From Acidobacteriota bacterium (lineage in GTDB: Bacteria; Acidobacteriota; Terriglobia; UBA7540): a DNA stretch of 64,000 bases. This document shows, piece after piece, positions 1 to 64,000 of the stretch. The stretch covers positions 310,001 through 374,000 of the forward strand of contig SCRD01000018.1 of the NCBI GenBank assembly GCA_004298155.1. Direction: 5' to 3'. Both the position numbers and the translations under genes were made by a program. Position 1 is the first letter of the stretch. Every line of letters starts with the position of its first letter. Under the pieces are notes generated by a model. It was not told the DNA's origin, searched no databases, and worked only from the letters and a program-made list of their open reading frames with translations.

Positions 1-356
1 ATTTTATCGTCCGTCTTCTTATTTATCTTGGCATCGATCCAGACCATGTCGCCAACCTTCAGGTGTGCCAAGGTACTCTGCTTGCCGTTGTCAATAAATC
101 TGGTGCCATGTTCCAGCTTGAACGTCTGGTCATCCCCATAACGAGTCTTGTCAAGAATGATCTGATCGTTCCCGATCTTCTTCACCACTCCATAAATGTA
201 ATTCTGATATTTTCCTGCAGCAGAAATAGCATTTTCCAGGCGGCCTGTGGCTCCCGGCGCGTCGGGTGATTGATAAACCTGCGCCCGCGCCGGCCCGGCC
301 GCCAGTGCGGCGCCCAGCAGAGTGTAAAGCAAAATGTTAGTAGTCCCCGTACTCAT
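1..356 (-). CDS. Small exported protein, DUF5666-like (C-terminus cut by window edge)
   Basis: The frame is open from the ATG at 356 to the window edge, so at least 118 residues are present and the C-terminus is missing. The first 26 residues form a signal peptide with a hydrophobic LLYTLLGAALAA core and a likely AraA-type cut (PARAQ). The mature part has alternating beta-strand segments (YIYGVVKKIGNDQIILD, then HLKVGDMVWIDAKI), which resemble the OB-like DUF5666 repeats of secreted bacterial proteins. The function is unknown. The family match is by eye only. Confidence 0.6.
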   Translation of the reverse strand, partial: MSTGTTNILLYTLLGAALAAGPARAQVYQSPDAPGATGRLENAISAAGKYQNYIYGVVKKIGNDQIILDKTRYGDDQTFKLEHGTRFIDNGKQSTLAHLKVGDMVWIDAKINKKTDDK

Positions 357-525
357 AATGTTCGATCGTCCCCGTAGATATCCCTCATTCTACTAACGAA
401 GCTAGCAATCGGATGATTGCGATGTCAAGCCCCATTGACCGCAGAATATGTGAGTGCGCGCGCGAGGCCCGATTTGTTGCCTCACGATCTCCAGGCCGCG
501 CCGCACAGCGATTTGAGTGCAGGTG

Positions 526-1230
526 CTATCTGCTTGTGGTGACCGCCGCCTGAAGCGCGCTCATATCATAAATGATCACCTTACGGCCTTCGATCTTGAG
601 GATCCCTTCGGACTGAAATTGGCTGAGGTTTCTGGAAACCAGTTCCCGAACGGTGCCGATCTGGAATGCAAGCTCCTGGTTGTTAACACTCAATGTAATT
701 TCGATTCCATCTGGAGTCTTCCGGCCTTTGTTATTGGCTTGTTGCATCAGCCAGGACGCCAGGCGATTGCGGACCGTCGTGAAAGAAAGTTCCTCGATGA
801 TTCCCACAAGGTGGCGCAGCCGTGAACTGACCACTTTCAGGACTTTCAAGGACACTTCAGGCCGTTCGAGGCACAACGTGCGGAGGTCTTTTTTGCTGAT
901 GAAAAGGAGCGTACACCTGTCGATGGCGGCTGTTGAGGCCGGATAGTTCCCACCATCGAACACCGGAAGCTCAGCGAGGGAATTTCCGGCTTTCTCGATG
1001 TGCAGTACCTGCTCCCGCCCGCTTGCGGACGTGTTGAAAATCTTCACGCTTCCAGCCTGAACGATATACATGCCCTCGCAGATGTCGCCTTCGGAAAATA
1101 TAACTTCGCCCGGCCCGTATTCCCTGGACATTGCGCGGTCAGCCAGCATTCCCAGTTCACGGTCCGTTAGATCAGCAAAAAGCGGAACGCTGCGAAGTGA
1201 CTGAATACGGCTGGTCTTTGTGGCATCCAT
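526..1230 (-). CDS. Crp/Fnr-family transcriptional regulator
   Basis: This 234-residue protein has the Crp/Fnr layout: an N-terminal cyclic-nucleotide-binding-like beta barrel (about residues 15-125, with the GEVIFSEGD and GxxxxLAELPVFDG turns), a long dimer helix, and a winged helix near residues 165-225. The recognition helix reads TVRELVSRNL, so the R-E-x-x-x-R positions used by E. coli CRP to read TGTGA are kept. There is no FNR-type N-terminal cysteine cluster, so the effector is probably a small ligand, not an iron-sulfur cluster; that is inference. It is divergent from a second Crp-type regulator, and a TGTGA-like dyad lies between them. Confidence 0.92.
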   Translation of the reverse strand: MDATKTSRIQSLRSVPLFADLTDRELGMLADRAMSREYGPGEVIFSEGDICEGMYIVQAGSVKIFNTSASGREQVLHIEKAGNSLAELPVFDGGNYPASTAAIDRCTLLFISKKDLRTLCLERPEVSLKVLKVVSSRLRHLVGIIEELSFTTVRNRLASWLMQQANNKGRKTPDGIEITLSVNNQELAFQIGTVRELVSRNLSQFQSEGILKIEGRKVIIYDMSALQAAVTTSR

Positions 1231-1336
1231 GGGAATCTATTCTACTTCTGAAAACAGGCCTTGACTATGCTCCTGAAGGGCCAGGTCATAATTTTGGAGA
1301 GCGACGGATGACCTTGCGGGGTACATCACCCGATAG

Positions 1337-1352
1337 AGTGATTTACGTCACA
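1337..1352. promoter_or_regulatory. CRP-like operator AGTGA-N6-TCACA
   Basis: The 16-bp dyad AGTGA-TTTACG-TCACA differs from the CRP half-site consensus at one base. Its centre (1344.5) lies about 41 bp upstream of the start expected from the -10-like TTAAAT at 1374-1379, which is the class II activator position for the regulator gene starting at 1395. It also lies in the divergent control region of the regulator starting at 1230. This suggests auto- or cross-regulation. Confidence 0.6.
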
Positions 1353-1394
1353 TCATTGGCTGTTAATTTCTTCTTAAATAGGCATGAGTAACGA

Positions 1395-2252
1395 ATGAAG
1401 AGCTCTGGAAAGTCAGGCCCATTTGCCAAAATGAGAGCGGGTGCTCTGGCCTCGGGAAGGCCTTGGGACAAATGCCTTACGGAATTTGTCCAGGCGCTTG
1501 AACCTGTCAAGTCTCTTGTGAACCTGCCCAGGCACGCCAGACTGCTCGAAGAAGGAAAGGCGCCGGAAGGCATCTTTGTCCTCTTGCGCGGAAGCGTCAA
1601 GCTTTTTGTTGCCTTGAAGGGTGGTAAGACACTGATTCTACAAGTCATCCAGACCGGGAAAGTGCTCGGCTTGAGCGCCACGATGTCCTCCAAGGCGGCC
1701 GAATATACCGCTGAGACCCTGACCCCCACACAGTTTCTGTATGTGCCACGGAAGGATTTCCTCTCTTTGCTGGAGGAACGTCCGAGGATTTGTCTCTCAG
1801 TTGTTGAGATTTTGAGCCATCAACTTCGCGAAGCAGTGAATATGATTCATTATTCCTCCGGACCTCAACCCGCAGTGGAAAAACTCGCTGATCTGCTGGA
1901 GTTGTGGGTTGAGGAATGCGGAGAAGTCACGGAGCGTGGCATCGAACTCAAACTTCCGCTGACGCAGGAAGAGATCGGACAGATGATTGGCGTTTCGCGC
2001 GAGACGGTTTCACGCCTCATCGCTGAATTTGAGCAGCAGGGTATATTGGAATTAGAAAGTTCGCGGGTACGGATATTGAAAGGCCGCCACCTTGAAGACC
2101 TGATGATGGTCAAAAACCGGAAAGGCTTAAAAGATAGTACGGAGGCAAAGCCCTCAGACGCGCCTTCAAGAGGAGACGATCCCTCTGCACAAGCGCAATC
2201 TGACGGCGACCCTGCGCCGAAAAGTACTGGTCAAAGGGAGGTCGTGCGTTAA
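1395..2252 (+). CDS. Crp/Fnr-family transcriptional regulator with polar C-terminal tail
   Basis: This 285-residue regulator has a cNMP-binding-like barrel (about residues 35-145) and a C-terminal winged helix. Its TQEEIGQMIGVSRETVSRL segment is nearly the CRP helix-turn-helix, with R-E-T-V-x-R as in CRP. That predicts a TGTGA half-site, and such boxes stand before this gene and the neighbouring radical SAM gene. The last ~45 residues are polar and low in complexity (Ser, Asp, Pro, Gln), an extension not typical of the family. The stop overlaps the convergent radical SAM gene by 4 bp. The start at 1395 leaves a very short leader behind the proposed promoter. Confidence 0.92.
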   Translation: MKSSGKSGPFAKMRAGALASGRPWDKCLTEFVQALEPVKSLVNLPRHARLLEEGKAPEGIFVLLRGSVKLFVALKGGKTLILQVIQTGKVLGLSATMSSKAAEYTAETLTPTQFLYVPRKDFLSLLEERPRICLSVVEILSHQLREAVNMIHYSSGPQPAVEKLADLLELWVEECGEVTERGIELKLPLTQEEIGQMIGVSRETVSRLIAEFEQQGILELESSRVRILKGRHLEDLMMVKNRKGLKDSTEAKPSDAPSRGDDPSAQAQSDGDPAPKSTGQREVVR

Positions 2253-3337
2253 GCGTGCGCGCGAGTTGCGCGTGGCTGATAAACGCACGATGGGTCAGCC
2301 TCGAACGGATCGCCCGTCAAAGCGTAAGCCCGTGAACGGGAACCGCCACAGATTTCGCGAAATTCACACTGCCCGCATTTTCCTTTTAAGTTTGACGTGT
2401 CCCGCAGTTGCTTAAAAAGGGGTGCGTTCCTGTAGATTTCAGCCAGCGGTTCCTTCCGTATGTTGCCCGCTGCCAAAGGGAGGAAGCCGCTCGGGAAAAC
2501 CTCGCCACGGTGGGAGATAAAGACAAAACCCTTTCCATCGTTCAATCCGCGCGGGGCACGGCCAATGCCATCTCCCAAAGGCTTGCCAATTGGAATTAAC
2601 ACAGCTTGGCCATTGCTCCGCCGTTTCGCTGCCCGTTGCTGGGCCAAATAGCGCCTGTAGTGCTGGGCTTCGGTCGTTTTGATATCAAACTGGACGGTTT
2701 GTGAGACCGCTGCGAGCTTGGCAAACACATCTTCGAACTCCTCCGCGCTGACCAGATCCAGCAGTTGGCCCCGGCCAGTTGGCACCAGAAAGAACACACT
2801 CCACAAGACCATATCGAATGTTCTCAGGAGCGACACCATGTTTTCGAAGTCGGTCAGATTGCGTCGTGTAATGGTGGTGTTGATCTGTACGGGGAGTCCA
2901 AGTTCACTTGCCCACCGCACGGCATCGAGAGTCAGGGCATAGGAACCTGAAACGCCGCGGAATGCGTCGTGGATTTCAGCTGTTGAGCCGTCCAGGCTCA
3001 CGGCAAGCCTGGCCAGTCCACAATCGCGCAAACGGGCAATCGCGTCGCGGGTGAGCAGCGGCGTGGCGCTTGGCGTCATCGACATCCGGACTCCCCGGCG
3101 CGTGCCATACTCCACAAGAGAGTAAATATCCGGCCTTTTGAGAGGATCGCCTCCTGTAAGTACAAACAAGGGGGCTGCCATCTGGGCTACCTGGTCGATA
3201 AGCCCTTCCGCCTCTTCAGTCGAGAGTTCGAGAGGTGAGCGATGGGGCTGCGCACTGGCCCTGCAGTGGATGCAGGCAAGGTCGCAGGCTTGCGTGGTCT
3301 CCCAGATTACGATGAACGGCGTCTCGTTGAAGTCCAT
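2249..3337 (-). CDS. Radical SAM/SPASM protein, NirJ/AhbD-like (TIGR04053-type)
   Basis: The 362-residue protein opens with IWETTQACDLACIHCRA, where C-x3-C-x2-C binds the SAM-cleaving 4Fe-4S cluster, followed by the FVLTGGDPLKRPD loop. The C-terminus carries a SPASM-type cluster motif (CGQCEFREICGG, then a last Cys after GDPFEADPS) of the kind in heme-modifying enzymes such as NirJ and AhbD. The sequence looks closest to the TIGR04053 branch. The substrate is unknown: heme d1 or alternative heme chemistry is possible, but no other heme genes are nearby. Two CRP-like boxes lie upstream, so expression is probably under a Crp-type regulator. Confidence 0.85.
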   Translation of the reverse strand: MDFNETPFIVIWETTQACDLACIHCRASAQPHRSPLELSTEEAEGLIDQVAQMAAPLFVLTGGDPLKRPDIYSLVEYGTRRGVRMSMTPSATPLLTRDAIARLRDCGLARLAVSLDGSTAEIHDAFRGVSGSYALTLDAVRWASELGLPVQINTTITRRNLTDFENMVSLLRTFDMVLWSVFFLVPTGRGQLLDLVSAEEFEDVFAKLAAVSQTVQFDIKTTEAQHYRRYLAQQRAAKRRSNGQAVLIPIGKPLGDGIGRAPRGLNDGKGFVFISHRGEVFPSGFLPLAAGNIRKEPLAEIYRNAPLFKQLRDTSNLKGKCGQCEFREICGGSRSRAYALTGDPFEADPSCVYQPRATRAHA

Positions 3338-3409
3338 GTCATGCCCCTTGTTAGCCCCTGCCGCCGAAATGACTCATGTCCAATTTACGCACCTCCGGAG
3401 CGGGGTTTC

Positions 3410-3425
3410 TGTGACTAAGGTCACA
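3410..3425. promoter_or_regulatory. Perfect CRP-type operator TGTGA-N6-TCACA
   Basis: TGTGA-CTAAGG-TCACA is an exact CRP consensus dyad. On the minus strand a -10-like TAAATT lies at 3382-3387. The box centre (3417.5) is therefore about 42 bp upstream of the expected start, the class II activator position for the radical SAM gene starting at 3337. Confidence 0.72.
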
Positions 3426-3432
3426 ACTCAGG

Positions 3433-3448
3433 TGTGACGTCTGTCATA
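3433..3448. promoter_or_regulatory. Second CRP-type operator, TGTGA-N6-TCATA
   Basis: TGTGA-CGTCTG-TCATA is one base off the consensus and is centred 23 bp upstream of the perfect box, about 65 bp from the expected start. A class II box plus a second box near a class I position suggests two dimers acting on one promoter. Confidence 0.6.
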
Positions 3449-3609
3449 GACCCGGGTACCAGAACGGGTTACCTTGCAGACAGCTGGGAGGCAAGGCCTT
3501 GAGATTTCAGCCTGACGGGTTCCGCAAGCGCCTGCCGACCGGCGGTTTTGAAGAAGTTGTCCAGATGAATGCACTTTGACCCTCCAGCGTTCCGCCCCGA
3601 ACGCACAAA

Positions 3610-3642
3610 GGTAGAGACGGTTCAAGACCTGCCGTCTCTACC
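3610..3642. repeat. 11-bp perfect hairpin upstream of ligA
   Basis: GGTAGAGACGG and CCGTCTCTACC are exact reverse complements around an 11-nt loop. There is no T-tract, so a simple intrinsic terminator is unlikely. It may be a REP-like mobile palindrome. Confidence 0.5.
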
Positions 3643-3846
3643 CCCTCTCCCAAGGCGTTATAATTCCCCTGACAGGCTGTTAAGGATTGTCCCGAGTGTT
3701 GCATTCTGAGTCGAGCGAAGCTCCTCCGCATGGACCGGTTAAATTGAATGCAGAGCTCTTCGGCACTCCAGCCGTCACGAGTGGGCATCAGGTACATTTA
3801 GATTCATAAGCATCGCAGAGTTCGCTGTAAATGAAATTTCAACTGA

Positions 3847-5874
<2,028 letters not shown>

Positions 5875-5978
5875 AGAAACTATCTCAACCACAAGACACA
5901 CAACCGCGCGGGCTCACGGAAGCAATCCGGCGCAAGCCTATGAGGTTGTTGGGAAGCTGGTGCATTTCGAATAGAAGT

Positions 5979-6030
5979 GCGAAAGCCTCCGGATGATCCA
6001 TGGAGGCGACGGCTCCATCCATGCTTTCGC
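5979..6030. terminator. Bidirectional hairpin between ligA and the IscA-like gene
   Basis: GCGAAAGC (5979-5986) pairs with GCTTTCGC (6023-6030), and ATGGAG/CTCCAT form a nested inner stem. It lies between two convergent genes, next to the stop at 6032, so a shared terminator is likely although no long T-tract follows. Confidence 0.45.
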
Positions 6031-6031
6031 G

Positions 6032-6328
6032 TTACGCAGTCGATTCAGCGCGTTCGAATACGAAGTTGCCGGATTCCTCGCTAAAGTCGAGGCTCATGTC
6101 TCCGAGGGTTGCCGCCACTGCCTCACCAACGGCCAGCCGCGTCCCGGAGGTGGTTTCCACCAGGTCATTTGATTCAGGCTCATTGATGTCGAGCTTCAGG
6201 GTCAGGCGCAGACGGTTCTTACCTTCTACCGGCCGGGCATCAACTCGAAGGAAGGTTGTTTCGGGCAGCGACTTGCTGGCAACAATCGATTTTACTTCCT
6301 GCGCTGCTCTTTCGGTCATTCTGATCAT
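6032..6328 (-). CDS. HesB/IscA-like protein lacking all cysteines
   Basis: The 98 residues follow the HesB/IscA order: an N-terminal MTERAAQEVKSIV helix, a central LRLTLKLDINEPESNDLVE strand region, and MSLDFSEESGNFVFE near the end. A-type Fe-S carriers bind their cluster through three conserved cysteines, and this protein has none. It is therefore unlikely to carry a cluster and may be a structural or regulatory relative. The start has an AAGGAGATTG ribosome site just upstream. It lies 262 bp downstream of the peptidase gene on the same strand, so it may have its own promoter. Confidence 0.6.
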   Translation of the reverse strand: MIRMTERAAQEVKSIVASKSLPETTFLRVDARPVEGKNRLRLTLKLDINEPESNDLVETTSGTRLAVGEAVAATLGDMSLDFSEESGNFVFERAESTA

Positions 6329-6590
6329 GCAATCTCCTTGATGGAACTTTCCGCGGTCGCAACTGCGCCTTCTTTTGCCCCAGTGGACGAGAAGACTTGA
6401 AAGCCCCGGCAGTTCTTTTGGAATTCACTTCTTCCAGCTTGGAGCATGATAAAGATGTTTGCAACTTTAATTTATCGGTGATTCAAATGGGCGGGACACG
6501 ATATGCGGAAATCAATTCGCCGCAGGGCCACGCCAGGCAGCCGCTGCGCTGGGAGCGCGTCATGACAAAGCCGCGGAGGCTTTGAAGTCA

Positions 6591-7931
6591 CTAGAGCGTC
6601 TCCAGCCACTTCAGCATGGCGTCAACTTTGCTCGAGGGGATGTCTTCTGCCCAGCGGACCTCATTGCCGGAATAAAGCAATATGACTCCTCCTGAAGCCG
6701 TCCGGCCAAGGATGCGCTCGGCATCGGAGCGGGGATCCAAAATGAACTCCTTATATTTCCGGGTGAGAATCTTGTGGTAATCACGAAAAAAGGCCCGGGC
6801 GGCGTCTGGGCTGGCCCATCGTGTTCTTGCCACAAGCGGATAATTGTCACCTGCCTGATCTTCGTAAACAATGTAACGATCGCCCATCCAGCCGGCGCAG
6901 TCGGCCGCTGCCGTATCTTCCGTCAGGAATTGCCCAAGCAGCTCGTTGCAACCGAGTTCACCCATGATGTTTTCATCCAACTGCTTGAGCCCGGAATTTG
7001 AACTCAGTGGAGTTGTGCCAGGAAACTTGATTTCAGGCAGCGCCACATGGTTGAAATAGACATCTGGCTGGTAAAGGGCCTTGGTGGAAGAGGGCGGGGA
7101 AGTAAACAGTTCATTCAATCCTTTCCAGTCAGCCTGGCGGAGACCGTTCGCAACAAAACTTGCACCCTGGATATAGGGAAAGAGCGCCTGGAGCTTGAAG
7201 AAGAACGGGGCCTTTGAAAAGACAGGAAATTCCGCCATCTGCTGGCGTATGGCAGGGCCTATCACAGCATCTAGGTTCGGCATCTTCGAGATAGACATGC
7301 CATCCAGCATCGTCTGGAACATGGCGGCTGTCGCATATCCTTCCACGACGGCCTGGCGGGCGGCTTCGGCATCGTCGTCGGTCCTGGCTGCCTTCATGTA
7401 ATGGGCGAGGTCGAAATTCTGGTCCTGGAGGGCGTGGGTCAGCTCGTGTGAAAGGACCATTCCCTGCATGTCCGCCGGGATCCAGTCCGCGATGTACATT
7501 GTTTTGGCGTCCGGATCGTAGAAGCCGGCAACCTGCTCCGTGTAAAAGCTGACGAGGAAGTTTTCAAGGTCGAAACCTTTGGAAATCAGGCCAAAGGCCC
7601 TCAGCGTGGCCTCCTGCACATGGATTTCCTTTGGAGTGTAATCGGAGTGCAAGTTGTGGATAAGGATCTTCCGGATCTCATCGCGGCTGACAATTTTCTT
7701 GGCCACAGGCGACTTGATGGGGAGACGGGTCATCTCGCTCATCTGGTGCAGAACTTCGTCGGCCTGCGCCAGCAGGTCGGCCGGCTCCTGCTGGCGGGTT
7801 TTCGAGCCGGCGTCAGGCCCGGAAACCTGGATGCTGGCAGCAGGGTGGGGCGCGGTAAAAAGCGAACAGAGAATGACAATAATGGCGAGGAAAATTCTGC
7901 GCCAGTTTCGATCCAGATTGTGGCTTTTCAT
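6591..7931 (-). CDS. Exported HExxH zinc metallopeptidase-like protein
   Basis: The 446-residue protein starts with a basic stretch and a hydrophobic signal (IFLAIIVILCSLFTAPHPAA) and is probably exported to the periplasm or surface. MVLSHELTHALQDQ near residue 165 is the HExxH zinc motif of gluzincin-type peptidases. It is preceded by QVAGFYDPDAKTMYIAD, which is typical of uncharacterised acidobacterial and actinobacterial metallopeptidases. No known peptidase family was recognised beyond this. An acidic residue that would be the third ligand cannot be named with certainty. It is transcribed away from the divergent RNase P RNA gene. Confidence 0.7.
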   Translation of the reverse strand: MKSHNLDRNWRRIFLAIIVILCSLFTAPHPAASIQVSGPDAGSKTRQQEPADLLAQADEVLHQMSEMTRLPIKSPVAKKIVSRDEIRKILIHNLHSDYTPKEIHVQEATLRAFGLISKGFDLENFLVSFYTEQVAGFYDPDAKTMYIADWIPADMQGMVLSHELTHALQDQNFDLAHYMKAARTDDDAEAARQAVVEGYATAAMFQTMLDGMSISKMPNLDAVIGPAIRQQMAEFPVFSKAPFFFKLQALFPYIQGASFVANGLRQADWKGLNELFTSPPSSTKALYQPDVYFNHVALPEIKFPGTTPLSSNSGLKQLDENIMGELGCNELLGQFLTEDTAAADCAGWMGDRYIVYEDQAGDNYPLVARTRWASPDAARAFFRDYHKILTRKYKEFILDPRSDAERILGRTASGGVILLYSGNEVRWAEDIPSSKVDAMLKWLETL

Positions 7932-8063
7932 TGATGGATGACCTTATCTTCCTGGCTTTCCTCGAGGTGCAGAAAATCTCCCGCCCGTGTCCACTCGCGC
8001 CGGCGCAGCCGCGGGAATAGCGTTTCCATCGACGCGACAACTTTCAATCTTTGTCGCGATTGA

Positions 8064-8092
8064 TTGACCCTCCCCCAAAGGCAGATTAACAT
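8064..8092 (+). promoter_or_regulatory. Sigma70-type promoter of rnpB
   Basis: TTGACC (8064-8069) and TAACAT (8087-8092) are separated by exactly 17 bp. The expected start, 7 bases downstream, is 8099, where the RNase P RNA end stem begins. Confidence 0.7.
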
Positions 8093-8098
8093 AGAAGG

Positions 8099-8639
8099 AG
8101 CGCGAGCAAGCTGGACGATCGCTGCTCTGCTCAGGCGCCCATCCTGGACCCGCCAGGGCCCGCGATGGGCAGGCAGGAGCGGAGGAGAGGAAAGTCCGAA
8201 CTCCAGAGGGCAGTGCGCTCGTTAACAGCGAGGGTCGGAAGGGGATCTCTGAGCAATCGGAGCGTACGCTTCCGGCATGGAAAGTGCCACAGAAAACATA
8301 CCGCCCCGACATTTCGGGGTAAGGGTGAAAAGGTGCGGCCCGCTTCGGCGGGATTAAAGTAAGAGCGCACCGCCTCGACAGCGATGGCGAGGGCAGGGTA
8401 AACCCCGCACGGAGCAAGACCAAATAGGAGAGGAGGAGCGGCCCGCTCCGCAAGGTTCTGTAGCGGCGATTAATGATCATTGGCATGGGCTGTTGCAGCC
8501 TGGTGATTATCGGTCGCCGCTACGGGCTGGTGACTCTCGGGTAGGTCGCTTGACCTCATCAGCAATGGTGGGGCTAGAGGAATGATCGTCACCCCGGGCG
8601 ACCGGGGAACAAAATTCGGCTTACAGGCTTGCTCGCGCT
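8099..8639 (+). ncRNA. rnpB: RNase P RNA (bacterial type A) with an extra hairpin
   Basis: This is the catalytic RNA that matures tRNA 5' ends. The ends pair: AGCGCGAGCAAGC at 8099-8111 with GCTTGCTCGCGCT at 8627-8639. Conserved core pieces appear in order: GAGGAAAGTCCGAAC, ACAGAAAACATACCGCC, AGGGTGAAAAGGTG, GTAAGAGCGCACCG, AAACCCCGC...GGAGCAAGACCAAATAGG, and TAGAGGAATGATCG. At about 541 nt it is much longer than the usual 350-400 nt. Much of the excess is a 64-nt hairpin at 8460-8523 between the GGAGCGGCCCGCTCC hairpin and the CTCGGGTAGG segment. The upstream promoter fits the 5' end exactly. Confidence 0.93.
8460..8523. repeat. Palindromic insertion inside rnpB
   Basis: GTAGCGGCGA (8460-8469) pairs perfectly with TCGCCGCTAC (8514-8523). 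The interior can fold further, with GGCTG-TTG-CAGCC at the tip. The arm begins like the GTAGCGGCGGG repeat units at 18.8 kb, so it may be a captured REP-like palindrome tolerated in a peripheral helix. Confidence 0.5.
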
Positions 8640-8738
8640 AACACTCAGGGTTTTTGGCGGGGCATCGGGTACGCCCAATCACTTTCCAAACCACCTTTTT
8701 CAAGGAGGTCCCGTAACGAAGCCTCAATTGGCCTTGGG

Positions 8739-8767
8739 GCGTGGCTTTGTGCCTTTTGAGGCCACGC
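8739..8767. repeat. GCGTGGC hairpin downstream of rnpB
   Basis: GCGTGGC and GCCACGC pair around a 15-nt loop in the gap between rnpB and the DksA-like gene. The same 7-bp stem recurs within a larger hairpin at 15934-15984. No clear T-tract follows, so a terminator role is uncertain. Confidence 0.35.
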
Positions 8768-8840
8768 ATGTTGACGCCTTTGAAATTTAGAAGTTAGAAT
8801 GGATGATTTGATTTCTTGGAAGAATTTGGATAAGGGGACT

Positions 8841-9194
8841 ATGGATAAGCGGAGGGTAGATCACTACCGAAAGCAGTTGCTGACCAAGCAGGAGGAAATT
8901 CGCCGAATGGTTGTAAGGTCAGATCAAGACGGCCGCGAGGCGGATCTAGAGATCACTCAGGACCTGGCCGATCGTGCCGCGAATTCGTATACCAAGGAAT
9001 TTCTTTTCCATCAAGGCGACGATAACCGGCGAATCCTGCAGCTGATCCAGGAGGCCCTCCGACGGACCAATAATGGCTCTTACGGGCTCTGCGTGGAATG
9101 CCAGAAGGACGTCCAAAGCAAGCGCCTCGAAGCTGTTCCATGGGCCCGGCACTGCATCGAGTGCCAGGAGAAGCAGGAAAAAGGCCTGCTTTAA
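8841..9194 (+). CDS. DksA/TraR-family zinc-finger protein
   Basis: The 117-residue protein has a helical coiled-coil part (KRRVDHYRKQLLTKQEEIRR) followed by the DksA-type four-cysteine zinc finger, CVECQKD then CIECQ near the C-terminus, with the family phrase RLEAVPWARHCIEC. Members bind the RNA polymerase secondary channel and modulate transcription. The coiled-coil-tip DxxDxA motif seems represented by the DLADRAAN region. I prefer the ATG at 8841, which has AAGGGG just upstream and gives the family length. An in-frame ATG at 8799 would add 14 unrelated residues. Confidence 0.88.
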   Translation: MDKRRVDHYRKQLLTKQEEIRRMVVRSDQDGREADLEITQDLADRAANSYTKEFLFHQGDDNRRILQLIQEALRRTNNGSYGLCVECQKDVQSKRLEAVPWARHCIECQEKQEKGLL

Positions 9195-9210
9195 CTGACC
9201 GTAGTCCACG

Positions 9211-9229
9211 GAAAGCGAGGTTCGCTTTC
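9211..9229. terminator. Small hairpin between the DksA-like gene and comF-like gene
   Basis: GAAAGCG-AGGTT-CGCTTTC is a perfect 7-bp stem with a 5-nt loop, 16 bases after the DksA-like stop. Without a T-run it may be only a weak terminator or mRNA stabiliser. Confidence 0.35.
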
Positions 9230-9238
9230 ATTCCGGGC

Positions 9239-10096
9239 TTGCCTTCCAATCAGGACCGTCGCCCGCTCCTTCAAGAACTGGCTGACAGTCTGTTCGCAGT
9301 TGTTTTCCCCACAAAATGCTCCATTTGCGGCGGTGAAGTTGCCAATGTCACCGGCCTTGGCATCTGCCACCAATGCTGGTCCGGGGTCGAAAGATGGGAA
9401 GGGATCTCGTGCGAAAAGTGCGGCCTCCCTATTGTTTCTGAACAAGCCGCTGACGCTGTCCAGGTGCTTTGCGGCGCGTGTCGCGCGAACGATCCTCGTT
9501 TCGATCTTGCCCGTGTTTTCGGGATTTACCGCGGAAGCCTGCGCCTGCTGATCCTCCAATTAAAGTTTAGACAGAGGGAACGCCTGGGCAAAAGGCTAGG
9601 GAGCTTGCTTGCGCATGCCTTCGAGAAGCTTGCCGGCCTGGCTGACGGCGGACCTCTTCTCATAGTTCCTGTCCCACTTTTTCATTTGCGGGAGCGGGAG
9701 AGAGGATACAACCAGGCCCTGCTTTTGGCCAGGGGTTTGAAGCATCGTCTGGGCCGAGTGCCGGGGGGAAAGAACATAAAAATTGATACGGGCCTGCTGC
9801 TTCGCAAACGCGCAACACCCCCGCAGGCTGGCTTAAGGCTACAAGCCCGGCATGAGAACGTGCGCAACGCCTTCGCGGTAGCAAGACCCGAGCATGCGGC
9901 AGGCCGGCAAGTAATCCTGGTAGACGACGTGATGACCACAGGGGCCACGCTATCGTCCTGCGCGGCTGTGTTGAAGAAGCATGGGGCCACAAAAGTATAT
10001 GCCCTGGCAATGGCGCGGGCCACACCACAATTCCCGGACACCGAAAGCTTGCCTCAGGCGGCAAGTGTTGACGAATTTGGCCGTGACTGGACATAA
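9239..10096 (+). CDS. ComF-family phosphoribosyltransferase-like protein
   Basis: About 285 residues. The N-terminus carries a zinc-ribbon-like double CxxC set (CSICGG, CHQCW, CEKCG, CGACR). The C-terminal half is a type I phosphoribosyltransferase domain with the PRPP loop VILVDDVMTTGATLS and the ComF phrase RERGYNQALLLARGL. ComF proteins act in DNA uptake during natural competence in some species. The start is uncertain: all upstream ATGs lie inside the DksA-like gene, so the in-frame TTG at 9239 is proposed. It is followed closely by the HNH endonuclease gene. Confidence 0.82.
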   Translation: MPSNQDRRPLLQELADSLFAVVFPTKCSICGGEVANVTGLGICHQCWSGVERWEGISCEKCGLPIVSEQAADAVQVLCGACRANDPRFDLARVFGIYRGSLRLLILQLKFRQRERLGKRLGSLLAHAFEKLAGLADGGPLLIVPVPLFHLRERERGYNQALLLARGLKHRLGRVPGGKNIKIDTGLLLRKRATPPQAGLRLQARHENVRNAFAVARPEHAAGRQVILVDDVMTTGATLSSCAAVLKKHGATKVYALAMARATPQFPDTESLPQAASVDEFGRDWT

Positions 10097-10141
10097 TGAC
10101 TCCTTACTGACGGGGATAGCGCCCCTTGAGAGGATACGGAC

Positions 10142-10675
10142 ATGGCGGAGGCCAGTGAAAGCCTGTTGCAGGCGCCGGTTCTCGTACTGAACGCGACCTA
10201 TGAGCCTATCAATGTGACTGCGGCCAGGCGGGCCATTGTACTGGTTCTCAAGGGCAACGCCATCACGGAGGAGGAGAACGGCAGCTATCTGCATTCGGCC
10301 AGAATTGCGTACCGCATACCGTCTGTGATTCGGCTTACGGAGTTCCGGCGTATTCCCCATCAGTCGCGTCCACTTTCCCGCAAGAACATCCTGATCCGCG
10401 ACCGCTACACGTGCCAGTTCTGCTACAAGGTTTTTCCGGCTGCCGAATTGACGCTCGACCACATCATCCCGCGATCAAGGGGCGGTCACTCCGACTGGGA
10501 CAATCTTGTTGCCTGCTGTCATGCCTGCAACAGCCGTAAAGGCGATCGGTTGCCTGAAGAGGCGGGTCTCACATTGCGCCGCCAGCCGCGGCCTTTCACT
10601 CTTCACACCAGCCGCCACATCATGCGGATGCTCGGCCGGGCGGACCAGCGCTGGCGCAAGTACCTGTTCTATTGA
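10142..10675 (+). CDS. HNH endonuclease
   Basis: The 177-residue protein contains the HNH signature near residues 90-140. CQFC is followed by [13 protein letters not shown], whose DH pair holds the catalytic His, and by [16 protein letters not shown], whose Cys pair completes the zinc site and whose N and K/R complete the nuclease fold. The N-terminus [20 protein letters not shown] is shared with a widespread, uncharacterised single-copy HNH family that is chromosomal, not phage-restricted. A GAGAGGA site precedes the ATG. It sits 45 bp after the comF-like gene and is probably co-transcribed. Confidence 0.9.
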
Positions 10676-10722
10676 TTTGACAGGCGAGTGAACACGCTAG
10701 CCAGAGATGCTGGGCGCGCGGC

Positions 10723-12228
10723 CTATGCTCCACCCAGCGGGACCGCTGCCAGGAAATTCAACAAACGAACCATGGCAAGCGTATCCAGGCTGCAGTATTC
10801 CAGAAGAGCGTTGCGCAATCTTGCCTTTTCCTGATCGCTTACATGGCCGCGGACCATCTTCTCCCAGGCCAGCCCTGCCTCCTCGCCCTCCGCCACCTCC
10901 ATCCCTTCATACGCCATGTCGGGAAGAAGCGCCGGCAGCACCTTCTTCAGGGAGAACGAACCCCTGAATTGCGGATGATAGACATTCACTCTGACGATAT
11001 CCAGAAGGTCCCAGAGCCTTGCCCGGATTTGTGAAATCCGGCCGGCATATTCAGGAAGCCAACGTCCCAGTTCTTCCAGGCGCTGGGATTCAAACACCTG
11101 GTTGTAAACAATCACGTGGCCCTCCAGCCCAAGGACGTCCAGCAGTGAAGCGATAAAAGGCGATCTGGGGTCGCTGCCGTCCTCTGCAAGAAACTCATGG
11201 TGTTCCGTCGCGCCGCATGGGGTTTTCCTGACGTGAACAGACCACTGGAATGGAATAGGGTCGTATGGCCTCATGCCGGCAAATCGCGGGAGGGCCGGGT
11301 TCAGAGTTTCGAAATCCATAAAGTAGAGTGGATAAGCTAACTTGCCAATCGCCCGCTTCAAGCCTTTGCCGAAATAGGGTGTCCGAGTCTGGACGCAGTG
11401 GATGGCGCGCTGTTGCCGTTCACTGAGGGGGAAATTTGCAGGAATATCATGGACGGAAGTGATGCCCCTGGCGGCAAGTTGATTGACCTTGGTTGATGAG
11501 ATGCCGGGCAGCAATCGGATGTGGTCTTCCGGCAACTCAGGATTGCAATAGTCGTAGAATTCGCACAAGACGGGATCTTTGCACTGGGGTCCTGGCTGGA
11601 TGTCAGGCGGATCAGGCTGGGAGAGGGCCGCTCGCTGCTGCCGGATCATCTCCGGCAGGTTCCCTCTTAACTTCTCGATTTCCGGCCCCACATTCTGAAC
11701 CTTGAATAGCGCTCTGAGATCATAATCTCGTCCGTCATAGGCATAGTTGCGGTTCAGGTGCATGAGGCAGGGAGAAGCCTGAATACCAGAGGCGTGCAGG
11801 ACGTACTGCTGGATACCGATGTCATAAGGGTGGTGTTTCTTAACGTCGGTAGAGGCTTTGGCTTCCACCAGGCGCCATCCGTCTTGTGGCTCGCGTGCCA
11901 GAATATCCGTCCGGACAACAATATTGTCCTGCCTGAAAGTTCCTTCAAAGATGGTTTGAACGTCCTGGTCAGAAACAAGTTGTGCAGTCTGTTTGATGGC
12001 TTCAGGAAGTTTAAGTTGGCCTGCCTCGACCAGAACGCCTCCAGGGAAGGCCCGCCTGGCCAGTTCGCCGACCTCCCGGCCTTGCGCCAGTTTGGCCACA
12101 GCGGATTCGTCCGGCCGTGCTGCGAATTCAGGATGATGGACCTGGAAATAGAGGCGCTTCAGGCACTGGACGCCTGCCATGAACCTGGATTTCGTCAGCC
12201 TTACGACGGAGTGATTCTTGGACGCCAT
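10723..12228 (-). CDS. DUF2779-type protein: Cas4/RecB-like nuclease fused to a DEDD exonuclease-like domain
   Basis: About 501 residues. The N-terminal half resembles Cas4/AddB nucleases: RLTKSRFMAGVQCLKRLYF supplies one Cys, RTDIL...RLVEAKAS supplies the PD-(D/E)xK residues, and CKDPVLCEFYDYC supplies three more Cys, together enough for a 4Fe-4S cluster. The C-terminal half resembles an RNase H-fold DEDD exonuclease, with YFMDFETLNP, VIVYNQVFE, LWDLLDI and EYCSLDTLAM as candidate acidic motifs. The role is probably DNA processing or repair, but none is proven for the family. An in-frame GTG at 12291 would add 21 residues; the ATG at 12228 fits the family N-terminus better. Confidence 0.82.
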   Translation of the reverse strand: MASKNHSVVRLTKSRFMAGVQCLKRLYFQVHHPEFAARPDESAVAKLAQGREVGELARRAFPGGVLVEAGQLKLPEAIKQTAQLVSDQDVQTIFEGTFRQDNIVVRTDILAREPQDGWRLVEAKASTDVKKHHPYDIGIQQYVLHASGIQASPCLMHLNRNYAYDGRDYDLRALFKVQNVGPEIEKLRGNLPEMIRQQRAALSQPDPPDIQPGPQCKDPVLCEFYDYCNPELPEDHIRLLPGISSTKVNQLAARGITSVHDIPANFPLSERQQRAIHCVQTRTPYFGKGLKRAIGKLAYPLYFMDFETLNPALPRFAGMRPYDPIPFQWSVHVRKTPCGATEHHEFLAEDGSDPRSPFIASLLDVLGLEGHVIVYNQVFESQRLEELGRWLPEYAGRISQIRARLWDLLDIVRVNVYHPQFRGSFSLKKVLPALLPDMAYEGMEVAEGEEAGLAWEKMVRGHVSDQEKARLRNALLEYCSLDTLAMVRLLNFLAAVPLGGA

Positions 12229-12307
12229 TCGAAGGTAGTTAAAGAGAAATGGGGTGGCATGCCTCGCAGCGTGTTCTGAGCAGCATAACACCCCATCGGC
12301 TTTTCCG

Positions 12308-15300
12308 CTAAAACGTAATGGAAGCCCGTAACTGGATTAGCCGAGGTGACGCGTCGGCGCCCAGGAACGACCCGTAGATGCTGGTTGGCGGGCTGACAGT
12401 ATTAAGAATTTGCCCAAACTGGGGATCCGCCACGTTGTTGATGGGCTGGTCGAAATTCGGATGATTAAGCACGTTAAAAAATTGGAAACCAAGTGCAAGC
12501 CTGGCCGACTCCCAGCCTGGCAATGATGTGGTTTTGCTGAGGCCGAGGTCAGTATTGAAATATCCTGGTCCAATGAATCGGTTTCTTCCTTGTATCCCGA
12601 ATCGGCCTGGGTTGTTGGCGGCCGGTGCGAACTGCGAAGCATTAAGGCACGGATGATCCGGGCTGTTGCATGCAACCGTCGGAGCCGCATTATTCAGGTA
12701 GGTAGCGAAAATAGGCCCGCCGAAATTCTGTCCACCCAGATTGCCCTGTGCGGTGAAATCCTCGACGGTGTAGGGAAACCCCGAATGCGTAAAAAGAGAG
12801 CCGGAAGCCTGCCAACCGTTTACCAAGGGCTTCCATCCGTGGCCAAACAACAGCCACCGAATGGGGAGGTCATACACATATGCGAAGTTCAGATTGTGCC
12901 GATTGTCGTAATCGGCGTTGCCATAGTTATCCTTAATGTTATAAGGGTTCTGCGCGTAAAGCGTACTTTCGTTGGTACTGTAAATAAAGGGCAGAGTGCT
13001 CCCGCCGTTCGAGAGGATGTCCAAGGCATGGCCATATGTATAATTCGCTGTGATCAGGCCATGTGAAAAGTTATGTCGGAAGGAAATGGTCATGCCGTTG
13101 TAACTTGAAACTCCGGCGGGTTGCAGAAAGTTGACCTGCGCAAATCTCGCATCTGGGGGAACTGCTGGCATGCCCACAAAATTGTCTGCATATCCGTTGA
13201 TGGAAAAATTCGGTACCAACTCGTGGATGCCGTGGTTCCCGATGTAATTGACGCTTACGATGGTATTCGCCCCAAACCCCTTCTGAATCTCCAGGTTCCA
13301 CTCCTGGTATTGAGGCAAGCGCATCGTATGCTCCGCGCTTGCAAGGTTAGGGGGCGTAAAGGCGGGTACTTGATTTACTATGCTTCCCAACGTTCCACCC
13401 GTTGCAAAAGCCTTTAGAAAAGCCGTATTGGAATCTGAGGCATCCTTAAAAATATTGGATGACTCGTCCGGAGAGATGTTGTTGAAGAGTACGAAAAACG
13501 GATTCGAATAAGGAGGATTTTGCGAAATACTTTCCGTCGTTATGCCTGCAACGCCATCGTAAAACAAGCCGATTCCACCGCGCACAACCACGTTGTGCCC
13601 TGCCCCAAAGGGCTGCCAGGCAATTCCAAAACGGGGCTGCCAGGCGAGGTTGGTCATATCCACAAATTCCTGGCGCTGTCCGATCTGAATGGCCTGGTTA
13701 TAGGGGATATTTACATCGTGGTTCAGGCTGGTAAAAGGCTGTGCGGTGCGGGCAAAGCAGTCGTGCTGACAAACGGGGTTTGAGGCATGGTCACCCCTTA
13801 TGGACAGCGTTAGTTTAAGACCGTGCGCCACTCTCCATTCGTCCTGAGCATAAAATCCCAGGCGATATAGAGCAAAAGGCTGAACCAGCGAAGACGGGAA
13901 ATATTTGTAAAGGAAATCCCCCGTAGAGCCACCGTTGTAGAAATCCGAAAGTCCGAAAAGACCGAGCTCTCCGTTCGACAAGTAACCATAGTCGTAATTG
14001 CTGATGAGGCTGCGGGCGTAATTGAGCCCAAACTTCATATTGTGGTTTCCCATTATCCACGAGTAATCGTCCACAAATTGGTATTGGGTGACATTCCGTC
14101 CCTGGGGGATTATGTAATTATAACCTCCCAGGTTCGTGAGGGACCCGTCCTGAAAAACCATCGTAGCAGGGAAAGTTTGCAGCGCTTTATTCAGGTCGGG
14201 AGCGTTGAAAATTGCTGAATAATACTGCATGGTGGCCCGGAACGAGTTCACTTTATTCGTGCCCATCAAGCGTGTCCATCCGATTTGGCCCTCATCGTCA
14301 GGCTGGTTACTGCCCGCGTTGAAGATCGGGCTTATCGGATCGGTGAGAGTTGCCTGTTGTCCCCGGTCCATCCTCCCGCTGACGAATAGCCTGTCTCTGG
14401 TGCCGAGGTTGAAGTCCAGACGGCCGGCGAGAATCCATTGAGTAGTGAGCTGCCCGACAGTCGAACGAAACCCTAGGACGCATGGATCGCCTGCCGGAAG
14501 ATCGGTGATTCCCACGTCTCCACAAGCCAGCAACGGTGTGGCCCGACTCGCCCCAGGGGCGCCGTTGTAAAGAGAGAAAATATTATTGTAGAAGGGAACG
14601 GAGGCGCCCAAACCCTGGTTCTGCAGATTGTTGATGGTCGCATTCTCAAATTCTGGTGAGGGTATTCTTGTTTGCGTGCTGGTTGGAATCAGCAAGCGGA
14701 TGCCTTCCTGATCCAAAAAGAAGAACGCTTTGTCCTTCACGATCGGGCCACCCAATGAGGCTGACCACTGATTGGCGTTGACGAAGGGGCGGGGCGTATC
14801 GGTGGAATTATTGAAAAAGCTGTTTGCGTCGAGCGCACGGCCGTTCCAGAAGTAATTCGCGTTTCCGTGAAATCCGTTTGTCCCGGATTTTGTCACGTAA
14901 TTGATGTTGGCGCCGGCCAGTCCTCCATACTCTCCCGAATAACCATTGATGACAACGGTTGCTTCTTGCACGTTGTTCTGGCCCATCAGCAGGTTCACAG
15001 CCCCGGAGTTGTTTGTGTTAAAAAGCGGATCCATATCATTCATGCCGTTGACAGTGAACACATTGGACGTGGCAGGCAAACCATAAATTGAGAAATTTCC
15101 GTAGCCCGCACCCGTATTCATCACCGTCCCGGGGGACATCTGAGCCAGGAAAGTCAAATCGTTTCCAGGGTTGGGGATCTGGGAAATCTGCAACGCGTTG
15201 ACCGTCGTGGAAATGTTCGCGTTATTGGTCTCCACCAGGGGCACCTCTGTCGTAACCGTCACGGTCTGCCTGGCTGCACCGACCTTGAGCTCGATGTCCG

Positions 15301-15646
15301 CAGTTTGGATTCTTCCCAAAGAAACTTTCACCGTGCGGACAGTGGTTTGAAATCCGGAAGCCGCAGCAGAAACGGAGTAATTCCCCGGGTCTAGCAGCGC
15401 AAAATGGTAGTTGCCGTTTGCGTCTGTCACAGTTGTTGCTTCAGTGCTGGTTCCCAGGTTCCTGAGCGAAACAGAAGCGCCTGGAATAACTGCTCTCGAA
15501 GAGTCGATCACCCGACCCGTGATTGCTCCGGTCGTGGTTGACTGTGCCAATACTTGAACTGGGAAAAGTGAGAGTAGTGTGAACAACAGCACAGCAAACA
15601 ACGAAGCTTTCATTTTAATGGTCGTATATTGGGAGCATGAAGTCAT
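12308..15646 (-). CDS. Oar-like TonB-dependent outer-membrane receptor
   Basis: This 1,112-residue protein begins with a signal peptide (LFAVLLFTLLSLFPVQVLAQ). A carboxypeptidase-regulatory-like beta sandwich follows (GAITGRVIDSSRAVIPGASVSL ... GNYHFALLDPGNYSV, residues ~38-120), then a plug domain (ISTTVNALQISQIPNPGNDL) and a long beta barrel. This arrangement is typical of the large acidobacterial receptor families thought to import oligosaccharides or peptides. The ATG at 15646 has a strong AGGAGG site 8 bases upstream; an internal ATG at 15613 is less well placed. No partner binding protein is adjacent. A TonB-domain protein lies at 54.1 kb. Confidence 0.93.
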   Translation of the reverse strand: MTSCSQYTTIKMKASLFAVLLFTLLSLFPVQVLAQSTTTGAITGRVIDSSRAVIPGASVSLRNLGTSTEATTVTDANGNYHFALLDPGNYSVSAAASGFQTTVRTVKVSLGRIQTADIELKVGAARQTVTVTTEVPLVETNNANISTTVNALQISQIPNPGNDLTFLAQMSPGTVMNTGAGYGNFSIYGLPATSNVFTVNGMNDMDPLFNTNNSGAVNLLMGQNNVQEATVVINGYSGEYGGLAGANINYVTKSGTNGFHGNANYFWNGRALDANSFFNNSTDTPRPFVNANQWSASLGGPIVKDKAFFFLDQEGIRLLIPTSTQTRIPSPEFENATINNLQNQGLGASVPFYNNIFSLYNGAPGASRATPLLACGDVGITDLPAGDPCVLGFRSTVGQLTTQWILAGRLDFNLGTRDRLFVSGRMDRGQQATLTDPISPIFNAGSNQPDDEGQIGWTRLMGTNKVNSFRATMQYYSAIFNAPDLNKALQTFPATMVFQDGSLTNLGGYNYIIPQGRNVTQYQFVDDYSWIMGNHNMKFGLNYARSLISNYDYGYLSNGELGLFGLSDFYNGGSTGDFLYKYFPSSLVQPFALYRLGFYAQDEWRVAHGLKLTLSIRGDHASNPVCQHDCFARTAQPFTSLNHDVNIPYNQAIQIGQRQEFVDMTNLAWQPRFGIAWQPFGAGHNVVVRGGIGLFYDGVAGITTESISQNPPYSNPFFVLFNNISPDESSNIFKDASDSNTAFLKAFATGGTLGSIVNQVPAFTPPNLASAEHTMRLPQYQEWNLEIQKGFGANTIVSVNYIGNHGIHELVPNFSINGYADNFVGMPAVPPDARFAQVNFLQPAGVSSYNGMTISFRHNFSHGLITANYTYGHALDILSNGGSTLPFIYSTNESTLYAQNPYNIKDNYGNADYDNRHNLNFAYVYDLPIRWLLFGHGWKPLVNGWQASGSLFTHSGFPYTVEDFTAQGNLGGQNFGGPIFATYLNNAAPTVACNSPDHPCLNASQFAPAANNPGRFGIQGRNRFIGPGYFNTDLGLSKTTSLPGWESARLALGFQFFNVLNHPNFDQPINNVADPQFGQILNTVSPPTSIYGSFLGADASPRLIQLRASITF

Positions 15647-16082
15647 TAGAGGTTCCTCCTTGCTAGGACCACTAATAGGTGATGGAAGGTCTGGTTTTGG
15701 TCTGGTGGAGTAGGGGTTCCTGTTCGAGAGTTTCCAGACACCTTCCCACGGCGAATCGATATTAATCTATCGGCATTCGGCGGGACATCCTGTGACTCTA
15801 ATTACGATCTCTTGTGAAAAACGTTGTGTCCTTACGTACCATCGTAGCGCAGCGCACTACTTATATTTCGGTAGAATTCTATCAGGTAAAGACTTGAGTA
15901 TCAAGGACGTATTGCTGATGGCGGGCAGTAAGAAGCGTGGCAAAAGGAATGGAATGTATTCTGGCATGGTTCTCCTGCCACGCTCGCATTTTCGCTTCCC
16001 TCAATCCGATTCCGGAAGGTCGGGTTAACCGTGAGTGGCATTTTTATGTTAAGCAATGTGTTATGTGATACTTAACAAGGCT
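15647..16082. other. Intergenic region between TonB receptor and mutY
   Basis: The 436-bp gap contains the receptor's leader (strong AGGAGG at 15655-15660, minus strand) and a large hairpin at 15934-15984. The short open frame at 15792-16028 has no ribosome site or recognisable sequence, so I treat the rest as non-coding. Confidence 0.4.
15934..15984. repeat. 9-bp perfect inverted repeat downstream of mutY
   Basis: AGCGTGGCA (15934-15942) and TGCCACGCT (15976-15984) pair around a 33-nt loop. The GCGTGGC/GCCACGC core is the same stem as the hairpin at 8739-8767. Confidence 0.45.
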
Positions 16083-17177
16083 CTAAAGTTTGTCCTGCTG
16101 CCTCGAAGCCGTGTTGTTCATCTCTCTGGCAATCTTCCGCGCTAGTTCGGAGACTGCTCCGCGTGCAATGGAACGCGGGTGGAACCAGCGGAAACCATCC
16201 ATAGGGGTTTCTCCGCGGAAATGCCCTTTGTAAACCTGGACTCTGATGAGACGGTAGGTAATGTTGTGCCGAAGCTGGTATGAAGGTCCTTTCAATGAAG
16301 GGACAACCGCCAGCGAGGCGCTCAGTTTCACCTTTAGTGACTTCAGGGCCTCGTTGCCGGTCTTTCCGAGAGCAGAAGGGAAATTCCACAAGTCATCAAG
16401 AAGCCCGTCATCGAGGCCACGTAACAACATAACTTGTTGATTCTTATGAAGAATAGCCACGGCCATGTGCCACTTTTCAGACTGCCGGCGAGGCTTGGGA
16501 TCAGGAAATGCTTCGGGGTTTCCAGAATGGAAGCTCTTGCACCAGGGCTTTAACGGGCACAATGAGCACTGTGGCGATTGTGGCAGGCAAACGGTTTGGC
16601 CTAATTCCATCATAGCCTGATTGAAATTGCCGGGGCTCCGCCGTGATAAAAGCAGATCGAGTTCTTCCTGAACGGTGCGACGAAATTCAGGTTGGGGAAG
16701 GCTACCACTGACCGCAAGCACCCGGGCCATTACCCGCGCCACATTTCCGTCAAGGACCGCAAACGGCCTGTTATAAGCGATGCTCAGCACTGCCTTGGCC
16801 GTGTAGTCTCCCACGCCGGGGAGAGACCGCGCCAGCGCCACTTCCCTGGGAAACCGCCCCTTGTACTTTTCAACCAGCTCCTGCGCTGCCCGGTGGAGAT
16901 TGCGAGCCCGGCGGTAATAGCCGAGGCCCGACCAGAGTTCCAGCACCCGCTCGAGCGGGGCATTTGCCAGATGCTCAACGGTTGGAAATTCGCGAAGGAA
17001 GCGCTGGTAAAAAGGGATGACAGTTTCAATCTGCGTCTGCTGGAGCATAACTTCCGAAAGCCACACGGCATAGGGGGCACTGGAGCTGCGCCAGGGAAGG
17101 GCACGGGAACGGCGCTGGTACCAGCGGAGCAGCGATCGACGGGCCTGGGCGGCGCGGGAACGGTCAGAAAATACCAT
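16083..17177 (-). CDS. mutY: A/G-specific adenine DNA glycosylase MutY
   Basis: MutY removes adenine mispaired with 8-oxoguanine. The 364 residues show the HhH-GPD fold: LPWR, EVMLQQTQIETVIPFY (with the catalytic Glu), LPGVGDYTAKAVLSIAY and the catalytic Asp in VLDGNVARVMAR. Next comes the 4Fe-4S loop C-x6-C-x2-C-x5-C (CLPQSPQCSLCPLKPWC). A C-terminal NUDIX-like 8-oxoG recognition domain begins near residue 240. It lies 9 bp downstream of the VWFA-type gene on the same strand, so the two are probably co-transcribed. Confidence 0.96.
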   Translation of the reverse strand: MVFSDRSRAAQARRSLLRWYQRRSRALPWRSSSAPYAVWLSEVMLQQTQIETVIPFYQRFLREFPTVEHLANAPLERVLELWSGLGYYRRARNLHRAAQELVEKYKGRFPREVALARSLPGVGDYTAKAVLSIAYNRPFAVLDGNVARVMARVLAVSGSLPQPEFRRTVQEELDLLLSRRSPGNFNQAMMELGQTVCLPQSPQCSLCPLKPWCKSFHSGNPEAFPDPKPRRQSEKWHMAVAILHKNQQVMLLRGLDDGLLDDLWNFPSALGKTGNEALKSLKVKLSASLAVVPSLKGPSYQLRHNITYRLIRVQVYKGHFRGETPMDGFRWFHPRSIARGAVSELARKIAREMNNTASRQQDKL

Positions 17178-17186
17178 AGCGGATGG

Positions 17187-18575
17187 CTACTGCCGGCGGC
17201 TCCTTGAATGTCGGTCGCGAAGGGATGACCGCGCGACTTCCGCGGCGGAACCGGGCGCGTAGTAGCCGGAAGGCGACTGTACTCCCACAAGACCGTGCCT
17301 GACCAACTGGACGTGGACGCTGTGGAAACGGCCGTCCTCCCTGGAATCAGTCGGAGCGTATCCCAGCACGTAGTAGGCGGCTGGCAGAGGAATGGCCGCT
17401 TTGAATCCCGACTCCAGGTCGTCCATATTGGCGATGAAGTTGCCCCCGGTCCTGGTGGACAGGTCCTGAAGTACGTCGACTGCCATCGATGCCCTGTCAG
17501 CCGCCATCTGGTTTTTTGCGGTCACGATGGCTTCCCTTTCTTCGTCCAGCCTGCCGTTTTGCGTAGGGGTGGGCATTGGAAGCTGCCTGATCAGGCCGGT
17601 GACGTCCAGAGTGCTGATGATGATGTGAAGGCTTGTTGCACGTCTCGCGAGCAGGTCGATCTCCCTCGCCTGCGAGGCTGCAGGAAATCCGGGAGATGCC
17701 ACGACAATGCTGCGCGGGTCGGGGAGAGTGGAAACCTGGGTGACCAGGCGATCCAGCCCGTCCAGTGTCTTGCGGGACTGGATTTCACTTTCAGCAATCA
17801 CCTGCCTGGCGCGGATGTTGATGCTTTCGGTCATCCGTTTGAGCGTTGCAACCGGCAGGCTGCTCGTGGGGGGATCTTCCTGGCCATCATGCGCGCTGCA
17901 GGCATTCATGTCGTCAAGGGCAATTCTCAGCGCCAGGGGATCATTGCCGTAAAGCAACATCAGGGCCTGAAAGTCCATGAGTGGAGGGCAGGTTTTCGCC
18001 AGGGCTGCTGATGGAAGGTGAGGCTTTATCGCCAGCAAAGCCTTGTGGAGTTTTTCCCGGTCGTCAGTGAAGTTGAGGGTTATCTCGCCTGACGCGGTGA
18101 ACACGCCCACCTTATTCCGCTGTCCCAGTGTTGATTTGAAGAAGGAATAGGCGCTGTCCGTAACGCGGATGGTGTCCGTAAAATCGTAATGCAGATCATC
18201 GAAATAGATTGCAGTATAACGGACGCTTCCGGGAGTGTTCAGGTCCTGAACAGGCTCGGGAATGATGTTGCCGGCAAAATCGCTGATCCGCTGTAAGCGA
18301 TTGTTGTCCCAGAGGCGGAAGTCGCTTTGGCGCAGATTGCTGACTGTTTCTCCCCGCGCGTTGCGGACCACTACGCAAATTTGCACCGGAGGCGACGCAG
18401 GTGAATGGATAATCGCGCCAGGAGGTCGTTTCGTAGCAGCTTGATGGCGCTTGCTCCGCTTCTGGCTGCTGTGCGCCGGAAGGCTGAAAAACAGAACCGC
18501 AAGAACGCAGCACAGAAGCAATCTGACGGCCCACTTGGACCCATAGCTTGCAGAACCAATTTGGCAATCCGTCAT
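17187..18575 (-). CDS. Exported VWFA-related acidobacterial protein (TIGR03436-type)
   Basis: About 462 residues from the ATG at 18575, which has a GAAGG site; upstream in-frame starts lie before a less likely leader. A signal-type hydrophobic stretch (AVRLLLCCVLAVLFFSLPAHS) directs export. After a basic spacer comes a beta-rich region (QICVVVRNARGETVSNLRQSDFRLWDNN) and a von Willebrand A-like domain with YTAIYFDDLHYDF and SIVVASPGF. The C-terminus ends with YYVLGYAPTDSREDGRFHSVHVQL and a GYYAPG motif, the hallmark of this acidobacterial family. The function is unknown; surface adhesion or complex assembly is possible. A paralogue lies at 52.3 kb. Confidence 0.88.
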   Translation of the reverse strand: MTDCQIGSASYGSKWAVRLLLCCVLAVLFFSLPAHSSQKRSKRHQAATKRPPGAIIHSPASPPVQICVVVRNARGETVSNLRQSDFRLWDNNRLQRISDFAGNIIPEPVQDLNTPGSVRYTAIYFDDLHYDFTDTIRVTDSAYSFFKSTLGQRNKVGVFTASGEITLNFTDDREKLHKALLAIKPHLPSAALAKTCPPLMDFQALMLLYGNDPLALRIALDDMNACSAHDGQEDPPTSSLPVATLKRMTESINIRARQVIAESEIQSRKTLDGLDRLVTQVSTLPDPRSIVVASPGFPAASQAREIDLLARRATSLHIIISTLDVTGLIRQLPMPTPTQNGRLDEEREAIVTAKNQMAADRASMAVDVLQDLSTRTGGNFIANMDDLESGFKAAIPLPAAYYVLGYAPTDSREDGRFHSVHVQLVRHGLVGVQSPSGYYAPGSAAEVARSSLRDRHSRSRRQ

Positions 18576-18759
18576 GAAACGACCTTCGAAGGAGGGTGCT
18601 CCCGCCAGGGCGAATGCAGAGAAAACCCGCGCTGCGCGCATGTGCCGACCTCCCGCTCGACACTGCATGACCAGTATTATTTCCCGAGGCTGGAAATGTC
18701 AACTGCGGCTTCGGCCGATTCACGCTTCTTGATTTGCTGCGCGCAATCTGTAATTCTTG

Positions 18760-18855
18760 GAAATCGTGGCGGCGGGCTCATCTTTGAAATCGTAGCGGCG
18801 GGTTTATCCCGCCACAAGCCCCATGTTTTAAATCGGACGGCGGCGTAAAGCCGCC
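18760..18855. repeat. Cluster of REP-like units upstream of ubiD
   Basis: Two 23-bp direct repeats of the form AAATCGTRGCGGCGGG (18760-18782 and 18786-18808) stand 26 bp apart. The second forms a GGCGGG-TTTAT-CCCGCC hairpin (18797-18813). A third palindrome, GGCGGC-GTAAA-GCCGCC, lies at 18839-18855, just ahead of the ubiD start. They resemble short interspersed palindromes often seen in acidobacterial genomes. Confidence 0.65.
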
Positions 18856-18883
18856 TCTGCAACCTTTAAGCACAAGGAACGCT

Positions 18884-20368
18884 GTGGCGTACAACGATCT
18901 TCGCGAATTTATCACCCGGCTGGAACGGGAAAAGGAACTGAAGCGGATTGGCGTCGAGGTTGACGTGGACCTCGAAATGACCGAGATCACCGACCGAGTT
19001 TCCAAGGCGGAAGGCCCGGCCCTGCTTTTTGAAAAGCCACGCTCGGCAAAAGACGGCTGGAACTATTCCATTCCGCTTCTGATCAACACGCTCGGGACAA
19101 AGAAGCGGATGGAACTGGCGCTCGAGGTATCTTCTCTTGATGACGTGGCTAAGCGCATCGACGACCTACTGGCCATGAAGCCGCCCGAGGGCCTGCTGGA
19201 CAAAGTGAAAATGTTGCCGAAGGTTGCCGAACTTGGCTCTTTCTTCCCGAAGACCGTGAAGAGCGGCCCGGTAAAAGAAGTCATCCAGCGCGACGGCGCA
19301 TCCCTGGCGGAGCTGCCGGTGATGCAATGCTGGCCGCAGGACGGCGGACGGTTCATCACCTGGCCTATGGTGGTGACGCGCAGCCCAAAGAACGGCCGCC
19401 GCAACGTTGGCTGTTACAGGATGCAGGTTTTTGATGAGCGGACCACCGGCATGCACTGGCAGGTCCACAAGGGTGGAGCGGAACATTTTCGCTGGCTTGA
19501 CCGCCAGGGCAAAGGCCGCCGCATGGATGTGGCCGTGGCCATCGGCGCCGATCCGGTCACCATGCTGGCAGGCATCATGCCCTTGCCGGAGGACTTGGAT
19601 GAGTTTCTCTTTGCGGGTTTTCTCCGCCAGAAGCCGGTGGAGCTCGTCCGCTGCGAAACGGTGGGCCTGGAGGTTCCCGCCAACGCGGAAATCGTTCTGG
19701 AAGGGTATGTTGATCTCGATGACATCCGCGTGGAAGGTCCATTTGGCGACCATACCGGCTACTATTCGCTCCAGGACAATTTCCCGGCGTTTCATCTCAC
19801 CTGCATCACGCGGCGGAAGAACCCGATCTATGTTTCCACGATTGTTGGCCCTCCGCCGATGGAGGATTACTGGATGGGTCATGCGGTCGAGCGCATCTTT
19901 CTGCCGCTGATGCGCCAGCAGATGCCGGAAGTTGTGGATATGCACATGCCGCCCCAGGGCGTGTTCCACAACCTCATCATCGTCTCGATTCGCAAGAGCT
20001 ATCCCGGCCACGCGCGCAAGGTGATGAATGCCATCTGGGGATTGCCGGGCGCCATGTTTTCAAAGTGCATCGTGGTGGTGGACCATGATGTTGACGTTCA
20101 CAACCTCGGCGAGGTGGCCTGGAAGGCTTTTAATCACATCGATCCGGAGCGCGACATCCAGTTTGTGCTGGGGCCCGTGGACCAGCTCGAGCATGCTTCG
20201 CGGCTGCCGAATTTCGGTTCAAAGATGGGCGTCGACGCCACCACAAAGTGGCCCGCGGAAGGATTCACCCGCCCCTGGCCTGACGAAATCATCATGGACG
20301 ATGAGACCAAAAGAAAAGTGGATGGCCTCTGGAAAACCCTGAGAATTGATTTGCCTCCGCACAGGTAG
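18884..20368 (+). CDS. UbiD-family prenylated-FMN decarboxylase
   Basis: The 494-residue protein matches the UbiD family throughout: N-terminal DLREFITRLEREKELKRI, RNVGCYRMQVFD, MHWQVHKGG, and the VEGPFGDHTGYYS segment with the catalytic Glu region. FSKCIVVVDHDVDVHN and a C-terminal DATTKWPAEGF follow. UbiD enzymes use prenylated FMN to remove or add carboxyl groups on ubiquinone/menaquinone precursors or aromatic acids. The exact substrate cannot be read from this locus because no ubiX or quinone genes are adjacent. The start is GTG with an AAGGAACG site, immediately after a palindrome cluster. Confidence 0.93.
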   Translation: MAYNDLREFITRLEREKELKRIGVEVDVDLEMTEITDRVSKAEGPALLFEKPRSAKDGWNYSIPLLINTLGTKKRMELALEVSSLDDVAKRIDDLLAMKPPEGLLDKVKMLPKVAELGSFFPKTVKSGPVKEVIQRDGASLAELPVMQCWPQDGGRFITWPMVVTRSPKNGRRNVGCYRMQVFDERTTGMHWQVHKGGAEHFRWLDRQGKGRRMDVAVAIGADPVTMLAGIMPLPEDLDEFLFAGFLRQKPVELVRCETVGLEVPANAEIVLEGYVDLDDIRVEGPFGDHTGYYSLQDNFPAFHLTCITRRKNPIYVSTIVGPPPMEDYWMGHAVERIFLPLMRQQMPEVVDMHMPPQGVFHNLIIVSIRKSYPGHARKVMNAIWGLPGAMFSKCIVVVDHDVDVHNLGEVAWKAFNHIDPERDIQFVLGPVDQLEHASRLPNFGSKMGVDATTKWPAEGFTRPWPDEIIMDDETKRKVDGLWKTLRIDLPPHR

Positions 20369-20370
20369 CT

Positions 20371-20529
20371 GTGGCGCAGAGTTGTCCCGGCGTGCGGGAT
20401 TACTCTGCGGTTCCTTTCTCTAAAATCAAAACCGCAGTGGTAGCGCAGAGTTGTGCGCGGAGCGCATTACTCTGCGGTTCTTGCTTTTAAGGTTAAAAGC
20501 CGCAGAGTTGAAGAACAACTCTGCGCTAC
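20371..20529. repeat. Three palindromic repeat units (GCAGAGTTGT family)
   Basis: Unit A (20371-20413) and unit B (20440-20480) share G-TRGCGCAGAGTTGT at the left and ATTACTCTGCGGTTC at the right. Each can fold because CGCAGAGT pairs with ACTCTGCG. A third unit (20500-20529) is inverted, CGCAGAGTTG...CAACTCTGCG. The right edge holds the stop codon of the small gene at 20526. Confidence 0.7.
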
Positions 20530-20717
20530 CCACTTTTCTCTACGGCCCAATCGCGCACGCGGGGGAGCCTGAGTTCGTCCTGGTGACTCACATAAGCCGT
20601 CAGCGCCTTTATGTACTTCTCGTGTAGTTCATACCCTTCAGTGCAGCTCACAACTTGGTCCTTAATGGCTGTCCCAGCCTTCGGTGTCCCGCGGGCCGGT
20701 CGCGGTGGGTCAAGCAT
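20526..20717 (-). CDS. Small hypothetical protein (63 aa)
   Basis: The ATG at 20717 has a strong AAAGGAG site 6 bases upstream, which is the main reason to accept this short frame. The product is polar and charged (GYELHEKYIKALTAYVSHQDELRLPRV), with no signal or membrane segment. It was not recognised. Its TAG stop lies inside the third palindromic repeat unit, so the 3' end may have been changed by repeat insertion. It is 83 bp downstream of the membrane-anchored hypothetical gene on the same strand. Confidence 0.5.
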   Translation of the reverse strand: MLDPPRPARGTPKAGTAIKDQVVSCTEGYELHEKYIKALTAYVSHQDELRLPRVRDWAVEKSG

Positions 20718-20800
20718 AAATTGCTCCTTTCGCTGTGTATGCGGACGCAAAATTCACGCGCAAGAGGCCCACGCTAGAGCTACACTGCAGTCGCTACCGG

Positions 20801-21433
20801 CTAGCTGTCCAAGCCCATCCAGGCCTCCTCGCGGATCTGGCGCAAGATGTCCTTGAACTCTTGTTCGCGGTTCCTCAAATCCTGCAATCGGGCCTGCGCG
20901 CTCTGCACCCCAGGAGGCGAAAGATTCTCTTGAAATTGGCGGAACAGGGTTGCTAATCGAGCGTAAACGCCCTGCGTCCTTAGAGAGTACTCAGTTAGGC
21001 TGAGCGCTGCTTCAGCACGTGCCCGCAACGCCTTTACGCTGTTGTTGTATTGACTCCATCGATTTGCCTCCATCTGCCCGATCCACTGCCGGACCGGGGC
21101 TAGCGTCAAGTTATGAAGGGCCTGCAATTGCACCGCCGGCATGGCTGGGTTCTGAGCTTGTAGGTTTTGTGCGATCTGTTGCTCTAAGGCCCGCAACGCC
21201 TCATGGTATCCACCTACCTCAAGTGTGACAAAATGCAGCTCGCTCTCGGTGTTGTAGAAAGTCTCCGTCAAGTGGTACACGATATGCAGTTTGGTATTTG
21301 TGTCGTACTTGCGCCTTTCCCACTGCGCTACTATCTTCTGCTTACGCCGGTCCCACCACACGTTGAACCCAGCAGTTACAACCGCAGCCGAAACCCCGCC
21401 TGCGAGAAGACTTAGAAGTTGCTCTGTTGTCAT
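20801..21433 (-). CDS. Hypothetical membrane-anchored helical protein
   Basis: From the ATG at 21433 (GGTGGGAAGC upstream) the product is about 210 residues. One N-terminal transmembrane segment (LLSLLAGGVSAAVVTAGFNVWW) is followed by a basic stop-transfer (DRRKQK) and long amphipathic helices rich in Gln, Glu, Leu and Arg. The shape resembles small bacterial proteins with one anchor and a cytoplasmic coiled coil. No known domain was recognised. It lies in a repeat-rich accessory stretch beside another small gene. Confidence 0.6.
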   Translation of the reverse strand: MTTEQLLSLLAGGVSAAVVTAGFNVWWDRRKQKIVAQWERRKYDTNTKLHIVYHLTETFYNTESELHFVTLEVGGYHEALRALEQQIAQNLQAQNPAMPAVQLQALHNLTLAPVRQWIGQMEANRWSQYNNSVKALRARAEAALSLTEYSLRTQGVYARLATLFRQFQENLSPPGVQSAQARLQDLRNREQEFKDILRQIREEAWMGLDS

Positions 21434-22196
21434 AGCTTCCCACCACCTCTGGTTTGCGCTGCGCCTTTGCGCCTTCCCGCTGTGCGCGCCTACCAATAGC
21501 TGCGAAATGGAGGCGCCAACCTATTTTGAAGTTCAACCAATCAAGATAAGAGCGCAGACCACAATTCGGCGGTTTGCGCTACAGGCTTCCATTCATGAAT
21601 TAAAGGCCGAAGAGTTAGAGAGCAACTCTGGTCGACCAGACTCGTGGCGGGCTTGACCGCGAGATTTTGACGACGGATTTATACACCCGCATCGCTCCAA
21701 TTGCAAAAGAAATTTACGAAAAAGGGGGGTGCGGAACTATGAAGTGCGAAGGGCGAAGGATGAAAAAGTGCTGGTTGATGAGTGGTCGGGTGGGAGTCAG
21801 GCGAGTGAACCGACGCCTCACCCGCCCCAGCATTGCGGGGCTCCCTCTCCCCTCGGAGAGGGGTAAGTCTGCAATGGAGAGCCTGCCCCCTGGAGGCGTT
21901 TTTCATCCAGGACTGATAACGCGGTCGATTTACGAAGAATACCGATGAGATGCTAGAATTCTGGATTGTGCCTTGTGGGTGGAAATTCGGAGCCGTCGAT
22001 TGGAAGTGATGAGTGAATGGCAGCCAAGTTGGCTAATGAAAGGGACCTTTCCCGGTCCTCCTGAGCTTGCCGAAGGATCCCTGTAGTTGTTTTCACACAA
22101 ATACGGAGATGCTTCGGCTTCGCTCAGCATGACAAGCTGAGGGCTCACGATGACAGGCGAACCTGGCGCTACTATTAGGGAGATTAAAGGAGAGAA
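21434..22196. other. Repeat-rich gene-poor stretch before sthA
   Basis: No convincing gene is present in these 763 bp. They hold an 8-bp hairpin CCCTCTCC-CCTC-GGAGAGGG at 21843-21862 and a longer imperfect palindrome at 22066-22131. The sthA leader follows, with AAAGGAG just before the GTG start. The open frame at 21667-21948 begins with a plausible-looking helix (TRIAPIAKEIYEKGG) and then turns into low-complexity sequence, so a decayed gene end is possible. Confidence 0.4.
22066..22131. repeat. Imperfect palindromic element (CTGAGC...GCTCAG)
   Basis: The left arm CTGAGCTTGCCGAAGGATC and the right arm GATGCTTCGGCTTCGCTCAG can pair with a few mismatches around a TGTAGTTGTTTTC-type loop. It resembles non-autonomous palindromes widely scattered in acidobacterial intergenic DNA. 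Confidence 0.5.
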
Positions 22197-23603
22197 GTGC
22201 CGAACTACGATTACGACATGCTGGTGATTGGCTCGGGGCCGGCGGGCCACCATGCGGCGATTCAGGCGGCCAAGCTGGGCAAGAAGGTTGCTGTGGCGGA
22301 GCGCAAAGGAGTGGTGGGTGGCGTCTCCATCAACCTGGGCACGATACCCAGCAAGACGTTGCGCGAGGCTGTGCTCTACCTTTCCGGCTACCGTGAGCAC
22401 GATCTTTACGGCGCGTCCTACACGGTTAAACAGAACATTACGAAAGATGACCTGTTCTTTCGCACTCAGCATGTGATCAGCCATGAGATAGATGTCTTCC
22501 GCCACCAGATGCAGCGGAACCGGGTGGAATTGATCAATGCGGAAGCATCATTCGTTGATCCGCATACGGTGCGCCTGGATTTTATCGCCGAGGCCGGACA
22601 CCGTGACGTGACCGCCGAGCATATCGTGATCGCTGTAGGCACATCGGCAACGAAGGACCCGCACATTCCTTTTGACGGGCGACTGATTTTCACCAGCGAT
22701 GAAGTCCTGTCTCTCGACCAGTTACCGCGAAGCCTTACGGTGGTGGGTGCCGGAGTGGTTGGATGCGAATATACCAGCATTTTTGCCACCCTCGGCATTC
22801 GCGTCACCTTGATCGACATGCGGCCGCGCCTGCTTCCGTTCGTCGACGGGGAAATCGTGGACGCGCTGGCCTACCACCTGCGAAACAACCGTGTAACACT
22901 GTGGCTGAACGAGAAGGTGGAGGGAATCGAACCTCAGGAACGCGAACGCGGCGGCGGAGTTGCAATCCATCTGGCCAGCGGCAAGAAGATTTTTTCAGAG
23001 AAAGCCCTTTATAGCATAGGCCGCACGGGATCGAGCGAGCGATTGAACCTTGCGGCGGCCGGCCTCTCCGCTGACGACCGCGGGCGGCTGAAAGTGAATG
23101 ACCATTACCAGACGAGCCAGCCGCATATCTACGCAGCCGGCGACATCATCGGCTTTCCCAGTCTGGCCTCGAGTTCGATGGAGCAGGGAAGGATGGCGTC
23201 GTGTCACGCTTTTGGTGTGGAAACGACCAGCGTGCCCGAGTTGTTTCCCTATGGCATTTACACCATTCCGGAAATCTCCATGGTAGGCCGGACAGAGGAA
23301 ACCTTGACCGAACAGGGCGTTCCCTACGAGGTTGGCAAAGCGCAGTACAAGGAGACTGCGCGCGGCCAGATCGTCGGCGACGTTACAGGGTTGCTGAAAC
23401 TGGTTTTCCATCTGGAGACCCGGGAACTGCTGGGCGTGCACATTATTGGAGATGACGCCAGCGATCTGGTGCATATTGGCCAGGCGGTACTTTCCTTTGG
23501 CGGCAATATCGACTATTTTGTGAATACCGTTTTCAATTACCCGACGCTCGCCGAGTGTTATAAGAACGCTGCTTTCGACGGCATTAACCGGCTGCGGTTG
23601 TAG
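22197..23603 (+). CDS. sthA: Soluble pyridine nucleotide transhydrogenase (Si-specific)
   Basis: The 468-residue flavoprotein belongs to the dihydrolipoamide dehydrogenase superfamily: FAD loop GSGPAGHHAAIQAAKLGKKVA, NAD(P) loop VVGAGVVGCEYTSIFATLG and the YAAGDIIGFPSLA FAD motif. The redox-active CxxxxC is replaced by GGVSINLGTIPSKTLREAV. SthA lacks that disulfide and carries the same GTIPSK phrase. The enzyme exchanges hydride between NADPH and NAD+ to balance the pools. The GTG start at 22197 has AAAGGAG upstream. Confidence 0.92.
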   Translation: MPNYDYDMLVIGSGPAGHHAAIQAAKLGKKVAVAERKGVVGGVSINLGTIPSKTLREAVLYLSGYREHDLYGASYTVKQNITKDDLFFRTQHVISHEIDVFRHQMQRNRVELINAEASFVDPHTVRLDFIAEAGHRDVTAEHIVIAVGTSATKDPHIPFDGRLIFTSDEVLSLDQLPRSLTVVGAGVVGCEYTSIFATLGIRVTLIDMRPRLLPFVDGEIVDALAYHLRNNRVTLWLNEKVEGIEPQERERGGGVAIHLASGKKIFSEKALYSIGRTGSSERLNLAAAGLSADDRGRLKVNDHYQTSQPHIYAAGDIIGFPSLASSSMEQGRMASCHAFGVETTSVPELFPYGIYTIPEISMVGRTEETLTEQGVPYEVGKAQYKETARGQIVGDVTGLLKLVFHLETRELLGVHIIGDDASDLVHIGQAVLSFGGNIDYFVNTVFNYPTLAECYKNAAFDGINRLRL

Positions 23604-23653
23604 TTTTATGCCTCTGTGCGCGATGGACGGCTGATACTGGCCGGGACCTCTTT

Positions 23654-24331
23654 GTGTTTAACAGCTTGCGAAATTATTTCTGGCGTTTGAAACAGCGAAA
23701 TAAGCTGATTTGCTACTGGCTTGTCCGCCTGGCGGGCCAGCCGCCTTCATTTACCTTTCGTGGAAGGTCCTATCGCTGCTTCCGGCACCTTTACAATGCA
23801 ACGTGGAGAAATGAAAGGGCCGTAGAGGTGCCGATTGCGCGAAGCTTTCTTGCCGGCATTTCTCCAGATCAGGTATTGGAAATCGGCAATGTCCTTTCCC
23901 ACTACGGCCCCGTTTTGCACGAAGTGGTCGATAAGTATGAGCGGGCCGAGGGTGTTTGTAACGAAGACGTTGACGACTTAACGTCCGAAAAGAAATACGA
24001 ACTGATTCTGAGCATCTCAACCCTTGAACACGTCGGGTGGGACGAGCAGCCAAGAGATGAAACGAAAGTCCTGAGAGCATTCGAGAATCTGCAAAATCTT
24101 CTCGCGCCCGGTGGACGTCTGGTCGTCACCATCCCATTAGGCTACAATCCACCCCTCGACCGGATGATTGAGGAAGCCCGGTTAAGCTTTACCGAGCGCG
24201 TGTACCTGCAGAGAGAACCGTGCGGTAATAAATGGAGCGAAGTCAGCGCAGAAAAAGTCCGCAATCCTCACTATGACGCGCAGACCAATTCCGCACACGA
24301 ACTGCTTGTTGGTATCGTCGAGATTCGTTAG
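23654..24331 (+). CDS. Methyltransferase-like protein
   Basis: The 225 residues include class I SAM-methyltransferase features: motif I-like VLEIGNVLSHYG near residue 76, an ILSISTLEHVGWDE motif IV with the EHV phrase, and the post-motif LAPGGRLVVTIPLGYN. The N-terminal 60 residues are basic and aromatic. Motif I lacks the usual second Gly cluster, so binding may be atypical. The substrate is unknown; similar proteins sit in glycan or polysaccharide loci. The start is GTG, with no strong ribosome site. It lies 50 bp after sthA and may be read through from it. Confidence 0.6.
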   Translation: MFNSLRNYFWRLKQRNKLICYWLVRLAGQPPSFTFRGRSYRCFRHLYNATWRNERAVEVPIARSFLAGISPDQVLEIGNVLSHYGPVLHEVVDKYERAEGVCNEDVDDLTSEKKYELILSISTLEHVGWDEQPRDETKVLRAFENLQNLLAPGGRLVVTIPLGYNPPLDRMIEEARLSFTERVYLQREPCGNKWSEVSAEKVRNPHYDAQTNSAHELLVGIVEIR

Positions 24332-24432
24332 CTCAAAAGACTGCTTGCAACCGCGAGGTCTACCCGCATTTATTCCTGCCGGAAGCGTGGTCCCGAGGCC
24401 CGCCGCGCGAAACCCCGGGACAGTAACTGGGA

Positions 24433-24834
24433 CTAATCTTTCGAATGAACCACACCGGATTGTGGATTTGAGAAATATAGGTTTTCTTTCAAGCCTTTCG
24501 GACTGATCTCCGTGATGGCGTGATCATTCGAAGCCATGGTTGAGTAATCAACCATGGTTAGATCGTTCTTGTGAGATTTATTGACCAGTTTAACGGGAGC
24601 CTCTCCCACAAGTTTCCGTCCCTGGCTATAAAACCGGACCATGGCCGTGTTCGTGCTGTTAACGACTTCTATCCGGTAATTTCCCGGTTTCAGCTTCAAT
24701 GTCTTGCCCACCAATGCAGGATAAAGAACGTTGATTTGTATGGTTCTGGCAAATGCCATTCCGGCAAATAAGAAAACGACGCCCAGCACCGATAAGATCG
24801 TTGTATGTATTCTGTTACCCATATGAAGTTCCAT
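24433..24834 (-). CDS. Small exported hypothetical protein
   Basis: The 133-residue product begins with a signal peptide (TTILSVLGVVFLFAGMAFA, cut near ARTIQ). The mature region is beta-rich (LKPGNYRIEVVNSTNTAMVRFYSQGRKLV) and resembles small periplasmic immunoglobulin-like proteins seen in acidobacteria. No function is recognised. A GGGAGG site touches the first ATG at 24834; the second in-frame ATG at 24822 is spaced 12 bases from it, so either may be used. Confidence 0.65.
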   Translation of the reverse strand: MELHMGNRIHTTILSVLGVVFLFAGMAFARTIQINVLYPALVGKTLKLKPGNYRIEVVNSTNTAMVRFYSQGRKLVGEAPVKLVNKSHKNDLTMVDYSTMASNDHAITEISPKGLKENLYFSNPQSGVVHSKD

Positions 24835-25014
24835 CCTCCCACTTCTGGTTTCAAATCACACTTCATATGAGAACCCAAGCCGGAGGAAGGGTTGCCAGTG
24901 GCTAGTAGAATGGCGAGTTGTTCAAAATTGCAACACTTTTGCCCTTCGAAACGGAATGTGGCCAGTGCCTCGAGCCGGTTTCGAACCCGACAATCGCTGG
25001 ATTGGACTTGCGAA

Positions 25015-26124
25015 TCAATGCCTTGCGGCAGGTGTCACTCTTGCCTGGAACAACCAAGAATTTCCAGCTTTCTCGATTGTGACATTCTGAAGGCGGCACG
25101 CCTGGTCGAGCTTGCCCGCACCTGTCCCCGCCACTGCAACGCGGCTTCGGACGGAACCCAGGACAAGCGGTGAAAGAAACCAGCACACTCTGTCTACGAG
25201 GCGCAAGTCGAAGAAGCTTCCCAGAACTTCGCCACCCCCTTCAACCAGCAGGCTGATGATTTCTTCTCTGGCTAGACGCCTAAGCAAGGCGCGAATGGGT
25301 ACCTGCTTGCCGCGGAACGACAATACTTTTACGCCGGCGCATTCCAGGCGGGCTTTTTTCGCCGGACTAGCTTCTGTGGTGCAAGCGACAATGCACTTCC
25401 CTGATTTCACGACCTTGCTGTCGGGTGGAATACGCAGCCGGGAATCGAGAACGATCCGCCAGGGTTCTTTCGCGCCGCGTATTCGCGGCCCCAGGTGCGG
25501 ATCGTCACTCAACACGGTATTAATTCCCACAAGGACAGCCTGATGCTCGCCCCGCAGACGCCTTGCGCGGCTCCGGGCTGCCTCGTCCGTGATCCACTTT
25601 GACTGCCCGGTCCGTGTTGCAATCTTTCCATCCAGGCTGGTCGCCACTTTGGCCGTGACGAACGGCAAGCCCGCTGACTGGAACTTCACAAACATCTCGT
25701 TCAAAGCAAATGCTTCGCCCGAGCCGAGTCCGCAACGGACTCGAAGCCCGTGCCGATGGAGGAGGCGCGCGCCTTTGCCGGCAACCAACGGGTTGGGGTC
25801 CTTCATTGCGTAGTAGACTTCTCGGATTCCGGCCCTGAGGATGGAGTCCGTGCAGGGCGGTGTCCGCCCATGGTGGCAGCAGGGCTCGAGTGTGACGTAG
25901 AGCGTGGCGCCGCGTGCGCGCGGGCCGGCATCCTGCAATGCTTCAACTTCCGCGTGGCTTGTGCCCGCGCCGTGATGGAATCCTCTTCCGACCACGCGCC
26001 CGCCGCGAACAATGACACAGCCGACCCACGGATTCGGATAAGGCAGCCCTGGACATTGGCGCGCCAGGCGAAGCGCCATGCGCATGTAGGTTTCCGGCGA
26101 CCGGGGTGAGGTTCGTGGGCGCAA
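25015..26124 (-). CDS. ribD: Bifunctional riboflavin deaminase/reductase RibD
   Basis: RibD converts the pyrimidine product of GTP cyclohydrolase II by deamination and then reduction. The N-terminal zinc deaminase has SHAEVEAL (His and catalytic Glu) and EPCCHHGRTPPC (two Cys ligands). The C-terminal reductase starts near residue 150 with FVTAKVATSLDGKIATRTGQSKWI and ends in LLVEGGGEVLGSF. The gene starts with TTG at 26124, directly after the ribBA stop, so translation is probably coupled. It is the last gene of the riboflavin operon. Confidence 0.95.
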   Translation of the reverse strand: MRPRTSPRSPETYMRMALRLARQCPGLPYPNPWVGCVIVRGGRVVGRGFHHGAGTSHAEVEALQDAGPRARGATLYVTLEPCCHHGRTPPCTDSILRAGIREVYYAMKDPNPLVAGKGARLLHRHGLRVRCGLGSGEAFALNEMFVKFQSAGLPFVTAKVATSLDGKIATRTGQSKWITDEAARSRARRLRGEHQAVLVGINTVLSDDPHLGPRIRGAKEPWRIVLDSRLRIPPDSKVVKSGKCIVACTTEASPAKKARLECAGVKVLSFRGKQVPIRALLRRLAREEIISLLVEGGGEVLGSFFDLRLVDRVCWFLSPLVLGSVRSRVAVAGTGAGKLDQACRLQNVTIEKAGNSWLFQARVTPAARH

Positions 26125-27339
26125 TCACTGTACCTTGCTCAACAGGTGTCCGAGTTTGTCTTTCTTCACTTTCAGATACGCATGGTTGGTCTTGGTGGGA
26201 GCGATCTCCAGTGGAACGCGCCGCAGGATACTGAGCCCGTGTTTCCTGATGCCCGACAGCTTATCAGGGTTGTTGGTCAGCAGATGGATCTTGCGAACGC
26301 TCAGGTCCTTCAGGATCTGAGCACCCACTGAGTAGTCTCTCATGTCAGCGGGCAACCCCAGCCGTTCGTTCGCCTCTACAGTGTCCAGGCCCTTGTCCTG
26401 GAGGGCATAGGCGCGAATCTTGTTTGCCAGCCCGATGCCGCGTCCTTCCTGGCTGAGGTAGACGATCACTCCTTCGCCCTTTTCGCTGACCTTCTTCATC
26501 GCAGTAGCGAGTTGCGCGCGGCAGTCGCAGCGAATGGAGTGCAGAGTGTCGCCGGTTACGCACTGTGAATGGACCCGCACCAGGACCGGCCGGTCTGGTG
26601 ATATCTTTCCCATCACCAGCGCCAGGTGCTCGCGGTTCTGGGAGGGGCACTCGTACACGTAGGCGGTGAAGTTGCCAAATTCCGTGGGCAATTGGGCGCT
26701 GGCCACGCGGGTGACCAGCTTTTCCCGGTAGCGCCGGTATTCAATCAGTTGTTCAATGCTAAGCACTTTCAGCCGGTGCTTGCGGGCGATCTTTTCAATA
26801 CTGGGCGTCAGCGCGGATTTCCCGTTCTTGTCCAGGATCTCGCACATGACGGCCACCGGCTTCAGCCCGGCCATGCGCACGAGATCGACTGAAGCCTCCG
26901 TGTGTCCGGCCCTCACGAGAACGCCGCCCGTCCGCGCCCGCACCGGGAAAATGTGTCCCGGCCGCACAAAGTCGTAAGACTGGGCCCGTGGGGAGGCCAG
27001 CAGGCGGACCGTGGCGGCGCGGTCCTGTGCTGAAATTCCTGTTGTAGTGTCCTTTCGTGCGTCAACCGAAACTGTGAAGTCACAGCCAAAGGGAGTGCTG
27101 TTGTCGTCAGCTCCGACCATGGGCGGCAGGCCCAGCTTTAGCGCTCGCTCGCGTGTTAAGGCAGCACAGATCAGGCCTCCGCCTTCTTTGATCATGGTGT
27201 TAATGTGGGCGGCGGAAACTTTCTCCGCTGCCATTACAAAATCCGCTTCGTTCTCACGGTCCAGGCTGTCGCGCACGATGACGAGCCGGCCCCCGCGGAT
27301 TTCCTGCACAGCATCTTCAACTGTAGTTATATGCGACAT
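26125..27339 (-). CDS. ribBA: RibBA: DHBP synthase / GTP cyclohydrolase II
   Basis: The 404-residue fusion supplies both precursors of riboflavin. The N-terminal RibB domain (residues ~1-205) has VRDSLDRENEADFV, MIKEGGGLICAALT and FVRPGHIFPVRARTGGVLVRAGHTEAS. The C-terminal RibA domain has VRVHSQCVTGDTLHSIRCDC, whose cysteines bind zinc, and IVYLSQEGRGIGLANKIRAY. The start at 27339 is 9 bp beyond the ribH stop. It abuts ribD without a gap. Confidence 0.97.
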   Translation of the reverse strand: MSHITTVEDAVQEIRGGRLVIVRDSLDRENEADFVMAAEKVSAAHINTMIKEGGGLICAALTRERALKLGLPPMVGADDNSTPFGCDFTVSVDARKDTTTGISAQDRAATVRLLASPRAQSYDFVRPGHIFPVRARTGGVLVRAGHTEASVDLVRMAGLKPVAVMCEILDKNGKSALTPSIEKIARKHRLKVLSIEQLIEYRRYREKLVTRVASAQLPTEFGNFTAYVYECPSQNREHLALVMGKISPDRPVLVRVHSQCVTGDTLHSIRCDCRAQLATAMKKVSEKGEGVIVYLSQEGRGIGLANKIRAYALQDKGLDTVEANERLGLPADMRDYSVGAQILKDLSVRKIHLLTNNPDKLSGIRKHGLSILRRVPLEIAPTKTNHAYLKVKKDKLGHLLSKVQ

Positions 27340-27348
27340 AATGTTGCT

Positions 27349-27846
27349 CTAACCTCTGGCGTTGCTCAGAGCAGCCAGCAGACATAAGGCCGTCTGCGCA
27401 GCTTCAATCCCCTTGTTGAATTTGTTATTTCCCGCGCGTCGAGCGGCGTCGCGCTCGTTGTAAGTGGCAAGAACTTCAAAAATAACAGGTATGTCATGGC
27501 GGAGCGAGACGTCCATAATCCCCCTGGCGCATTCATTCACCACCAGTTCAAAGTGGTAGGTGTCTCCTTTGATCACTGCCCCCAGTGCGATCAGGGCGTC
27601 ATATTTCTTCTGTGTCGCAAGCCGCTGGGCAAGGATGGGAATTTCAAAACATCCCGGGACTGCAAAATTTCGGATGTTCTTCTTTGGAATTCCGGAAGCC
27701 AGAAGTGTCTCCACACATTTCTTTTCCAGGCTCATCGTAATCTTGGGGTTGTATTCGCCGCGAATAATCCCAATGCGAAAGCGCGAAACATCGATTCGCG
27801 CGAGAGCTGGGCCGGGGGCCTTGGACTGTGCGTTTCGCAAGCTCAA
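27349..27846 (-). CDS. ribH: 6,7-dimethyl-8-ribityllumazine synthase RibH
   Basis: RibH condenses the RibB and RibD products into lumazine. The TTG at 27846 overlaps the ribE stop as TTGA and gives 165 residues, close to the usual 155; the longer frame running back inside ribE is not needed. Family motifs are IGIIRGEYNPKIT, VPGCFEIPILAQ, ALGAVIKGDTYHFELV with the catalytic His region, and GIEAAQTALCLLAAL. It sits between ribE and ribBA in the riboswitch-controlled operon. Confidence 0.95.
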   Translation of the reverse strand: MSLRNAQSKAPGPALARIDVSRFRIGIIRGEYNPKITMSLEKKCVETLLASGIPKKNIRNFAVPGCFEIPILAQRLATQKKYDALIALGAVIKGDTYHFELVVNECARGIMDVSLRHDIPVIFEVLATYNERDAARRAGNNKFNKGIEAAQTALCLLAALSNARG

Positions 27847-28427
27847 TTCTTCATCAGCCTTTCGACGTATTTGCCCAGGATGTCCACTTCGATGTTGACG
27901 TGGCGGCCGGGCCGTTTGCCGCCGAGCGTTGTGCGGCCCAGCGTGTAAGCGAGCAGGGAACACTGAAACGAGGATCGCATTGCTTCCACCACCGTCAGGC
28001 TGACGCCGTCAACGGCGATGGAGCCCCTGGGCACGATGTAGCGGGACAACCGCGCGGGTATTGCGAACGTAAAAAGTTTCGCCTCACCCTCGTCCCGGAT
28101 GGCCCTGATTCGGGCGGTCGCGTCCACATGTCCCTGAACCAGGTGGCCGCCGATCAGGGTCTGGAGCGTCAGGCACCGTTCAAGGTTAACTTCGTCCCCG
28201 GCCTTCAAACCTCGCAGGGTGGTTTTCCGCAACGTCTCGGGCATGTAAACAACGCGGAACGATCCGTTATTGAAACTCTGAATCGTTGAACACACTCCTT
28301 CGACGGAGACGCTTTCACCTTCCTGGAGTTTCCAGCGCCGGGGTTTGCGAATGGTCAGGACCCGCTGCCTGCGGGCCTTGCTGACGCTCAGGACCAGGCT
28401 GGTGGTTTCGACAATGCCGCTGAACAC
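27843..28427 (-). CDS. ribE: Riboflavin synthase alpha subunit RibE
   Basis: RibE dismutates two lumazines to riboflavin. The 194 residues show the two repeated lumazine-binding barrels: MFSGIVETTSLV, then VEGVCSTIQSF and a second GSIAVDGVSLTVVEA. GGHLVQGHVDATARI links them. The start is GTG at 28427. It is the first gene of the operon, about 285 nt downstream of the FMN riboswitch, and its stop overlaps the ribH start. Confidence 0.96.
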   Translation of the reverse strand: MFSGIVETTSLVLSVSKARRQRVLTIRKPRRWKLQEGESVSVEGVCSTIQSFNNGSFRVVYMPETLRKTTLRGLKAGDEVNLERCLTLQTLIGGHLVQGHVDATARIRAIRDEGEAKLFTFAIPARLSRYIVPRGSIAVDGVSLTVVEAMRSSFQCSLLAYTLGRTTLGGKRPGRHVNIEVDILGKYVERLMKN

Positions 28428-28580
28428 GGAGCCTCGATTCCGCTTCCGCAGGTCGCTGCGCCTTGTGCAACAGGCGCTGAGATCAATAGCAGGCCTGCGC
28501 TCGCACTGGAGGTCTTCACGGCGAGCCAGGCCCCGGCCTGGAAACCAATCGTCTTGTTGTGGGAGATGGGGTCGTGGTAA

Positions 28581-28597
28581 AGGGCGGTTGCCGCCCT
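28581..28597 (-). terminator. Candidate riboswitch-linked hairpin in the rib leader
   Basis: AGGGCGG-CAA-CCGCCCT followed by TTTACC lies between the RFN element and ribE. The short T-run makes it a weak terminator candidate that could serve as the expression platform. Confidence 0.4.
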
Positions 28598-28711
28598 AAC
28601 AGGACCCCGCATCGGGGCAAGAATCCCAGCCAACTGTCCGCATCCGCATCTGCACGCCAGCACCGCTCCATACAACCAGCGGCTCGCCAGCGCGCAAACA
28701 CGAGCGCCTGA

Positions 28712-28906
28712 CCCTCTCCCATCCGGACTATACCGTCGGCCCCGGAATTTCACCAGGTCTTGGAGTTCTCAGGGTCATCTTGTCTGTTACCGGTTCGTCC
28801 AGGAAACAGAAAAGACCAAAAACTCTGAGTCCTCCTCGCGGGCTCTACCGCCGATCGGGAATTGGGATGACTTTTGAATCGTCGTCCCTCACCCTGCCCC
28901 GAAGGT
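28712..28906 (-). promoter_or_regulatory. FMN riboswitch (RFN element) controlling the rib operon
   Basis: On the minus strand the RFN core is clear: CTTCGGGGCAGGGTG at the 5' end, AGCCCGCGAG in the middle, GACCTGGTGAAATTCCGG, and CCGACGGTATAGTCCGGATG near the 3' end. FMN binding normally folds it to shut expression. At about 195 nt it is longer than the usual ~140 nt, because the variable arm between the second and third blocks is extended (CTCAGAGTTTTTGG ... CTGAGAACTCCAAG pair). Confidence 0.9.
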
Positions 28907-28929
28907 CATCTCAAAAAGTTGTCATTCCA

Positions 28930-28959
28930 TTTATACCATGAAAAATATAAGTGCCTCAA
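28930..28959 (-). promoter_or_regulatory. Promoter of the riboflavin operon
   Basis: On the minus strand TTGAGG (28959-28954) and TATAAA (28935-28930) are 18 bp apart. The expected start, near 28923, lies about 17 nt before the RFN core. Confidence 0.6.
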
Positions 28960-29522
28960 GTTGGGGCGTGTTCAGGCATCGGGGCGCTCTCCGGGTAACA
29001 CGTGGTTCGTTAATCTGGATTGAAATCGAATGCGCAAGCGAGAAAGAAATTTTGCAGGCTCTGGATCCGCAGTTAAAACGGAGAAACCTGCGACGGGCAA
29101 TACGGCAATATGCCTCCGCCGGCGGATTACCTTGCAGCGGCCACAGAGGACGCACTGAAGCACTCAAAAGCAATATCAATGAACTACGGAATGAGGGATG
29201 AGGCGCCGAGTAACCTGTGTGCAATGAGTCAGTTGTAAGCTTTGCTGTGCGGAAAATAGATCAGCGCGCCTCTGTGAGATATGAGGGTTCGCGGTAAGTG
29301 AATAAAAATATATTACATACCGAGTTAATGGGTGTAGTATTGAGGTCATCAGAGGGTAGCTACGGAATTCCAGGTGAGGCAGAGGCACGCTTGTCACAGC
29401 AGGCGGGATTAGAGATTCATCTTCGGCCGCGATGAGTTGCACAGCCTGATAGAACCCGGCCCGCAAAGGGGTTGCGGTAGGACTTGTCGCACTCGCCCCT
29501 CACCGGACTGGAGGCCATATTT
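28960..29522. other. Intergenic region between rib operon and the peptidase pair
   Basis: This ~560-bp divergent gap has no recognisable gene. The 87-residue open frame at 28938-29201 begins inside the rib promoter, lacks a ribosome site and was not accepted. The right end holds a GGAGG site at 29507-29511 for the next gene. Confidence 0.35.
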
Positions 29523-29822
29523 GTGACAGATATTGTGAAAATTACGCTATGGGTCCCTGGCCAGCAGGCGCTCAACGAAGTTTTGTCGAAGGCGAACGTT
29601 TCTCTGGACTGCGGCAGCCCTCGCCGGGACGAAAGCGGACAGTTTGTAATCACACTGTACGCTTCCAAGGCGGAGGCAAACAAAATCACCGCACTCAAAT
29701 ATCGACACGAAGTAGACGAGAAGTTCGGTGACTACCTGGAGCAGCGTCAAGGGGAAGTTTCCAGGACGGATCGCTTCGAGGGCGGCAAAATCAAGCCTAA
29801 GGGCCTTGGGATCAAACGGTAA
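29523..29822 (+). CDS. Small protein resembling a detached M14-type prodomain
   Basis: The GTG at 29523 has GGAGG 8-11 bases upstream and gives 99 residues. The order of elements is strand (IVKITLWVPG), helix (QQALNEVLSK), a loop LDCGSPRRDESG, strand (QFVITLYASK) and helix (EANKITALKYRHEVDEKFGDYLEQRQ). This is the alpha/beta pattern of the N-terminal prodomains of M14 carboxypeptidases. The next gene encodes an M14 enzyme that starts directly with its catalytic domain. A trans-acting chaperone or inhibitor is a reasonable inference. No homologue was recognised with certainty. Confidence 0.6.
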   Translation: MTDIVKITLWVPGQQALNEVLSKANVSLDCGSPRRDESGQFVITLYASKAEANKITALKYRHEVDEKFGDYLEQRQGEVSRTDRFEGGKIKPKGLGIKR

Positions 29823-29943
29823 TTGGTTGCCCAGCCTGGTTTAATTTCCAGCCCATCGCCGGAAATCAATGGTTTGAAATGGATTGTGCAGTCCCAAAAA
29901 GGCGCACGAGGAACAAATACATCATCCGTGATCGGGGGTTGCC

Positions 29944-32900
29944 ATGGCATATATGAATGTCGACGAAGTTGAGTCGGCTCTAATCGCGCTGAATGCGGCA
30001 CATCCTTCCCTCTGTGAATTAATCACCCTCCCGAATTTAACTATCGAAGGCAGAACGAGTCATGCCGTCCGGCTTGGCGTGCAGGCCGCGAACACGGTGG
30101 ACGCCTATTACATAACCGGAGGCGTACACGCCCGGGAATGGGGAAGCTGCGAAATCCTGGTGAATCTTGCGACGGACCTGTGCGATGCCTATACCGGAGG
30201 AACCGGGGTGGGGTATGGAGGAAAATACTTCTCCGCCGCGGAAGTGAAAGCGCTGATGGAGCAGATCAACATCCTCATCTTTCCGTGCGTCAATCCGGAT
30301 GGCCGGAACTTTTCGCAAAGCGGCGTTGCCAACGCAATGTGGCGCAAGAACCGTGACGCGGCCGATAGCGGCGGGGACCCCGCAAAAATCGGAGTGGATA
30401 TCAATCGAAACCAGGATTTTTTGTGGAATTTCAACACGGCCTTCGCACCCTCCGCGATCAACTTTGCGCTTGCTTCAAGTGATCCATCGGTGGAAACGTA
30501 TCATGGGCACGGTGCCGGGACCGAGCCTGAGACCCAAAATATCAACTACATTCACGGTACTTATACGCGGATCAAGTGGTACGTCGATGTGCACAGCTTT
30601 TCGCAGGACATTTTGTACATTTGGGGCGACGACGAATCGCAATTCACCGACCCCAATATGAATTTCCTGAATCCGGCCTACAACGGCCAGCGCGGGTTAG
30701 TGGGTGACGCTTACAGGGAAGCTATTTCAGAGGGCGACCTCTCCGCCATGCAAAACCTGGCGAACGCGTTCACCAGCTCGCTGGCCGAAGTCAGGGGAAC
30801 ACTATACCAGGCCAAGCCCGGCTTCTCGCTCTATCCCACTTCGGGCACGAACGACGACTACGCCTATAGCCGCCATATTTCCGACTCTTCCAAATCGAAA
30901 TCGTTCGCGTTCACGGTGGAGTGGGGAACAACGTTCCAACCGCCGTGGACAGAGATGGAGAATATCATCAAGGACGTCGATGCCGGCCTGATCGGTCTTG
31001 GGCTGGAAGCTCTGGGTGTTGACAGCTTTATCGTCACGAACCGCGACACTTTCTCGTCATACGAGGTTGCGACCACGCTAACGTATCCCGACTCGTTTTA
31101 CGTGATCTACGACGGCTTTGCGCCGTCGTCCCTGGGCGTTCCCGGCGCCTCGCCCACGATCCAGTTCCTGGATTCCATTGGGGGGGGGCCGATAGCTTCC
31201 ATTTCAGTGGCCGCTCCGTCCGTTGAACTTGAAAATCCCGGTGCGCTCAACACTCCGCAGCGGATCACGTTCACGTTTGAAGTGGACTTCGCCGATGGCA
31301 GCGCCTTTACCACCGAGACCCGTGACATTTATGTACACGCGAGTTTTGCCGGGATGCAGGACGTCGCGATGATGCACCTGATCCAGCAGCCGAATCCTTA
31401 CCTGGTGGATGGCCCTGTCAGTTGGCTGAGCACCGATTTGCGCGTATTCCAGTTGCAGCCCGGGCAGAAGGTCAATTCATCCAGTAGTGTCGTGCTCGGC
31501 AACCCCGATACTGATAGCATGGCCCCTTACACTTACATCCAGGGGCTGCTGGCAGAAATGCGGGGCTACGGAAACAATCCTGCGCCGTCTTTCGAAAACA
31601 TTTCGCAGGACGAGCAGGCAAGCCAACTTGAGCTCTCACGGACCGTAGGCGGCGTCCGGGTACTGAACTTTGCCGTGGCCAAAGCCCGATATCGAGCCAA
31701 GAATGTGAACGCCACGGGAGTCCGGGTATTTTTTCGCACATTCAACACCATGGTTTCCGATTTGAGCTACACTACCAATCCCGGAGCGGATGTGCAGAAC
31801 TACAGGCGTACCTCGGATGGCGCCACCCCGCTTCTCGGCATTAACAGCTTTTTCAGCGGCGTCGGCAACCAGATCGTCTCGATTCCATATTTTGCAGAAA
31901 AGAGAATTGACACGTCCGCCTTCAGCATGGCGACGCAACCGGACACAACAAACCAGAGGGACTTGAAGCACGCAGGAAATATAGAAGCTCTGGAGTATTT
32001 CGGATGCTGGCTCGACTTCAACCAGGCCGATGCACAATTTCCGGTGAACGTCCCCACTGGCAGCGACGGTCCGTTTGCCGGCCGGGTCGCGATCCCGGAA
32101 TTGATAAGGGGAATCCACACCTGCATGGTGGCGGAAGTTCGATACCAGCCGGGCGCAATCGATCCCATTTCGAATGGCGCTACCCCTGCTTCGAGTGATC
32201 GGCTCGCGCAGCGCAATCTGTCGATTGTCGAATCTGACAATCCCGGCAGTACTGCCACGCACACTGTGCAGCACTCGCTGCTGCTTAAGCCATCGAAGCG
32301 TGCCTTCAACAGGTTTGCCATTGCGGCGGCCGCCGCGGAACCTGCCAAAGCGACTTCTTACTACGATGAATTGGTCATCCGTTGGAATGATATTCCGCGC
32401 GACACGCTGGCCAACGTCTACTGCCCGGACTGGAACGCGGATGAAATCATTGCACTGGCTGCGGCGCGGCCCGGCCCGCAACAGCTTTCCAAGGTAGACG
32501 GCAATACCGTCGCCTGTGCTGTGAGCGATATCACCTATATCCCGGTTCCGGCGCGGCAACAGCCTTTGCCGGCTCTACTCACGCTGCAACTGCCGCTCTC
32601 GGTGCGTGAGGGCGAACAATTCCGAGTGGATGTCGAGCAGCATTCCGGCCCTGCGTTTCAAAGAACGATTGCAGTTCCCCGGCAAGTGGAAGGCAGGCGT
32701 TCATTGCAGGTTGCAAGTTTTTCCGAGCGCAAGGTCCTGGGCGCGTTTCGAGTCACGGTTGTGGTTAAGGCCGGCACGGCGCTTCTGGAAAAGGCGGTCC
32801 GTAATCTTGCCGTATTGCGGTACATCCTGCAGGCAATTCCTCCGGCTGACAGCTGGCATCGGGTTTTTGTTCGCTACATCGCGCAGCTCGGCGATCAAAT

Positions 32901-33213
32901 TAAGGGTTTGGGGATTGATCCCGGCTTAATACCTCCCTCGCTGGATGATCCCGGTATACCGGGGCGCACGCCTGGCGAGGAGCGCGAATGCTTTACCGGA
33001 AAAGTCTCAGAGGTGATCTTCAATTGCTTCGGCGATTTCGAAGGCTTCGTCCTTGAAACTTGCGGGGAATCCCATCGCTTCAAGAGCACAGAGAAAGGAA
33101 TTAAAGAAATTGTCCTGCGGGCGTGTAAGGAACGGTTGCTGATCACGGTGTGCGTCGCCATCAAGCATGACGGAACGATACAAGGAATTATTGTGCGTTG
33201 CGGATGTGCTTGA
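29944..33213 (+). CDS. Large M14-family zinc carboxypeptidase with C-terminal beta domains
   Basis: The 1,089-residue protein starts at once with an M14 catalytic domain (residues ~1-350): zinc ligands in GGVHAREW, the NPDG loop, DINRNQDFLW, a third ligand in YVDVHSF, and the catalytic Glu in FTVEWG. Several beta-sandwich regions follow (EVATTLTYPDSFYVIYDG; AHTVQHSLLL). The C-terminal 80 residues are Cys-rich (ECFTGK, NCFGDF, ETCGES, RCGCA). No signal peptide is visible at the chosen ATG, which is odd for such an enzyme; a non-classical or Cys-tail-dependent exit is possible. It lies 121 bp after the prodomain-like gene. Confidence 0.85.
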   Translation: MAYMNVDEVESALIALNAAHPSLCELITLPNLTIEGRTSHAVRLGVQAANTVDAYYITGGVHAREWGSCEILVNLATDLCDAYTGGTGVGYGGKYFSAAEVKALMEQINILIFPCVNPDGRNFSQSGVANAMWRKNRDAADSGGDPAKIGVDINRNQDFLWNFNTAFAPSAINFALASSDPSVETYHGHGAGTEPETQNINYIHGTYTRIKWYVDVHSFSQDILYIWGDDESQFTDPNMNFLNPAYNGQRGLVGDAYREAISEGDLSAMQNLANAFTSSLAEVRGTLYQAKPGFSLYPTSGTNDDYAYSRHISDSSKSKSFAFTVEWGTTFQPPWTEMENIIKDVDAGLIGLGLEALGVDSFIVTNRDTFSSYEVATTLTYPDSFYVIYDGFAPSSLGVPGASPTIQFLDSIGGGPIASISVAAPSVELENPGALNTPQRITFTFEVDFADGSAFTTETRDIYVHASFAGMQDVAMMHLIQQPNPYLVDGPVSWLSTDLRVFQLQPGQKVNSSSSVVLGNPDTDSMAPYTYIQGLLAEMRGYGNNPAPSFENISQDEQASQLELSRTVGGVRVLNFAVAKARYRAKNVNATGVRVFFRTFNTMVSDLSYTTNPGADVQNYRRTSDGATPLLGINSFFSGVGNQIVSIPYFAEKRIDTSAFSMATQPDTTNQRDLKHAGNIEALEYFGCWLDFNQADAQFPVNVPTGSDGPFAGRVAIPELIRGIHTCMVAEVRYQPGAIDPISNGATPASSDRLAQRNLSIVESDNPGSTATHTVQHSLLLKPSKRAFNRFAIAAAAAEPAKATSYYDELVIRWNDIPRDTLANVYCPDWNADEIIALAAARPGPQQLSKVDGNTVACAVSDITYIPVPARQQPLPALLTLQLPLSVREGEQFRVDVEQHSGPAFQRTIAVPRQVEGRRSLQVASFSERKVLGAFRVTVVVKAGTALLEKAVRNLAVLRYILQAIPPADSWHRVFVRYIAQLGDQIKGLGIDPGLIPPSLDDPGIPGRTPGEERECFTGKVSEVIFNCFGDFEGFVLETCGESHRFKSTEKGIKEIVLRACKERLLITVCVAIKHDGTIQGIIVRCGCA

Positions 33214-33594
33214 GAGATAAGGATACGGACGGGGCGCCTGACGGTTCCGGGCGTATTGCCAGCCAGCCGGAAACTGGACTACTGCACGCATCCTGAGCCT
33301 ATTAACTGGATTATTGACGATCGGGATCATTAGAAAATCCCTCCACAGCATTGACGCATTTCAACAAGGCAGCGGTGAAACCTTGCCAGGTGGCAGGATA
33401 GATCGCCATGCGCAGGTCCCTCATTCACTGCGCCGTTCAAAGGCTTGCAATCAGAATGGGGCCGTCCGCCGCCGACCTTACGACGATAATCGTGAACAGG
33501 CGCGGATCGCCTTAAACGGCGCTGAAATAATCATGCCTCGCTGCCTGCCCCAAACTCGCCCTCAGAGACGATTTCAGATTAGACTATCCTCGTC
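33214..33594. other. Intergenic region before the phospholipase gene
   Basis: This 381-bp gap contains no convincing gene, repeat or clear promoter. The 94-residue open frame at 33314-33598 has no recognisable features. Confidence 0.3.
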
Positions 33595-35568
33595 ATGAGC
33601 CAAGATTCTTCGAACTTTCGAACAGCACTGACTGTTACGATAGGCATAGGCCTGGTACTGGCCGCGTGCCAGGCGCGGCAGGCATCCAATACGGACGCCG
33701 GCCCTAACCCTAACCAACAGGCCATTCAGAAATACCAGATTCCCTCTGCGGCAGAACCGCAACTTTCGCCTGAGCAATTGAGGGAACTTGTGCGGAAGAA
33801 GATTAAATACGTCTTTGTCCTTTATCAGGAGAACAGGTCGTTTGATTCGTACTTTGGGACGTATCCGGGCGCGGAGGGCCTCTTCAGCCAAAATCCGGAA
33901 GAAACTCCAGGGTTCACCCAGCCGCTGATTGATACCGATGGCGCCACCGGCGCCATTCAACCCTTCCGCGTTGGGCCTGACATATACGCAGCCGACACCG
34001 ATGACGTAGACCATTCACACCCCATGCTTGTCGCGAAGATGGACATTCAGGCTGGGGTTCCTAAAATGGACCGGTTCGCCCTTGCCGAGGAACACAAATA
34101 CATGAAGTCCGGCAAACCTTCCCGGCTTGCGAAACAGATGGGCGAACTGGCCATGGCTTATGAGGATTGCGACACCGTTCCGATTTTGTGGCAATACGCC
34201 AGCCGTTTTGTGCTGTTCGACCATGTTTTCCAGGAGATGACCGGTCCTTCGACGCTCGGCAATCTCGCTATTATTTCCGCACAGACAGGCCAGACGCAGT
34301 GGGCTCTGCACCCGAACGAGGCCTACACCGGCGATGGTTTGGAGGCACACGGTGTTCCCGTGATGAACGATTCCGACCCGCTTTGGGGATCGCCTCTGGA
34401 TCCAACTCCCAGCGCACAGAAAATGCCCGTGAACCCGCATGATTTTGGGTACGAAAGCAAACCAAACACGCAAATCAACCTGACCTTTGCTACGCTTCCA
34501 CTCACGCTCGAGGGCAAACAACTGAAGTCCGTCGCCGGGCAGGACCGCGACCCGCACCGCGACCTTGCCGATATCGGGCATGACATCCCTTTCATTTCCC
34601 AGCGCCACAAGGCTTCCGTAGGCTTTGGCTGGTATGAGGAAGGCTATGGTTCGGGGAAAGTTGATATGGACGATGGCCCGGAGGACGCTTCCGGCCTTCA
34701 CGCTGCTTACATCACGCACCATAATGGGCCTCAATACTTTGGATACATCGCAAACAATCCGCGGATGCGCGAGCAGCTCCATGGGCTGCACGCCTTCTTC
34801 GATGCGCTTAAGCAGAAGGCCCTGCCGGAACAGGGTGGAGTTTTCTTCGTGAAGGGTGGTTACAAGAACCCATTCAATATGCATCCCGCTGATCCTGATC
34901 CGCGGGTCCAGAGGAATTTCAAGGGCGATGACGACCATCCGGGCTATTCAGATGCTCAGATCAGCGAGGCGCTTGTGGCGGGAGAGGTCAATGCAATTGC
35001 TGCAAGCCCCTATTGGCCGGAAAGCGCCATCATCATCACCTGGGATGACTCGGAAGGTGATTATGACCATGTTCCCCCGCCGATCCGGGCAAAAGGGCCT
35101 GACGGCTCAGTGATCAGCGACGGCCCGCGTGTTCCTCTGATTCTCGTCTCGCCTTACGCGCGCGTGCATTACATTGCGCATTCGCAGGGGAACCATGCCT
35201 CCGTAGTCAAGTTTGTGGATGCCGTTTTCAATCTGCCGCCACTGGCTCTTCTTCCCGATGAAAAACGGGGCCGCCGTCTGGGTGAAAAGGAGTTTGGCCA
35301 GAAAGGCCTGGGGCCAGAAGACGCAATCACGTCCGGGATTGGCGACCTGACGGAAGCCTTCAGCCCTGCGCGGCTTGTTGGAAAGGCCGAGCCTTTGCCC
35401 GCAGGTTATGTGGAGATTCCCGATTCGCTGGTTCAGCATTTGCCGCAGGAAACGGGCTATGGTTGCAGAGACCTCGGAATTATTACGACAGACCGCCAGC
35501 TCCAGGTTGGGAACAAGGTCCCCAGTGACTTCAACGCGCGACCGAAAACCACTCCAACCCGGTGGTAA
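33595..35568 (+). CDS. Phospholipase C-type phosphoesterase lipoprotein
   Basis: The 657-residue protein has a lipoprotein signal ending in the lipobox LVLAAC (Cys near residue 25). It is therefore probably a membrane-anchored exported enzyme. The body matches the bacterial phospholipase C/acid phosphatase superfamily: KYVFVLYQENRSFDSYFGTYPGAEG with the metal-binding Asn/Glu region, DVDHSH, FDHVFQEMTGPSTLGN, IIITWDDSEGDYDHVPPP and RVPLILVSPYARVHYI. It would cleave phospholipid head groups or phosphate esters. It stands among other exported hydrolases. Confidence 0.9.
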   Translation: MSQDSSNFRTALTVTIGIGLVLAACQARQASNTDAGPNPNQQAIQKYQIPSAAEPQLSPEQLRELVRKKIKYVFVLYQENRSFDSYFGTYPGAEGLFSQNPEETPGFTQPLIDTDGATGAIQPFRVGPDIYAADTDDVDHSHPMLVAKMDIQAGVPKMDRFALAEEHKYMKSGKPSRLAKQMGELAMAYEDCDTVPILWQYASRFVLFDHVFQEMTGPSTLGNLAIISAQTGQTQWALHPNEAYTGDGLEAHGVPVMNDSDPLWGSPLDPTPSAQKMPVNPHDFGYESKPNTQINLTFATLPLTLEGKQLKSVAGQDRDPHRDLADIGHDIPFISQRHKASVGFGWYEEGYGSGKVDMDDGPEDASGLHAAYITHHNGPQYFGYIANNPRMREQLHGLHAFFDALKQKALPEQGGVFFVKGGYKNPFNMHPADPDPRVQRNFKGDDDHPGYSDAQISEALVAGEVNAIAASPYWPESAIIITWDDSEGDYDHVPPPIRAKGPDGSVISDGPRVPLILVSPYARVHYIAHSQGNHASVVKFVDAVFNLPPLALLPDEKRGRRLGEKEFGQKGLGPEDAITSGIGDLTEAFSPARLVGKAEPLPAGYVEIPDSLVQHLPQETGYGCRDLGIITTDRQLQVGNKVPSDFNARPKTTPTRW

Positions 35569-35663
35569 GCGAACCGGGGTGAAGGAGTTTTATTCCAGAT
35601 CTCTCTGGCCGTTTCAGAGGAGCAGCACCCGGCGAAACATCACATCGGACACAATCTTGGACG

Positions 35664-35681
35664 AGCGCGGTGTACCGCGCT
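35664..35681. promoter_or_regulatory. Palindrome in a possible promoter spacer upstream of the M61 gene
   Basis: AGCGCGGT-GT-ACCGCGCT is an 8-bp inverted repeat with a 2-nt centre. It fills the 18-bp space between TTGGAC (35657-35662) and TATCAT (35681-35686), a layout seen for spacer-binding regulators. The -35 match is poor. Confidence 0.35.
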
Positions 35682-35819
35682 ATCATCGTAGGTTTGGAGG
35701 GGGACACTCCCGCCCCGCATGGCCTGTTTCTTGCACGACGGGCGCGCCGGCCTTCCGAATGATAACCCATGCTGGAATATGGTCCCGAAGCGCCGGCGTT
35801 CCCATATAGGTCAACCCAA

Positions 35820-37724
35820 ATGAGGATGAAGGCGATGATCTCTTCGCGTTACTGGCTTTATATTGTTTTTGCGTTCGCGTTTATGATCGGAGCGCCGGGC
35901 CTGAAGGCCCAATCCCCGATCACTCTTGAAGTTGATGCCACCCAGGCGCCGCAGAAAATCATTCACACTCGCATGGCTATGCCTGTTTCTCCCGGGCCCC
36001 TCACACTTTACTACCCCAAATGGATCCCGGGTGAACATGAGCCGGACGGCCCGGTAATCAATTTGACAGGATTGAAATTCAGCGGCAACGGCAAAGTGAT
36101 TCCGTGGCGGCGTGACCTGTTGGACATGTTCACCATTCATCTGGATATCCCAGAGGGCGTCAGTGTTCTCGATATCAATCTCGATTACGTTGAGCCTGAG
36201 GCCACCTCAGGCTTTACGGCCGGTGCTTCGGCGACTGAAAAACTGGTGGTAATCAGCTGGAACCAGAACCTTCTCTATCCCGCGGGCCGGCTGGCAGAAG
36301 ACCTTATTTTCAAAGCCAGCCTGAAGCTCCCCGAAGGCTGGAAGTTTGGGACAGCGCTTCCGATTGCGAGCGAAGAAGGGAACACGATCGAATTCAAACC
36401 GGCCTCACTGAATCGCCTGGTGGATTCCCCGGTCAGCGCTGGCCAATACTATCAGGTTGTGGATGTGACACCGCCGGGAGAGCCGGTCCATCATGAGATC
36501 GACCTTGCGGCTGACAGCGAAGCCGCCCTTAACATGGATCCTGAATTGGAGCGGGGGTATACGAACCTGGTAGCCGAGACGGGGAAATTGTTTGGTGCCC
36601 GGCACTATCGGGACTATCACTTTTTGTTTACCTTGAGCGACCATGTCGCTCATTTCGGACTGGAACACCATGAGTCAGATGACAGCCGTGTGGAGGAATT
36701 TTCGCTGATCGATCCGGCCCTGCGGCTGAACATGGTCACGCTGTTGCCGCACGAATTCGTACACTCCTGGAATGGCAAATTCCGCCGGCCGAAAGACCTG
36801 AGCACCGCATACTACGAAGAACCGATGAAGACCGACATGCTCTGGGTTTATGAAGGGCTTACCGAGTACCTGGGAGGCCTCCTAACGGCTCGAAGCGGAT
36901 TGTGGACTCCTGATGAGTACCGGCAGAACCTGGCCTTAATAGCCGCCAGATATGGCCCAGGCAGGCCCGGACGGACCTGGCGTCCTTTGCTGGATACGGC
37001 GGCTGGCGCTCAAGTCCTTTACAGCGGGCCGGTTGAATGGGAGAACTGGCGGCGCGGCGTGGACTTTTATGATGAAAGCGTTCTGCTCTGGCTTGAAGTC
37101 AACAGCATCATAAACCGCGAGACGCACGGCAAGAAGTCACTGGACGACTTCTGCCGCCTCTTTTACGGGGGGCCGAATGATGGTCCGCAGCTGGAGCCGT
37201 ACACTTTCCAGGACTTGGTGGACGCGCTGGGTAAGATTGCGCCTTATGACTGGGCAGGATTTTTCCATGAGCGCCTGAACTCAACTTCTCCAGATGCCCC
37301 CCTCGGCGGGATCGAGGGCAGCGGCTGGAAAGTGGTTTACACCAGCGTCGAACCCCCGCTTCTGCAGAATTCAGAGGCAGTCCATAACGACACCAACGAG
37401 ACTTATTCGATTGGGCTTCTGTTGAAAAACGATGGCCAGGTTGAAGATTCAGTGGTGACCAGGCCGGCTTATAAGGCTGGAATTTCCCCGGGAATGAAAG
37501 TTATTGCGGTTAATGGGCGTAAGTTCACACCGCAAGTGCTGCGCCTTGCGCTTCGTGCCGGCACAACGTCGAAAGAGCCGCTCCGCGTGCTGGTATTGAA
37601 TGGTGAATACTACAAGACCTGCGTCCTTGACTATCACGGCGGGGAAGTGTTTCCGCACCTGGTCAGGGAAGCCGGCAGTCCGGACCTTCTCGACAGATTG
37701 CTGAAGCCACTTGCCGCGCATTAG
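35820..37724 (+). CDS. M61-family peptidase with PDZ domain
   Basis: About 634 residues from the ATG at 35820; other ATGs lie at 35826 and 35835, and an earlier start at 35769 is less likely. A signal peptide (YWLYIVFAFAFMIGAPGLKAQ) opens the protein. An N-terminal beta domain is followed by the gluzincin motif LLPHEFVHSWNGK near residue 320, and VYEGLTEYLGGLL supplies the third zinc ligand. The C-terminus (YKAGISPGMKVIAVNGRKFTP) is the PDZ domain typical of glycyl aminopeptidases of family M61. It probably trims peptides in the periplasm. Confidence 0.93.
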   Translation: MRMKAMISSRYWLYIVFAFAFMIGAPGLKAQSPITLEVDATQAPQKIIHTRMAMPVSPGPLTLYYPKWIPGEHEPDGPVINLTGLKFSGNGKVIPWRRDLLDMFTIHLDIPEGVSVLDINLDYVEPEATSGFTAGASATEKLVVISWNQNLLYPAGRLAEDLIFKASLKLPEGWKFGTALPIASEEGNTIEFKPASLNRLVDSPVSAGQYYQVVDVTPPGEPVHHEIDLAADSEAALNMDPELERGYTNLVAETGKLFGARHYRDYHFLFTLSDHVAHFGLEHHESDDSRVEEFSLIDPALRLNMVTLLPHEFVHSWNGKFRRPKDLSTAYYEEPMKTDMLWVYEGLTEYLGGLLTARSGLWTPDEYRQNLALIAARYGPGRPGRTWRPLLDTAAGAQVLYSGPVEWENWRRGVDFYDESVLLWLEVNSIINRETHGKKSLDDFCRLFYGGPNDGPQLEPYTFQDLVDALGKIAPYDWAGFFHERLNSTSPDAPLGGIEGSGWKVVYTSVEPPLLQNSEAVHNDTNETYSIGLLLKNDGQVEDSVVTRPAYKAGISPGMKVIAVNGRKFTPQVLRLALRAGTTSKEPLRVLVLNGEYYKTCVLDYHGGEVFPHLVREAGSPDLLDRLLKPLAAH

Positions 37725-37762
37725 TCGCGCGCAGTAACTGGCGTTATTGAGCGGGGTGCGAT

Positions 37763-39208
37763 TTGAGATCGATTCCAATAGGAATTCTGAAAATTGGATT
37801 GCCACGCTTTTACGTCGCCCTCTGGCGTGCAGGTTTCGTATTTTGTGCCGTGGCCTTTGCTTTTTGCGCCCTTGCTGCCGCGGCTGCGGACAGCCAGTGT
37901 CCTTTGTCGCAAGCGCCGCCAGGTGCGGAGGTCGAGACCCTGACGCGCCATGCCGGGTTTTTCAACGAGCCTTCAGTTGCCATTAATCCACGCAACCCGC
38001 AGCAGGTGGTTGTTGCCTATCAGACAGGGGCCCGCATCTCATATTCGAATGACGGTGGCAGAAGCTGGCGCGCTGCCTCAGACACCAAGCCTCGAAACTA
38101 TGCCGTGTCGGGTGATGTTTCGGTAGCGTATGGCAACAATGGCCACGCTTTCCTTTGTTACATTGCATTTGACAAGCTGGGGACCGAAGAGTACTGGGGA
38201 CATAACGCCACACGCAACGGGATATTCGTGCGGCAGTCGCCCGACGGCGGGAAGACATGGCAGCAACCCGCTGTACCGGTGATCGAGCATGCAACTGAGC
38301 CCGGTATTCCTTTTGAAGACAAGCCCTACATTGTGGCCGACAACACAAGCGGGCCCTATGCGGGGAGCCTCTATGTCGGGTGGACACAATTCACTCTGAC
38401 GCAATCCGTGGTTCTATTTTCGCGCTCGGAGGACGGCGGCTCAACCTGGTCAAAACCCATCCGGATCAGCACCCAGGCCGGATTGCCGCGGGATGACAAC
38501 GGTGACGTAGAAGGGTTTTCCGGGACCGTGGGGCCGGATGGCACGCTTTATGTGGTGTGGGCTGACGGCACGCACGTGGTCCTTGCCTCTTCGCGCGACG
38601 GAGGCCGCACGTTCGCTCCTTCTCGGAGGGTTATTCCTATCGCGCCACCTTACTTCCAGATCGCAAATGTGGACAGGACGGATGGCTTTCCGGTGATTTC
38701 GGTTGATCCCCATGGCGGCAACGGCGCTGGACTGCTGTACGCTGCCTGGGGCGATTATCGAAATGGTGATGCTGATGTTTTCTGTTCCACATCGGCTGAC
38801 CGCGGCCGGAGCTGGACGCTGCCCGTGAGAGTGAATTCCGATCCCATCCACAATGGGGCCGACCAGTTCTTCCAGTGGCTGGCTGTCGATCCGCTGACGG
38901 GGACCGCTAATCTCATCTTCTACGACAGGCGGAACGATCCGGAAAACAGCAAGGCCGTTGTGGTTCTTGCACGGTCAACCGACCACGGCCGCACTTTTCA
39001 CAATTACCTGTGGATGAATCAGCCATTTGATCCCAACAAAGATTTTATCGGGGATTATACAGGGATCGCTGCGCTCGGCGGCCGGGTCTATGGGGTGTGG
39101 ACGGAGGAACGTCCCGCCTCCGGCGGGCACAAGGCCAATAGTCCTCTACACCACACCGTGGTTCGGGTCGGCATTGCAGACTTTACTCAGCCCGGCAATT
39201 CCAACTAA
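37763..39208 (+). CDS. Exported BNR-repeat sialidase-like protein
   Basis: The 481-residue protein has a hydrophobic signal (WRAGFVFCAVAFAFCALAAAAA). It carries six Asp-box-like repeats of the form S-x-D-x-G-x-[ST]-[WF] (SNDGGRSW, SPDGGKTW, SEDGGSTW, SRDGGRTF, SADRGRSW, STDHGRTF). Together they mark a six-bladed propeller of the sialidase superfamily. True sialidases also need an Arg triad, which cannot be assigned here, so the activity is unproven. The start is TTG with a GGGGTG site. The gene follows the M61 gene by 38 bp and may share its transcript. Confidence 0.82.
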   Translation: MRSIPIGILKIGLPRFYVALWRAGFVFCAVAFAFCALAAAAADSQCPLSQAPPGAEVETLTRHAGFFNEPSVAINPRNPQQVVVAYQTGARISYSNDGGRSWRAASDTKPRNYAVSGDVSVAYGNNGHAFLCYIAFDKLGTEEYWGHNATRNGIFVRQSPDGGKTWQQPAVPVIEHATEPGIPFEDKPYIVADNTSGPYAGSLYVGWTQFTLTQSVVLFSRSEDGGSTWSKPIRISTQAGLPRDDNGDVEGFSGTVGPDGTLYVVWADGTHVVLASSRDGGRTFAPSRRVIPIAPPYFQIANVDRTDGFPVISVDPHGGNGAGLLYAAWGDYRNGDADVFCSTSADRGRSWTLPVRVNSDPIHNGADQFFQWLAVDPLTGTANLIFYDRRNDPENSKAVVVLARSTDHGRTFHNYLWMNQPFDPNKDFIGDYTGIAALGGRVYGVWTEERPASGGHKANSPLHHTVVRVGIADFTQPGNSN

Positions 39209-39343
39209 TGGCGCTTTGCGCAGTGGTTGCTGCGCCGCGGCTTGGTCCCACCCGCCAGCTCTCCCTTTCGCATGTACCCCTGAATACAAACGCCGGCAAG
39301 GTTGGGAGGAAGGCCGTTTCCCGTTCTGGAAACCGGCAAACGG

Positions 39344-41608
39344 TTACAAGTGAGGGACGCGGTGGGACTTCATCTGTTCAAGGTGCTGCTTTAACCGATC
39401 CAGAACCTGGCCGTCATGCTCTTCCTTCAGTTTTTGTTCAATCTCTGTGAGCGCAAAGTGGACAATGTCATGGTGGTGGATCTCCTCCGGCTCGAGGCGC
39501 TGGCTGCAGTCGAGCCAGATCTTGTGCAGCAGGTCGATCTCATTCGGAGTCAGGTGTGGAGAGTGCGGGCCGAGATAATAGACCTCTTCCCGCCCGTGGG
39601 GTGAGTAGACCTCTACTGTCAATTGCGGCTTCGGATTGGGCAATCCTTCCCACGCCAGACCAGCCCGGCGGGCCTCTTCCGCGGCAGACAGCTTTGTCGA
39701 CGACCCCAGGACGATGGTAGACGACTGAAGATTCTGGCCCGCGCGCAAGATGCCGTCCCATACGTCCGTTGCGGCTATCACCGCCAGCTTAACGGACTTC
39801 CCATATTTCTCGGACAGGGCCAACGCCCGCGTGAACAGTTCCTGTTCATAGACCGTAAACAACTGCTCCGGTTCCAGGCCGTGCTCGCCGGAGCCGGCGC
39901 GCAAGAGGACCCTGATGTGGAGCACTATGACGTCCTGACGCTCAATGTCTACGTGCTCGAGGACGGAGGCCAGGTGGTACAGCTTGAAATAGTCCGGGAC
40001 CGGCACCAGAATATTGCCTGGCCGCGCTCCGACGCCTTCCAGAGTAATTTCCTTGCTCGGCTCCAGGTTGAACTGGTCGAGCTCGCTGGCAGCGGCCCTG
40101 CGGCGCTGGTTGTGCCTTTCCGAAATAACAAAGAGGAGGTAAAACAGCAGGGTGAACGACACGCCAGAGATCGTGGCAACTTCTTTGGTGAAGAGGTTGA
40201 TAACGGCGGTTGAGAACAGAGTGAGTGTGATCAGCCCGAGGCCAAGTGGAAATTCCAGGCGTCCAAGCTTTGGATTCAACGGTACCCGGAATTCGCGCGG
40301 TCCCGGCCGGGTGAACCGAAGCACCAGCACGCCCAGCCCTTTCATGGCGAAGCTCCAGATCACTCCAAAAGCGTACGCTTCGCCGAGAAGGATCACGTTG
40401 CCCCGGCTGAGGAATATCGTCAGCAGCTGCAGGGCGACCACCAGGTTGATAATCCGGTGGGAAGTGCCAAAGCGCGGATGCGGCTGCCGGAACCAATCCG
40501 CCAGGACGCCGTCTTCAGAGACGCGATTAAGGACTCCGTTGGAGCCCACGATGGCTGTGTTGACGGCGCCCGACAGGATCATGATCCCGACGACTACCAC
40601 GAATCCGTGGAACAGCAGGCGAAGCATTACAGGGCCTGCCACGTTCATCGCCAGGCCGCCGATCAGGTTGTCCTTATAGCTGAGGCGTGTCGTCGCGTCG
40701 GGGATGATCATGAACGCAAAGAAGGAGACCAGCGAAGTGAAGATCATGCTGTAAATGAAGACGATAAAAGCGGTTTTCTTCAGGTTCGGCAGCTTGGGAT
40801 GCTCGATTTCCCGGTAAACCTGGGCCAGAGTTTCCAGCCCGCTCATGGCCAGCACGGAATGGCCAAAGGCTACCAGGATTCCGACCACTCCGATAATCTC
40901 CGGCAGACGGCTGGAGCGCAGCCATCCCTCGGCGCTAATGGAAAAATGCAGGTTGGATGGCACAGGGGTCGGGGGAAGGTGGCCGCCCCTGACCCAGAGA
41001 GTGTAGCCGCACCACCCGATCATCAGAACCACCAGGATGGTGGTGAACTCCATGATGCGACGCGCTTTTTCGCTGGACTGCTCAATGCCCTTGATGTTTT
41101 CCCACCAGAAATAAATTGTCACCGCCGCCGCAAAAACGGCCGACGTGGAATTGGTGGGAAGCGCCATGTTGATGTGGGCGTGTTGCAAGAGTTCGTTGAC
41201 AAAGCCTACAAGATACTGGCCGGCTGAAACACCGCTGATCGGTCCGGTGAGGATATAGTCGAACATCAGCGCGGAGACGGAAATCTTGGCCAAAGTCCCG
41301 CCCATGGCCTCTTTGACCACGCGGTAAACGCCCCCGCGGACGAACATGCTGCAGCTCTCCACGTACATCTGGGCGACGGCATAGGCGAACAGCATGACGG
41401 CCAGAATGAACCATGGCGCTGAGGGCCCGATCGCCTGTTCAGCAATGCCGCCGGCATAGAACGCGGACGAAGCGAGGTCATTCAGAACAATGGCCGCCGC
41501 GCGCCAGAAAGAGATAAACGTCAGCATCGCCGTGGTGGCGACCATAACGCGCGGCAGCGTCACGACCCGTTTTTGAGGAGACGGTTGGCCTGATTTGCTA
41601 TTTCCCAT
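39344..41608 (-). CDS. APC-superfamily amino-acid permease fused to a USP-like domain
   Basis: The first ~500 residues form a multi-span APC transporter (VMVATTAMLTFISFWRAAAIVLNDLASSAFY; GPISGVSAGQYLVGF; FGHSVLAMSGLETLAQVYREIEHP). A cytoplasmic universal-stress-protein-like domain follows (residues ~530-660): GNILVPVPDYFKLYHLASVLEHV, then the nucleotide-binding-like GILRAGQNLQSSTIVLGSS. The last ~90 residues are charged helices. The substrate is probably an amino acid or peptide product. It is divergent from an M55 D-aminopeptidase gene across a control region with a long dyad. Confidence 0.88.
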   Translation of the reverse strand: MGNSKSGQPSPQKRVVTLPRVMVATTAMLTFISFWRAAAIVLNDLASSAFYAGGIAEQAIGPSAPWFILAVMLFAYAVAQMYVESCSMFVRGGVYRVVKEAMGGTLAKISVSALMFDYILTGPISGVSAGQYLVGFVNELLQHAHINMALPTNSTSAVFAAAVTIYFWWENIKGIEQSSEKARRIMEFTTILVVLMIGWCGYTLWVRGGHLPPTPVPSNLHFSISAEGWLRSSRLPEIIGVVGILVAFGHSVLAMSGLETLAQVYREIEHPKLPNLKKTAFIVFIYSMIFTSLVSFFAFMIIPDATTRLSYKDNLIGGLAMNVAGPVMLRLLFHGFVVVVGIMILSGAVNTAIVGSNGVLNRVSEDGVLADWFRQPHPRFGTSHRIINLVVALQLLTIFLSRGNVILLGEAYAFGVIWSFAMKGLGVLVLRFTRPGPREFRVPLNPKLGRLEFPLGLGLITLTLFSTAVINLFTKEVATISGVSFTLLFYLLFVISERHNQRRRAAASELDQFNLEPSKEITLEGVGARPGNILVPVPDYFKLYHLASVLEHVDIERQDVIVLHIRVLLRAGSGEHGLEPEQLFTVYEQELFTRALALSEKYGKSVKLAVIAATDVWDGILRAGQNLQSSTIVLGSSTKLSAAEEARRAGLAWEGLPNPKPQLTVEVYSPHGREEVYYLGPHSPHLTPNEIDLLHKIWLDCSQRLEPEEIHHHDIVHFALTEIEQKLKEEHDGQVLDRLKQHLEQMKSHRVPHL

Positions 41609-42039
41609 CGATGGGTACGCCGGGAATGAAGTTTATGGCGTCGTTGAATATGAATCGAGAGTTCGACACTGGTAACTGCATTGCCTCAAAGCGATCCCGT
41701 ATATTCTCACATATCCCCCCGGGATTGGCATTATTTTTCTTATGAGTGTGATAGAACATGTTTTCTTGTCACAGGCCCGAGAAGCCGCGGTGGAGGGATG
41801 GAAAACGCCGGCCCAGGGCAGGGCCGCCAGTGCCTGAATGTAGCGTAGTGTTCTCCACGGGCGTCGAGAGTGGTCCAGTGCAAGCCAGGCCTTTTTGGCC
41901 CGGTCTAATGCGGGCCGCGAATGAGGACTGATTTCCCAACCGGAAATCTCGCAGCGGTGTAGAATACCCGTCCAAACCATACCGTAGGGACGGACCATCG
42001 CCGGTGGCAGAATCATTATCTGAGAAGGGGGCTATAGGC
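41609..42039. other. Divergent control region of the permease and D-aminopeptidase genes
   Basis: The 431-bp gap holds a 27-bp dyad at 41747-41773 and the AAGGGGG leader of the aminopeptidase gene. I see no gene in it. Confidence 0.4.
41747..41773. promoter_or_regulatory. Wide dyad TGTGA-N17-TCACA
   Basis: The outer pentamers are exact inverse complements, and three of the next six pairs also match; the inner part contains AACATGTT. The 17-bp spacing is too wide for a CRP box, so another dimeric regulator, or two half-sites on one DNA face, is more likely. Confidence 0.4.
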
Positions 42040-42903
42040 ATGTCGCAAGCGCAAGTAGATTCCTTGCTGGCTGTACTCAATCGAGGTTCTCTAAAGGCCG
42101 AAAGGCCCAAAAAGGTATTTATTGTCACGGACCTTGAAGGCGTATCGGGAGTCTTCAGCACCGAATTGCAGTGCGAACCCTACGAGAGCCCGCGCTTCCA
42201 GGAGGCGCGGAAGCTCCTGACTGGGGAAGTCAACGCCGCAGTTGATGGGCTGCTGGAGGGTGGAGCGACGGGAGTGGTGGTGTGGGACGGCCATGACAGC
42301 AGCCGGTCACTCTCGGCGCTCGACATCAATTCCAGGGCACTCCTGCTGACAGGGGAGCCGGTGGCGCGTACGTTGGAGCTGGATTCTTCCTATGCGGCAA
42401 TGGTCTTTATCGGCCAGCACGCCATGGCCGGAGCAATGAACGGAATTCTCAACCATTCTTTCAGCTCCCTCGGCGTTGAAAACATGTGGATTAATAACAA
42501 GCCCGTGGGTGAAATTGGCGTGCGTGTGATGCTGGCTGGCACGTTTGGTGTTCCGGCCATCATGCTGTCCGGCGATGCCGCAGCCTGCGAAGAGCTTCAC
42601 GCCCTTGTGCCACAGGCCGAGTGCGCCGCCGTCAAGGCTGGCGCCGGACGCACTGCTGGTTTTATGCTCCCTCACCCCGCAGCCGCGACGCTGATCAAGG
42701 AGAAGGCCCGGCGCGCCATGGAGCGCCTGGGCGAAATTCCACCTTTTCGGATGGACGGGCCGGTGGAGGCGAAAGTTCAATTCACCACCCGGGGGGTCCA
42801 ATACTTCCAGACCCGCGAAGGAGTCGAGCAGATTGATGAGCGGACCTGGGCATTTCGCGGCAAAGACCTCAAGGACGCCTGGCTGAAGTACTCATCCTTC
42901 TAG
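42040..42903 (+). CDS. M55-family D-aminopeptidase (DppA-like)
   Basis: About 287 residues from the ATG at 42040, which has AAGGGGG upstream; an in-frame GTG at 42004 is a weaker choice. M55 zinc peptidases remove D-amino acids from peptides. The family ligand pattern is visible: VTDLEGVSGVFS near the N-terminus, VWDGHDSS, FIGQHAMAGAMNGILNHSFSS, and GDAAACEE. Next to an amino-acid permease it may help recover D-amino acids from peptidoglycan turnover or from soil peptides. That link is inferred from position. Confidence 0.9.
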   Translation: MSQAQVDSLLAVLNRGSLKAERPKKVFIVTDLEGVSGVFSTELQCEPYESPRFQEARKLLTGEVNAAVDGLLEGGATGVVVWDGHDSSRSLSALDINSRALLLTGEPVARTLELDSSYAAMVFIGQHAMAGAMNGILNHSFSSLGVENMWINNKPVGEIGVRVMLAGTFGVPAIMLSGDAAACEELHALVPQAECAAVKAGAGRTAGFMLPHPAAATLIKEKARRAMERLGEIPPFRMDGPVEAKVQFTTRGVQYFQTREGVEQIDERTWAFRGKDLKDAWLKYSSF

Positions 42904-43052
42904 CTTTTGGCACGATGCGGCGTGCTCGCTTGCCTGAGCTGGCCATCCCCTGGGTGGTCGCCCCGGGGCCTGCATCCCTGAGCCGCCGGGAGTATTCACT
43001 AACCAACAAGGCAATCGAGTGAAAAAGAGCGAACCGCTCTCGATCAGAGGCG

Positions 43053-43247
43053 TCAACCGCCGCCCGAAGGGGCGCACGCGCGTCCACCAGTCCGGGCTGG
43101 AGTTCCGGAGGTGGCAAAGGTGGAGAACTGCTGTCGCGTCTTTTTGGAGCCGCACCCAGGGCAGGTTGGCGTGGGCTGGCTCTTGCTCAACACCAGCTTC
43201 TCAAAAGTCTTTTTGCACTGCTGGCAAGTGTATTCGAAGATTGGCAT
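43053..43247 (-). CDS. FmdB-family zinc-ribbon protein
   Basis: The 64-residue protein begins with the FmdB signature MPIFEYTCQQCKKTFEKL. Together with CPGCGSKKTRQQFS it gives the two CxxC knuckles of a zinc ribbon. The C-terminal tail is Gly/Ser-rich with one Cys. Such proteins are very widespread and small; a regulatory role is often assumed and not proven. It lies about 70 bp beyond a membrane microprotein on the same strand. Confidence 0.9.
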   Translation of the reverse strand: MPIFEYTCQQCKKTFEKLVLSKSQPTPTCPGCGSKKTRQQFSTFATSGTPARTGGRACAPSGGG

Positions 43248-43319
43248 AGAGGAAGTTCATCCAGATTTTTTGTTGTCAGGAGAATCATCCCGGCCCGACC
43301 GGGCCGGCGACCTCGGCGA

Positions 43320-43406
43320 TCACGTAAAGCGGGACACGCCTGGAATCCTGGGCAGGACCAGGAACCAGACGACCAGGAAAACGATAAAGAAAATAACGCC
43401 TTCCAT
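43320..43406 (-). CDS. 28-residue single-span membrane microprotein
   Basis: The frame from ATG 43406 to TGA 43320 encodes MEGVIFFIVFLVVWFLVLPR, then IPGVSRFT. It is almost all one transmembrane helix ending in a basic-proline motif. A consensus -10 box TATAAT (43419-43414, minus strand) ends 7 bases before the ATG. The transcript would therefore begin at or next to the start codon, with no room for a ribosome site. Tiny hydrophobic proteins ending in an LPxxGV-like motif are frequent in acidobacteria. The role is unknown. Confidence 0.55.
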   Translation of the reverse strand: MEGVIFFIVFLVVWFLVLPRIPGVSRFT

Positions 43407-43413
43407 GCCTGAT

Positions 43414-43419
43414 ATTATA
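43414..43419 (-). promoter_or_regulatory. Consensus -10 box of the microprotein gene (leaderless layout)
   Basis: TATAAT lies 7 bases from the ATG. A clear -35 is not seen; TGGTTC lies 16 bp upstream. Confidence 0.5.
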
Positions 43420-43620
43420 CACCATTGCGGATGTCGAACCATTTATCGCAGCAACGGCCCAATCCAGGCGCCTGAAGTACGGAATAGCGAATGCCGCATG
43501 GATTACCAGCGCCGGGGCTTGCAGCAGTGCTTTATGGCGTGATAGATTGCGGAACCTGCGGGAGCGACTGAAGCCGGATTCAATCGCTGCCCTCATCACT
43601 GCCACCACCGGGAGAATTCG

Positions 43621-44610
43621 ATGGACCCTCTGCAAAAAGTTCAAATCGGCAAGACCCCTTTGCGAGTAACGCGTTTAGGACTGGGTGGCGCGCCGCTCGG
43701 CGGGCTGTTTGAAGACGTTCAGGGAGAAGCCGCCGTTGCCACCATTCGGCGGGCGCTGGAACTGGGCATCAATTTTTTTGATACAGCGCCCCTATACGGG
43801 CACGGGAAGAGTGAAAAGTGGATGGGTCGAGGCCTCGCCGGCGTCCCGTCTGGCTCGAGAGTGCTGGCCACGAAGGTCGGCCGGGTGCTTGATCCGGTTG
43901 AGCCGGACACAATGGAGAAGGATGAATTTGACAATCCCGCTCCGTACAAGCCGGTGTTTGATTTCAGTTACAACGGGGTGATGCGCTCGTTCCATGAGAG
44001 CCTGGAGCGGTTACAGGTTGACCGGATTGATATCCTGCACATCCATGACGCTGATAACCATTACGACGAGGCCATCAAGGGAGCGTATCCAGCGCTCGAC
44101 CAGCTTCGCAGGGAAGGGCGGATTGCGGCGGTCGGCGCAGGGATGAACCAGGCCGAGATGCCTGCCCGCTTCGCACGCGAGGGCAATTTTGATTGTTTCC
44201 TGCTGGCCGGCCGTTACAGCCTGATCGACCACACGGGCCTCGAAGAACTGTTGCCGCTCTGCGTCGAAAAGAAGATCAGCATCATTATCGGCGGGCCTTA
44301 CAACAGCGGCATCCTGGCCACCGGCGCGAAGCCGGGGGCAAAGTTCAACTACGCCGATGCGCCGCCTGAAATCATGGAAAAGGTGCGAAGAGTTGAAGAG
44401 GTGTGCGCGCGTCATCAGGTGCCTATGAAAGCGGCCGCGTTGCAGTTTCCGCTGGCGCACCCGGCGGTGGCGTCTGTGATTCCTGGAGCGCGTTCAGTGG
44501 CTGAATTGGAAGAAAACTTCCGCCTGATCACCTACCCCATTCCAGGCGATTTCTGGTCCGAACTGCGTTCGAAAGGATTGCTACCAAAGGCGGCACCAGT
44601 TCCCGGATAA
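43621..44610 (+). CDS. Aldo/keto reductase, L-fucose/threo-aldose dehydrogenase-like
   Basis: The 329 residues form an AKR TIM barrel. The catalytic tetrad is visible as Asp and Tyr in FFDTAPLYGHGKSE, Lys in VLATKVGRV and His in DILHIHDADNHYDEA. The NAD(P) end, SVIPGARSVAELEENF, is near the C-terminus. The closest known types are bacterial D-threo-aldose 1-dehydrogenases, which oxidise L-fucose-like sugars. Next to a RhaT-like symporter and a zinc dehydrogenase, a deoxysugar catabolic role is likely but inferred. Confidence 0.87.
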   Translation: MDPLQKVQIGKTPLRVTRLGLGGAPLGGLFEDVQGEAAVATIRRALELGINFFDTAPLYGHGKSEKWMGRGLAGVPSGSRVLATKVGRVLDPVEPDTMEKDEFDNPAPYKPVFDFSYNGVMRSFHESLERLQVDRIDILHIHDADNHYDEAIKGAYPALDQLRREGRIAAVGAGMNQAEMPARFAREGNFDCFLLAGRYSLIDHTGLEELLPLCVEKKISIIIGGPYNSGILATGAKPGAKFNYADAPPEIMEKVRRVEEVCARHQVPMKAAALQFPLAHPAVASVIPGARSVAELEENFRLITYPIPGDFWSELRSKGLLPKAAPVPG

Positions 44611-44611
44611 A

Positions 44612-45628
44612 TCACATATGGTTCGCGACGCCCACCAGCGCCGAGGCGACCAACAAGACAACCATGCCGGCCAACATGTACTTCCTGGCCTCGTGACTCG
44701 AACCCTTCCATTCGCCGCTGGCAAATCCCCATAGGGTGGAAACGAAAATAATAATTGCCATGAACAGGGGCCAGCCAATCACCGCACCGATCTGTCCCAT
44801 GGATGCGGCGCCGCGACCGTAGAGGATGATGCCGCCGGTCCACAAAACGGCCATGCCCAGGCCGATGCTCCAGGCCCTTCCTGTTCCTGGCAGGGTGAAG
44901 AGACCCCAGGTTTTATTGCGGATGAGAAGATAGCCCGTGTATCCGGCGTTGGCGATAAAGCCTCCGCCAAGCGCCACCATCCACACAGCGTTCAAGGCCC
45001 CAAAATTGCTCGCGCCGGCTTCCATCCCCGCTTTTACTACCGGCTGGCTGAAGGCGAAGGCCAGGTTCAGCATGGCGGAAAAGATGCCGCTGAAAACGCA
45101 GATGGCGAGCCCTGCGCCAAAACTCCCTTTCTCAACCGTCGCTTGCCCGTCCTCGAGGCTTGTGTCGCGTTTCTTGCCTGCTACTGCAGCCAGCCCGACG
45201 CCAAGTAGAAGCGCCGCCACTGAAAGGACCACAAGCAGACCCTTGCGTGTGAAGATCAATTGAGGGGTGTTGACGAGCAGCGGCACAAACGTCCCGATAG
45301 CGGCCGTTACGCCGAGCAGGACGGAAACACCCATCGCCATGCCCATCTTGGCGACACCCAGGCCTGCCAGCACAGATCCAATGCCCCATCCGGCGCCGTA
45401 AAGGAACACCATGGCGAGCGCCGAAGCGGGTGCACCGCCCAGCATTTCCAGGAGGTGCGGGACCGTGCCGACAGCCAGTGCGCCCGGTAGCACGATCAGT
45501 GACAAAATCGAATAAAGCGCCCAGATATTCTCCCACTTCCACGGGTTGACATACTTCAATCCCAGGAAGTAGGTACCTTGCATAATCCCGCCTGCGATGA
45601 TCAGTGAGAATCCCAGCCACCCGTTCAT
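44612..45628 (-). CDS. RhaT-like sugar/proton symporter
   Basis: This 338-residue hydrophobic protein has about ten membrane spans and matches the L-rhamnose-proton symporter family: SLIIAGGIMQGTYFLGLKYVNPWKWENIW, VFLYGAGWGIGSVLAGLGVAKMG and ASMGQIGAVIGWPLFMAIIIF. It would bring rhamnose or a related 6-deoxyhexose across the inner membrane. The start has a GGAGGATGG site. Its stop is 1 bp from the stop of the convergent aldo/keto reductase gene. The dehydrogenase and epimerase genes upstream run in the same direction. Confidence 0.9.
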   Translation of the reverse strand: MNGWLGFSLIIAGGIMQGTYFLGLKYVNPWKWENIWALYSILSLIVLPGALAVGTVPHLLEMLGGAPASALAMVFLYGAGWGIGSVLAGLGVAKMGMAMGVSVLLGVTAAIGTFVPLLVNTPQLIFTRKGLLVVLSVAALLLGVGLAAVAGKKRDTSLEDGQATVEKGSFGAGLAICVFSGIFSAMLNLAFAFSQPVVKAGMEAGASNFGALNAVWMVALGGGFIANAGYTGYLLIRNKTWGLFTLPGTGRAWSIGLGMAVLWTGGIILYGRGAASMGQIGAVIGWPLFMAIIIFVSTLWGFASGEWKGSSHEARKYMLAGMVVLLVASALVGVANHM

Positions 45629-45738
45629 GAATCTCCATCCTCCTCGCGAATTAGCGTCCTGGGAGATGCGTGACCGCCAGGCCGAAAGACGGAAAGGCGG
45701 TAACCCTCGAAATGTGCGTCGCCCCAGCGGGCACGGTG

Positions 45739-46881
45739 TTATTCGAGGGCGAGAATCCCTTTGATGTAATCCTCGCGCTGAAAATCCTGCTCAAAGGCAC
45801 GCGGGACTTCCTCGAGGGAACGATAACGGTGCGTCACCAATGGCAACACCTGAATGGTGCGCGAGTTCACCAGTTCGCGCGCCCGCCGGTAGGTTGTGGG
45901 CCGACCGTCAGGATCGAACCCGCCGGATGCGCCGACGGCTGCCACCATGACCGGTTCCAGAAACAGAATGTTTCCCAGCAGGCTGATGTCACGCCCTTTG
46001 TGTCCGTGGCCATAGAGCAGGACCGTGGCTTGTTTGCGGATCAGGCCTGGCATTTGCTCAAAAATTTTCGAGTTCCCACATGCCTCAATCAGGTAATGGA
46101 CCATTTCACCGTGAGTGAGTTCCTGCACCGCTTCGCGCAACCCCGTTTGTGCGACATTGATGGGCGTCCCTCCAAACTTTCGCACCAGATCGAGGTTGAT
46201 TTCACGAACATCGCTGACCATGACGAGCTCTTCAAAGTGCAGCACGTTCCGCAGGTATTGCAGAAAATAAATACCGGCCGGCCCCGCACCGCAGATCAGG
46301 ACGTTCCGGATGCGCTTATCGCCATCCAGGGTGTAGCGCGCACTGGCCTGTGCGGCTCGTTCGCTTGCGTGAAGAACACACCCCACAGGCTCAACCAGCG
46401 CAGCAAGGTCGATGGGCATGTCAGGCGGCAGTACGAGGCAGTTGGCGGCGGGCATGGCGATGTATTCGGCGAGGGCCCCCTGCAACCCCGTAATCCCGTG
46501 CTCGCCGTACGTTTCGCACTGGTGCGAATCTCCCGTGGCGCAATAGGGGCACAGCGGTTTGCGTCCGCGGCTGACGCAGTTGATTCCCTGGTCGCAGTGG
46601 ACCCTGCTGCCCACTTTCAGGCCGGTAACCTCTTTCCCCGCCTCGACAATTTCGCCGCTGAATTCGTGCCCGAGGACCTGGGGCTGCTCGGTGAGCGGAA
46701 TGTGCCGGCCGTCGGCGTCAAGGTTGTAATTTCCGTGGCCTCGGTAAATGTGAAAGTCGGTGCCGCAAACACCCACCGCCAACACTCGAAGCAGGACCTC
46801 GCAGGGCGCAAGCACCGGATCGGGAACCTGCCGGACCACCATCTCTTCGACATTCTGCAGGACGGCTGCCTTCATCTCCAT
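45739..46881 (-). CDS. Zinc-dependent alcohol/polyol dehydrogenase (MDR family)
   Basis: The 380-residue protein is a medium-chain dehydrogenase. Catalytic zinc ligands lie in GVCGTDFHIYRGHG and VLGHEFSGEI, and a Cys set in CVSRGRKPLCPYCATGDSHQC is the structural zinc lobe. The Rossmann loop is VLICGAGPAGIYFLQYL. It resembles the sorbitol/threonine dehydrogenase-like group and would oxidise a sugar acid or polyol with NAD+. It lies between the RhaT-like and epimerase genes on the same strand. The long open frame on the opposite strand (45670-47379) is an antisense artefact. Confidence 0.92.
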   Translation of the reverse strand: MEMKAAVLQNVEEMVVRQVPDPVLAPCEVLLRVLAVGVCGTDFHIYRGHGNYNLDADGRHIPLTEQPQVLGHEFSGEIVEAGKEVTGLKVGSRVHCDQGINCVSRGRKPLCPYCATGDSHQCETYGEHGITGLQGALAEYIAMPAANCLVLPPDMPIDLAALVEPVGCVLHASERAAQASARYTLDGDKRIRNVLICGAGPAGIYFLQYLRNVLHFEELVMVSDVREINLDLVRKFGGTPINVAQTGLREAVQELTHGEMVHYLIEACGNSKIFEQMPGLIRKQATVLLYGHGHKGRDISLLGNILFLEPVMVAAVGASGGFDPDGRPTTYRRARELVNSRTIQVLPLVTHRYRSLEEVPRAFEQDFQREDYIKGILALE

Positions 46882-47032
46882 CTCTCCGTGGTTATTTCCT
46901 GGGAATTACTGCTGGCGGTTGAAGCCTGCATATCATCCCACAAAACAAGACTCAACCGTGCTGCCACCTTAGCCTGGATGAATGTCATACCGGCCGGCCC
47001 ATCACCGGCACTGAAACTTTCCCTCAAAGGCG

Positions 47033-48043
47033 TCATATCTCGAGGTCACTTAAATCGATTTCACCCTGGCTATGGAGCCGCTCAAAAATCTCTGCTGTTT
47101 CGCGAATACCATCTTCGAGAGGCGTGCGAGGGACTTCGCCGATATCGCGGTGCAGTGCGCTATCGTCAAAATCGAAGGCGATCGGGATCGATTTCCCCTC
47201 CGCGCGGACCAGATTGCGGGATTCGGGGAGCAGGCGGTTCAGAGTGTCCAGGAACCCGTTCATGTGAATTACGTTGCCCCGCAGCGTATAGGTTTTGGCG
47301 CCTTCAATGGGAAGTTCCGTGCAGCGCAGAAAAATTTCCGCCGTGTCTTTGGCGTATTGCATGTCAAAGCCGCCTGTAAAGCGAATGGTATAAGGACGTC
47401 CTGCAATGGTAGCCTTGATGGCTTTCGTGGGGCCTGAAGTGATCCCCTGGTCCCGGCCTACGCCGTAAACTGTGCCCGGCCGCAAGCCGACGCTGGAGAT
47501 GCCGTCGCTCAGGTAATAAATCCGTGCGCTGCCTTCGTTTGCCTGTTTGAACACTCCGTAATGGGTGTTGGGCTGCAAGGGGGCGCCTTCGGGAACTTTG
47601 CCCTCTCCGTAAAGCTCTTCCGGCCCGAAAACGGCCACCGAACTCGCATAGACAATGCGCTTGATCTGGTCGCGCCGCTTGCGTACAACTTCAAACGCGT
47701 TTACGGTCCCCACAACGTTGACCCGCGCCCCAAGGCGAGGGTTGGCGGCACAGGCCGGGACCTGGAGTGCGGCCAGATGGATGAGGTGGGTAATTCCGTT
47801 TTCTGCGACGGCACGATCCAGTTGATCGAAGTCGGTGATGTCCCCCTGGACAAAACGGATTTGGTTCTGTTGGTCTTTGGTCAGCAGTTGCTGCAACCGG
47901 TGTGCTTTTGCGTCAAGGTCATAAATCCACGGTGTATCACCGCGTTCAATCAGTTTGCGGACGATCCATGAGCCGATAAAACCTTTGGCCCCGGTAAGTA
48001 GAAAGCGAGCGCTGCCTTTTGATGCGTTCGGGTCTTGAGTCAT
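47033..48043 (-). CDS. NAD-dependent epimerase/dehydratase (SDR)
   Basis: About 336 residues from the ATG at 48043. The extended SDR features are present: nucleotide loop LLTGAKGFIGSWIVRKL, LIHLAALQVPACAANP, YASSVAVFGPEELYG, and the catalytic Tyr-Lys in HYGVFKQANEGS. RPGTVYGVGRDQGITS follows. It acts on a nucleotide sugar or a sugar acid; the neighbouring dehydrogenase and symporter favour sugar catabolism. A promoter (TGGAAA-N17-TATAAT) ends 7 bases before the ATG, so the mRNA is probably leaderless. Confidence 0.87.
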   Translation of the reverse strand: MTQDPNASKGSARFLLTGAKGFIGSWIVRKLIERGDTPWIYDLDAKAHRLQQLLTKDQQNQIRFVQGDITDFDQLDRAVAENGITHLIHLAALQVPACAANPRLGARVNVVGTVNAFEVVRKRRDQIKRIVYASSVAVFGPEELYGEGKVPEGAPLQPNTHYGVFKQANEGSARIYYLSDGISSVGLRPGTVYGVGRDQGITSGPTKAIKATIAGRPYTIRFTGGFDMQYAKDTAEIFLRCTELPIEGAKTYTLRGNVIHMNGFLDTLNRLLPESRNLVRAEGKSIPIAFDFDDSALHRDIGEVPRTPLEDGIRETAEIFERLHSQGEIDLSDLEI

Positions 48044-48050
48044 GCGCAGG

Positions 48051-48079
48051 ATTATATGGGGAACTGCCGGGAGTTTCCA
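48051..48079 (-). promoter_or_regulatory. Promoter of the epimerase gene (leaderless layout)
   Basis: On the minus strand TGGAAA (48079-48074) and a perfect TATAAT (48056-48051) are 17 bp apart. The -10 is followed by 7 bases and then the ATG. Confidence 0.65.
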
Positions 48080-48266
48080 GCGGGAAGAGAACAATTCCCT
48101 TCATGCAACCCCATTACCGCCGAAACAGGACCCAGATTGCATGACCGCCGGCGAGTGCGCGTGTGGAGCGGCGACTGGAAAATCGTGCTAGACTTTTTAT
48201 GTCTGAAGTGAAGCACAGACCGTGGGTCGGGCGAATTTCCCTCAGGCATGCTTTCTGACACCATCC

Positions 48267-49031
48267 ATGGGAAACAAGAGAATCCTGCTGACGAATGACG
48301 ACGGTATTGGCGCACCTGGCCTCCGGGCGCTTGAAAACGCGCTGAGCACGCTGGGTGACGTGACGGTTGTAGCCCCGGACAGTGAGCGAAGCGGTTCAAG
48401 CCAGGCCCTCACTTTGCACCAGCCACTGCGCGTGAAGGTGCTCGACGACCGCCACTATGCCGTCGGCGGGACGCCTGCCGACACCGTGATTCTTGCCCTT
48501 TATCAACTGCTGCCGCAAAAGCCCCATCTTGCAGTGTCCGGCATCAACCCGGGAGGAAACCTGGGAGAGAATCTGATCTATTCCGGAACGGTGGCTGCCG
48601 CGCAGGAAGCGGCGCTGCATGGTATCCCGTCATTTGCCATTTCGCTCGTCGGCCGTAACCCGGCGGACTTCGGCGGGGCGGCCGAAGTTGCCTTCCAACT
48701 CGCCAGCAGAATCCTGCGCGAAGGGCTCCCGCCGGGAGTCGCGCTGAACGTGAACGTTCCAAACCACGAGATTCGCGGCGTGCGGCTTACTCGCCAGAGC
48801 CAGAAGATTTCTCAAAATATTGTGTACGAGAATAAAGACCCTCGCGGGAAGCCCTACTACTGGCTGGACGAAACCCTGCCGCACCGTCAGGTTGAGCCCG
48901 ACTCGGATTATGCGGCCATCTTTGCGCATGAAGTTTCCATCACGCCGCTTGAGGTAGATCGCACCCACCACCCCAGCCTTAACCACCTTTCCGTCTGGCT
49001 GCCGGAATTACAGCGGACGATCAAGCCCTGA
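48267..49031 (+). CDS. surE: 5'/3'-nucleotidase SurE
   Basis: SurE is a metal-dependent phosphatase for nucleoside monophosphates. The 254 residues from the ATG at 48267 start with RILLTNDDGIGAPGL, whose Asp pair binds metal. VVAPDSERSGSS, VGGTPADTVILAL and AVSGINPGGNLGENLIYSGTVAAA follow. An upstream GTG at 48222 would add 15 residues that do not fit the family. It is divergent from the epimerase gene. Confidence 0.95.
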   Translation: MGNKRILLTNDDGIGAPGLRALENALSTLGDVTVVAPDSERSGSSQALTLHQPLRVKVLDDRHYAVGGTPADTVILALYQLLPQKPHLAVSGINPGGNLGENLIYSGTVAAAQEAALHGIPSFAISLVGRNPADFGGAAEVAFQLASRILREGLPPGVALNVNVPNHEIRGVRLTRQSQKISQNIVYENKDPRGKPYYWLDETLPHRQVEPDSDYAAIFAHEVSITPLEVDRTHHPSLNHLSVWLPELQRTIKP

Positions 49032-49313
49032 AAGGGTCGCGCGAAGCTTCCACTGCGCGAGGGTTACTGCATCGCTTGTTGGTGCGTGTCGAGATCCAGC
49101 GAAGAAAATAATGGCGCCGCATACACCTATCCCCATGATGGCACCACCGAGGCATTCCCGCTTCGGAAACGCGACTAGCTGGGACACACCCTGCCACCGT
49201 CCCAACTCCGGTCAAATTTAAAGGTAATTTTAGATGCCGGCCAACCCGCCGGCCCCGCAGACTATCGACGGCAAATCAGAAATACTTATCAGGAACAACC
49301 GCTCTTCAAGTCC

Positions 49314-49676
49314 CTATGCTGCTACAACTTTTTCCCTGAGCATGCCCCACAGAGATTCTGGTATTTCTTCTTCAAAGACAACGCCGAAATTGATGCTGGC
49401 CTCATCCTGCATCCGGCGTGTCCAGGACACACGGCCGCGGACCGCGTAACGCAGGTCTGGATGCAGGATCACACCTACAGCCTCGCCCGGAACGACTATT
49501 TTCCGTGAACTGAACTTGCCCTCGGTCGCTGAAAGAGCTAAAAGAATTGCGGGGTGTCGAGTTTTTTCTGCCGACGTTTCTGTCAGCAAAGTCGAACAGG
49601 TTGGAAGACGAAGGTTTCCCTGTACAAAAGCATGGCGCGGACTCGCCTCTCGCACGGTTGGTCCCTCCTCTCGCAC
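49314..49676 (-). CDS. Possible PilZ-like small protein
   Basis: The 120-residue frame has a C-terminal beta-rich part (KIVVPGEAVGVILHPDLRYAVRGRVSWTRRM then INFGVVFEEEIPESLW) that resembles the second half of PilZ domains. The c-di-GMP-binding RxxxR and [DN]xSxxG motifs are not visible. It may therefore be a degenerate or non-binding member. The N-terminal 40 residues look non-conserved, and the true start is unclear. It lies convergent to surE. Confidence 0.45.
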   Translation of the reverse strand: MREEGPTVREASPRHAFVQGNLRLPTCSTLLTETSAEKTRHPAILLALSATEGKFSSRKIVVPGEAVGVILHPDLRYAVRGRVSWTRRMQDEASINFGVVFEEEIPESLWGMLREKVVAA

Positions 49677-49887
49677 GAAAGATTAGAACCCCTTAACACT
49701 GCACTAAAGAGATAAAGATGTCAATCCATACCAAATGATAAACGTTCAGGAATGAGTAATCCTGGCCTGAGCGTCTGAAACAGGCGTTTTGAATTAGCGA
49801 AGGGGCCATCAGTTCCGGGCTCTTAACGGCCCGCAGGCTGTACAGGTCTCGATGCCTGTGTTAGCTTTCGAAGGAAGGTCCAAATTA

Positions 49888-51405
49888 ATGGAAGCAGGAA
49901 ATATTCGAGTTCGATTTGCGCCAAGCCCTACCGGCTATGTCCACGTGGGCAACGCGCGCACAGCTCTATTCAACTGGCTGTTCGCGCGCCATAACGGGGG
50001 AAAGTTCGTTCTTCGCATTGAAGATACGGACGTTGAAAGGTCGGAACAGCGTTACGAGACCCAGCTTGTGGAGGACCTGAAATGGTTCGGCCTGAACTGG
50101 GACGAAGGGCCGGACTGCGGAGGCCCGTACGGGCCCTATCGGCAATCCGCGCGCCAGGACCTTTATAGGAATTATTCGCTGGAGCTTATCGAAAAGGGCC
50201 GCGCCTATTATTGTTTTTGTTCGCCTGAACAGCTTGAGGAGGAGCGCCAGCAAGCGCTGAAGGCGGGGCAGCAGCCACGGTACTCGGGCCGATGCAGCGG
50301 GATTCCGAAGGAAGACGCGGCGCGCAGAGTAGCGGCTGGCGAGCCGGCGGCTATCCGGCTGAAAATTATGGAGTCGGCCTTTGCCTGGAGGGACCTCGTG
50401 CACGGCGACACCAGTTTTCCCGGCGATGTGATTGGTGATCCCATCCTGGTCCGTTCGGGCGGGGCGCCGGCATACAACTTCGCCGTGGTAGTGGATGACC
50501 ATCTGATGAACATCACGCATGTGATTCGCGGCGACGATCACATTTCCAACACGCCGCGCCAACTGGCCCTCTATAATGCTTACGGGTGGCAGCCGCCACA
50601 GTTCGCCCATCTATCCACCATCCTGGGCGGTGACCGTGCACGCTTGTCCAAGCGGCATGGGGCCACATCGCTTGAAAGCTTCCGGGGCCTGGGAATTCTT
50701 CCGGAGGCCCTCCGCAATTACCTGACGCTGCTGGGATGGTCGCCCGCGGATGGGAAGACGGAAATCCTGAGCACGGAAGAGCTGGTGCAGCAGTTTTCAC
50801 TGGACCATATCATCAAGAGCGCCGCCGTGTTTGACCAGGAGAAGCTGAACTGGCTGAACCGCCATTACCTGAAGCAATTGCCGTTGGATAAGGCGGCGGA
50901 AATGGCCGCGCCGTTCCTGGTGAAAGCTCGATTGGTCTCGGGGCCCTTAACGGCGCCGGTAATGGAATGGATTGAACTCGTGACAGATTCGGGGATCAAC
51001 AAGATTGACTACCTCAGCCAGCTTCCGGACGCAGTCCGCTTGATTTTTGAATATGATGCCCGGAATGCTGCGAAACTGTTAGGTATGGATGGACGAGCCG
51101 ATAAAGCGGGTGAAGACGAAGTTCTCAGGCGAGTGACTTCCAAAATTCTCGAGGAGCAGCATCTGACTTATCCGAGGTTTCGGGAGATCCTAAAGGAAGT
51201 TCAGAAGGAGACTGGCAGGAAAGGGAAGGAGTTGTTCCACCCCGTGCGCGTTGCCATGACGGCGGCGGATTCCGGTCCTGAACTGGAAAAGCTGGTCCCG
51301 ATTCTCGAGAAGGGAGCGGAACTGAAGCTGGAGCCGCCGGTCAAGAGTGTTGCCGACCGTTTGCGTGAATTCTCAAATGCTGCGCATCTGTTTTCTTGTG
51401 GGTGA
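49888..51405 (+). CDS. gltX: Glutamyl-tRNA synthetase GltX
   Basis: The 505-residue class I synthetase attaches Glu to tRNA. The HIGH-type motif is FAPSPTGYVHVGNARTALFNWL near residue 10, and the KMSKS-type loop is DRARLSKRHGATS near residue 250. FVLRIEDTDVERSEQR completes the active site. A helical anticodon-binding domain fills the C-terminal third. The ATG at 49888 has GAAGGAAGG upstream; the earlier ATG at 49852 adds 12 residues not seen in the family. It is followed by rlmB. Confidence 0.97.
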   Translation: MEAGNIRVRFAPSPTGYVHVGNARTALFNWLFARHNGGKFVLRIEDTDVERSEQRYETQLVEDLKWFGLNWDEGPDCGGPYGPYRQSARQDLYRNYSLELIEKGRAYYCFCSPEQLEEERQQALKAGQQPRYSGRCSGIPKEDAARRVAAGEPAAIRLKIMESAFAWRDLVHGDTSFPGDVIGDPILVRSGGAPAYNFAVVVDDHLMNITHVIRGDDHISNTPRQLALYNAYGWQPPQFAHLSTILGGDRARLSKRHGATSLESFRGLGILPEALRNYLTLLGWSPADGKTEILSTEELVQQFSLDHIIKSAAVFDQEKLNWLNRHYLKQLPLDKAAEMAAPFLVKARLVSGPLTAPVMEWIELVTDSGINKIDYLSQLPDAVRLIFEYDARNAAKLLGMDGRADKAGEDEVLRRVTSKILEEQHLTYPRFREILKEVQKETGRKGKELFHPVRVAMTAADSGPELEKLVPILEKGAELKLEPPVKSVADRLREFSNAAHLFSCG

Positions 51406-51470
51406 GCGGCACTGACGCAGGCAGAGGATTGTTCCAGCCAGCATAGGGTTCCCGGCACCATTATCGGTCC

Positions 51471-52217
51471 ATGAATAAACAGCCAGATTCACATTCCTTT
51501 GACGTGCTGTACGGCATCAATGCGGTCAAGGAGGCAATTGGTTCCCGCTCCATCGATCACGTACTGGTTCGTGAGGGTTCGAGCGGCAGGCGTCTGCAGG
51601 AAATTTTGGATGAGTGCCGAAAGCGTGGAATTCCCCTCCGCTTTGCCCCGCGGCAGGCCCTGGAGCGGCTGGCGCAGACCGACCGTCACCAGGAAGTAGT
51701 TGCGGTCTGTTCCGCCCGGGCCTATCAGGACCTGAAAGGCGTAGTCGAAAGCCAGAGCCCGGCGCTGCTGCTGGTGCTGGATGGGGTGGAAGATCCGGCG
51801 AACCTTGGAGCAATTGTGCGGACCTCAGTGGGCGTTGGCGCCAACGGGGTTGTCATTGCCGAACGCCGCGCAGCGGGGCTGTCATCGGCTGTGGCACGGA
51901 CGGCTGCAGGCGCGTTGGAACACGCGCAGATTGCCCGGGTTAAGAACCTTGTTCGGGCGCTCGCGGAATTGAAAGAAATGGGGCTTTGGATTTATGGGTT
52001 TGAAGCAGGAGCGGAAAAGTCGTACTTTGATCTTGATTACAAGGCGCCCTGCGCCCTGGTGTTGGGTGGTGAGGGTCGTGGCCTTCACCGGTTGGTTCGA
52101 GAAGGCTGTGACCACCTTGCAGGAGTCCCTCTGCGGGGCCGCGTGGAATCTCTGAACGTGTCCGTAACAGCGGGAATTGTTCTTTACGAGGCAGTGCGGC
52201 AGCGGCTTTGCGGGTGA
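51471..52217 (+). CDS. rlmB: 23S rRNA 2'-O-ribose methyltransferase RlmB/TrmH-family
   Basis: The 248-residue protein is a SpoU-type knotted methyltransferase. An N-terminal substrate-binding L30e-like domain begins DVLYGINAVKEAI. The knot motifs follow: LVLDGVEDPANLGAIVRTSVGVGANGV (motif 1), ALVLGGEGRGLHRLVREGCD (motif 2) and RVESLNVSVTAGIVLYEAVRQR (motif 3). RlmB methylates G2251 of 23S rRNA in E. coli. Placement 65 bp downstream of gltX suggests co-expression. Confidence 0.92.
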   Translation: MNKQPDSHSFDVLYGINAVKEAIGSRSIDHVLVREGSSGRRLQEILDECRKRGIPLRFAPRQALERLAQTDRHQEVVAVCSARAYQDLKGVVESQSPALLLVLDGVEDPANLGAIVRTSVGVGANGVVIAERRAAGLSSAVARTAAGALEHAQIARVKNLVRALAELKEMGLWIYGFEAGAEKSYFDLDYKAPCALVLGGEGRGLHRLVREGCDHLAGVPLRGRVESLNVSVTAGIVLYEAVRQRLCG

Positions 52218-52250
52218 ATACTTTTCCACAGGCGGGTGCTTAACGGGGCT

Positions 52251-52267
52251 GAGGGGGTAACCCCCTC
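52251..52267. terminator. GAGGGGG hairpin after rlmB
   Basis: GAGGGGG-TAA-CCCCCTC is a perfect 7-bp GC-rich stem. It sits 34 bases after the rlmB stop and before the VWFA-type gene. No T-tract follows, so termination strength is uncertain. Confidence 0.45.
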
Positions 52268-52307
52268 GCGCCCTGTTACATCATAATCAGTGAGGGTGAA
52301 ATACTGC

Positions 52308-53477
52308 ATGCACAAGAGAAAAGATTGTCTTGGGGGAACTTGGGTGCGCGTTTTCAGCGTCCTTGGGCTTTTTTTCGTTACCACGGCGATGGCCCTTGCG
52401 CAGAGCGGGGCAAACCAGCCAGCGCCCGACAAACCATCGTCCGATGCTCCCAGCAGCACTGCAGACACTCAAGTGGCCCCTCAGATTCGCATCCAATCCA
52501 ACCTGGTCACTGCTCCTGTCTCAGTCATTGACAAGCTGACCGGTGAATTCGTTTACAACCTGGACGAGAAGGATTTTCAGATTTATGACAATGGCAAGCT
52601 GCAGCAGATAACCGGTTTTACCCGCGAAGCACACAACATCGCTGCTGTCATCCTGATTCAGACCAGTGACTCGGTTACGCCTCTGCTGGGAGACCTCAAG
52701 AATCTGGCGCCGCTGTTTTCAGAGTTGATGCTGGGGTCCAAAGGCGAAGCTGCAGTGATCACATTCGGGTCAGACGTCAAGGTTGTACAGGGTTTTTCAA
52801 GCTCCGGCACCGCGCTGGACGACTCGCTTCGCCGCCTGCTGCCGGACGGCAACAGGGCCCGGATGAACGACGGCCTGATGCAGGCCGTTAATCTTCTTCA
52901 GCACCGGCCCAAGGGGGAGAGGCGGGTGATTGTGGTCTTCTCAAGCGGCTATGATTCAGGTAGTCAGACCTCAAGGAATGAGATCATACGCCGTGCGACA
53001 GCGGCCGAAGTTGAAATCTACGGTATGGGACTCAGCCTGACCAAGTCGTACCTGACCCGTGACAAAGCGCCCCTCAACCCGCCGACCTCGGCGGATAATG
53101 CCAGCGGCGCTACGCCGCCCCAACCCGGAAGGCCCACCACTCCAAGTACTAACATGGGAACATTTGGTGTGACTGTTCCGGCGACTGGAGCGATTCGCCC
53201 GGCGCTGCGCGCGCCCCAGTCTCTGATATTTTCCAACGATGCAGAAGCTTATGCACAATATACGGGTGGCGTGTTCTTTTCCCAATGGTCCTCACAGGCC
53301 ATTCAGACCCACCTCAGCCAGATTGCCGCGGATGTCCACAGCCAGTATCTTCTGGCTTATGTTCCGGACAACCTTTCTCAAACTGGCTTCCACCGGCTGG
53401 AGGTTAAAGTCACTCGGAAGGGCGTGAAGCTGGATATCCGCTCTCGCAGGGGCTACTACTACGATGGCTCGAATTAG
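52308..53477 (+). CDS. Exported VWFA-related acidobacterial protein (TIGR03436-type)
   Basis: About 389 residues from the ATG at 52308. A signal peptide (FSVLGLFFVTTAMALAQ) is followed by a Pro/Ser-rich spacer and the conserved RIQSNLVTAPVSVIDKLTGEFV...DFQIYDNGKLQQI opening. A von Willebrand A-like domain (AAVILIQTSDSV; VIVVFSSGYDSGS) and the terminal YLLAYVPDNLSQTGFHRLEVKV plus GYYY motif complete it. It is a paralogue of the protein at 17.2-18.6 kb but is shorter. A Pro/Thr-rich insert (~residues 255-285) lies between the A domain and the tail. The role is unknown. Confidence 0.9.
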   Translation: MHKRKDCLGGTWVRVFSVLGLFFVTTAMALAQSGANQPAPDKPSSDAPSSTADTQVAPQIRIQSNLVTAPVSVIDKLTGEFVYNLDEKDFQIYDNGKLQQITGFTREAHNIAAVILIQTSDSVTPLLGDLKNLAPLFSELMLGSKGEAAVITFGSDVKVVQGFSSSGTALDDSLRRLLPDGNRARMNDGLMQAVNLLQHRPKGERRVIVVFSSGYDSGSQTSRNEIIRRATAAEVEIYGMGLSLTKSYLTRDKAPLNPPTSADNASGATPPQPGRPTTPSTNMGTFGVTVPATGAIRPALRAPQSLIFSNDAEAYAQYTGGVFFSQWSSQAIQTHLSQIAADVHSQYLLAYVPDNLSQTGFHRLEVKVTRKGVKLDIRSRRGYYYDGSN

Positions 53478-53598
53478 CGGGCGGCCCCAATGCAATCGCG
53501 AAAAGCAGGTGGGATTTCGGCGAAGGCATTCTGTGCCGTGTGGCGTTCCAGCGCGCCAATTTCCTTGTGCGCCCGTCCGTAAAGCAGCGCGAGGCCCT

Positions 53599-54051
53599 TC
53601 AATCCCGCCTGCTCTCAATAGGGCGTCCCGTTTTGAGGTCAATCTCCGCCATATACGGGCGCATTGTGTCATTTCGTGTCTTGAGAATGATGGCGCGTGT
53701 CTGGCCTTTGCTCGTGTAGAGCACAGTAAAGAACCCGTCATGCTTGCCGCGGGCAGATGTGGGCTTGATGGCCCATGCCAGTTTCATCTTGCGGATTCTC
53801 TTGCTCACTTGCGGCAGAAACTCCATTTGGGTAATGGCCCCGTAGGGTATGGCGAGCGACTGTTCCGCGCACTGAAACACCAGATTTGATCCGGTGACTT
53901 CCAGCTTTCCCGCACAGCCTTCAGGCAACGGCTCCGTACCGGCCACGTATTTGAATACCGAATCGTTGCGGGACCGCGCCCATGCATGCGGCACAAGCAA
54001 AACGGCGGCGGCCAGAAACGCGGCAGTTTTTACGATCTTGAATTTATTCAT
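53599..54051 (-). CDS. Exported hypothetical protein
   Basis: From the ATG at 54051 the product is about 150 residues with a signal peptide (IVKTAAFLAAAVLLVPHAWA). The mature part is beta-rich (GKLEVTGSNLVFQCAEQSLAIPYGAITQMEF) and has a basic centre (SKRIRKMKLAW). It resembles small PH-like exported proteins. No function was recognised. It is the last gene of a leftward run with acpS and the TonB-domain gene, 58 bp downstream of the latter. Confidence 0.65.
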   Translation of the reverse strand: MNKFKIVKTAAFLAAAVLLVPHAWARSRNDSVFKYVAGTEPLPEGCAGKLEVTGSNLVFQCAEQSLAIPYGAITQMEFLPQVSKRIRKMKLAWAIKPTSARGKHDGFFTVLYTSKGQTRAIILKTRNDTMRPYMAEIDLKTGRPIESRRD

Positions 54052-54109
54052 GGTCCTTTTTTGCTCTCCACATCTTTTTGGGGAGTCGAAAGGTTTTCTA
54101 TGGGCTTTG

Positions 54110-54838
54110 TTAATGCTTTGCGGCATTAGCTGCCTGATCCAGGGTCAGATCGCGCAGCGGAACTTCAACCGTGATATACCACGGAACCGCAATTGAACCC
54201 CATTGCGCCGGGCGGAACCTCCAGGACTCCAGGCTCTTCCTGGCAATGTCTATGTCTGACCCTCCAGGGGCTTCGAGCGGAGTCGCATCCACCACTTCTC
54301 CATTTGAACCTACCAGCACTCTCACCCGGAGGCTGGATGAGGATGAGGTCTTCTGAGGGCGGGTGATGACTTCCGGCGGGCGTACCTGTTTTTCCAGATA
54401 AACGTCCGCATCCCTGGGCAGTTCGCCTCTGTAACGGCGTGAACGCAGATTGAACTTTACAACGACTTCGGTGCCGAACGGCGCTGCCGCACCCTGAAAA
54501 ATGTACGGCCGGTACAGCCACTTCTGGACTGCTTCGAGGGCGGCCACGGCAAGGATTGGCTGGCCGTCGATCACATGGGCCTCTGACACCCGCCCCTCCG
54601 GCGTGACTTTGATTACAAGCTTGATTTCACCCTGGACAAAATTTACTTTAGCGACCGCCGGATAAGACGGTTTTGCAACATGGATCAGAAGCCGTGCTGC
54701 CGCCTCGCTGTCAAGCCTTTCAAGTAGTTGCGGTTGCGACTTTGCCTTTGCCTGTACGCCCGGGCACGCCAGCAGGAAGGCCGCCAGGAACGGCCAGCCG
54801 GAAGCCCTCTGCGAGTATGCTGGGAACGGGCTACACAT
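54110..54838 (-). CDS. Exported protein with two TonB C-terminal domains
   Basis: About 242 residues. The N-terminus is a signal peptide (WPFLAAFLLACPGVQA) instead of the usual TonB membrane anchor. Two TonB_C domains follow: KPSYPAVAKVNFVQGEIKLVIKV ... ALEAVQKWLYRPY and LRVRVLVGSNGEVVDATPL ... ARKSLESWRFRPA. Without an anchor or Pro-rich arm it is not a classical energy transducer and may be a soluble partner. The ATG at 54838 overlaps the acpS stop by 8 bases, so the two are translationally coupled. Confidence 0.82.
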   Translation of the reverse strand: MCSPFPAYSQRASGWPFLAAFLLACPGVQAKAKSQPQLLERLDSEAAARLLIHVAKPSYPAVAKVNFVQGEIKLVIKVTPEGRVSEAHVIDGQPILAVAALEAVQKWLYRPYIFQGAAAPFGTEVVVKFNLRSRRYRGELPRDADVYLEKQVRPPEVITRPQKTSSSSSLRVRVLVGSNGEVVDATPLEAPGGSDIDIARKSLESWRFRPAQWGSIAVPWYITVEVPLRDLTLDQAANAAKH

Positions 54839-55214
54839 TCGATTCAAGGATCACCTGCGCCACAACATAGCGATTGGCGTGCGAGATAGACATGACGGCA
54901 CGCGTAACTCCTAGCTGGTCAGCCACTTCACGCGCGCGCCCGGTCAGCAGTAGTTCAGGTTTTCCACTCGAGTGGTGGGCAACTTCCACGTCAAGCCAGC
55001 GCACACCCCTGGCCCAGCCAGTCCCCAGCGCCTTAAAAGCCGCCTCTTTGGCCGCAAAACGGGCCGCGTAACGTTCTGCTCGATTCTTGAATCTTTCGCA
55101 GTATGCTATCTCCGCGGGAGTGAAGATCTTTTGCGAGAAGCGGTCACCATGTCGTTGCAGCGCGCGCTCAATCCGCTCTGTTTCAGCGATGTCAATGCCT
55201 GTGCCGACCGTCAT
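54831..55214 (-). CDS. acpS: Holo-[acyl-carrier-protein] synthase AcpS
   Basis: AcpS transfers phosphopantetheine from CoA to acyl-carrier protein. The 127 residues show GTGIDIAETERI with the magnesium-binding Asp, IFTPAEIAYCERFKNRAERYAARFAAKEAAFKALG with the metal-binding Glu, and SISHANRYVVAQVI at the end. An in-frame TTG at 55223 is less likely than the ATG at 55214. Its stop overlaps the start of the TonB-domain gene. Confidence 0.95.
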   Translation of the reverse strand: MTVGTGIDIAETERIERALQRHGDRFSQKIFTPAEIAYCERFKNRAERYAARFAAKEAAFKALGTGWARGVRWLDVEVAHHSSGKPELLLTGRAREVADQLGVTRAVMSISHANRYVVAQVILESNV

Positions 55215-55496
55215 TCTGTTCAATCTCGTTCAGCGCCAGCGATGTTAACATGCGAGGCGCCGCCCCGCCGTTTCGCTGACCTTTCGGTTCGGCCTTGCCA
55301 GGCGCCTCAAGCTGCTTCACAGTCAAGATGTTTGCAAGGTCTTCGTTAACCTTAACAGAGCGAAGTTTGGAATTCAAATGCGCACAGACCCGTCGTAAGG
55401 CTGTGTACATCAGCAGCCGGGCCGCCACACAGCCGCACCACTCGGGAGGCCATCATTCGTTCTTTGGCGCAGCGCGAGGCCCACTTTGGCGCGTGC

Positions 55497-55502
55497 TATA
55501 GT
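55497..55502 (+). promoter_or_regulatory. -10-like TATAGT directly before pgeF
   Basis: TATAGT ends 6 bases before the ATG at 55509, which suggests a leaderless or nearly leaderless transcript. No good -35 is visible. Confidence 0.4.
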
Positions 55503-55508
55503 CGAAGC

Positions 55509-56462
55509 ATGGCTGCCGGGGCTTTCAAACTCGAGTCTTCAAGAGACTGCTACTGGTTGGAGTGCCAGGCGCTGGCGGAAATCCCCTGGCTTGTCCACGC
55601 GTTCGGGACGCGGAAGGGCGGGGCATTGGGGCCAAAACCCGCCGGGGAAGCATCCGAGTTAAACACAGGTGCCGGGCATGCCAGAGACAAGCGAAAAGTA
55701 AGGCAGTTTCTTCGGGCGCTCGACTCTGGCTCCCTTCCAATGGCCACGTTGCGCCAGACGCATTCCTCGATTGTCTATTGCGCAATGCCGCACACCGGGA
55801 GCATGCCGGTTCAATATCAGCTTGCCGGGAATCCGGCGCCGGATGAGGATGATCCACTGCGCGTGCGCTCCGGCGATGCGCTCATCGCCAACCGTGCAGG
55901 AATTCTTCTGGAAATTCGCGTGGCCGACTGCGTGCCTATCCTGATAGTGGACCGCGAACGGCGCGCCGTGGCGGCCGTGCATTCCGGCTGGCGCGGAGCG
56001 CTGGGGCGGATTGTTGAGAAAGCTGCCGGCGAAATGTGCCGCATGTTCCATTCGCGGCCTCAAAACCTGCTTGCCGCGGTGGGTCCTTCCATTCGCAAAT
56101 GCTGTTATGAAGTGGGTCAGGAAGTGGTCGACGCTTTCTGCGGGGCCTTCCCGACAGGCGAAGAATTCTTCCACAAAGTTGCCGCCACGCCGGAGGAGCT
56201 GCGAATGGCTTTGCGCTATCAGACGCTCTTCATGCACCAGGCGCCTCCGGGACACCAACTGGAGGACGCTTTGTCAAAAGTTCACCTTGACCTTGCCGCG
56301 GTAGTTCGGTATCAACTGGAACACGCTGGTGTTCCGGGCCGGCAGATTTACGTGGCGGATTACTGCACGGCATGCCGGACGGACCTTTTCTATTCCTTTC
56401 GCAAGGAAGGCGCCCTGGCGGGACGGATGATGGCTGTGATCGGAATGCGGCAATCCTTGTAG
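55509..56462 (+). CDS. pgeF: Peptidoglycan editing factor PgeF / YfiH-family
   Basis: The 317 residues match the YfiH (DUF152, 'laccase-like') family that edits cytoplasmic peptidoglycan precursors and binds metal. The conserved His-Cys-His zinc set is in ATLRQTHSS, VADCVPILI and AAVHSGWRGAL. The C-terminal CYEVGQEVVDAF and CRTDLFYSFRKEG motifs are also kept. The ATG at 55509 has no ribosome site but a close -10 box. Confidence 0.92.
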   Translation: MAAGAFKLESSRDCYWLECQALAEIPWLVHAFGTRKGGALGPKPAGEASELNTGAGHARDKRKVRQFLRALDSGSLPMATLRQTHSSIVYCAMPHTGSMPVQYQLAGNPAPDEDDPLRVRSGDALIANRAGILLEIRVADCVPILIVDRERRAVAAVHSGWRGALGRIVEKAAGEMCRMFHSRPQNLLAAVGPSIRKCCYEVGQEVVDAFCGAFPTGEEFFHKVAATPEELRMALRYQTLFMHQAPPGHQLEDALSKVHLDLAAVVRYQLEHAGVPGRQIYVADYCTACRTDLFYSFRKEGALAGRMMAVIGMRQSL

Positions 56463-56526
56463 GAAAGACGAGGTTCAGCCCCGCCATCAAAGCCGTTTTT
56501 CTATCCAGGACAAAAATATTTTTCTG

Positions 56527-57663
56527 TCATGCTGGCGCTGTTGCCTGGGTCATCGTACCCAGCCGCAACTGACCGCAGGCCGCCATCACGTCCTGGCCTC
56601 GTGAAATGCGGATGTAGGCAGGCACCTCGTGGTTTCGAAGAACTTCCTGAAACGCCAGGACCTGCTTGACAGGGGAAGGTTTATAAGGTAATTCTGCGCC
56701 GCTGTTGAACGGGATCAGGTTCAGTTTGCACTTGATTCCGCGTACCAACGCCGCAACGCGCCGGGCGTCGTCGTCGGAATCGTTGATGCCGTCGAGCAGA
56801 ACGTACTCGAACGTCACGTATTCTCGCGGGCCAAGCGGAAACTCGCGGCAGGCCTGCATCAGTTCGCTCAGCGGATATTTGCGGTTGAGCGGCATCAGGG
56901 CCGTCCGCTGTTCATCACTTGAGGCGTTCAGGGAAACGGCCAGTTTAGGCCGTGCCGATGCTTGCGCGAACCTGCGGATCTGAGGGATGACGCCGGCAGT
57001 TGAAACCGTCATGCGCCGAAGGGCCAGCGCCAACCCGTTCGAATCGGATAGAATCCCGACAGCTTTCATCACCGCATCCAGGTTCAGCATGGGCTCGCCC
57101 ATGCCCATGAAAACCAGGTTTACAGGGGTCTCAGCCGGAACCTGCTGGGCATCGAGAACAGCGGCAACCTGGCCCACAATTTCCCCAACGGCAAGGTTGC
57201 GTTTTACTCCCAGCAACGCCGTAAAACAGAATCGGCAGCCCACTGCGCAACCCACCTGGCTTGAAAGGCAGAGCGTTACACGGTTCTCAATCGGCATGTA
57301 GACGGTCTCAATGCTTTCGCCGTCATCGAGAGCAAACAGGTAACGCACCGCGCCATCGCGCGAGGCAACCTGCGCTTTGATCTCGGGCCAGTCCAGGCGG
57401 CAGCGGCCAAGGAGGTCCTGCCTGAGGTCCACTGGGATGTCTGTGAACGCATTCAGATCACGCACCCGCCGCCCGTAGAGATTGCGAAACAATTGTTTGC
57501 CGCGGTATTTCGGCTGGCCGCACTCCACCGCCAGTTGTTCAAGTTCTGTCTTGCCGAGCCCGAAAATATTGCCTTCCATGGGATTCGTAAACATGGCTAG
57601 CTTTGTTGTGCCCGCAGGTGCTTCGCCCGACGTTCGTCTGGTGGGCGGCTTATCAGGATTCAT
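56527..57663 (-). CDS. rlmN: Dual-specificity RNA methyltransferase RlmN
   Basis: RlmN methylates A2503 of 23S rRNA and A37 of some tRNAs using radical SAM chemistry. The 378 residues have GKQLFRNLYGRRV, the cluster loop CAVGCRFCFTALLG (C-x3-C-x2-C), VNLVFMGMGEPMLN and SLNASSDEQRTALMPLNRKYP. The C-terminal GQDVMAACGQL supplies the resolving Cys. The N-terminal ~25 residues are low in conservation; ATGs at codons 24 and 29 are alternatives. A heptamer repeat overlaps the start codon. Confidence 0.96.
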   Translation of the reverse strand: MNPDKPPTRRTSGEAPAGTTKLAMFTNPMEGNIFGLGKTELEQLAVECGQPKYRGKQLFRNLYGRRVRDLNAFTDIPVDLRQDLLGRCRLDWPEIKAQVASRDGAVRYLFALDDGESIETVYMPIENRVTLCLSSQVGCAVGCRFCFTALLGVKRNLAVGEIVGQVAAVLDAQQVPAETPVNLVFMGMGEPMLNLDAVMKAVGILSDSNGLALALRRMTVSTAGVIPQIRRFAQASARPKLAVSLNASSDEQRTALMPLNRKYPLSELMQACREFPLGPREYVTFEYVLLDGINDSDDDARRVAALVRGIKCKLNLIPFNSGAELPYKPSPVKQVLAFQEVLRNHEVPAYIRISRGQDVMAACGQLRLGTMTQATAPA

Positions 57664-57687
57664 AACTCATAACTCAGAACTCATAAC
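57660..57687. repeat. Four tandem 7-bp units at the rlmN start
   Basis: TCATAAC-TCATAAC-TCAGAAC-TCATAAC on the plus strand reads as GTTATGA-type heptamers before rlmN. The annotated ATG lies in the last copy. Confidence 0.6.
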
Positions 57688-57723
57688 TCCGAAGTCTCTG
57701 GCACGAGCAAATTATTCTCAACA

Positions 57724-57759
57724 TTGACGCCCAATTCAGTATATCTTACATCCTGTAAG
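57724..57759 (+). promoter_or_regulatory. Promoter and operator of the TetR-type gene
   Basis: TTGACG (57724-57729) is a -35 candidate. CTTACA-TCC-TGTAAG (57745-57759), a perfect 6-bp inverted repeat, overlaps the -10 position, where a self-repressing TetR dimer would bind. Confidence 0.5.
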
Positions 57760-57781
57760 CTTCCCCTTTAGTTGTGAAAGG

Positions 57782-58396
57782 ATGCCCATGAGTCCGCGCC
57801 GAGTTGATCCTGAGCTTACCGCACGACGCCGCGAAGCTCTGATCAAGGCGGGCTACGCCGAAATCCTCGAGAAAGGCCTGAATGCCACCACCATCGATTC
57901 CGTGGTGGCGCGCGCCAATTCCAGCAAGGGCGGAGCGCTCCATTATTTCCACAGCAAGGATGATCTCCTTTACGCCGTTCTGGACTGGCTGTTCAGCGAA
58001 CTCACCCGCAGCCTTGACCAGGTGGCCGCGACCCAGGAATCCCCCCGCGAGCGCCTGGCGGCGGAACTGGAGTTGCTGTTCCACAGCGCCGAAGTCAATC
58101 GCAAGCTCTATCTGGTGTTGTTTGATTTTGTCACGCTCGGGGCCCGTGCGGACCGCTTCCGCAAGCTGTTTCACGATTTCTTTGTCGGTTGCCGCAAGCG
58201 CGACGCGCAGATCATTATCGAGGGCATTAAGCTGCAGGAGTTTCGCCGCGTCCGTCCGGAAGACGCCGCCGCCACCATTCGCGCCCTGGTTGACGGCTAT
58301 TGCCTGCAATGGCTGATGGATTCCTCGAACGTCCCTGTGGAAGTTTTCCGCGACCGCTGCGGCGCCGTCCTCGGCGCTTACCTGCTGCGCGGGTGA
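57782..58396 (+). CDS. TetR/AcrR-family transcriptional regulator
   Basis: The 204-residue protein has an N-terminal helix-turn-helix typical of TetR proteins: RREALIKAGYAEILEKGLNATTIDSVVARANSSKGGALHYFHSKDDLLYAVLDWLF (read as separate helices in order). A ligand-binding domain follows with a VNRKLYLVLFDFVTLGARADRFRKL core. The pattern is closest to BetI-like regulators. It has no adjacent target gene on the same strand. A palindromic operator candidate stands over its own promoter. Confidence 0.92.
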   Translation: MPMSPRRVDPELTARRREALIKAGYAEILEKGLNATTIDSVVARANSSKGGALHYFHSKDDLLYAVLDWLFSELTRSLDQVAATQESPRERLAAELELLFHSAEVNRKLYLVLFDFVTLGARADRFRKLFHDFFVGCRKRDAQIIIEGIKLQEFRRVRPEDAAATIRALVDGYCLQWLMDSSNVPVEVFRDRCGAVLGAYLLRG

Positions 58397-59083
58397 ACCG
58401 TTTTGGTAGAGAAGTCCTGCGGGCACTCCGACGCTTTGAATGCGCGGGCGTCCAAGACACACACCTGGGCCACGGTGTATTGCTAGAATGCACCGCCATG
58501 AACCTTGTACCTACAAACTTATAGCGCGTGTGAAAGTGTTTTGAACTGGTAATATCCCAATTGTGGTATTTCGCCCCGGCGATAAGTCGGGATATAGACG
58601 ATTGGTCATTCTAATTCGCCCTGCCATCTTGGATGTCTGCACCGGCGCCGATTACGCGAAGTAACTCTCGAAAGCTTGTATCCCGGCCCCCGGTTTTGCA
58701 GCCTGCGGATTTTATTCTCTTTAATGACACGAGCTCTGCAGGCCGCAGGAACGATGGCCAGCGATACTCCCCCCACGGAGCTTGCTCGATGTTGAAAAGC
58801 TAGCATCGTAGCCCGCCTTGAACGTACGTGCGCACGACTTTTGGGACAGGTGTGTCATTTTGAGACACATGTCGGAAAAATTCTTGAAAAAACGGCCACT
58901 GGACCGAAATGCCAATCGAAAACGGAGCTATCTATCTTGCTTAAAATAAAGTTGATACGCAAGGAACGACCTGGAGCTTTCTACAGAGCGCGACGGCTTG
59001 CTTCCAAACTCTAAATTCAGGTATCGGGCAAAAACTTGCCGACCTGCCACCCTGTCCGCGAAAAGGCGGGTGCGATCCGCGAT
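58397..59083. other. Gene-poor region between the TetR-type gene and the thioredoxin-like gene
   Basis: No convincing gene is seen in these 687 bp. The notable elements are a perfect CGTGCGCACG palindrome near 58827-58836 and the dyad TGTGTC-N7-GACACA at 58851-58869. Short open frames have no ribosome sites. Confidence 0.35.
58851..58869. promoter_or_regulatory. Orphan dyad TGTGTC-N7-GACACA
   Basis: The 6-bp arms are perfect inverse complements 7 bp apart. No gene starts nearby, so its target is unclear. Confidence 0.3.
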
Positions 59084-60250
59084 CTACTTTCCGTAGACCG
59101 CGTCGTGCCAGTAGGCCTGGTGGCCCCGGTAATCGTCATCCGGCAGATTGGCAATAATGAGGCGGCGTAGTTCGAGCGCGTCTATGGGCCCCTGGTGATC
59201 GTAAAGCACTTCTCCTTTGGGGCTGATGAGGACGGTGTAGGGAACAGCACCATTCCACTTGGGATTGAACGCCGCCATCAAATCGTAAATCTGGGGTGCT
59301 CCGAAAATCAGGTTCTCACTGGTGGCGTGCTGCTGCTGCAGCTCGTGCAAGACGCCCGCCATTTCGTCTGGATAGTTGATGCTCGCCGTCACAAGCTGGA
59401 ATGGCCGGTGGCCGTACATCCGGTACATGGTTTGAAAAAGCGGAAGTTCCCTCACGCAGGGGCCGCACCATGTGGCCCAGAAATCAACCAGCAGCAGCTT
59501 GCCGGTATTATTCTTACGCAGCGCATCCAGATCGGCGGCCATGGCCGGTTTCACGGACACGGGCTGGCTTTCAATACGGGAAACCTCCTCTTCACTGGCC
59601 GCCTCTTTATACATCCATTTGGTGGAACAGCCAACGGCGGGTGTTACGGGCACCTGGACGGGTTTATCCGCCAGCACCTCGTCGATAGCGGTTCGCGCGT
59701 CCTGCCGTGTGACGAATTCGGGACGCGGATTGTTGTCAAGCCGGCCGTCATACATCAACTTCCTCTCCGGACCAAAAACGAAAACATGCGGAGTGGCTGT
59801 GGGTCCATATGCTCGGGCCACCGCTTGCGTTTCGCCGTCATAAAGGTAAGGAAAATTAAAGTGCCGGTAGGCGGCGCGGATCTTCATCTCGGCAAAGGAA
59901 TCGCTGACGTCGGTGTAGCCGAGCTCGTCAAGCTGGATGGCTTTGGGATTGTTGGGCTGGATGGCCACAAACGCCACGCTCTTTCCTTTGTAGTCGTTCA
60001 CAAGCTGCTTGATGCGTGTTTCGTAGAGCTGCGCCGTCGGGCAATGATTGCAGGTGAAAATGATTACCAGAACCTTGGCGGAGGCGTAGTCTTTGAGGCA
60101 ATGGGTTTCGCCATCAATTCCCGGCAGGCAGAAGCCCGGCGCAGGGGAACCAATCGCAAGCGTCGGGGGGATATCTTCGCCTCGCAGCGGCCCGCAAACA
60201 AGGGCAATGGCAAAGCTCAGGACAAGGATGCGCAAGGTGCGACGAAACAT
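59084..60250 (-). CDS. Exported protein with two thioredoxin-fold domains
   Basis: About 388 residues from the ATG at 60250, which has a GGGAGG site 8 bases upstream. A signal peptide (ILVLSFAIALVCGPLRG) leads to an AhpC/TSA-like domain with FTCNHCPTAQLYETRI near residue 70. A Cys-containing link (VGCSTKWM) follows, then a TlpA-like domain with VDFWATWCGPCVRELPLFQ near residue 265. The CxxC motif of the second domain is intact. It probably acts in extracytoplasmic thiol redox control. Two such domains in one exported chain are uncommon. Confidence 0.87.
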   Translation of the reverse strand: MFRRTLRILVLSFAIALVCGPLRGEDIPPTLAIGSPAPGFCLPGIDGETHCLKDYASAKVLVIIFTCNHCPTAQLYETRIKQLVNDYKGKSVAFVAIQPNNPKAIQLDELGYTDVSDSFAEMKIRAAYRHFNFPYLYDGETQAVARAYGPTATPHVFVFGPERKLMYDGRLDNNPRPEFVTRQDARTAIDEVLADKPVQVPVTPAVGCSTKWMYKEAASEEEVSRIESQPVSVKPAMAADLDALRKNNTGKLLLVDFWATWCGPCVRELPLFQTMYRMYGHRPFQLVTASINYPDEMAGVLHELQQQHATSENLIFGAPQIYDLMAAFNPKWNGAVPYTVLISPKGEVLYDHQGPIDALELRRLIIANLPDDDYRGHQAYWHDAVYGK

Positions 60251-60455
60251 GTTCACCACCTCCCGTTCAGACTTGCGTTGGCGGCGAGCGCCGACCAGTA
60301 CGGGTCATAATGTTATACCAGGTCGGGCGCGTTCGAAACGAATCCCCGGAAGAACCAGAGACCTCAAAATCCGAGGAACGTCCTTCCGCTTGTGTTTATC
60401 GAACCGAGGCGAATAGAATACGGCTGGTCAGCATGGTTTTTTCAGGAGGGCAAAC

Positions 60456-61847
60456 ATGGTCAATCGAAGAGAGTTTTTGGCGTCAATGGCGGCAGCAGCG
60501 TCTGCAGGACCGCTTGCAGCTGCGCCTTCATCGAACCCAGCGCCAGCTGGTTTTTCAAACCCGCTCTCAGCCAGCCCGGCCGCTCTGGCCATCAACGGCG
60601 GAAAGCCGGTGCGGGAAAAACTGCTGCAGGTTGCTGATTGCGGCATGGGGACGGAGTATTACGGTAGCGAGGAGCGAGAACGCCTGGATGATGTAGTTAC
60701 GGCTCGCAGCCCCTTCCGCTGGTACGGTCCGGGATCGAACCAACCCATGCAGTGCGCAAACTTCGAAAAGGCGTTTGGCCGGCGGATGCGGCGCCGCTAC
60801 GTGCTGGGTGTCACCTCAGGAACGGCCGCGCTGCAGTGCGCCATGGCGGCCCTTGGACTCGGTCCGGGCGATGAAATGATCCTGCCCGCGTGGACGTGGT
60901 ATTCCTGCTTCAACGCCATCGTTCTGGCGGGTGCGCTTCCAGTTTTTGCGGAAATTGACGAGTCGCTCAACATCGATCCCGACGACATCGAACACCGCAT
61001 CACGCCCCAGACCAGGGCGATCATGGCTGTGCATCTGGAGGGTTGCCCGGCTGACCTTGACCGAATCCTGCCGATCGCCCGCAAGCATGGGCTGAAAGTG
61101 CTGGAAGATTGCGCGCAGAGCCTTGGTGCTGATTACAAGGGCAGGCCCGTGGGCTCCATCGGCGACATCGCCATTTACAGCTTCCAATTCTGCAAGACCA
61201 TCACATCAGGCGAGGGCGGCGCCGTGGTCACCGACGATCCCGTGTTGTTCGAGCGCGCCTGCCGATTTCACGACCTGGGACCGTTGCGGCCCGCATTGAA
61301 GCAGCAACTCGGCGGCGAACGGGTTGCCGGTTTTGCGGGCACTAACTTTCGCATGAGCGAGTTTACCGGCGGAGTGTTGGATGCCCAGCTGGCCAAGCTC
61401 GACACTATTGTGGCCGCTCTCAGACAGAATGGGCGCCGCGTTTATGAAGGACTGCGAACTCTGCCAGACCCGCGTTTTCGGCGTTCACCCGACCCCGAGG
61501 GCGATCTGAAGGAGAGGATTTATCTGGGCTTCGCCACACGGCAGCATCGCGACCGGTACATGAAAGCAATGCGTGCGGAGAATATTCCCGCCGGCCCGCC
61601 CAACGGCTCAGTGATCCTTCCAATTGTTCCGCAGGTGAAGAACAAAGTCACGGCCCACCCGGCGTGGCCCTCGTTCTCGACGCCGCGCGGACGGGAGATC
61701 CAATACGGCGCCGAGGCTTGCCCGCGAACCATCGATATCCTGCATCGCTTTGCGGCCGTTCCCATTGATCCCACGTTTACTGAGCAGGACACGCAGGACA
61801 TCGCCGCCGCAATCAACAAGGTCTATCCGGCCATCATAAACGCGTGA
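60456..61847 (+). CDS. DegT/DnrJ/EryC1/StrS aminotransferase with a Tat-type signal
   Basis: The 463-residue PLP enzyme starts with a twin-arginine signal (NRREFLASMAAAASAGPLAA). The fold-type I body includes YVLGVTSGTAALQCAMAALG, DEMILPAWTWYSCFNAI, EDCAQSLGADYKG, and the Schiff-base Lys in FQFCKTITSGEGGAVV. Such enzymes normally make amino sugars in the cytoplasm, so an export signal is unusual. The ATG has AGGAGGG upstream. It stands alone, divergent from the thioredoxin-like gene. Confidence 0.87.
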   Translation: MVNRREFLASMAAAASAGPLAAAPSSNPAPAGFSNPLSASPAALAINGGKPVREKLLQVADCGMGTEYYGSEERERLDDVVTARSPFRWYGPGSNQPMQCANFEKAFGRRMRRRYVLGVTSGTAALQCAMAALGLGPGDEMILPAWTWYSCFNAIVLAGALPVFAEIDESLNIDPDDIEHRITPQTRAIMAVHLEGCPADLDRILPIARKHGLKVLEDCAQSLGADYKGRPVGSIGDIAIYSFQFCKTITSGEGGAVVTDDPVLFERACRFHDLGPLRPALKQQLGGERVAGFAGTNFRMSEFTGGVLDAQLAKLDTIVAALRQNGRRVYEGLRTLPDPRFRRSPDPEGDLKERIYLGFATRQHRDRYMKAMRAENIPAGPPNGSVILPIVPQVKNKVTAHPAWPSFSTPRGREIQYGAEACPRTIDILHRFAAVPIDPTFTEQDTQDIAAAINKVYPAIINA

Positions 61848-62131
61848 ATTGTGGTGGTGCGCCGTCCTTCAAATTGTTTTCAGCCGGCGGAGTTACTAAA
61901 TCACGGACTCTGAGCTGCACAGGAGAGCGTCGGTCTGTGGAGTTGAAACCTTTCGCCTCGCCGGGTTATAAAAACTTCAGGTGTCTCGTTAACCGGTTGC
62001 TTCTATCGAATCATTCCGTTGCCCGGTTGGTGCTGGAGGGGGGGCGAACCCCCACGCTCTTTTGTAGTGCCAGATTTTGGGTTCGGGCACTTTTGCAGGA
62101 AGGATGGCGGACGCGACACGGCGAAGAATTC
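61848..62131. other. Intergenic region after the aminotransferase gene
   Basis: The 284-bp gap between convergent genes holds only the tRNA-like fragment at 62028-62092. Confidence 0.35.
62028..62092 (-). pseudogene. Possible degenerate tRNA-Leu-like 3' half
   Basis: On the minus strand a T-arm-like GGGGG-TTCG-CCCCC is followed by TCCAGCACCA, which resembles a tRNA 3' end with CCA. Upstream, CCCAAAA could be an anticodon loop with anticodon CAA. The anticodon stem is mispaired and no 5' half is found. This is a weak call by eye. Confidence 0.22.
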
Positions 62132-62572
62132 CTAGCTGGTTGAAAGCAAGGCAAGCGCCAGAATGCCAATCAAAATTCCTGTTACGCCCTGCCAGGCAAT
62201 TTTTTCTTTGAAAAGTAAAATTCCGGCGATTGCTACCACGAGCAAGCTTCCGCCGGTAGTGATGGGGAAAGCTAATTCTCCTGGAGCACCCCGTTCAAGT
62301 GCAAAGGCCGTGAATAGCGTGCCGGCAAAGCTACAGGCGCCCATCGTGGGTGCAATCAGGAATCCCTTTCGGGTAGGCCTGATCCTTGCAACAATGACGG
62401 CGGGAGTGGTGAGCAGAAAGCCACTAAAGTAGTATTCTGCGATGAACTGATAATGGAAAGCGCATGAGAGATGGTTGGCGGCAAGCACCTTCAGCCCAAA
62501 GGGACCCATGCCGTTACACAAGAATGCAACCAGCATTAACTGGACACACCGCCCGCGTGCGTCAGTTTCCAA
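62132..62572 (-). CDS. Half-size EamA-type transporter subunit (second of pair)
   Basis: The 146-residue protein has about four or five membrane spans and ends with SLLVVAIAGILLFKEKIAWQGVTGILIGILALALL, a DMT/EamA signature end (GVTGILIGILAL). It is half the size of normal ten-span EamA carriers. The TTG start at 62572 overlaps the stop of the preceding half-gene by 11 bp, so translation is probably coupled. An in-frame ATG at 62536 is an alternative. Confidence 0.75.
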   Translation of the reverse strand: METDARGRCVQLMLVAFLCNGMGPFGLKVLAANHLSCAFHYQFIAEYYFSGFLLTTPAVIVARIRPTRKGFLIAPTMGACSFAGTLFTAFALERGAPGELAFPITTGGSLLVVAIAGILLFKEKIAWQGVTGILIGILALALLSTS

Positions 62573-63044
62573 GGTTTACCTGGTTTTGGAAAGCGGTTTG
62601 TTTGTCGAGCCGCTCTTCAGCCTTTTTGTCCTGCCACAAGAGATAGATCGAGAGCCCCGTCAACAGAAGCACGACAACAATTCTCAGGGTCAGACGCTCG
62701 TGATAAATAATAATCGAACAAACGGCCGGAACAATCGCCGACAGGTTGATGATGAGCCAGCTTGTTGAGATCTTTCCGTAGAGAATGCCTGTTTGAAATG
62801 CCAGCCCCGCGACGGCAGCAAGCATTCCAAAGGGGAGTGCGATCCAATAGACCTTAACCGGAATCGCAAAATTAGCGTGCTCCGAGATAACGACAAACCC
62901 GCAAACAAACAGGCATGCCCAGAAAAACAGGAGCATATAGAGGGACCGTGGCCGGCATCCCCTGTTGTCAGCGATTTTCGCGAACACGCCCAGCATGCCG
63001 TAGCACACCGGTGCCGCGATCATGAAAAAGTAGCTCCAGTTCAT
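62562..63044 (-). CDS. Half-size EamA-type transporter subunit (first of pair)
   Basis: The 160-residue protein has about five membrane spans (YFFMIAAPVCYGMLGVFAKIA; MLLFFWACLFVCGFVVI; IALPFGMLAAVAGLAFQTGILY) and a DMT-type end HERLTLRIVVVLLLTGLSIYLLW, followed by a charged tail. Like its partner it is half a normal carrier. The overlapping pair could assemble as a heterodimer, as known for paired SMR proteins. The substrate is unknown. Confidence 0.75.
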   Translation of the reverse strand: MNWSYFFMIAAPVCYGMLGVFAKIADNRGCRPRSLYMLLFFWACLFVCGFVVISEHANFAIPVKVYWIALPFGMLAAVAGLAFQTGILYGKISTSWLIINLSAIVPAVCSIIIYHERLTLRIVVVLLLTGLSIYLLWQDKKAEERLDKQTAFQNQVNLGN

Positions 63045-63344
63045 CTACGTCCCCAAGTTCCCGTTTGCGGGACTGATTTTCACCTCAGCGGTGGATGCTG
63101 CCAAGTGCAATGAGGCTTTGATGGATCCAGAACATACAGAATGCTGGACATGGCAGTGTCCTGAAAGGTTCATCTATTTGGACGCGCCATTGAAAGTTCT
63201 GTGCTTACGGCTTGACAAGAGGCGGAGGGATGAGGACGATCAAATAGATTTTCTGCGGCAGAGGTGTCTGCTGTTTCCGAACGCGATACAAAGCAATATG
63301 CGCCGATGTATGTGACTTCCGGCGATTGCAAAATGAGGTTCCCA
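63045..63344. other. Intergenic region before the glycoside hydrolase
   Basis: No gene or clear repeat is seen in this 300-bp divergent gap. A GAGG site at 63335-63338 serves the next gene. Confidence 0.3.
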
Positions 63345-64000
63345 ATGATGCAGCACACGATTCTGGTTGCAAGGCAGACCCAGAAACATCCACCGAATGG
63401 CCAGCGAGGCCATCAAGTTCTCACGCGGAAACAGGGAAGGATATTCACCGTCCTGTTGTTCGCAACGATGCTGGCGTTTTCCGGCTGCACGCCATCGCAG
63501 TCTACTGATGCCGGGTCCGCCGCCCTTACAGCCGATATCTCGCATTCCATGGGTTCGATTGACTTGACGCGCTACGCACTCGGCCAGGGAGGCCTTTCTG
63601 ACCAACCGATGTTTGACAGTGCGGTCGACCAGGTGCACCAGCTCCATCCTCAGACGGTCCGGCTGTTCGTCCAGGAATATTTCAATTTGTATCCTGCGCA
63701 CGGGAAATATCACTGGACTACGCTGGACAAATCCATCGAGACGATCCTGGCAACGGGCGCCAGACCGCTCATGTGCCTTTGTTTTAAACCCAAAGTACTT
63801 TTTCCCAAGATTGACGATAGGATCGTTCAACCCAACAGTTATCCTGAATGGGAACAGTTGATCGAGCATCTGGTCAGGCGCTGCAACGTCGAGAAGAAAT
63901 ATGGGATCCAGTACTGGGAAGTGGGCAACGAAGTCGATATTGGTGAAAGTGGAGGATCACCTTACAAATTCACTCCTGACGAATATACGGAATTCTACAA
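63345..64000 (+). CDS. Glycoside hydrolase-like lipoprotein (C-terminus beyond window)
   Basis: The frame from the ATG at 63345 stays open to the window edge (218 codons). A basic N-terminus leads to a lipoprotein signal with the lipobox AFSGC (Cys near residue 50). The mature part looks like a TIM-barrel glycoside hydrolase: HQLHPQTVRLFVQEYFNLYP, WTTLDKSIETILATGARPLMCLCFKPK, and YGIQYWEVGNEVDIGE, where Asn-Glu is the usual acid/base pair of clan GH-A. GH39-type xylosidases are a candidate group. An anchored surface or periplasmic enzyme is likely. A GAGG site lies 6-7 bases upstream of the start. Confidence 0.78.
   Translation, partial: MMQHTILVARQTQKHPPNGQRGHQVLTRKQGRIFTVLLFATMLAFSGCTPSQSTDAGSAALTADISHSMGSIDLTRYALGQGGLSDQPMFDSAVDQVHQLHPQTVRLFVQEYFNLYPAHGKYHWTTLDKSIETILATGARPLMCLCFKPKVLFPKIDDRIVQPNSYPEWEQLIEHLVRRCNVEKKYGIQYWEVGNEVDIGESGGSPYKFTPDEYTEFY

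Follow-up and report, generated by a model that had tools for sequence, protein, structure and literature searches.

A conserved class II Crp/Fnr-type box before an AhbD-like radical SAM gene in Acidobacteriota, with a candidate nitrosative-stress regulon

Regulons of the HcpR, DNR and NnrR type are read by Crp/Fnr regulators that lack the cAMP residues, and their targets include nor and NO-defence genes (PMC1274295). The Desulfovibrio HcpR site has the form wTGTGAnnnnnnTCACAw, and helix residues R180 and E181 correlate with the TGTGA-type motif (PMC1274295). The locus described here resembles these systems in its regulator and in its nor and NO-defence targets. It differs in phylum and regulator lineage, and at the core of its target set stand RIC, NnrS and an AhbD-like enzyme instead of hcp or nir/nos.

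In Haloferax volcanii, the ahbD promoter carries a palindrome common to denitrification genes (CGAA-N4-TTCG), and a ChdC-type enzyme serves aerobic growth (PMC5746218). Without ahbD, anaerobic growth is strongly reduced, and growth by DMSO respiration is restored when heme is added (PMC5746218). An AhbD-type radical SAM gene beside nor genes, a palindromic operator in common and a ChdC-type enzyme were also found here. The Haloferax system is, however, archaeal, has another operator and regulator, and holds the complete siroheme (Ahb) route, whereas indirect evidence points to no AhbC-like protein here.

All AhbDs share CX3CX2C and CX2CX5CX20-38C, and those of non-methanogenic archaea have Glu/Ser replacing the AuxI cysteines (PMC10452713). 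The enzyme studied here resembles AhbD heme synthase (TIGR04545) in its motifs (CX3CX2C and CX2CX5CX20C) and in Glu/Ser for the AuxI cysteines. Unlike AhbD, it scores below the NCBI cut-off and belongs to its own family, TIGR04053, and its heme-synthase activity is putative. The coproporphyrin route can end with either AhbD or ChdC (PMC7242693), and ChdC is found in most Acidobacteria analysed (PMC10991733). Soils are rich in Acidobacteriota, and NO reductase can be present even in strains that lack dissimilatory nitrate or nitrite reductases (PMC5900883). The open papers searched yielded no described NO regulon of Acidobacteriota, and the paper search found nothing on TIGR04053. Taken singly, the components belong to known types (Crp/Fnr activator, class II promoter, NO regulon, AhbD-like enzyme). 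Their combination, the phylum and the lineage of the regulator have apparently not been described in those open papers, which are not all of the literature.

The window, the whole stretch of DNA analysed, is 64 kb long. Its features of interest are as follows.

526 to 1230, minus strand: reg1, Crp/Fnr regulator and candidate activator (Pfam cNMP_binding and HTH_Crp_2).
1337 to 1352, plus strand: third operator box, AGTGATTTACGTCACA, between reg1 and reg2, at class II spacing for reg2.
1395 to 2252, plus strand: reg2, second Crp/Fnr regulator (Pfam), preceded by a box with TTAAAT at 21 nt.
2249 to 3337, minus strand: radical SAM/SPASM (Twitch-type) enzyme, AhbD-like, TIGR04053.
3383 to 3388, minus strand: -10-like hexamer GTAAAT, 21 nt after the proximal box, predicted start near 3376.
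3410 to 3425, minus strand: proximal operator box, TGTGACCTTAGTCACA (minus-strand reading), predicted class II position, centre -41.5.
3433 to 3448, minus strand: distal operator box, TATGACAGACGTCACA, one mismatch, centre about -64.5.

The sequence between 3410 and 3425 is probably the class II activator site of a Crp/Fnr-family nitrosative-stress regulon, through which NO would run a heme enzyme. A pattern scan of the window placed an exact TGTGA-N6-TCACA there, with the two TGTGA half-sites and 6-bp spacer of a CRP-type operator. A copy with one mismatch, TGTGACGTCTGTCATA, lies 23 bp upstream. Both dyads had been reported in a first-pass annotation and were found as described, in the promoter region that separates the radical SAM gene from ligA (3859, plus strand). 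The same annotation gave TAAATT at 3382-3387 as the -10-like element. This hexamer is present on the minus strand (3387-3382), but the orthologues shift the -10 by one base, to GTAAAT at 3388-3383. The spacing of this conserved hexamer from the box places the box centre at -41.5, which is the textbook class II position. The geometry is that of a class II Crp/Fnr-dependent promoter with the start predicted from the -10 hexamer, and it agrees with the earlier placing of the first box about 42 bp before the start. The predicted leader of the radical SAM transcript is approximately 39 nt.

The third box, between the two Crp/Fnr genes, was missed in the first pass. It lies before reg2, is identical in a congener (G002), and has a counterpart before reg2 at the loci L023 and L087. 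In the window and at L023/L087 the box is followed approximately 21 nt on by TTAAAT or TAAATT, so reg2 itself looks like a regulon target.

Orthologues were drawn from whole-genome relatives and named Acidobacteriota genomes. Conservation was counted over promoters of TIGR04053 orthologues with at least 62% identity (55 distinct). The first-pass annotation had made its reading depend on dyads at orthologous loci; a matrix-supported proximal box was kept in 51 of the 55. The consensus was nGTGAC-TTTN-GTCACn, with the promoter-proximal half GTCAC nearly invariant and the distal half looser. Under a strict TGTGA match the box seemed to be lost in Acidobacteriaceae. This loss was rejected, as a degenerate left half revealed the box at the same place. 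Across 50 orthologous promoters, a -10-like TnnnAT begins 21 nt past the box (T(21), A(25) and T(26) dominate), and 21 was the top-scoring of all -10 offsets tested.

Class I and tandem promoters place the upstream box on one fixed face of the helix, at about -61.5, -72 or -82.5. A tandem distal box was present in 11/55 orthologous promoters, at spacings of 23, 28, 31, 33, 47, 57 and 59 bp, compared with a centre of -64.5 in the window; the 23 bp spacing was conserved in close relatives only. On this comparison it is the proximal box that is conserved; the distal box is a local addition, and the case for its class I role is weak. The distal box once described as 'near class I' is present, but only close relatives retain it, and its spacing varies.

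We derived a matrix from 27 distinct boxes in the TIGR04053-gene promoters of other genomes, leaving the window out. The best three sites of the window were at 3410 (22.5 bits), 1337 (19.3) and 3433 (16.5), and the next scored 12.9. With a threshold of 11 bits or more, a site was found in 86% of ScdA/YtfE (RIC) promoters; within genes the figure was 0% and in shuffled promoters 1.2% (Mann-Whitney p 3.6e-9, a value that overstates independence given the relatedness of the sequences). Boxes were present in about 30% of quinol NO reductase (qNOR) promoters, against 0% inside genes and 1.5% of shuffled sequences. About 10% of reg1 promoters carried a box, and reg1 autoregulation as a general rule is unsupported.

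The window's own genome has a box before qNOR (TATGATTTTTGTCACA), before one NnrS gene (NnrS1; TGTGACAAAAGTCATC) and in the NnrS2-ScdA intergenic region (CGTGACTTTTGTCATA). An operator common to NO-detoxification genes (RIC, NnrS, qNOR) and linked to a regulator (reg1) is the arrangement of a DNR/NnrR/HcpR-type NO regulon. Sites at hemA/ccsA and cytochrome c554 were left out of the regulon; these are exact CRP matches yet score approximately 8 bits by the matrix.

Three further arrangements were recorded. Immediately upstream of a quinol NO reductase gene there is a second TIGR04053 paralogue (L070:3357-4484, minus strand; G000:C16:168857-169984), and a box precedes the reductase. Two exact boxes, 289 bp apart, precede a multiheme cytochrome c cluster (L067:3486-3501 and 3775-3790; G000:C28:53486, 53775); the cluster includes a Crp/Fnr gene and encodes a second protein, whose only domain is the cNMP-binding one. 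In a second TIGR04053 clade (L132-L166, about 57% identity) a different conserved dyad, AGTGATCTGAATCACA, lies 120-230 bp before the TIGR04053 gene, and there is usually a divergent gene for a universal stress protein as well.

The two Crp/Fnr genes (526-2252) adjoin the radical SAM gene and are candidate regulators in plain sight. The reg2 gene is divergent from reg1, and its 3' end is convergent with the radical SAM gene, with an overlap of 4 bp. Orthologues of reg1 lay within 5 kb of a RIC, qNOR or TIGR04053 gene at 20 or more of 35 loci, a tally that is a lower bound, compared with 0/28 for a paralogue clade among the matches listed. At 20 of 45 named loci (at least 62% identity) reg1 was divergent from and directly beside the TIGR04053 gene, with the box between them, and NnrS, RIC and hemerythrin genes lay around such loci. 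R195, E196 and R200 (R195-E196-xxx-R200) were kept in 38/38 reg1 sequences; this triad accompanies TGTGA-type sites (PMC1274295). Of the regulators encoded, reg1 is the likeliest activator acting at the box, and would bind it directly.

The box might instead belong to a broader anaerobic-respiration regulon with an FNR- or FixK-like role; its reader would be reg2 or a further Crp/Fnr protein of the genome, and the NO genes would be a subset. This is unlikely, though it has several observations on its side. Matrix-supported boxes in the window's own genome also occur before molybdopterin oxidoreductase genes, before a cluster of multiheme cytochromes that has a Crp/Fnr gene of its own, and near Usp genes; reg2 carries the same recognition triad (R-E-xxx-R) as reg1; and the genome encodes at least five Crp/Fnr proteins. 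It is reg1 and not reg2, however, that recurs beside the TIGR04053 enzyme, RIC and qNOR, and RIC promoters are the most consistent box carriers besides those of TIGR04053 genes. Given these boxes close to multiheme cytochromes and Usp genes, anoxia instead of NO could be the signal. The anaerobic part of the circuit that the first-pass annotation had proposed is retained; its nutrient-linked part is not, RIC, NnrS and qNOR sharing the box.

Classical cAMP-CRP nutrient control is very improbable, even though the motif is identical to the CRP consensus and the best solved relative of reg1 is a PDB entry that we take to be Mycobacterium tuberculosis CRP. The reg1 and reg2 alignments were read against the Glu and Arg that presumably bind cAMP in that protein. 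Where that protein has the cAMP-phosphate arginine, reg1 has Tyr96 (all 38 aligned sequences have Tyr or Phe) and reg2 has Ala; the cAMP glutamate is also lost in reg2. The arginine is thus missing from both regulators and cAMP-CRP was rejected on residues; the targets, moreover, are NO-defence and respiratory genes. The earlier proposal of CRP-type control of a heme enzyme holds for the dyads, the class II placement and the AhbD-like gene, but not for cAMP-CRP.

FNR has an N-terminal cysteine cluster and TTGAT-N4-ATCAA sites. It was rejected as a model for reg1, which has no Cys in residues 1-50, hence no N-terminal cysteine cluster, and which has a helix of the R-E type and a TGTGA motif. 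With the arginine lost and this cluster absent, reg1 is predicted to be neither a canonical cAMP-CRP nor an FNR. By association it probably works like DNR/NnrR/HcpR, and we infer that it senses NO.

Chance matches deserve practically no weight: the motif is short and a few one-mismatch copies are expected (1.5 in the window, against 6 observed with at most one mismatch, a number reached in 1/100 shuffles of the window), but the box is conserved across families, its -10 spacing is fixed, the matrix was cross-validated, and the whole genome (5.2 Mb) holds 12 exact TGTGA-N6-TCACA sites versus 2 for the reversed pattern and 51 TGTGAY-N4-RTCACA sites (at most one mismatch) versus 11, so that the genome-wide excess, the matrix results and the orthologue comparison together discount it.

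The enzyme placed under the proposed NO-responsive box scored 496.6 bits against TIGR04053 in NCBIfam (cut-off 395). Its score was 348 bits with the AhbD model TIGR04545 (cut-off 500) and 170.5 bits with the NirJ (heme d1) model TIGR04051 (cut-off 515). Of the earlier label 'NirJ/AhbD-like', the AhbD half is borne out by the second-best model and the NirJ half falls far below. The CX3CX2C motif and the C-terminal CX2CX5CX20C motif have invariant cysteines (C18, C22, C25, C321, C324, C330 and C351). Conserved Glu/Ser stand where methanogen AhbDs have AuxI cysteines, as in AhbDs of non-methanogenic archaea, a positional match read from an alignment without those AhbDs.

A homologue in Haloferax larsenii has 49% identity to the window enzyme. 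It is likewise a TIGR04053 member with an AhbD score (342.8) below the cut-off of 500, and its gene adjoins halocyanin, norB-like and nirK-like genes. The same nirK/halocyanin/norB neighbourhood surrounds H. volcanii ahbD (HVO_2144) (PMC5746218). By gene order the H. larsenii protein is an AhbD, an anaerobic heme synthase; the match of HVO_2144 to TIGR04053 is one of gene order.

The window's own genome encodes a ChdC-family protein whose best NCBIfam matches are peroxide-dependent heme synthases, below cut-off. High-scoring TIGR04053-like proteins number only two in this genome, which points indirectly to a lack of AhbC. Apart from the radical SAM gene, no heme-pathway gene was found among the 13 proteins at 0.5-24 kb scanned with Pfam, or in ligA, assigned by NCBIfam, as the first-pass annotation had remarked for the vicinity.

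Two distant TIGR04053 occurrences were noted. On the Thermus plasmid pTHTHE1601 (L259) the gene lies in a cluster with genes annotated as nitrite reductase, DUF542 and Rrf2 and with a cbb3-type oxidase subunit (nor-like); because a gene annotated as nitrite reductase adjoins, a heme d1 role of the family is possible in Thermus. A 2.9 kb record labelled as a Campylobacter jejuni plasmid (NZ_CP029056.1), possibly contamination, encodes a TIGR04053 protein with 56% identity to that of the window.

In the proposed mechanism, reg1 would sense NO or anoxia rather than cAMP, bind the box in its active form, contact RNA polymerase and turn on the radical SAM gene; activation is here preferred to repression. 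The regulon would comprise the AhbD-like enzyme, RIC (ScdA/YtfE), NnrS, often quinol NO reductase, and reg2. The probable reaction of the enzyme is a conversion of coproheme to heme that needs neither O2 nor peroxide; the enzyme would supplement the peroxide-dependent ChdC under NO or anoxia, when NO reductase and cytochromes require heme. Against the nitrosative-stress reading stand the low shares of qNOR and reg1 promoters with a box (only about 30% and 10%), a genome (G058) with the enzyme and no close reg1, and the enzyme's score below the AhbD cut-off.

Since a ChdC-family protein is also encoded, control through the box may shift the final step of heme synthesis to a peroxide-independent enzyme under NO or anoxia. 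We tentatively suggest, at somewhat less than even chances, an NO-controlled bypass in Acidobacteriota, in which a Crp/Fnr NO sensor would call up a TIGR04053/AhbD-type coproheme decarboxylase to replace ChdC in the coproporphyrin pathway, beside NO reductase and iron-centre repair. The locus provides a candidate regulator, a matrix for the operator and a list of targets for a proposed Acidobacteriota NO regulon, and a candidate function for the unnamed family TIGR04053. It also suggests, in testable form, how heme may be completed without peroxide in organisms that use the coproporphyrin pathway.
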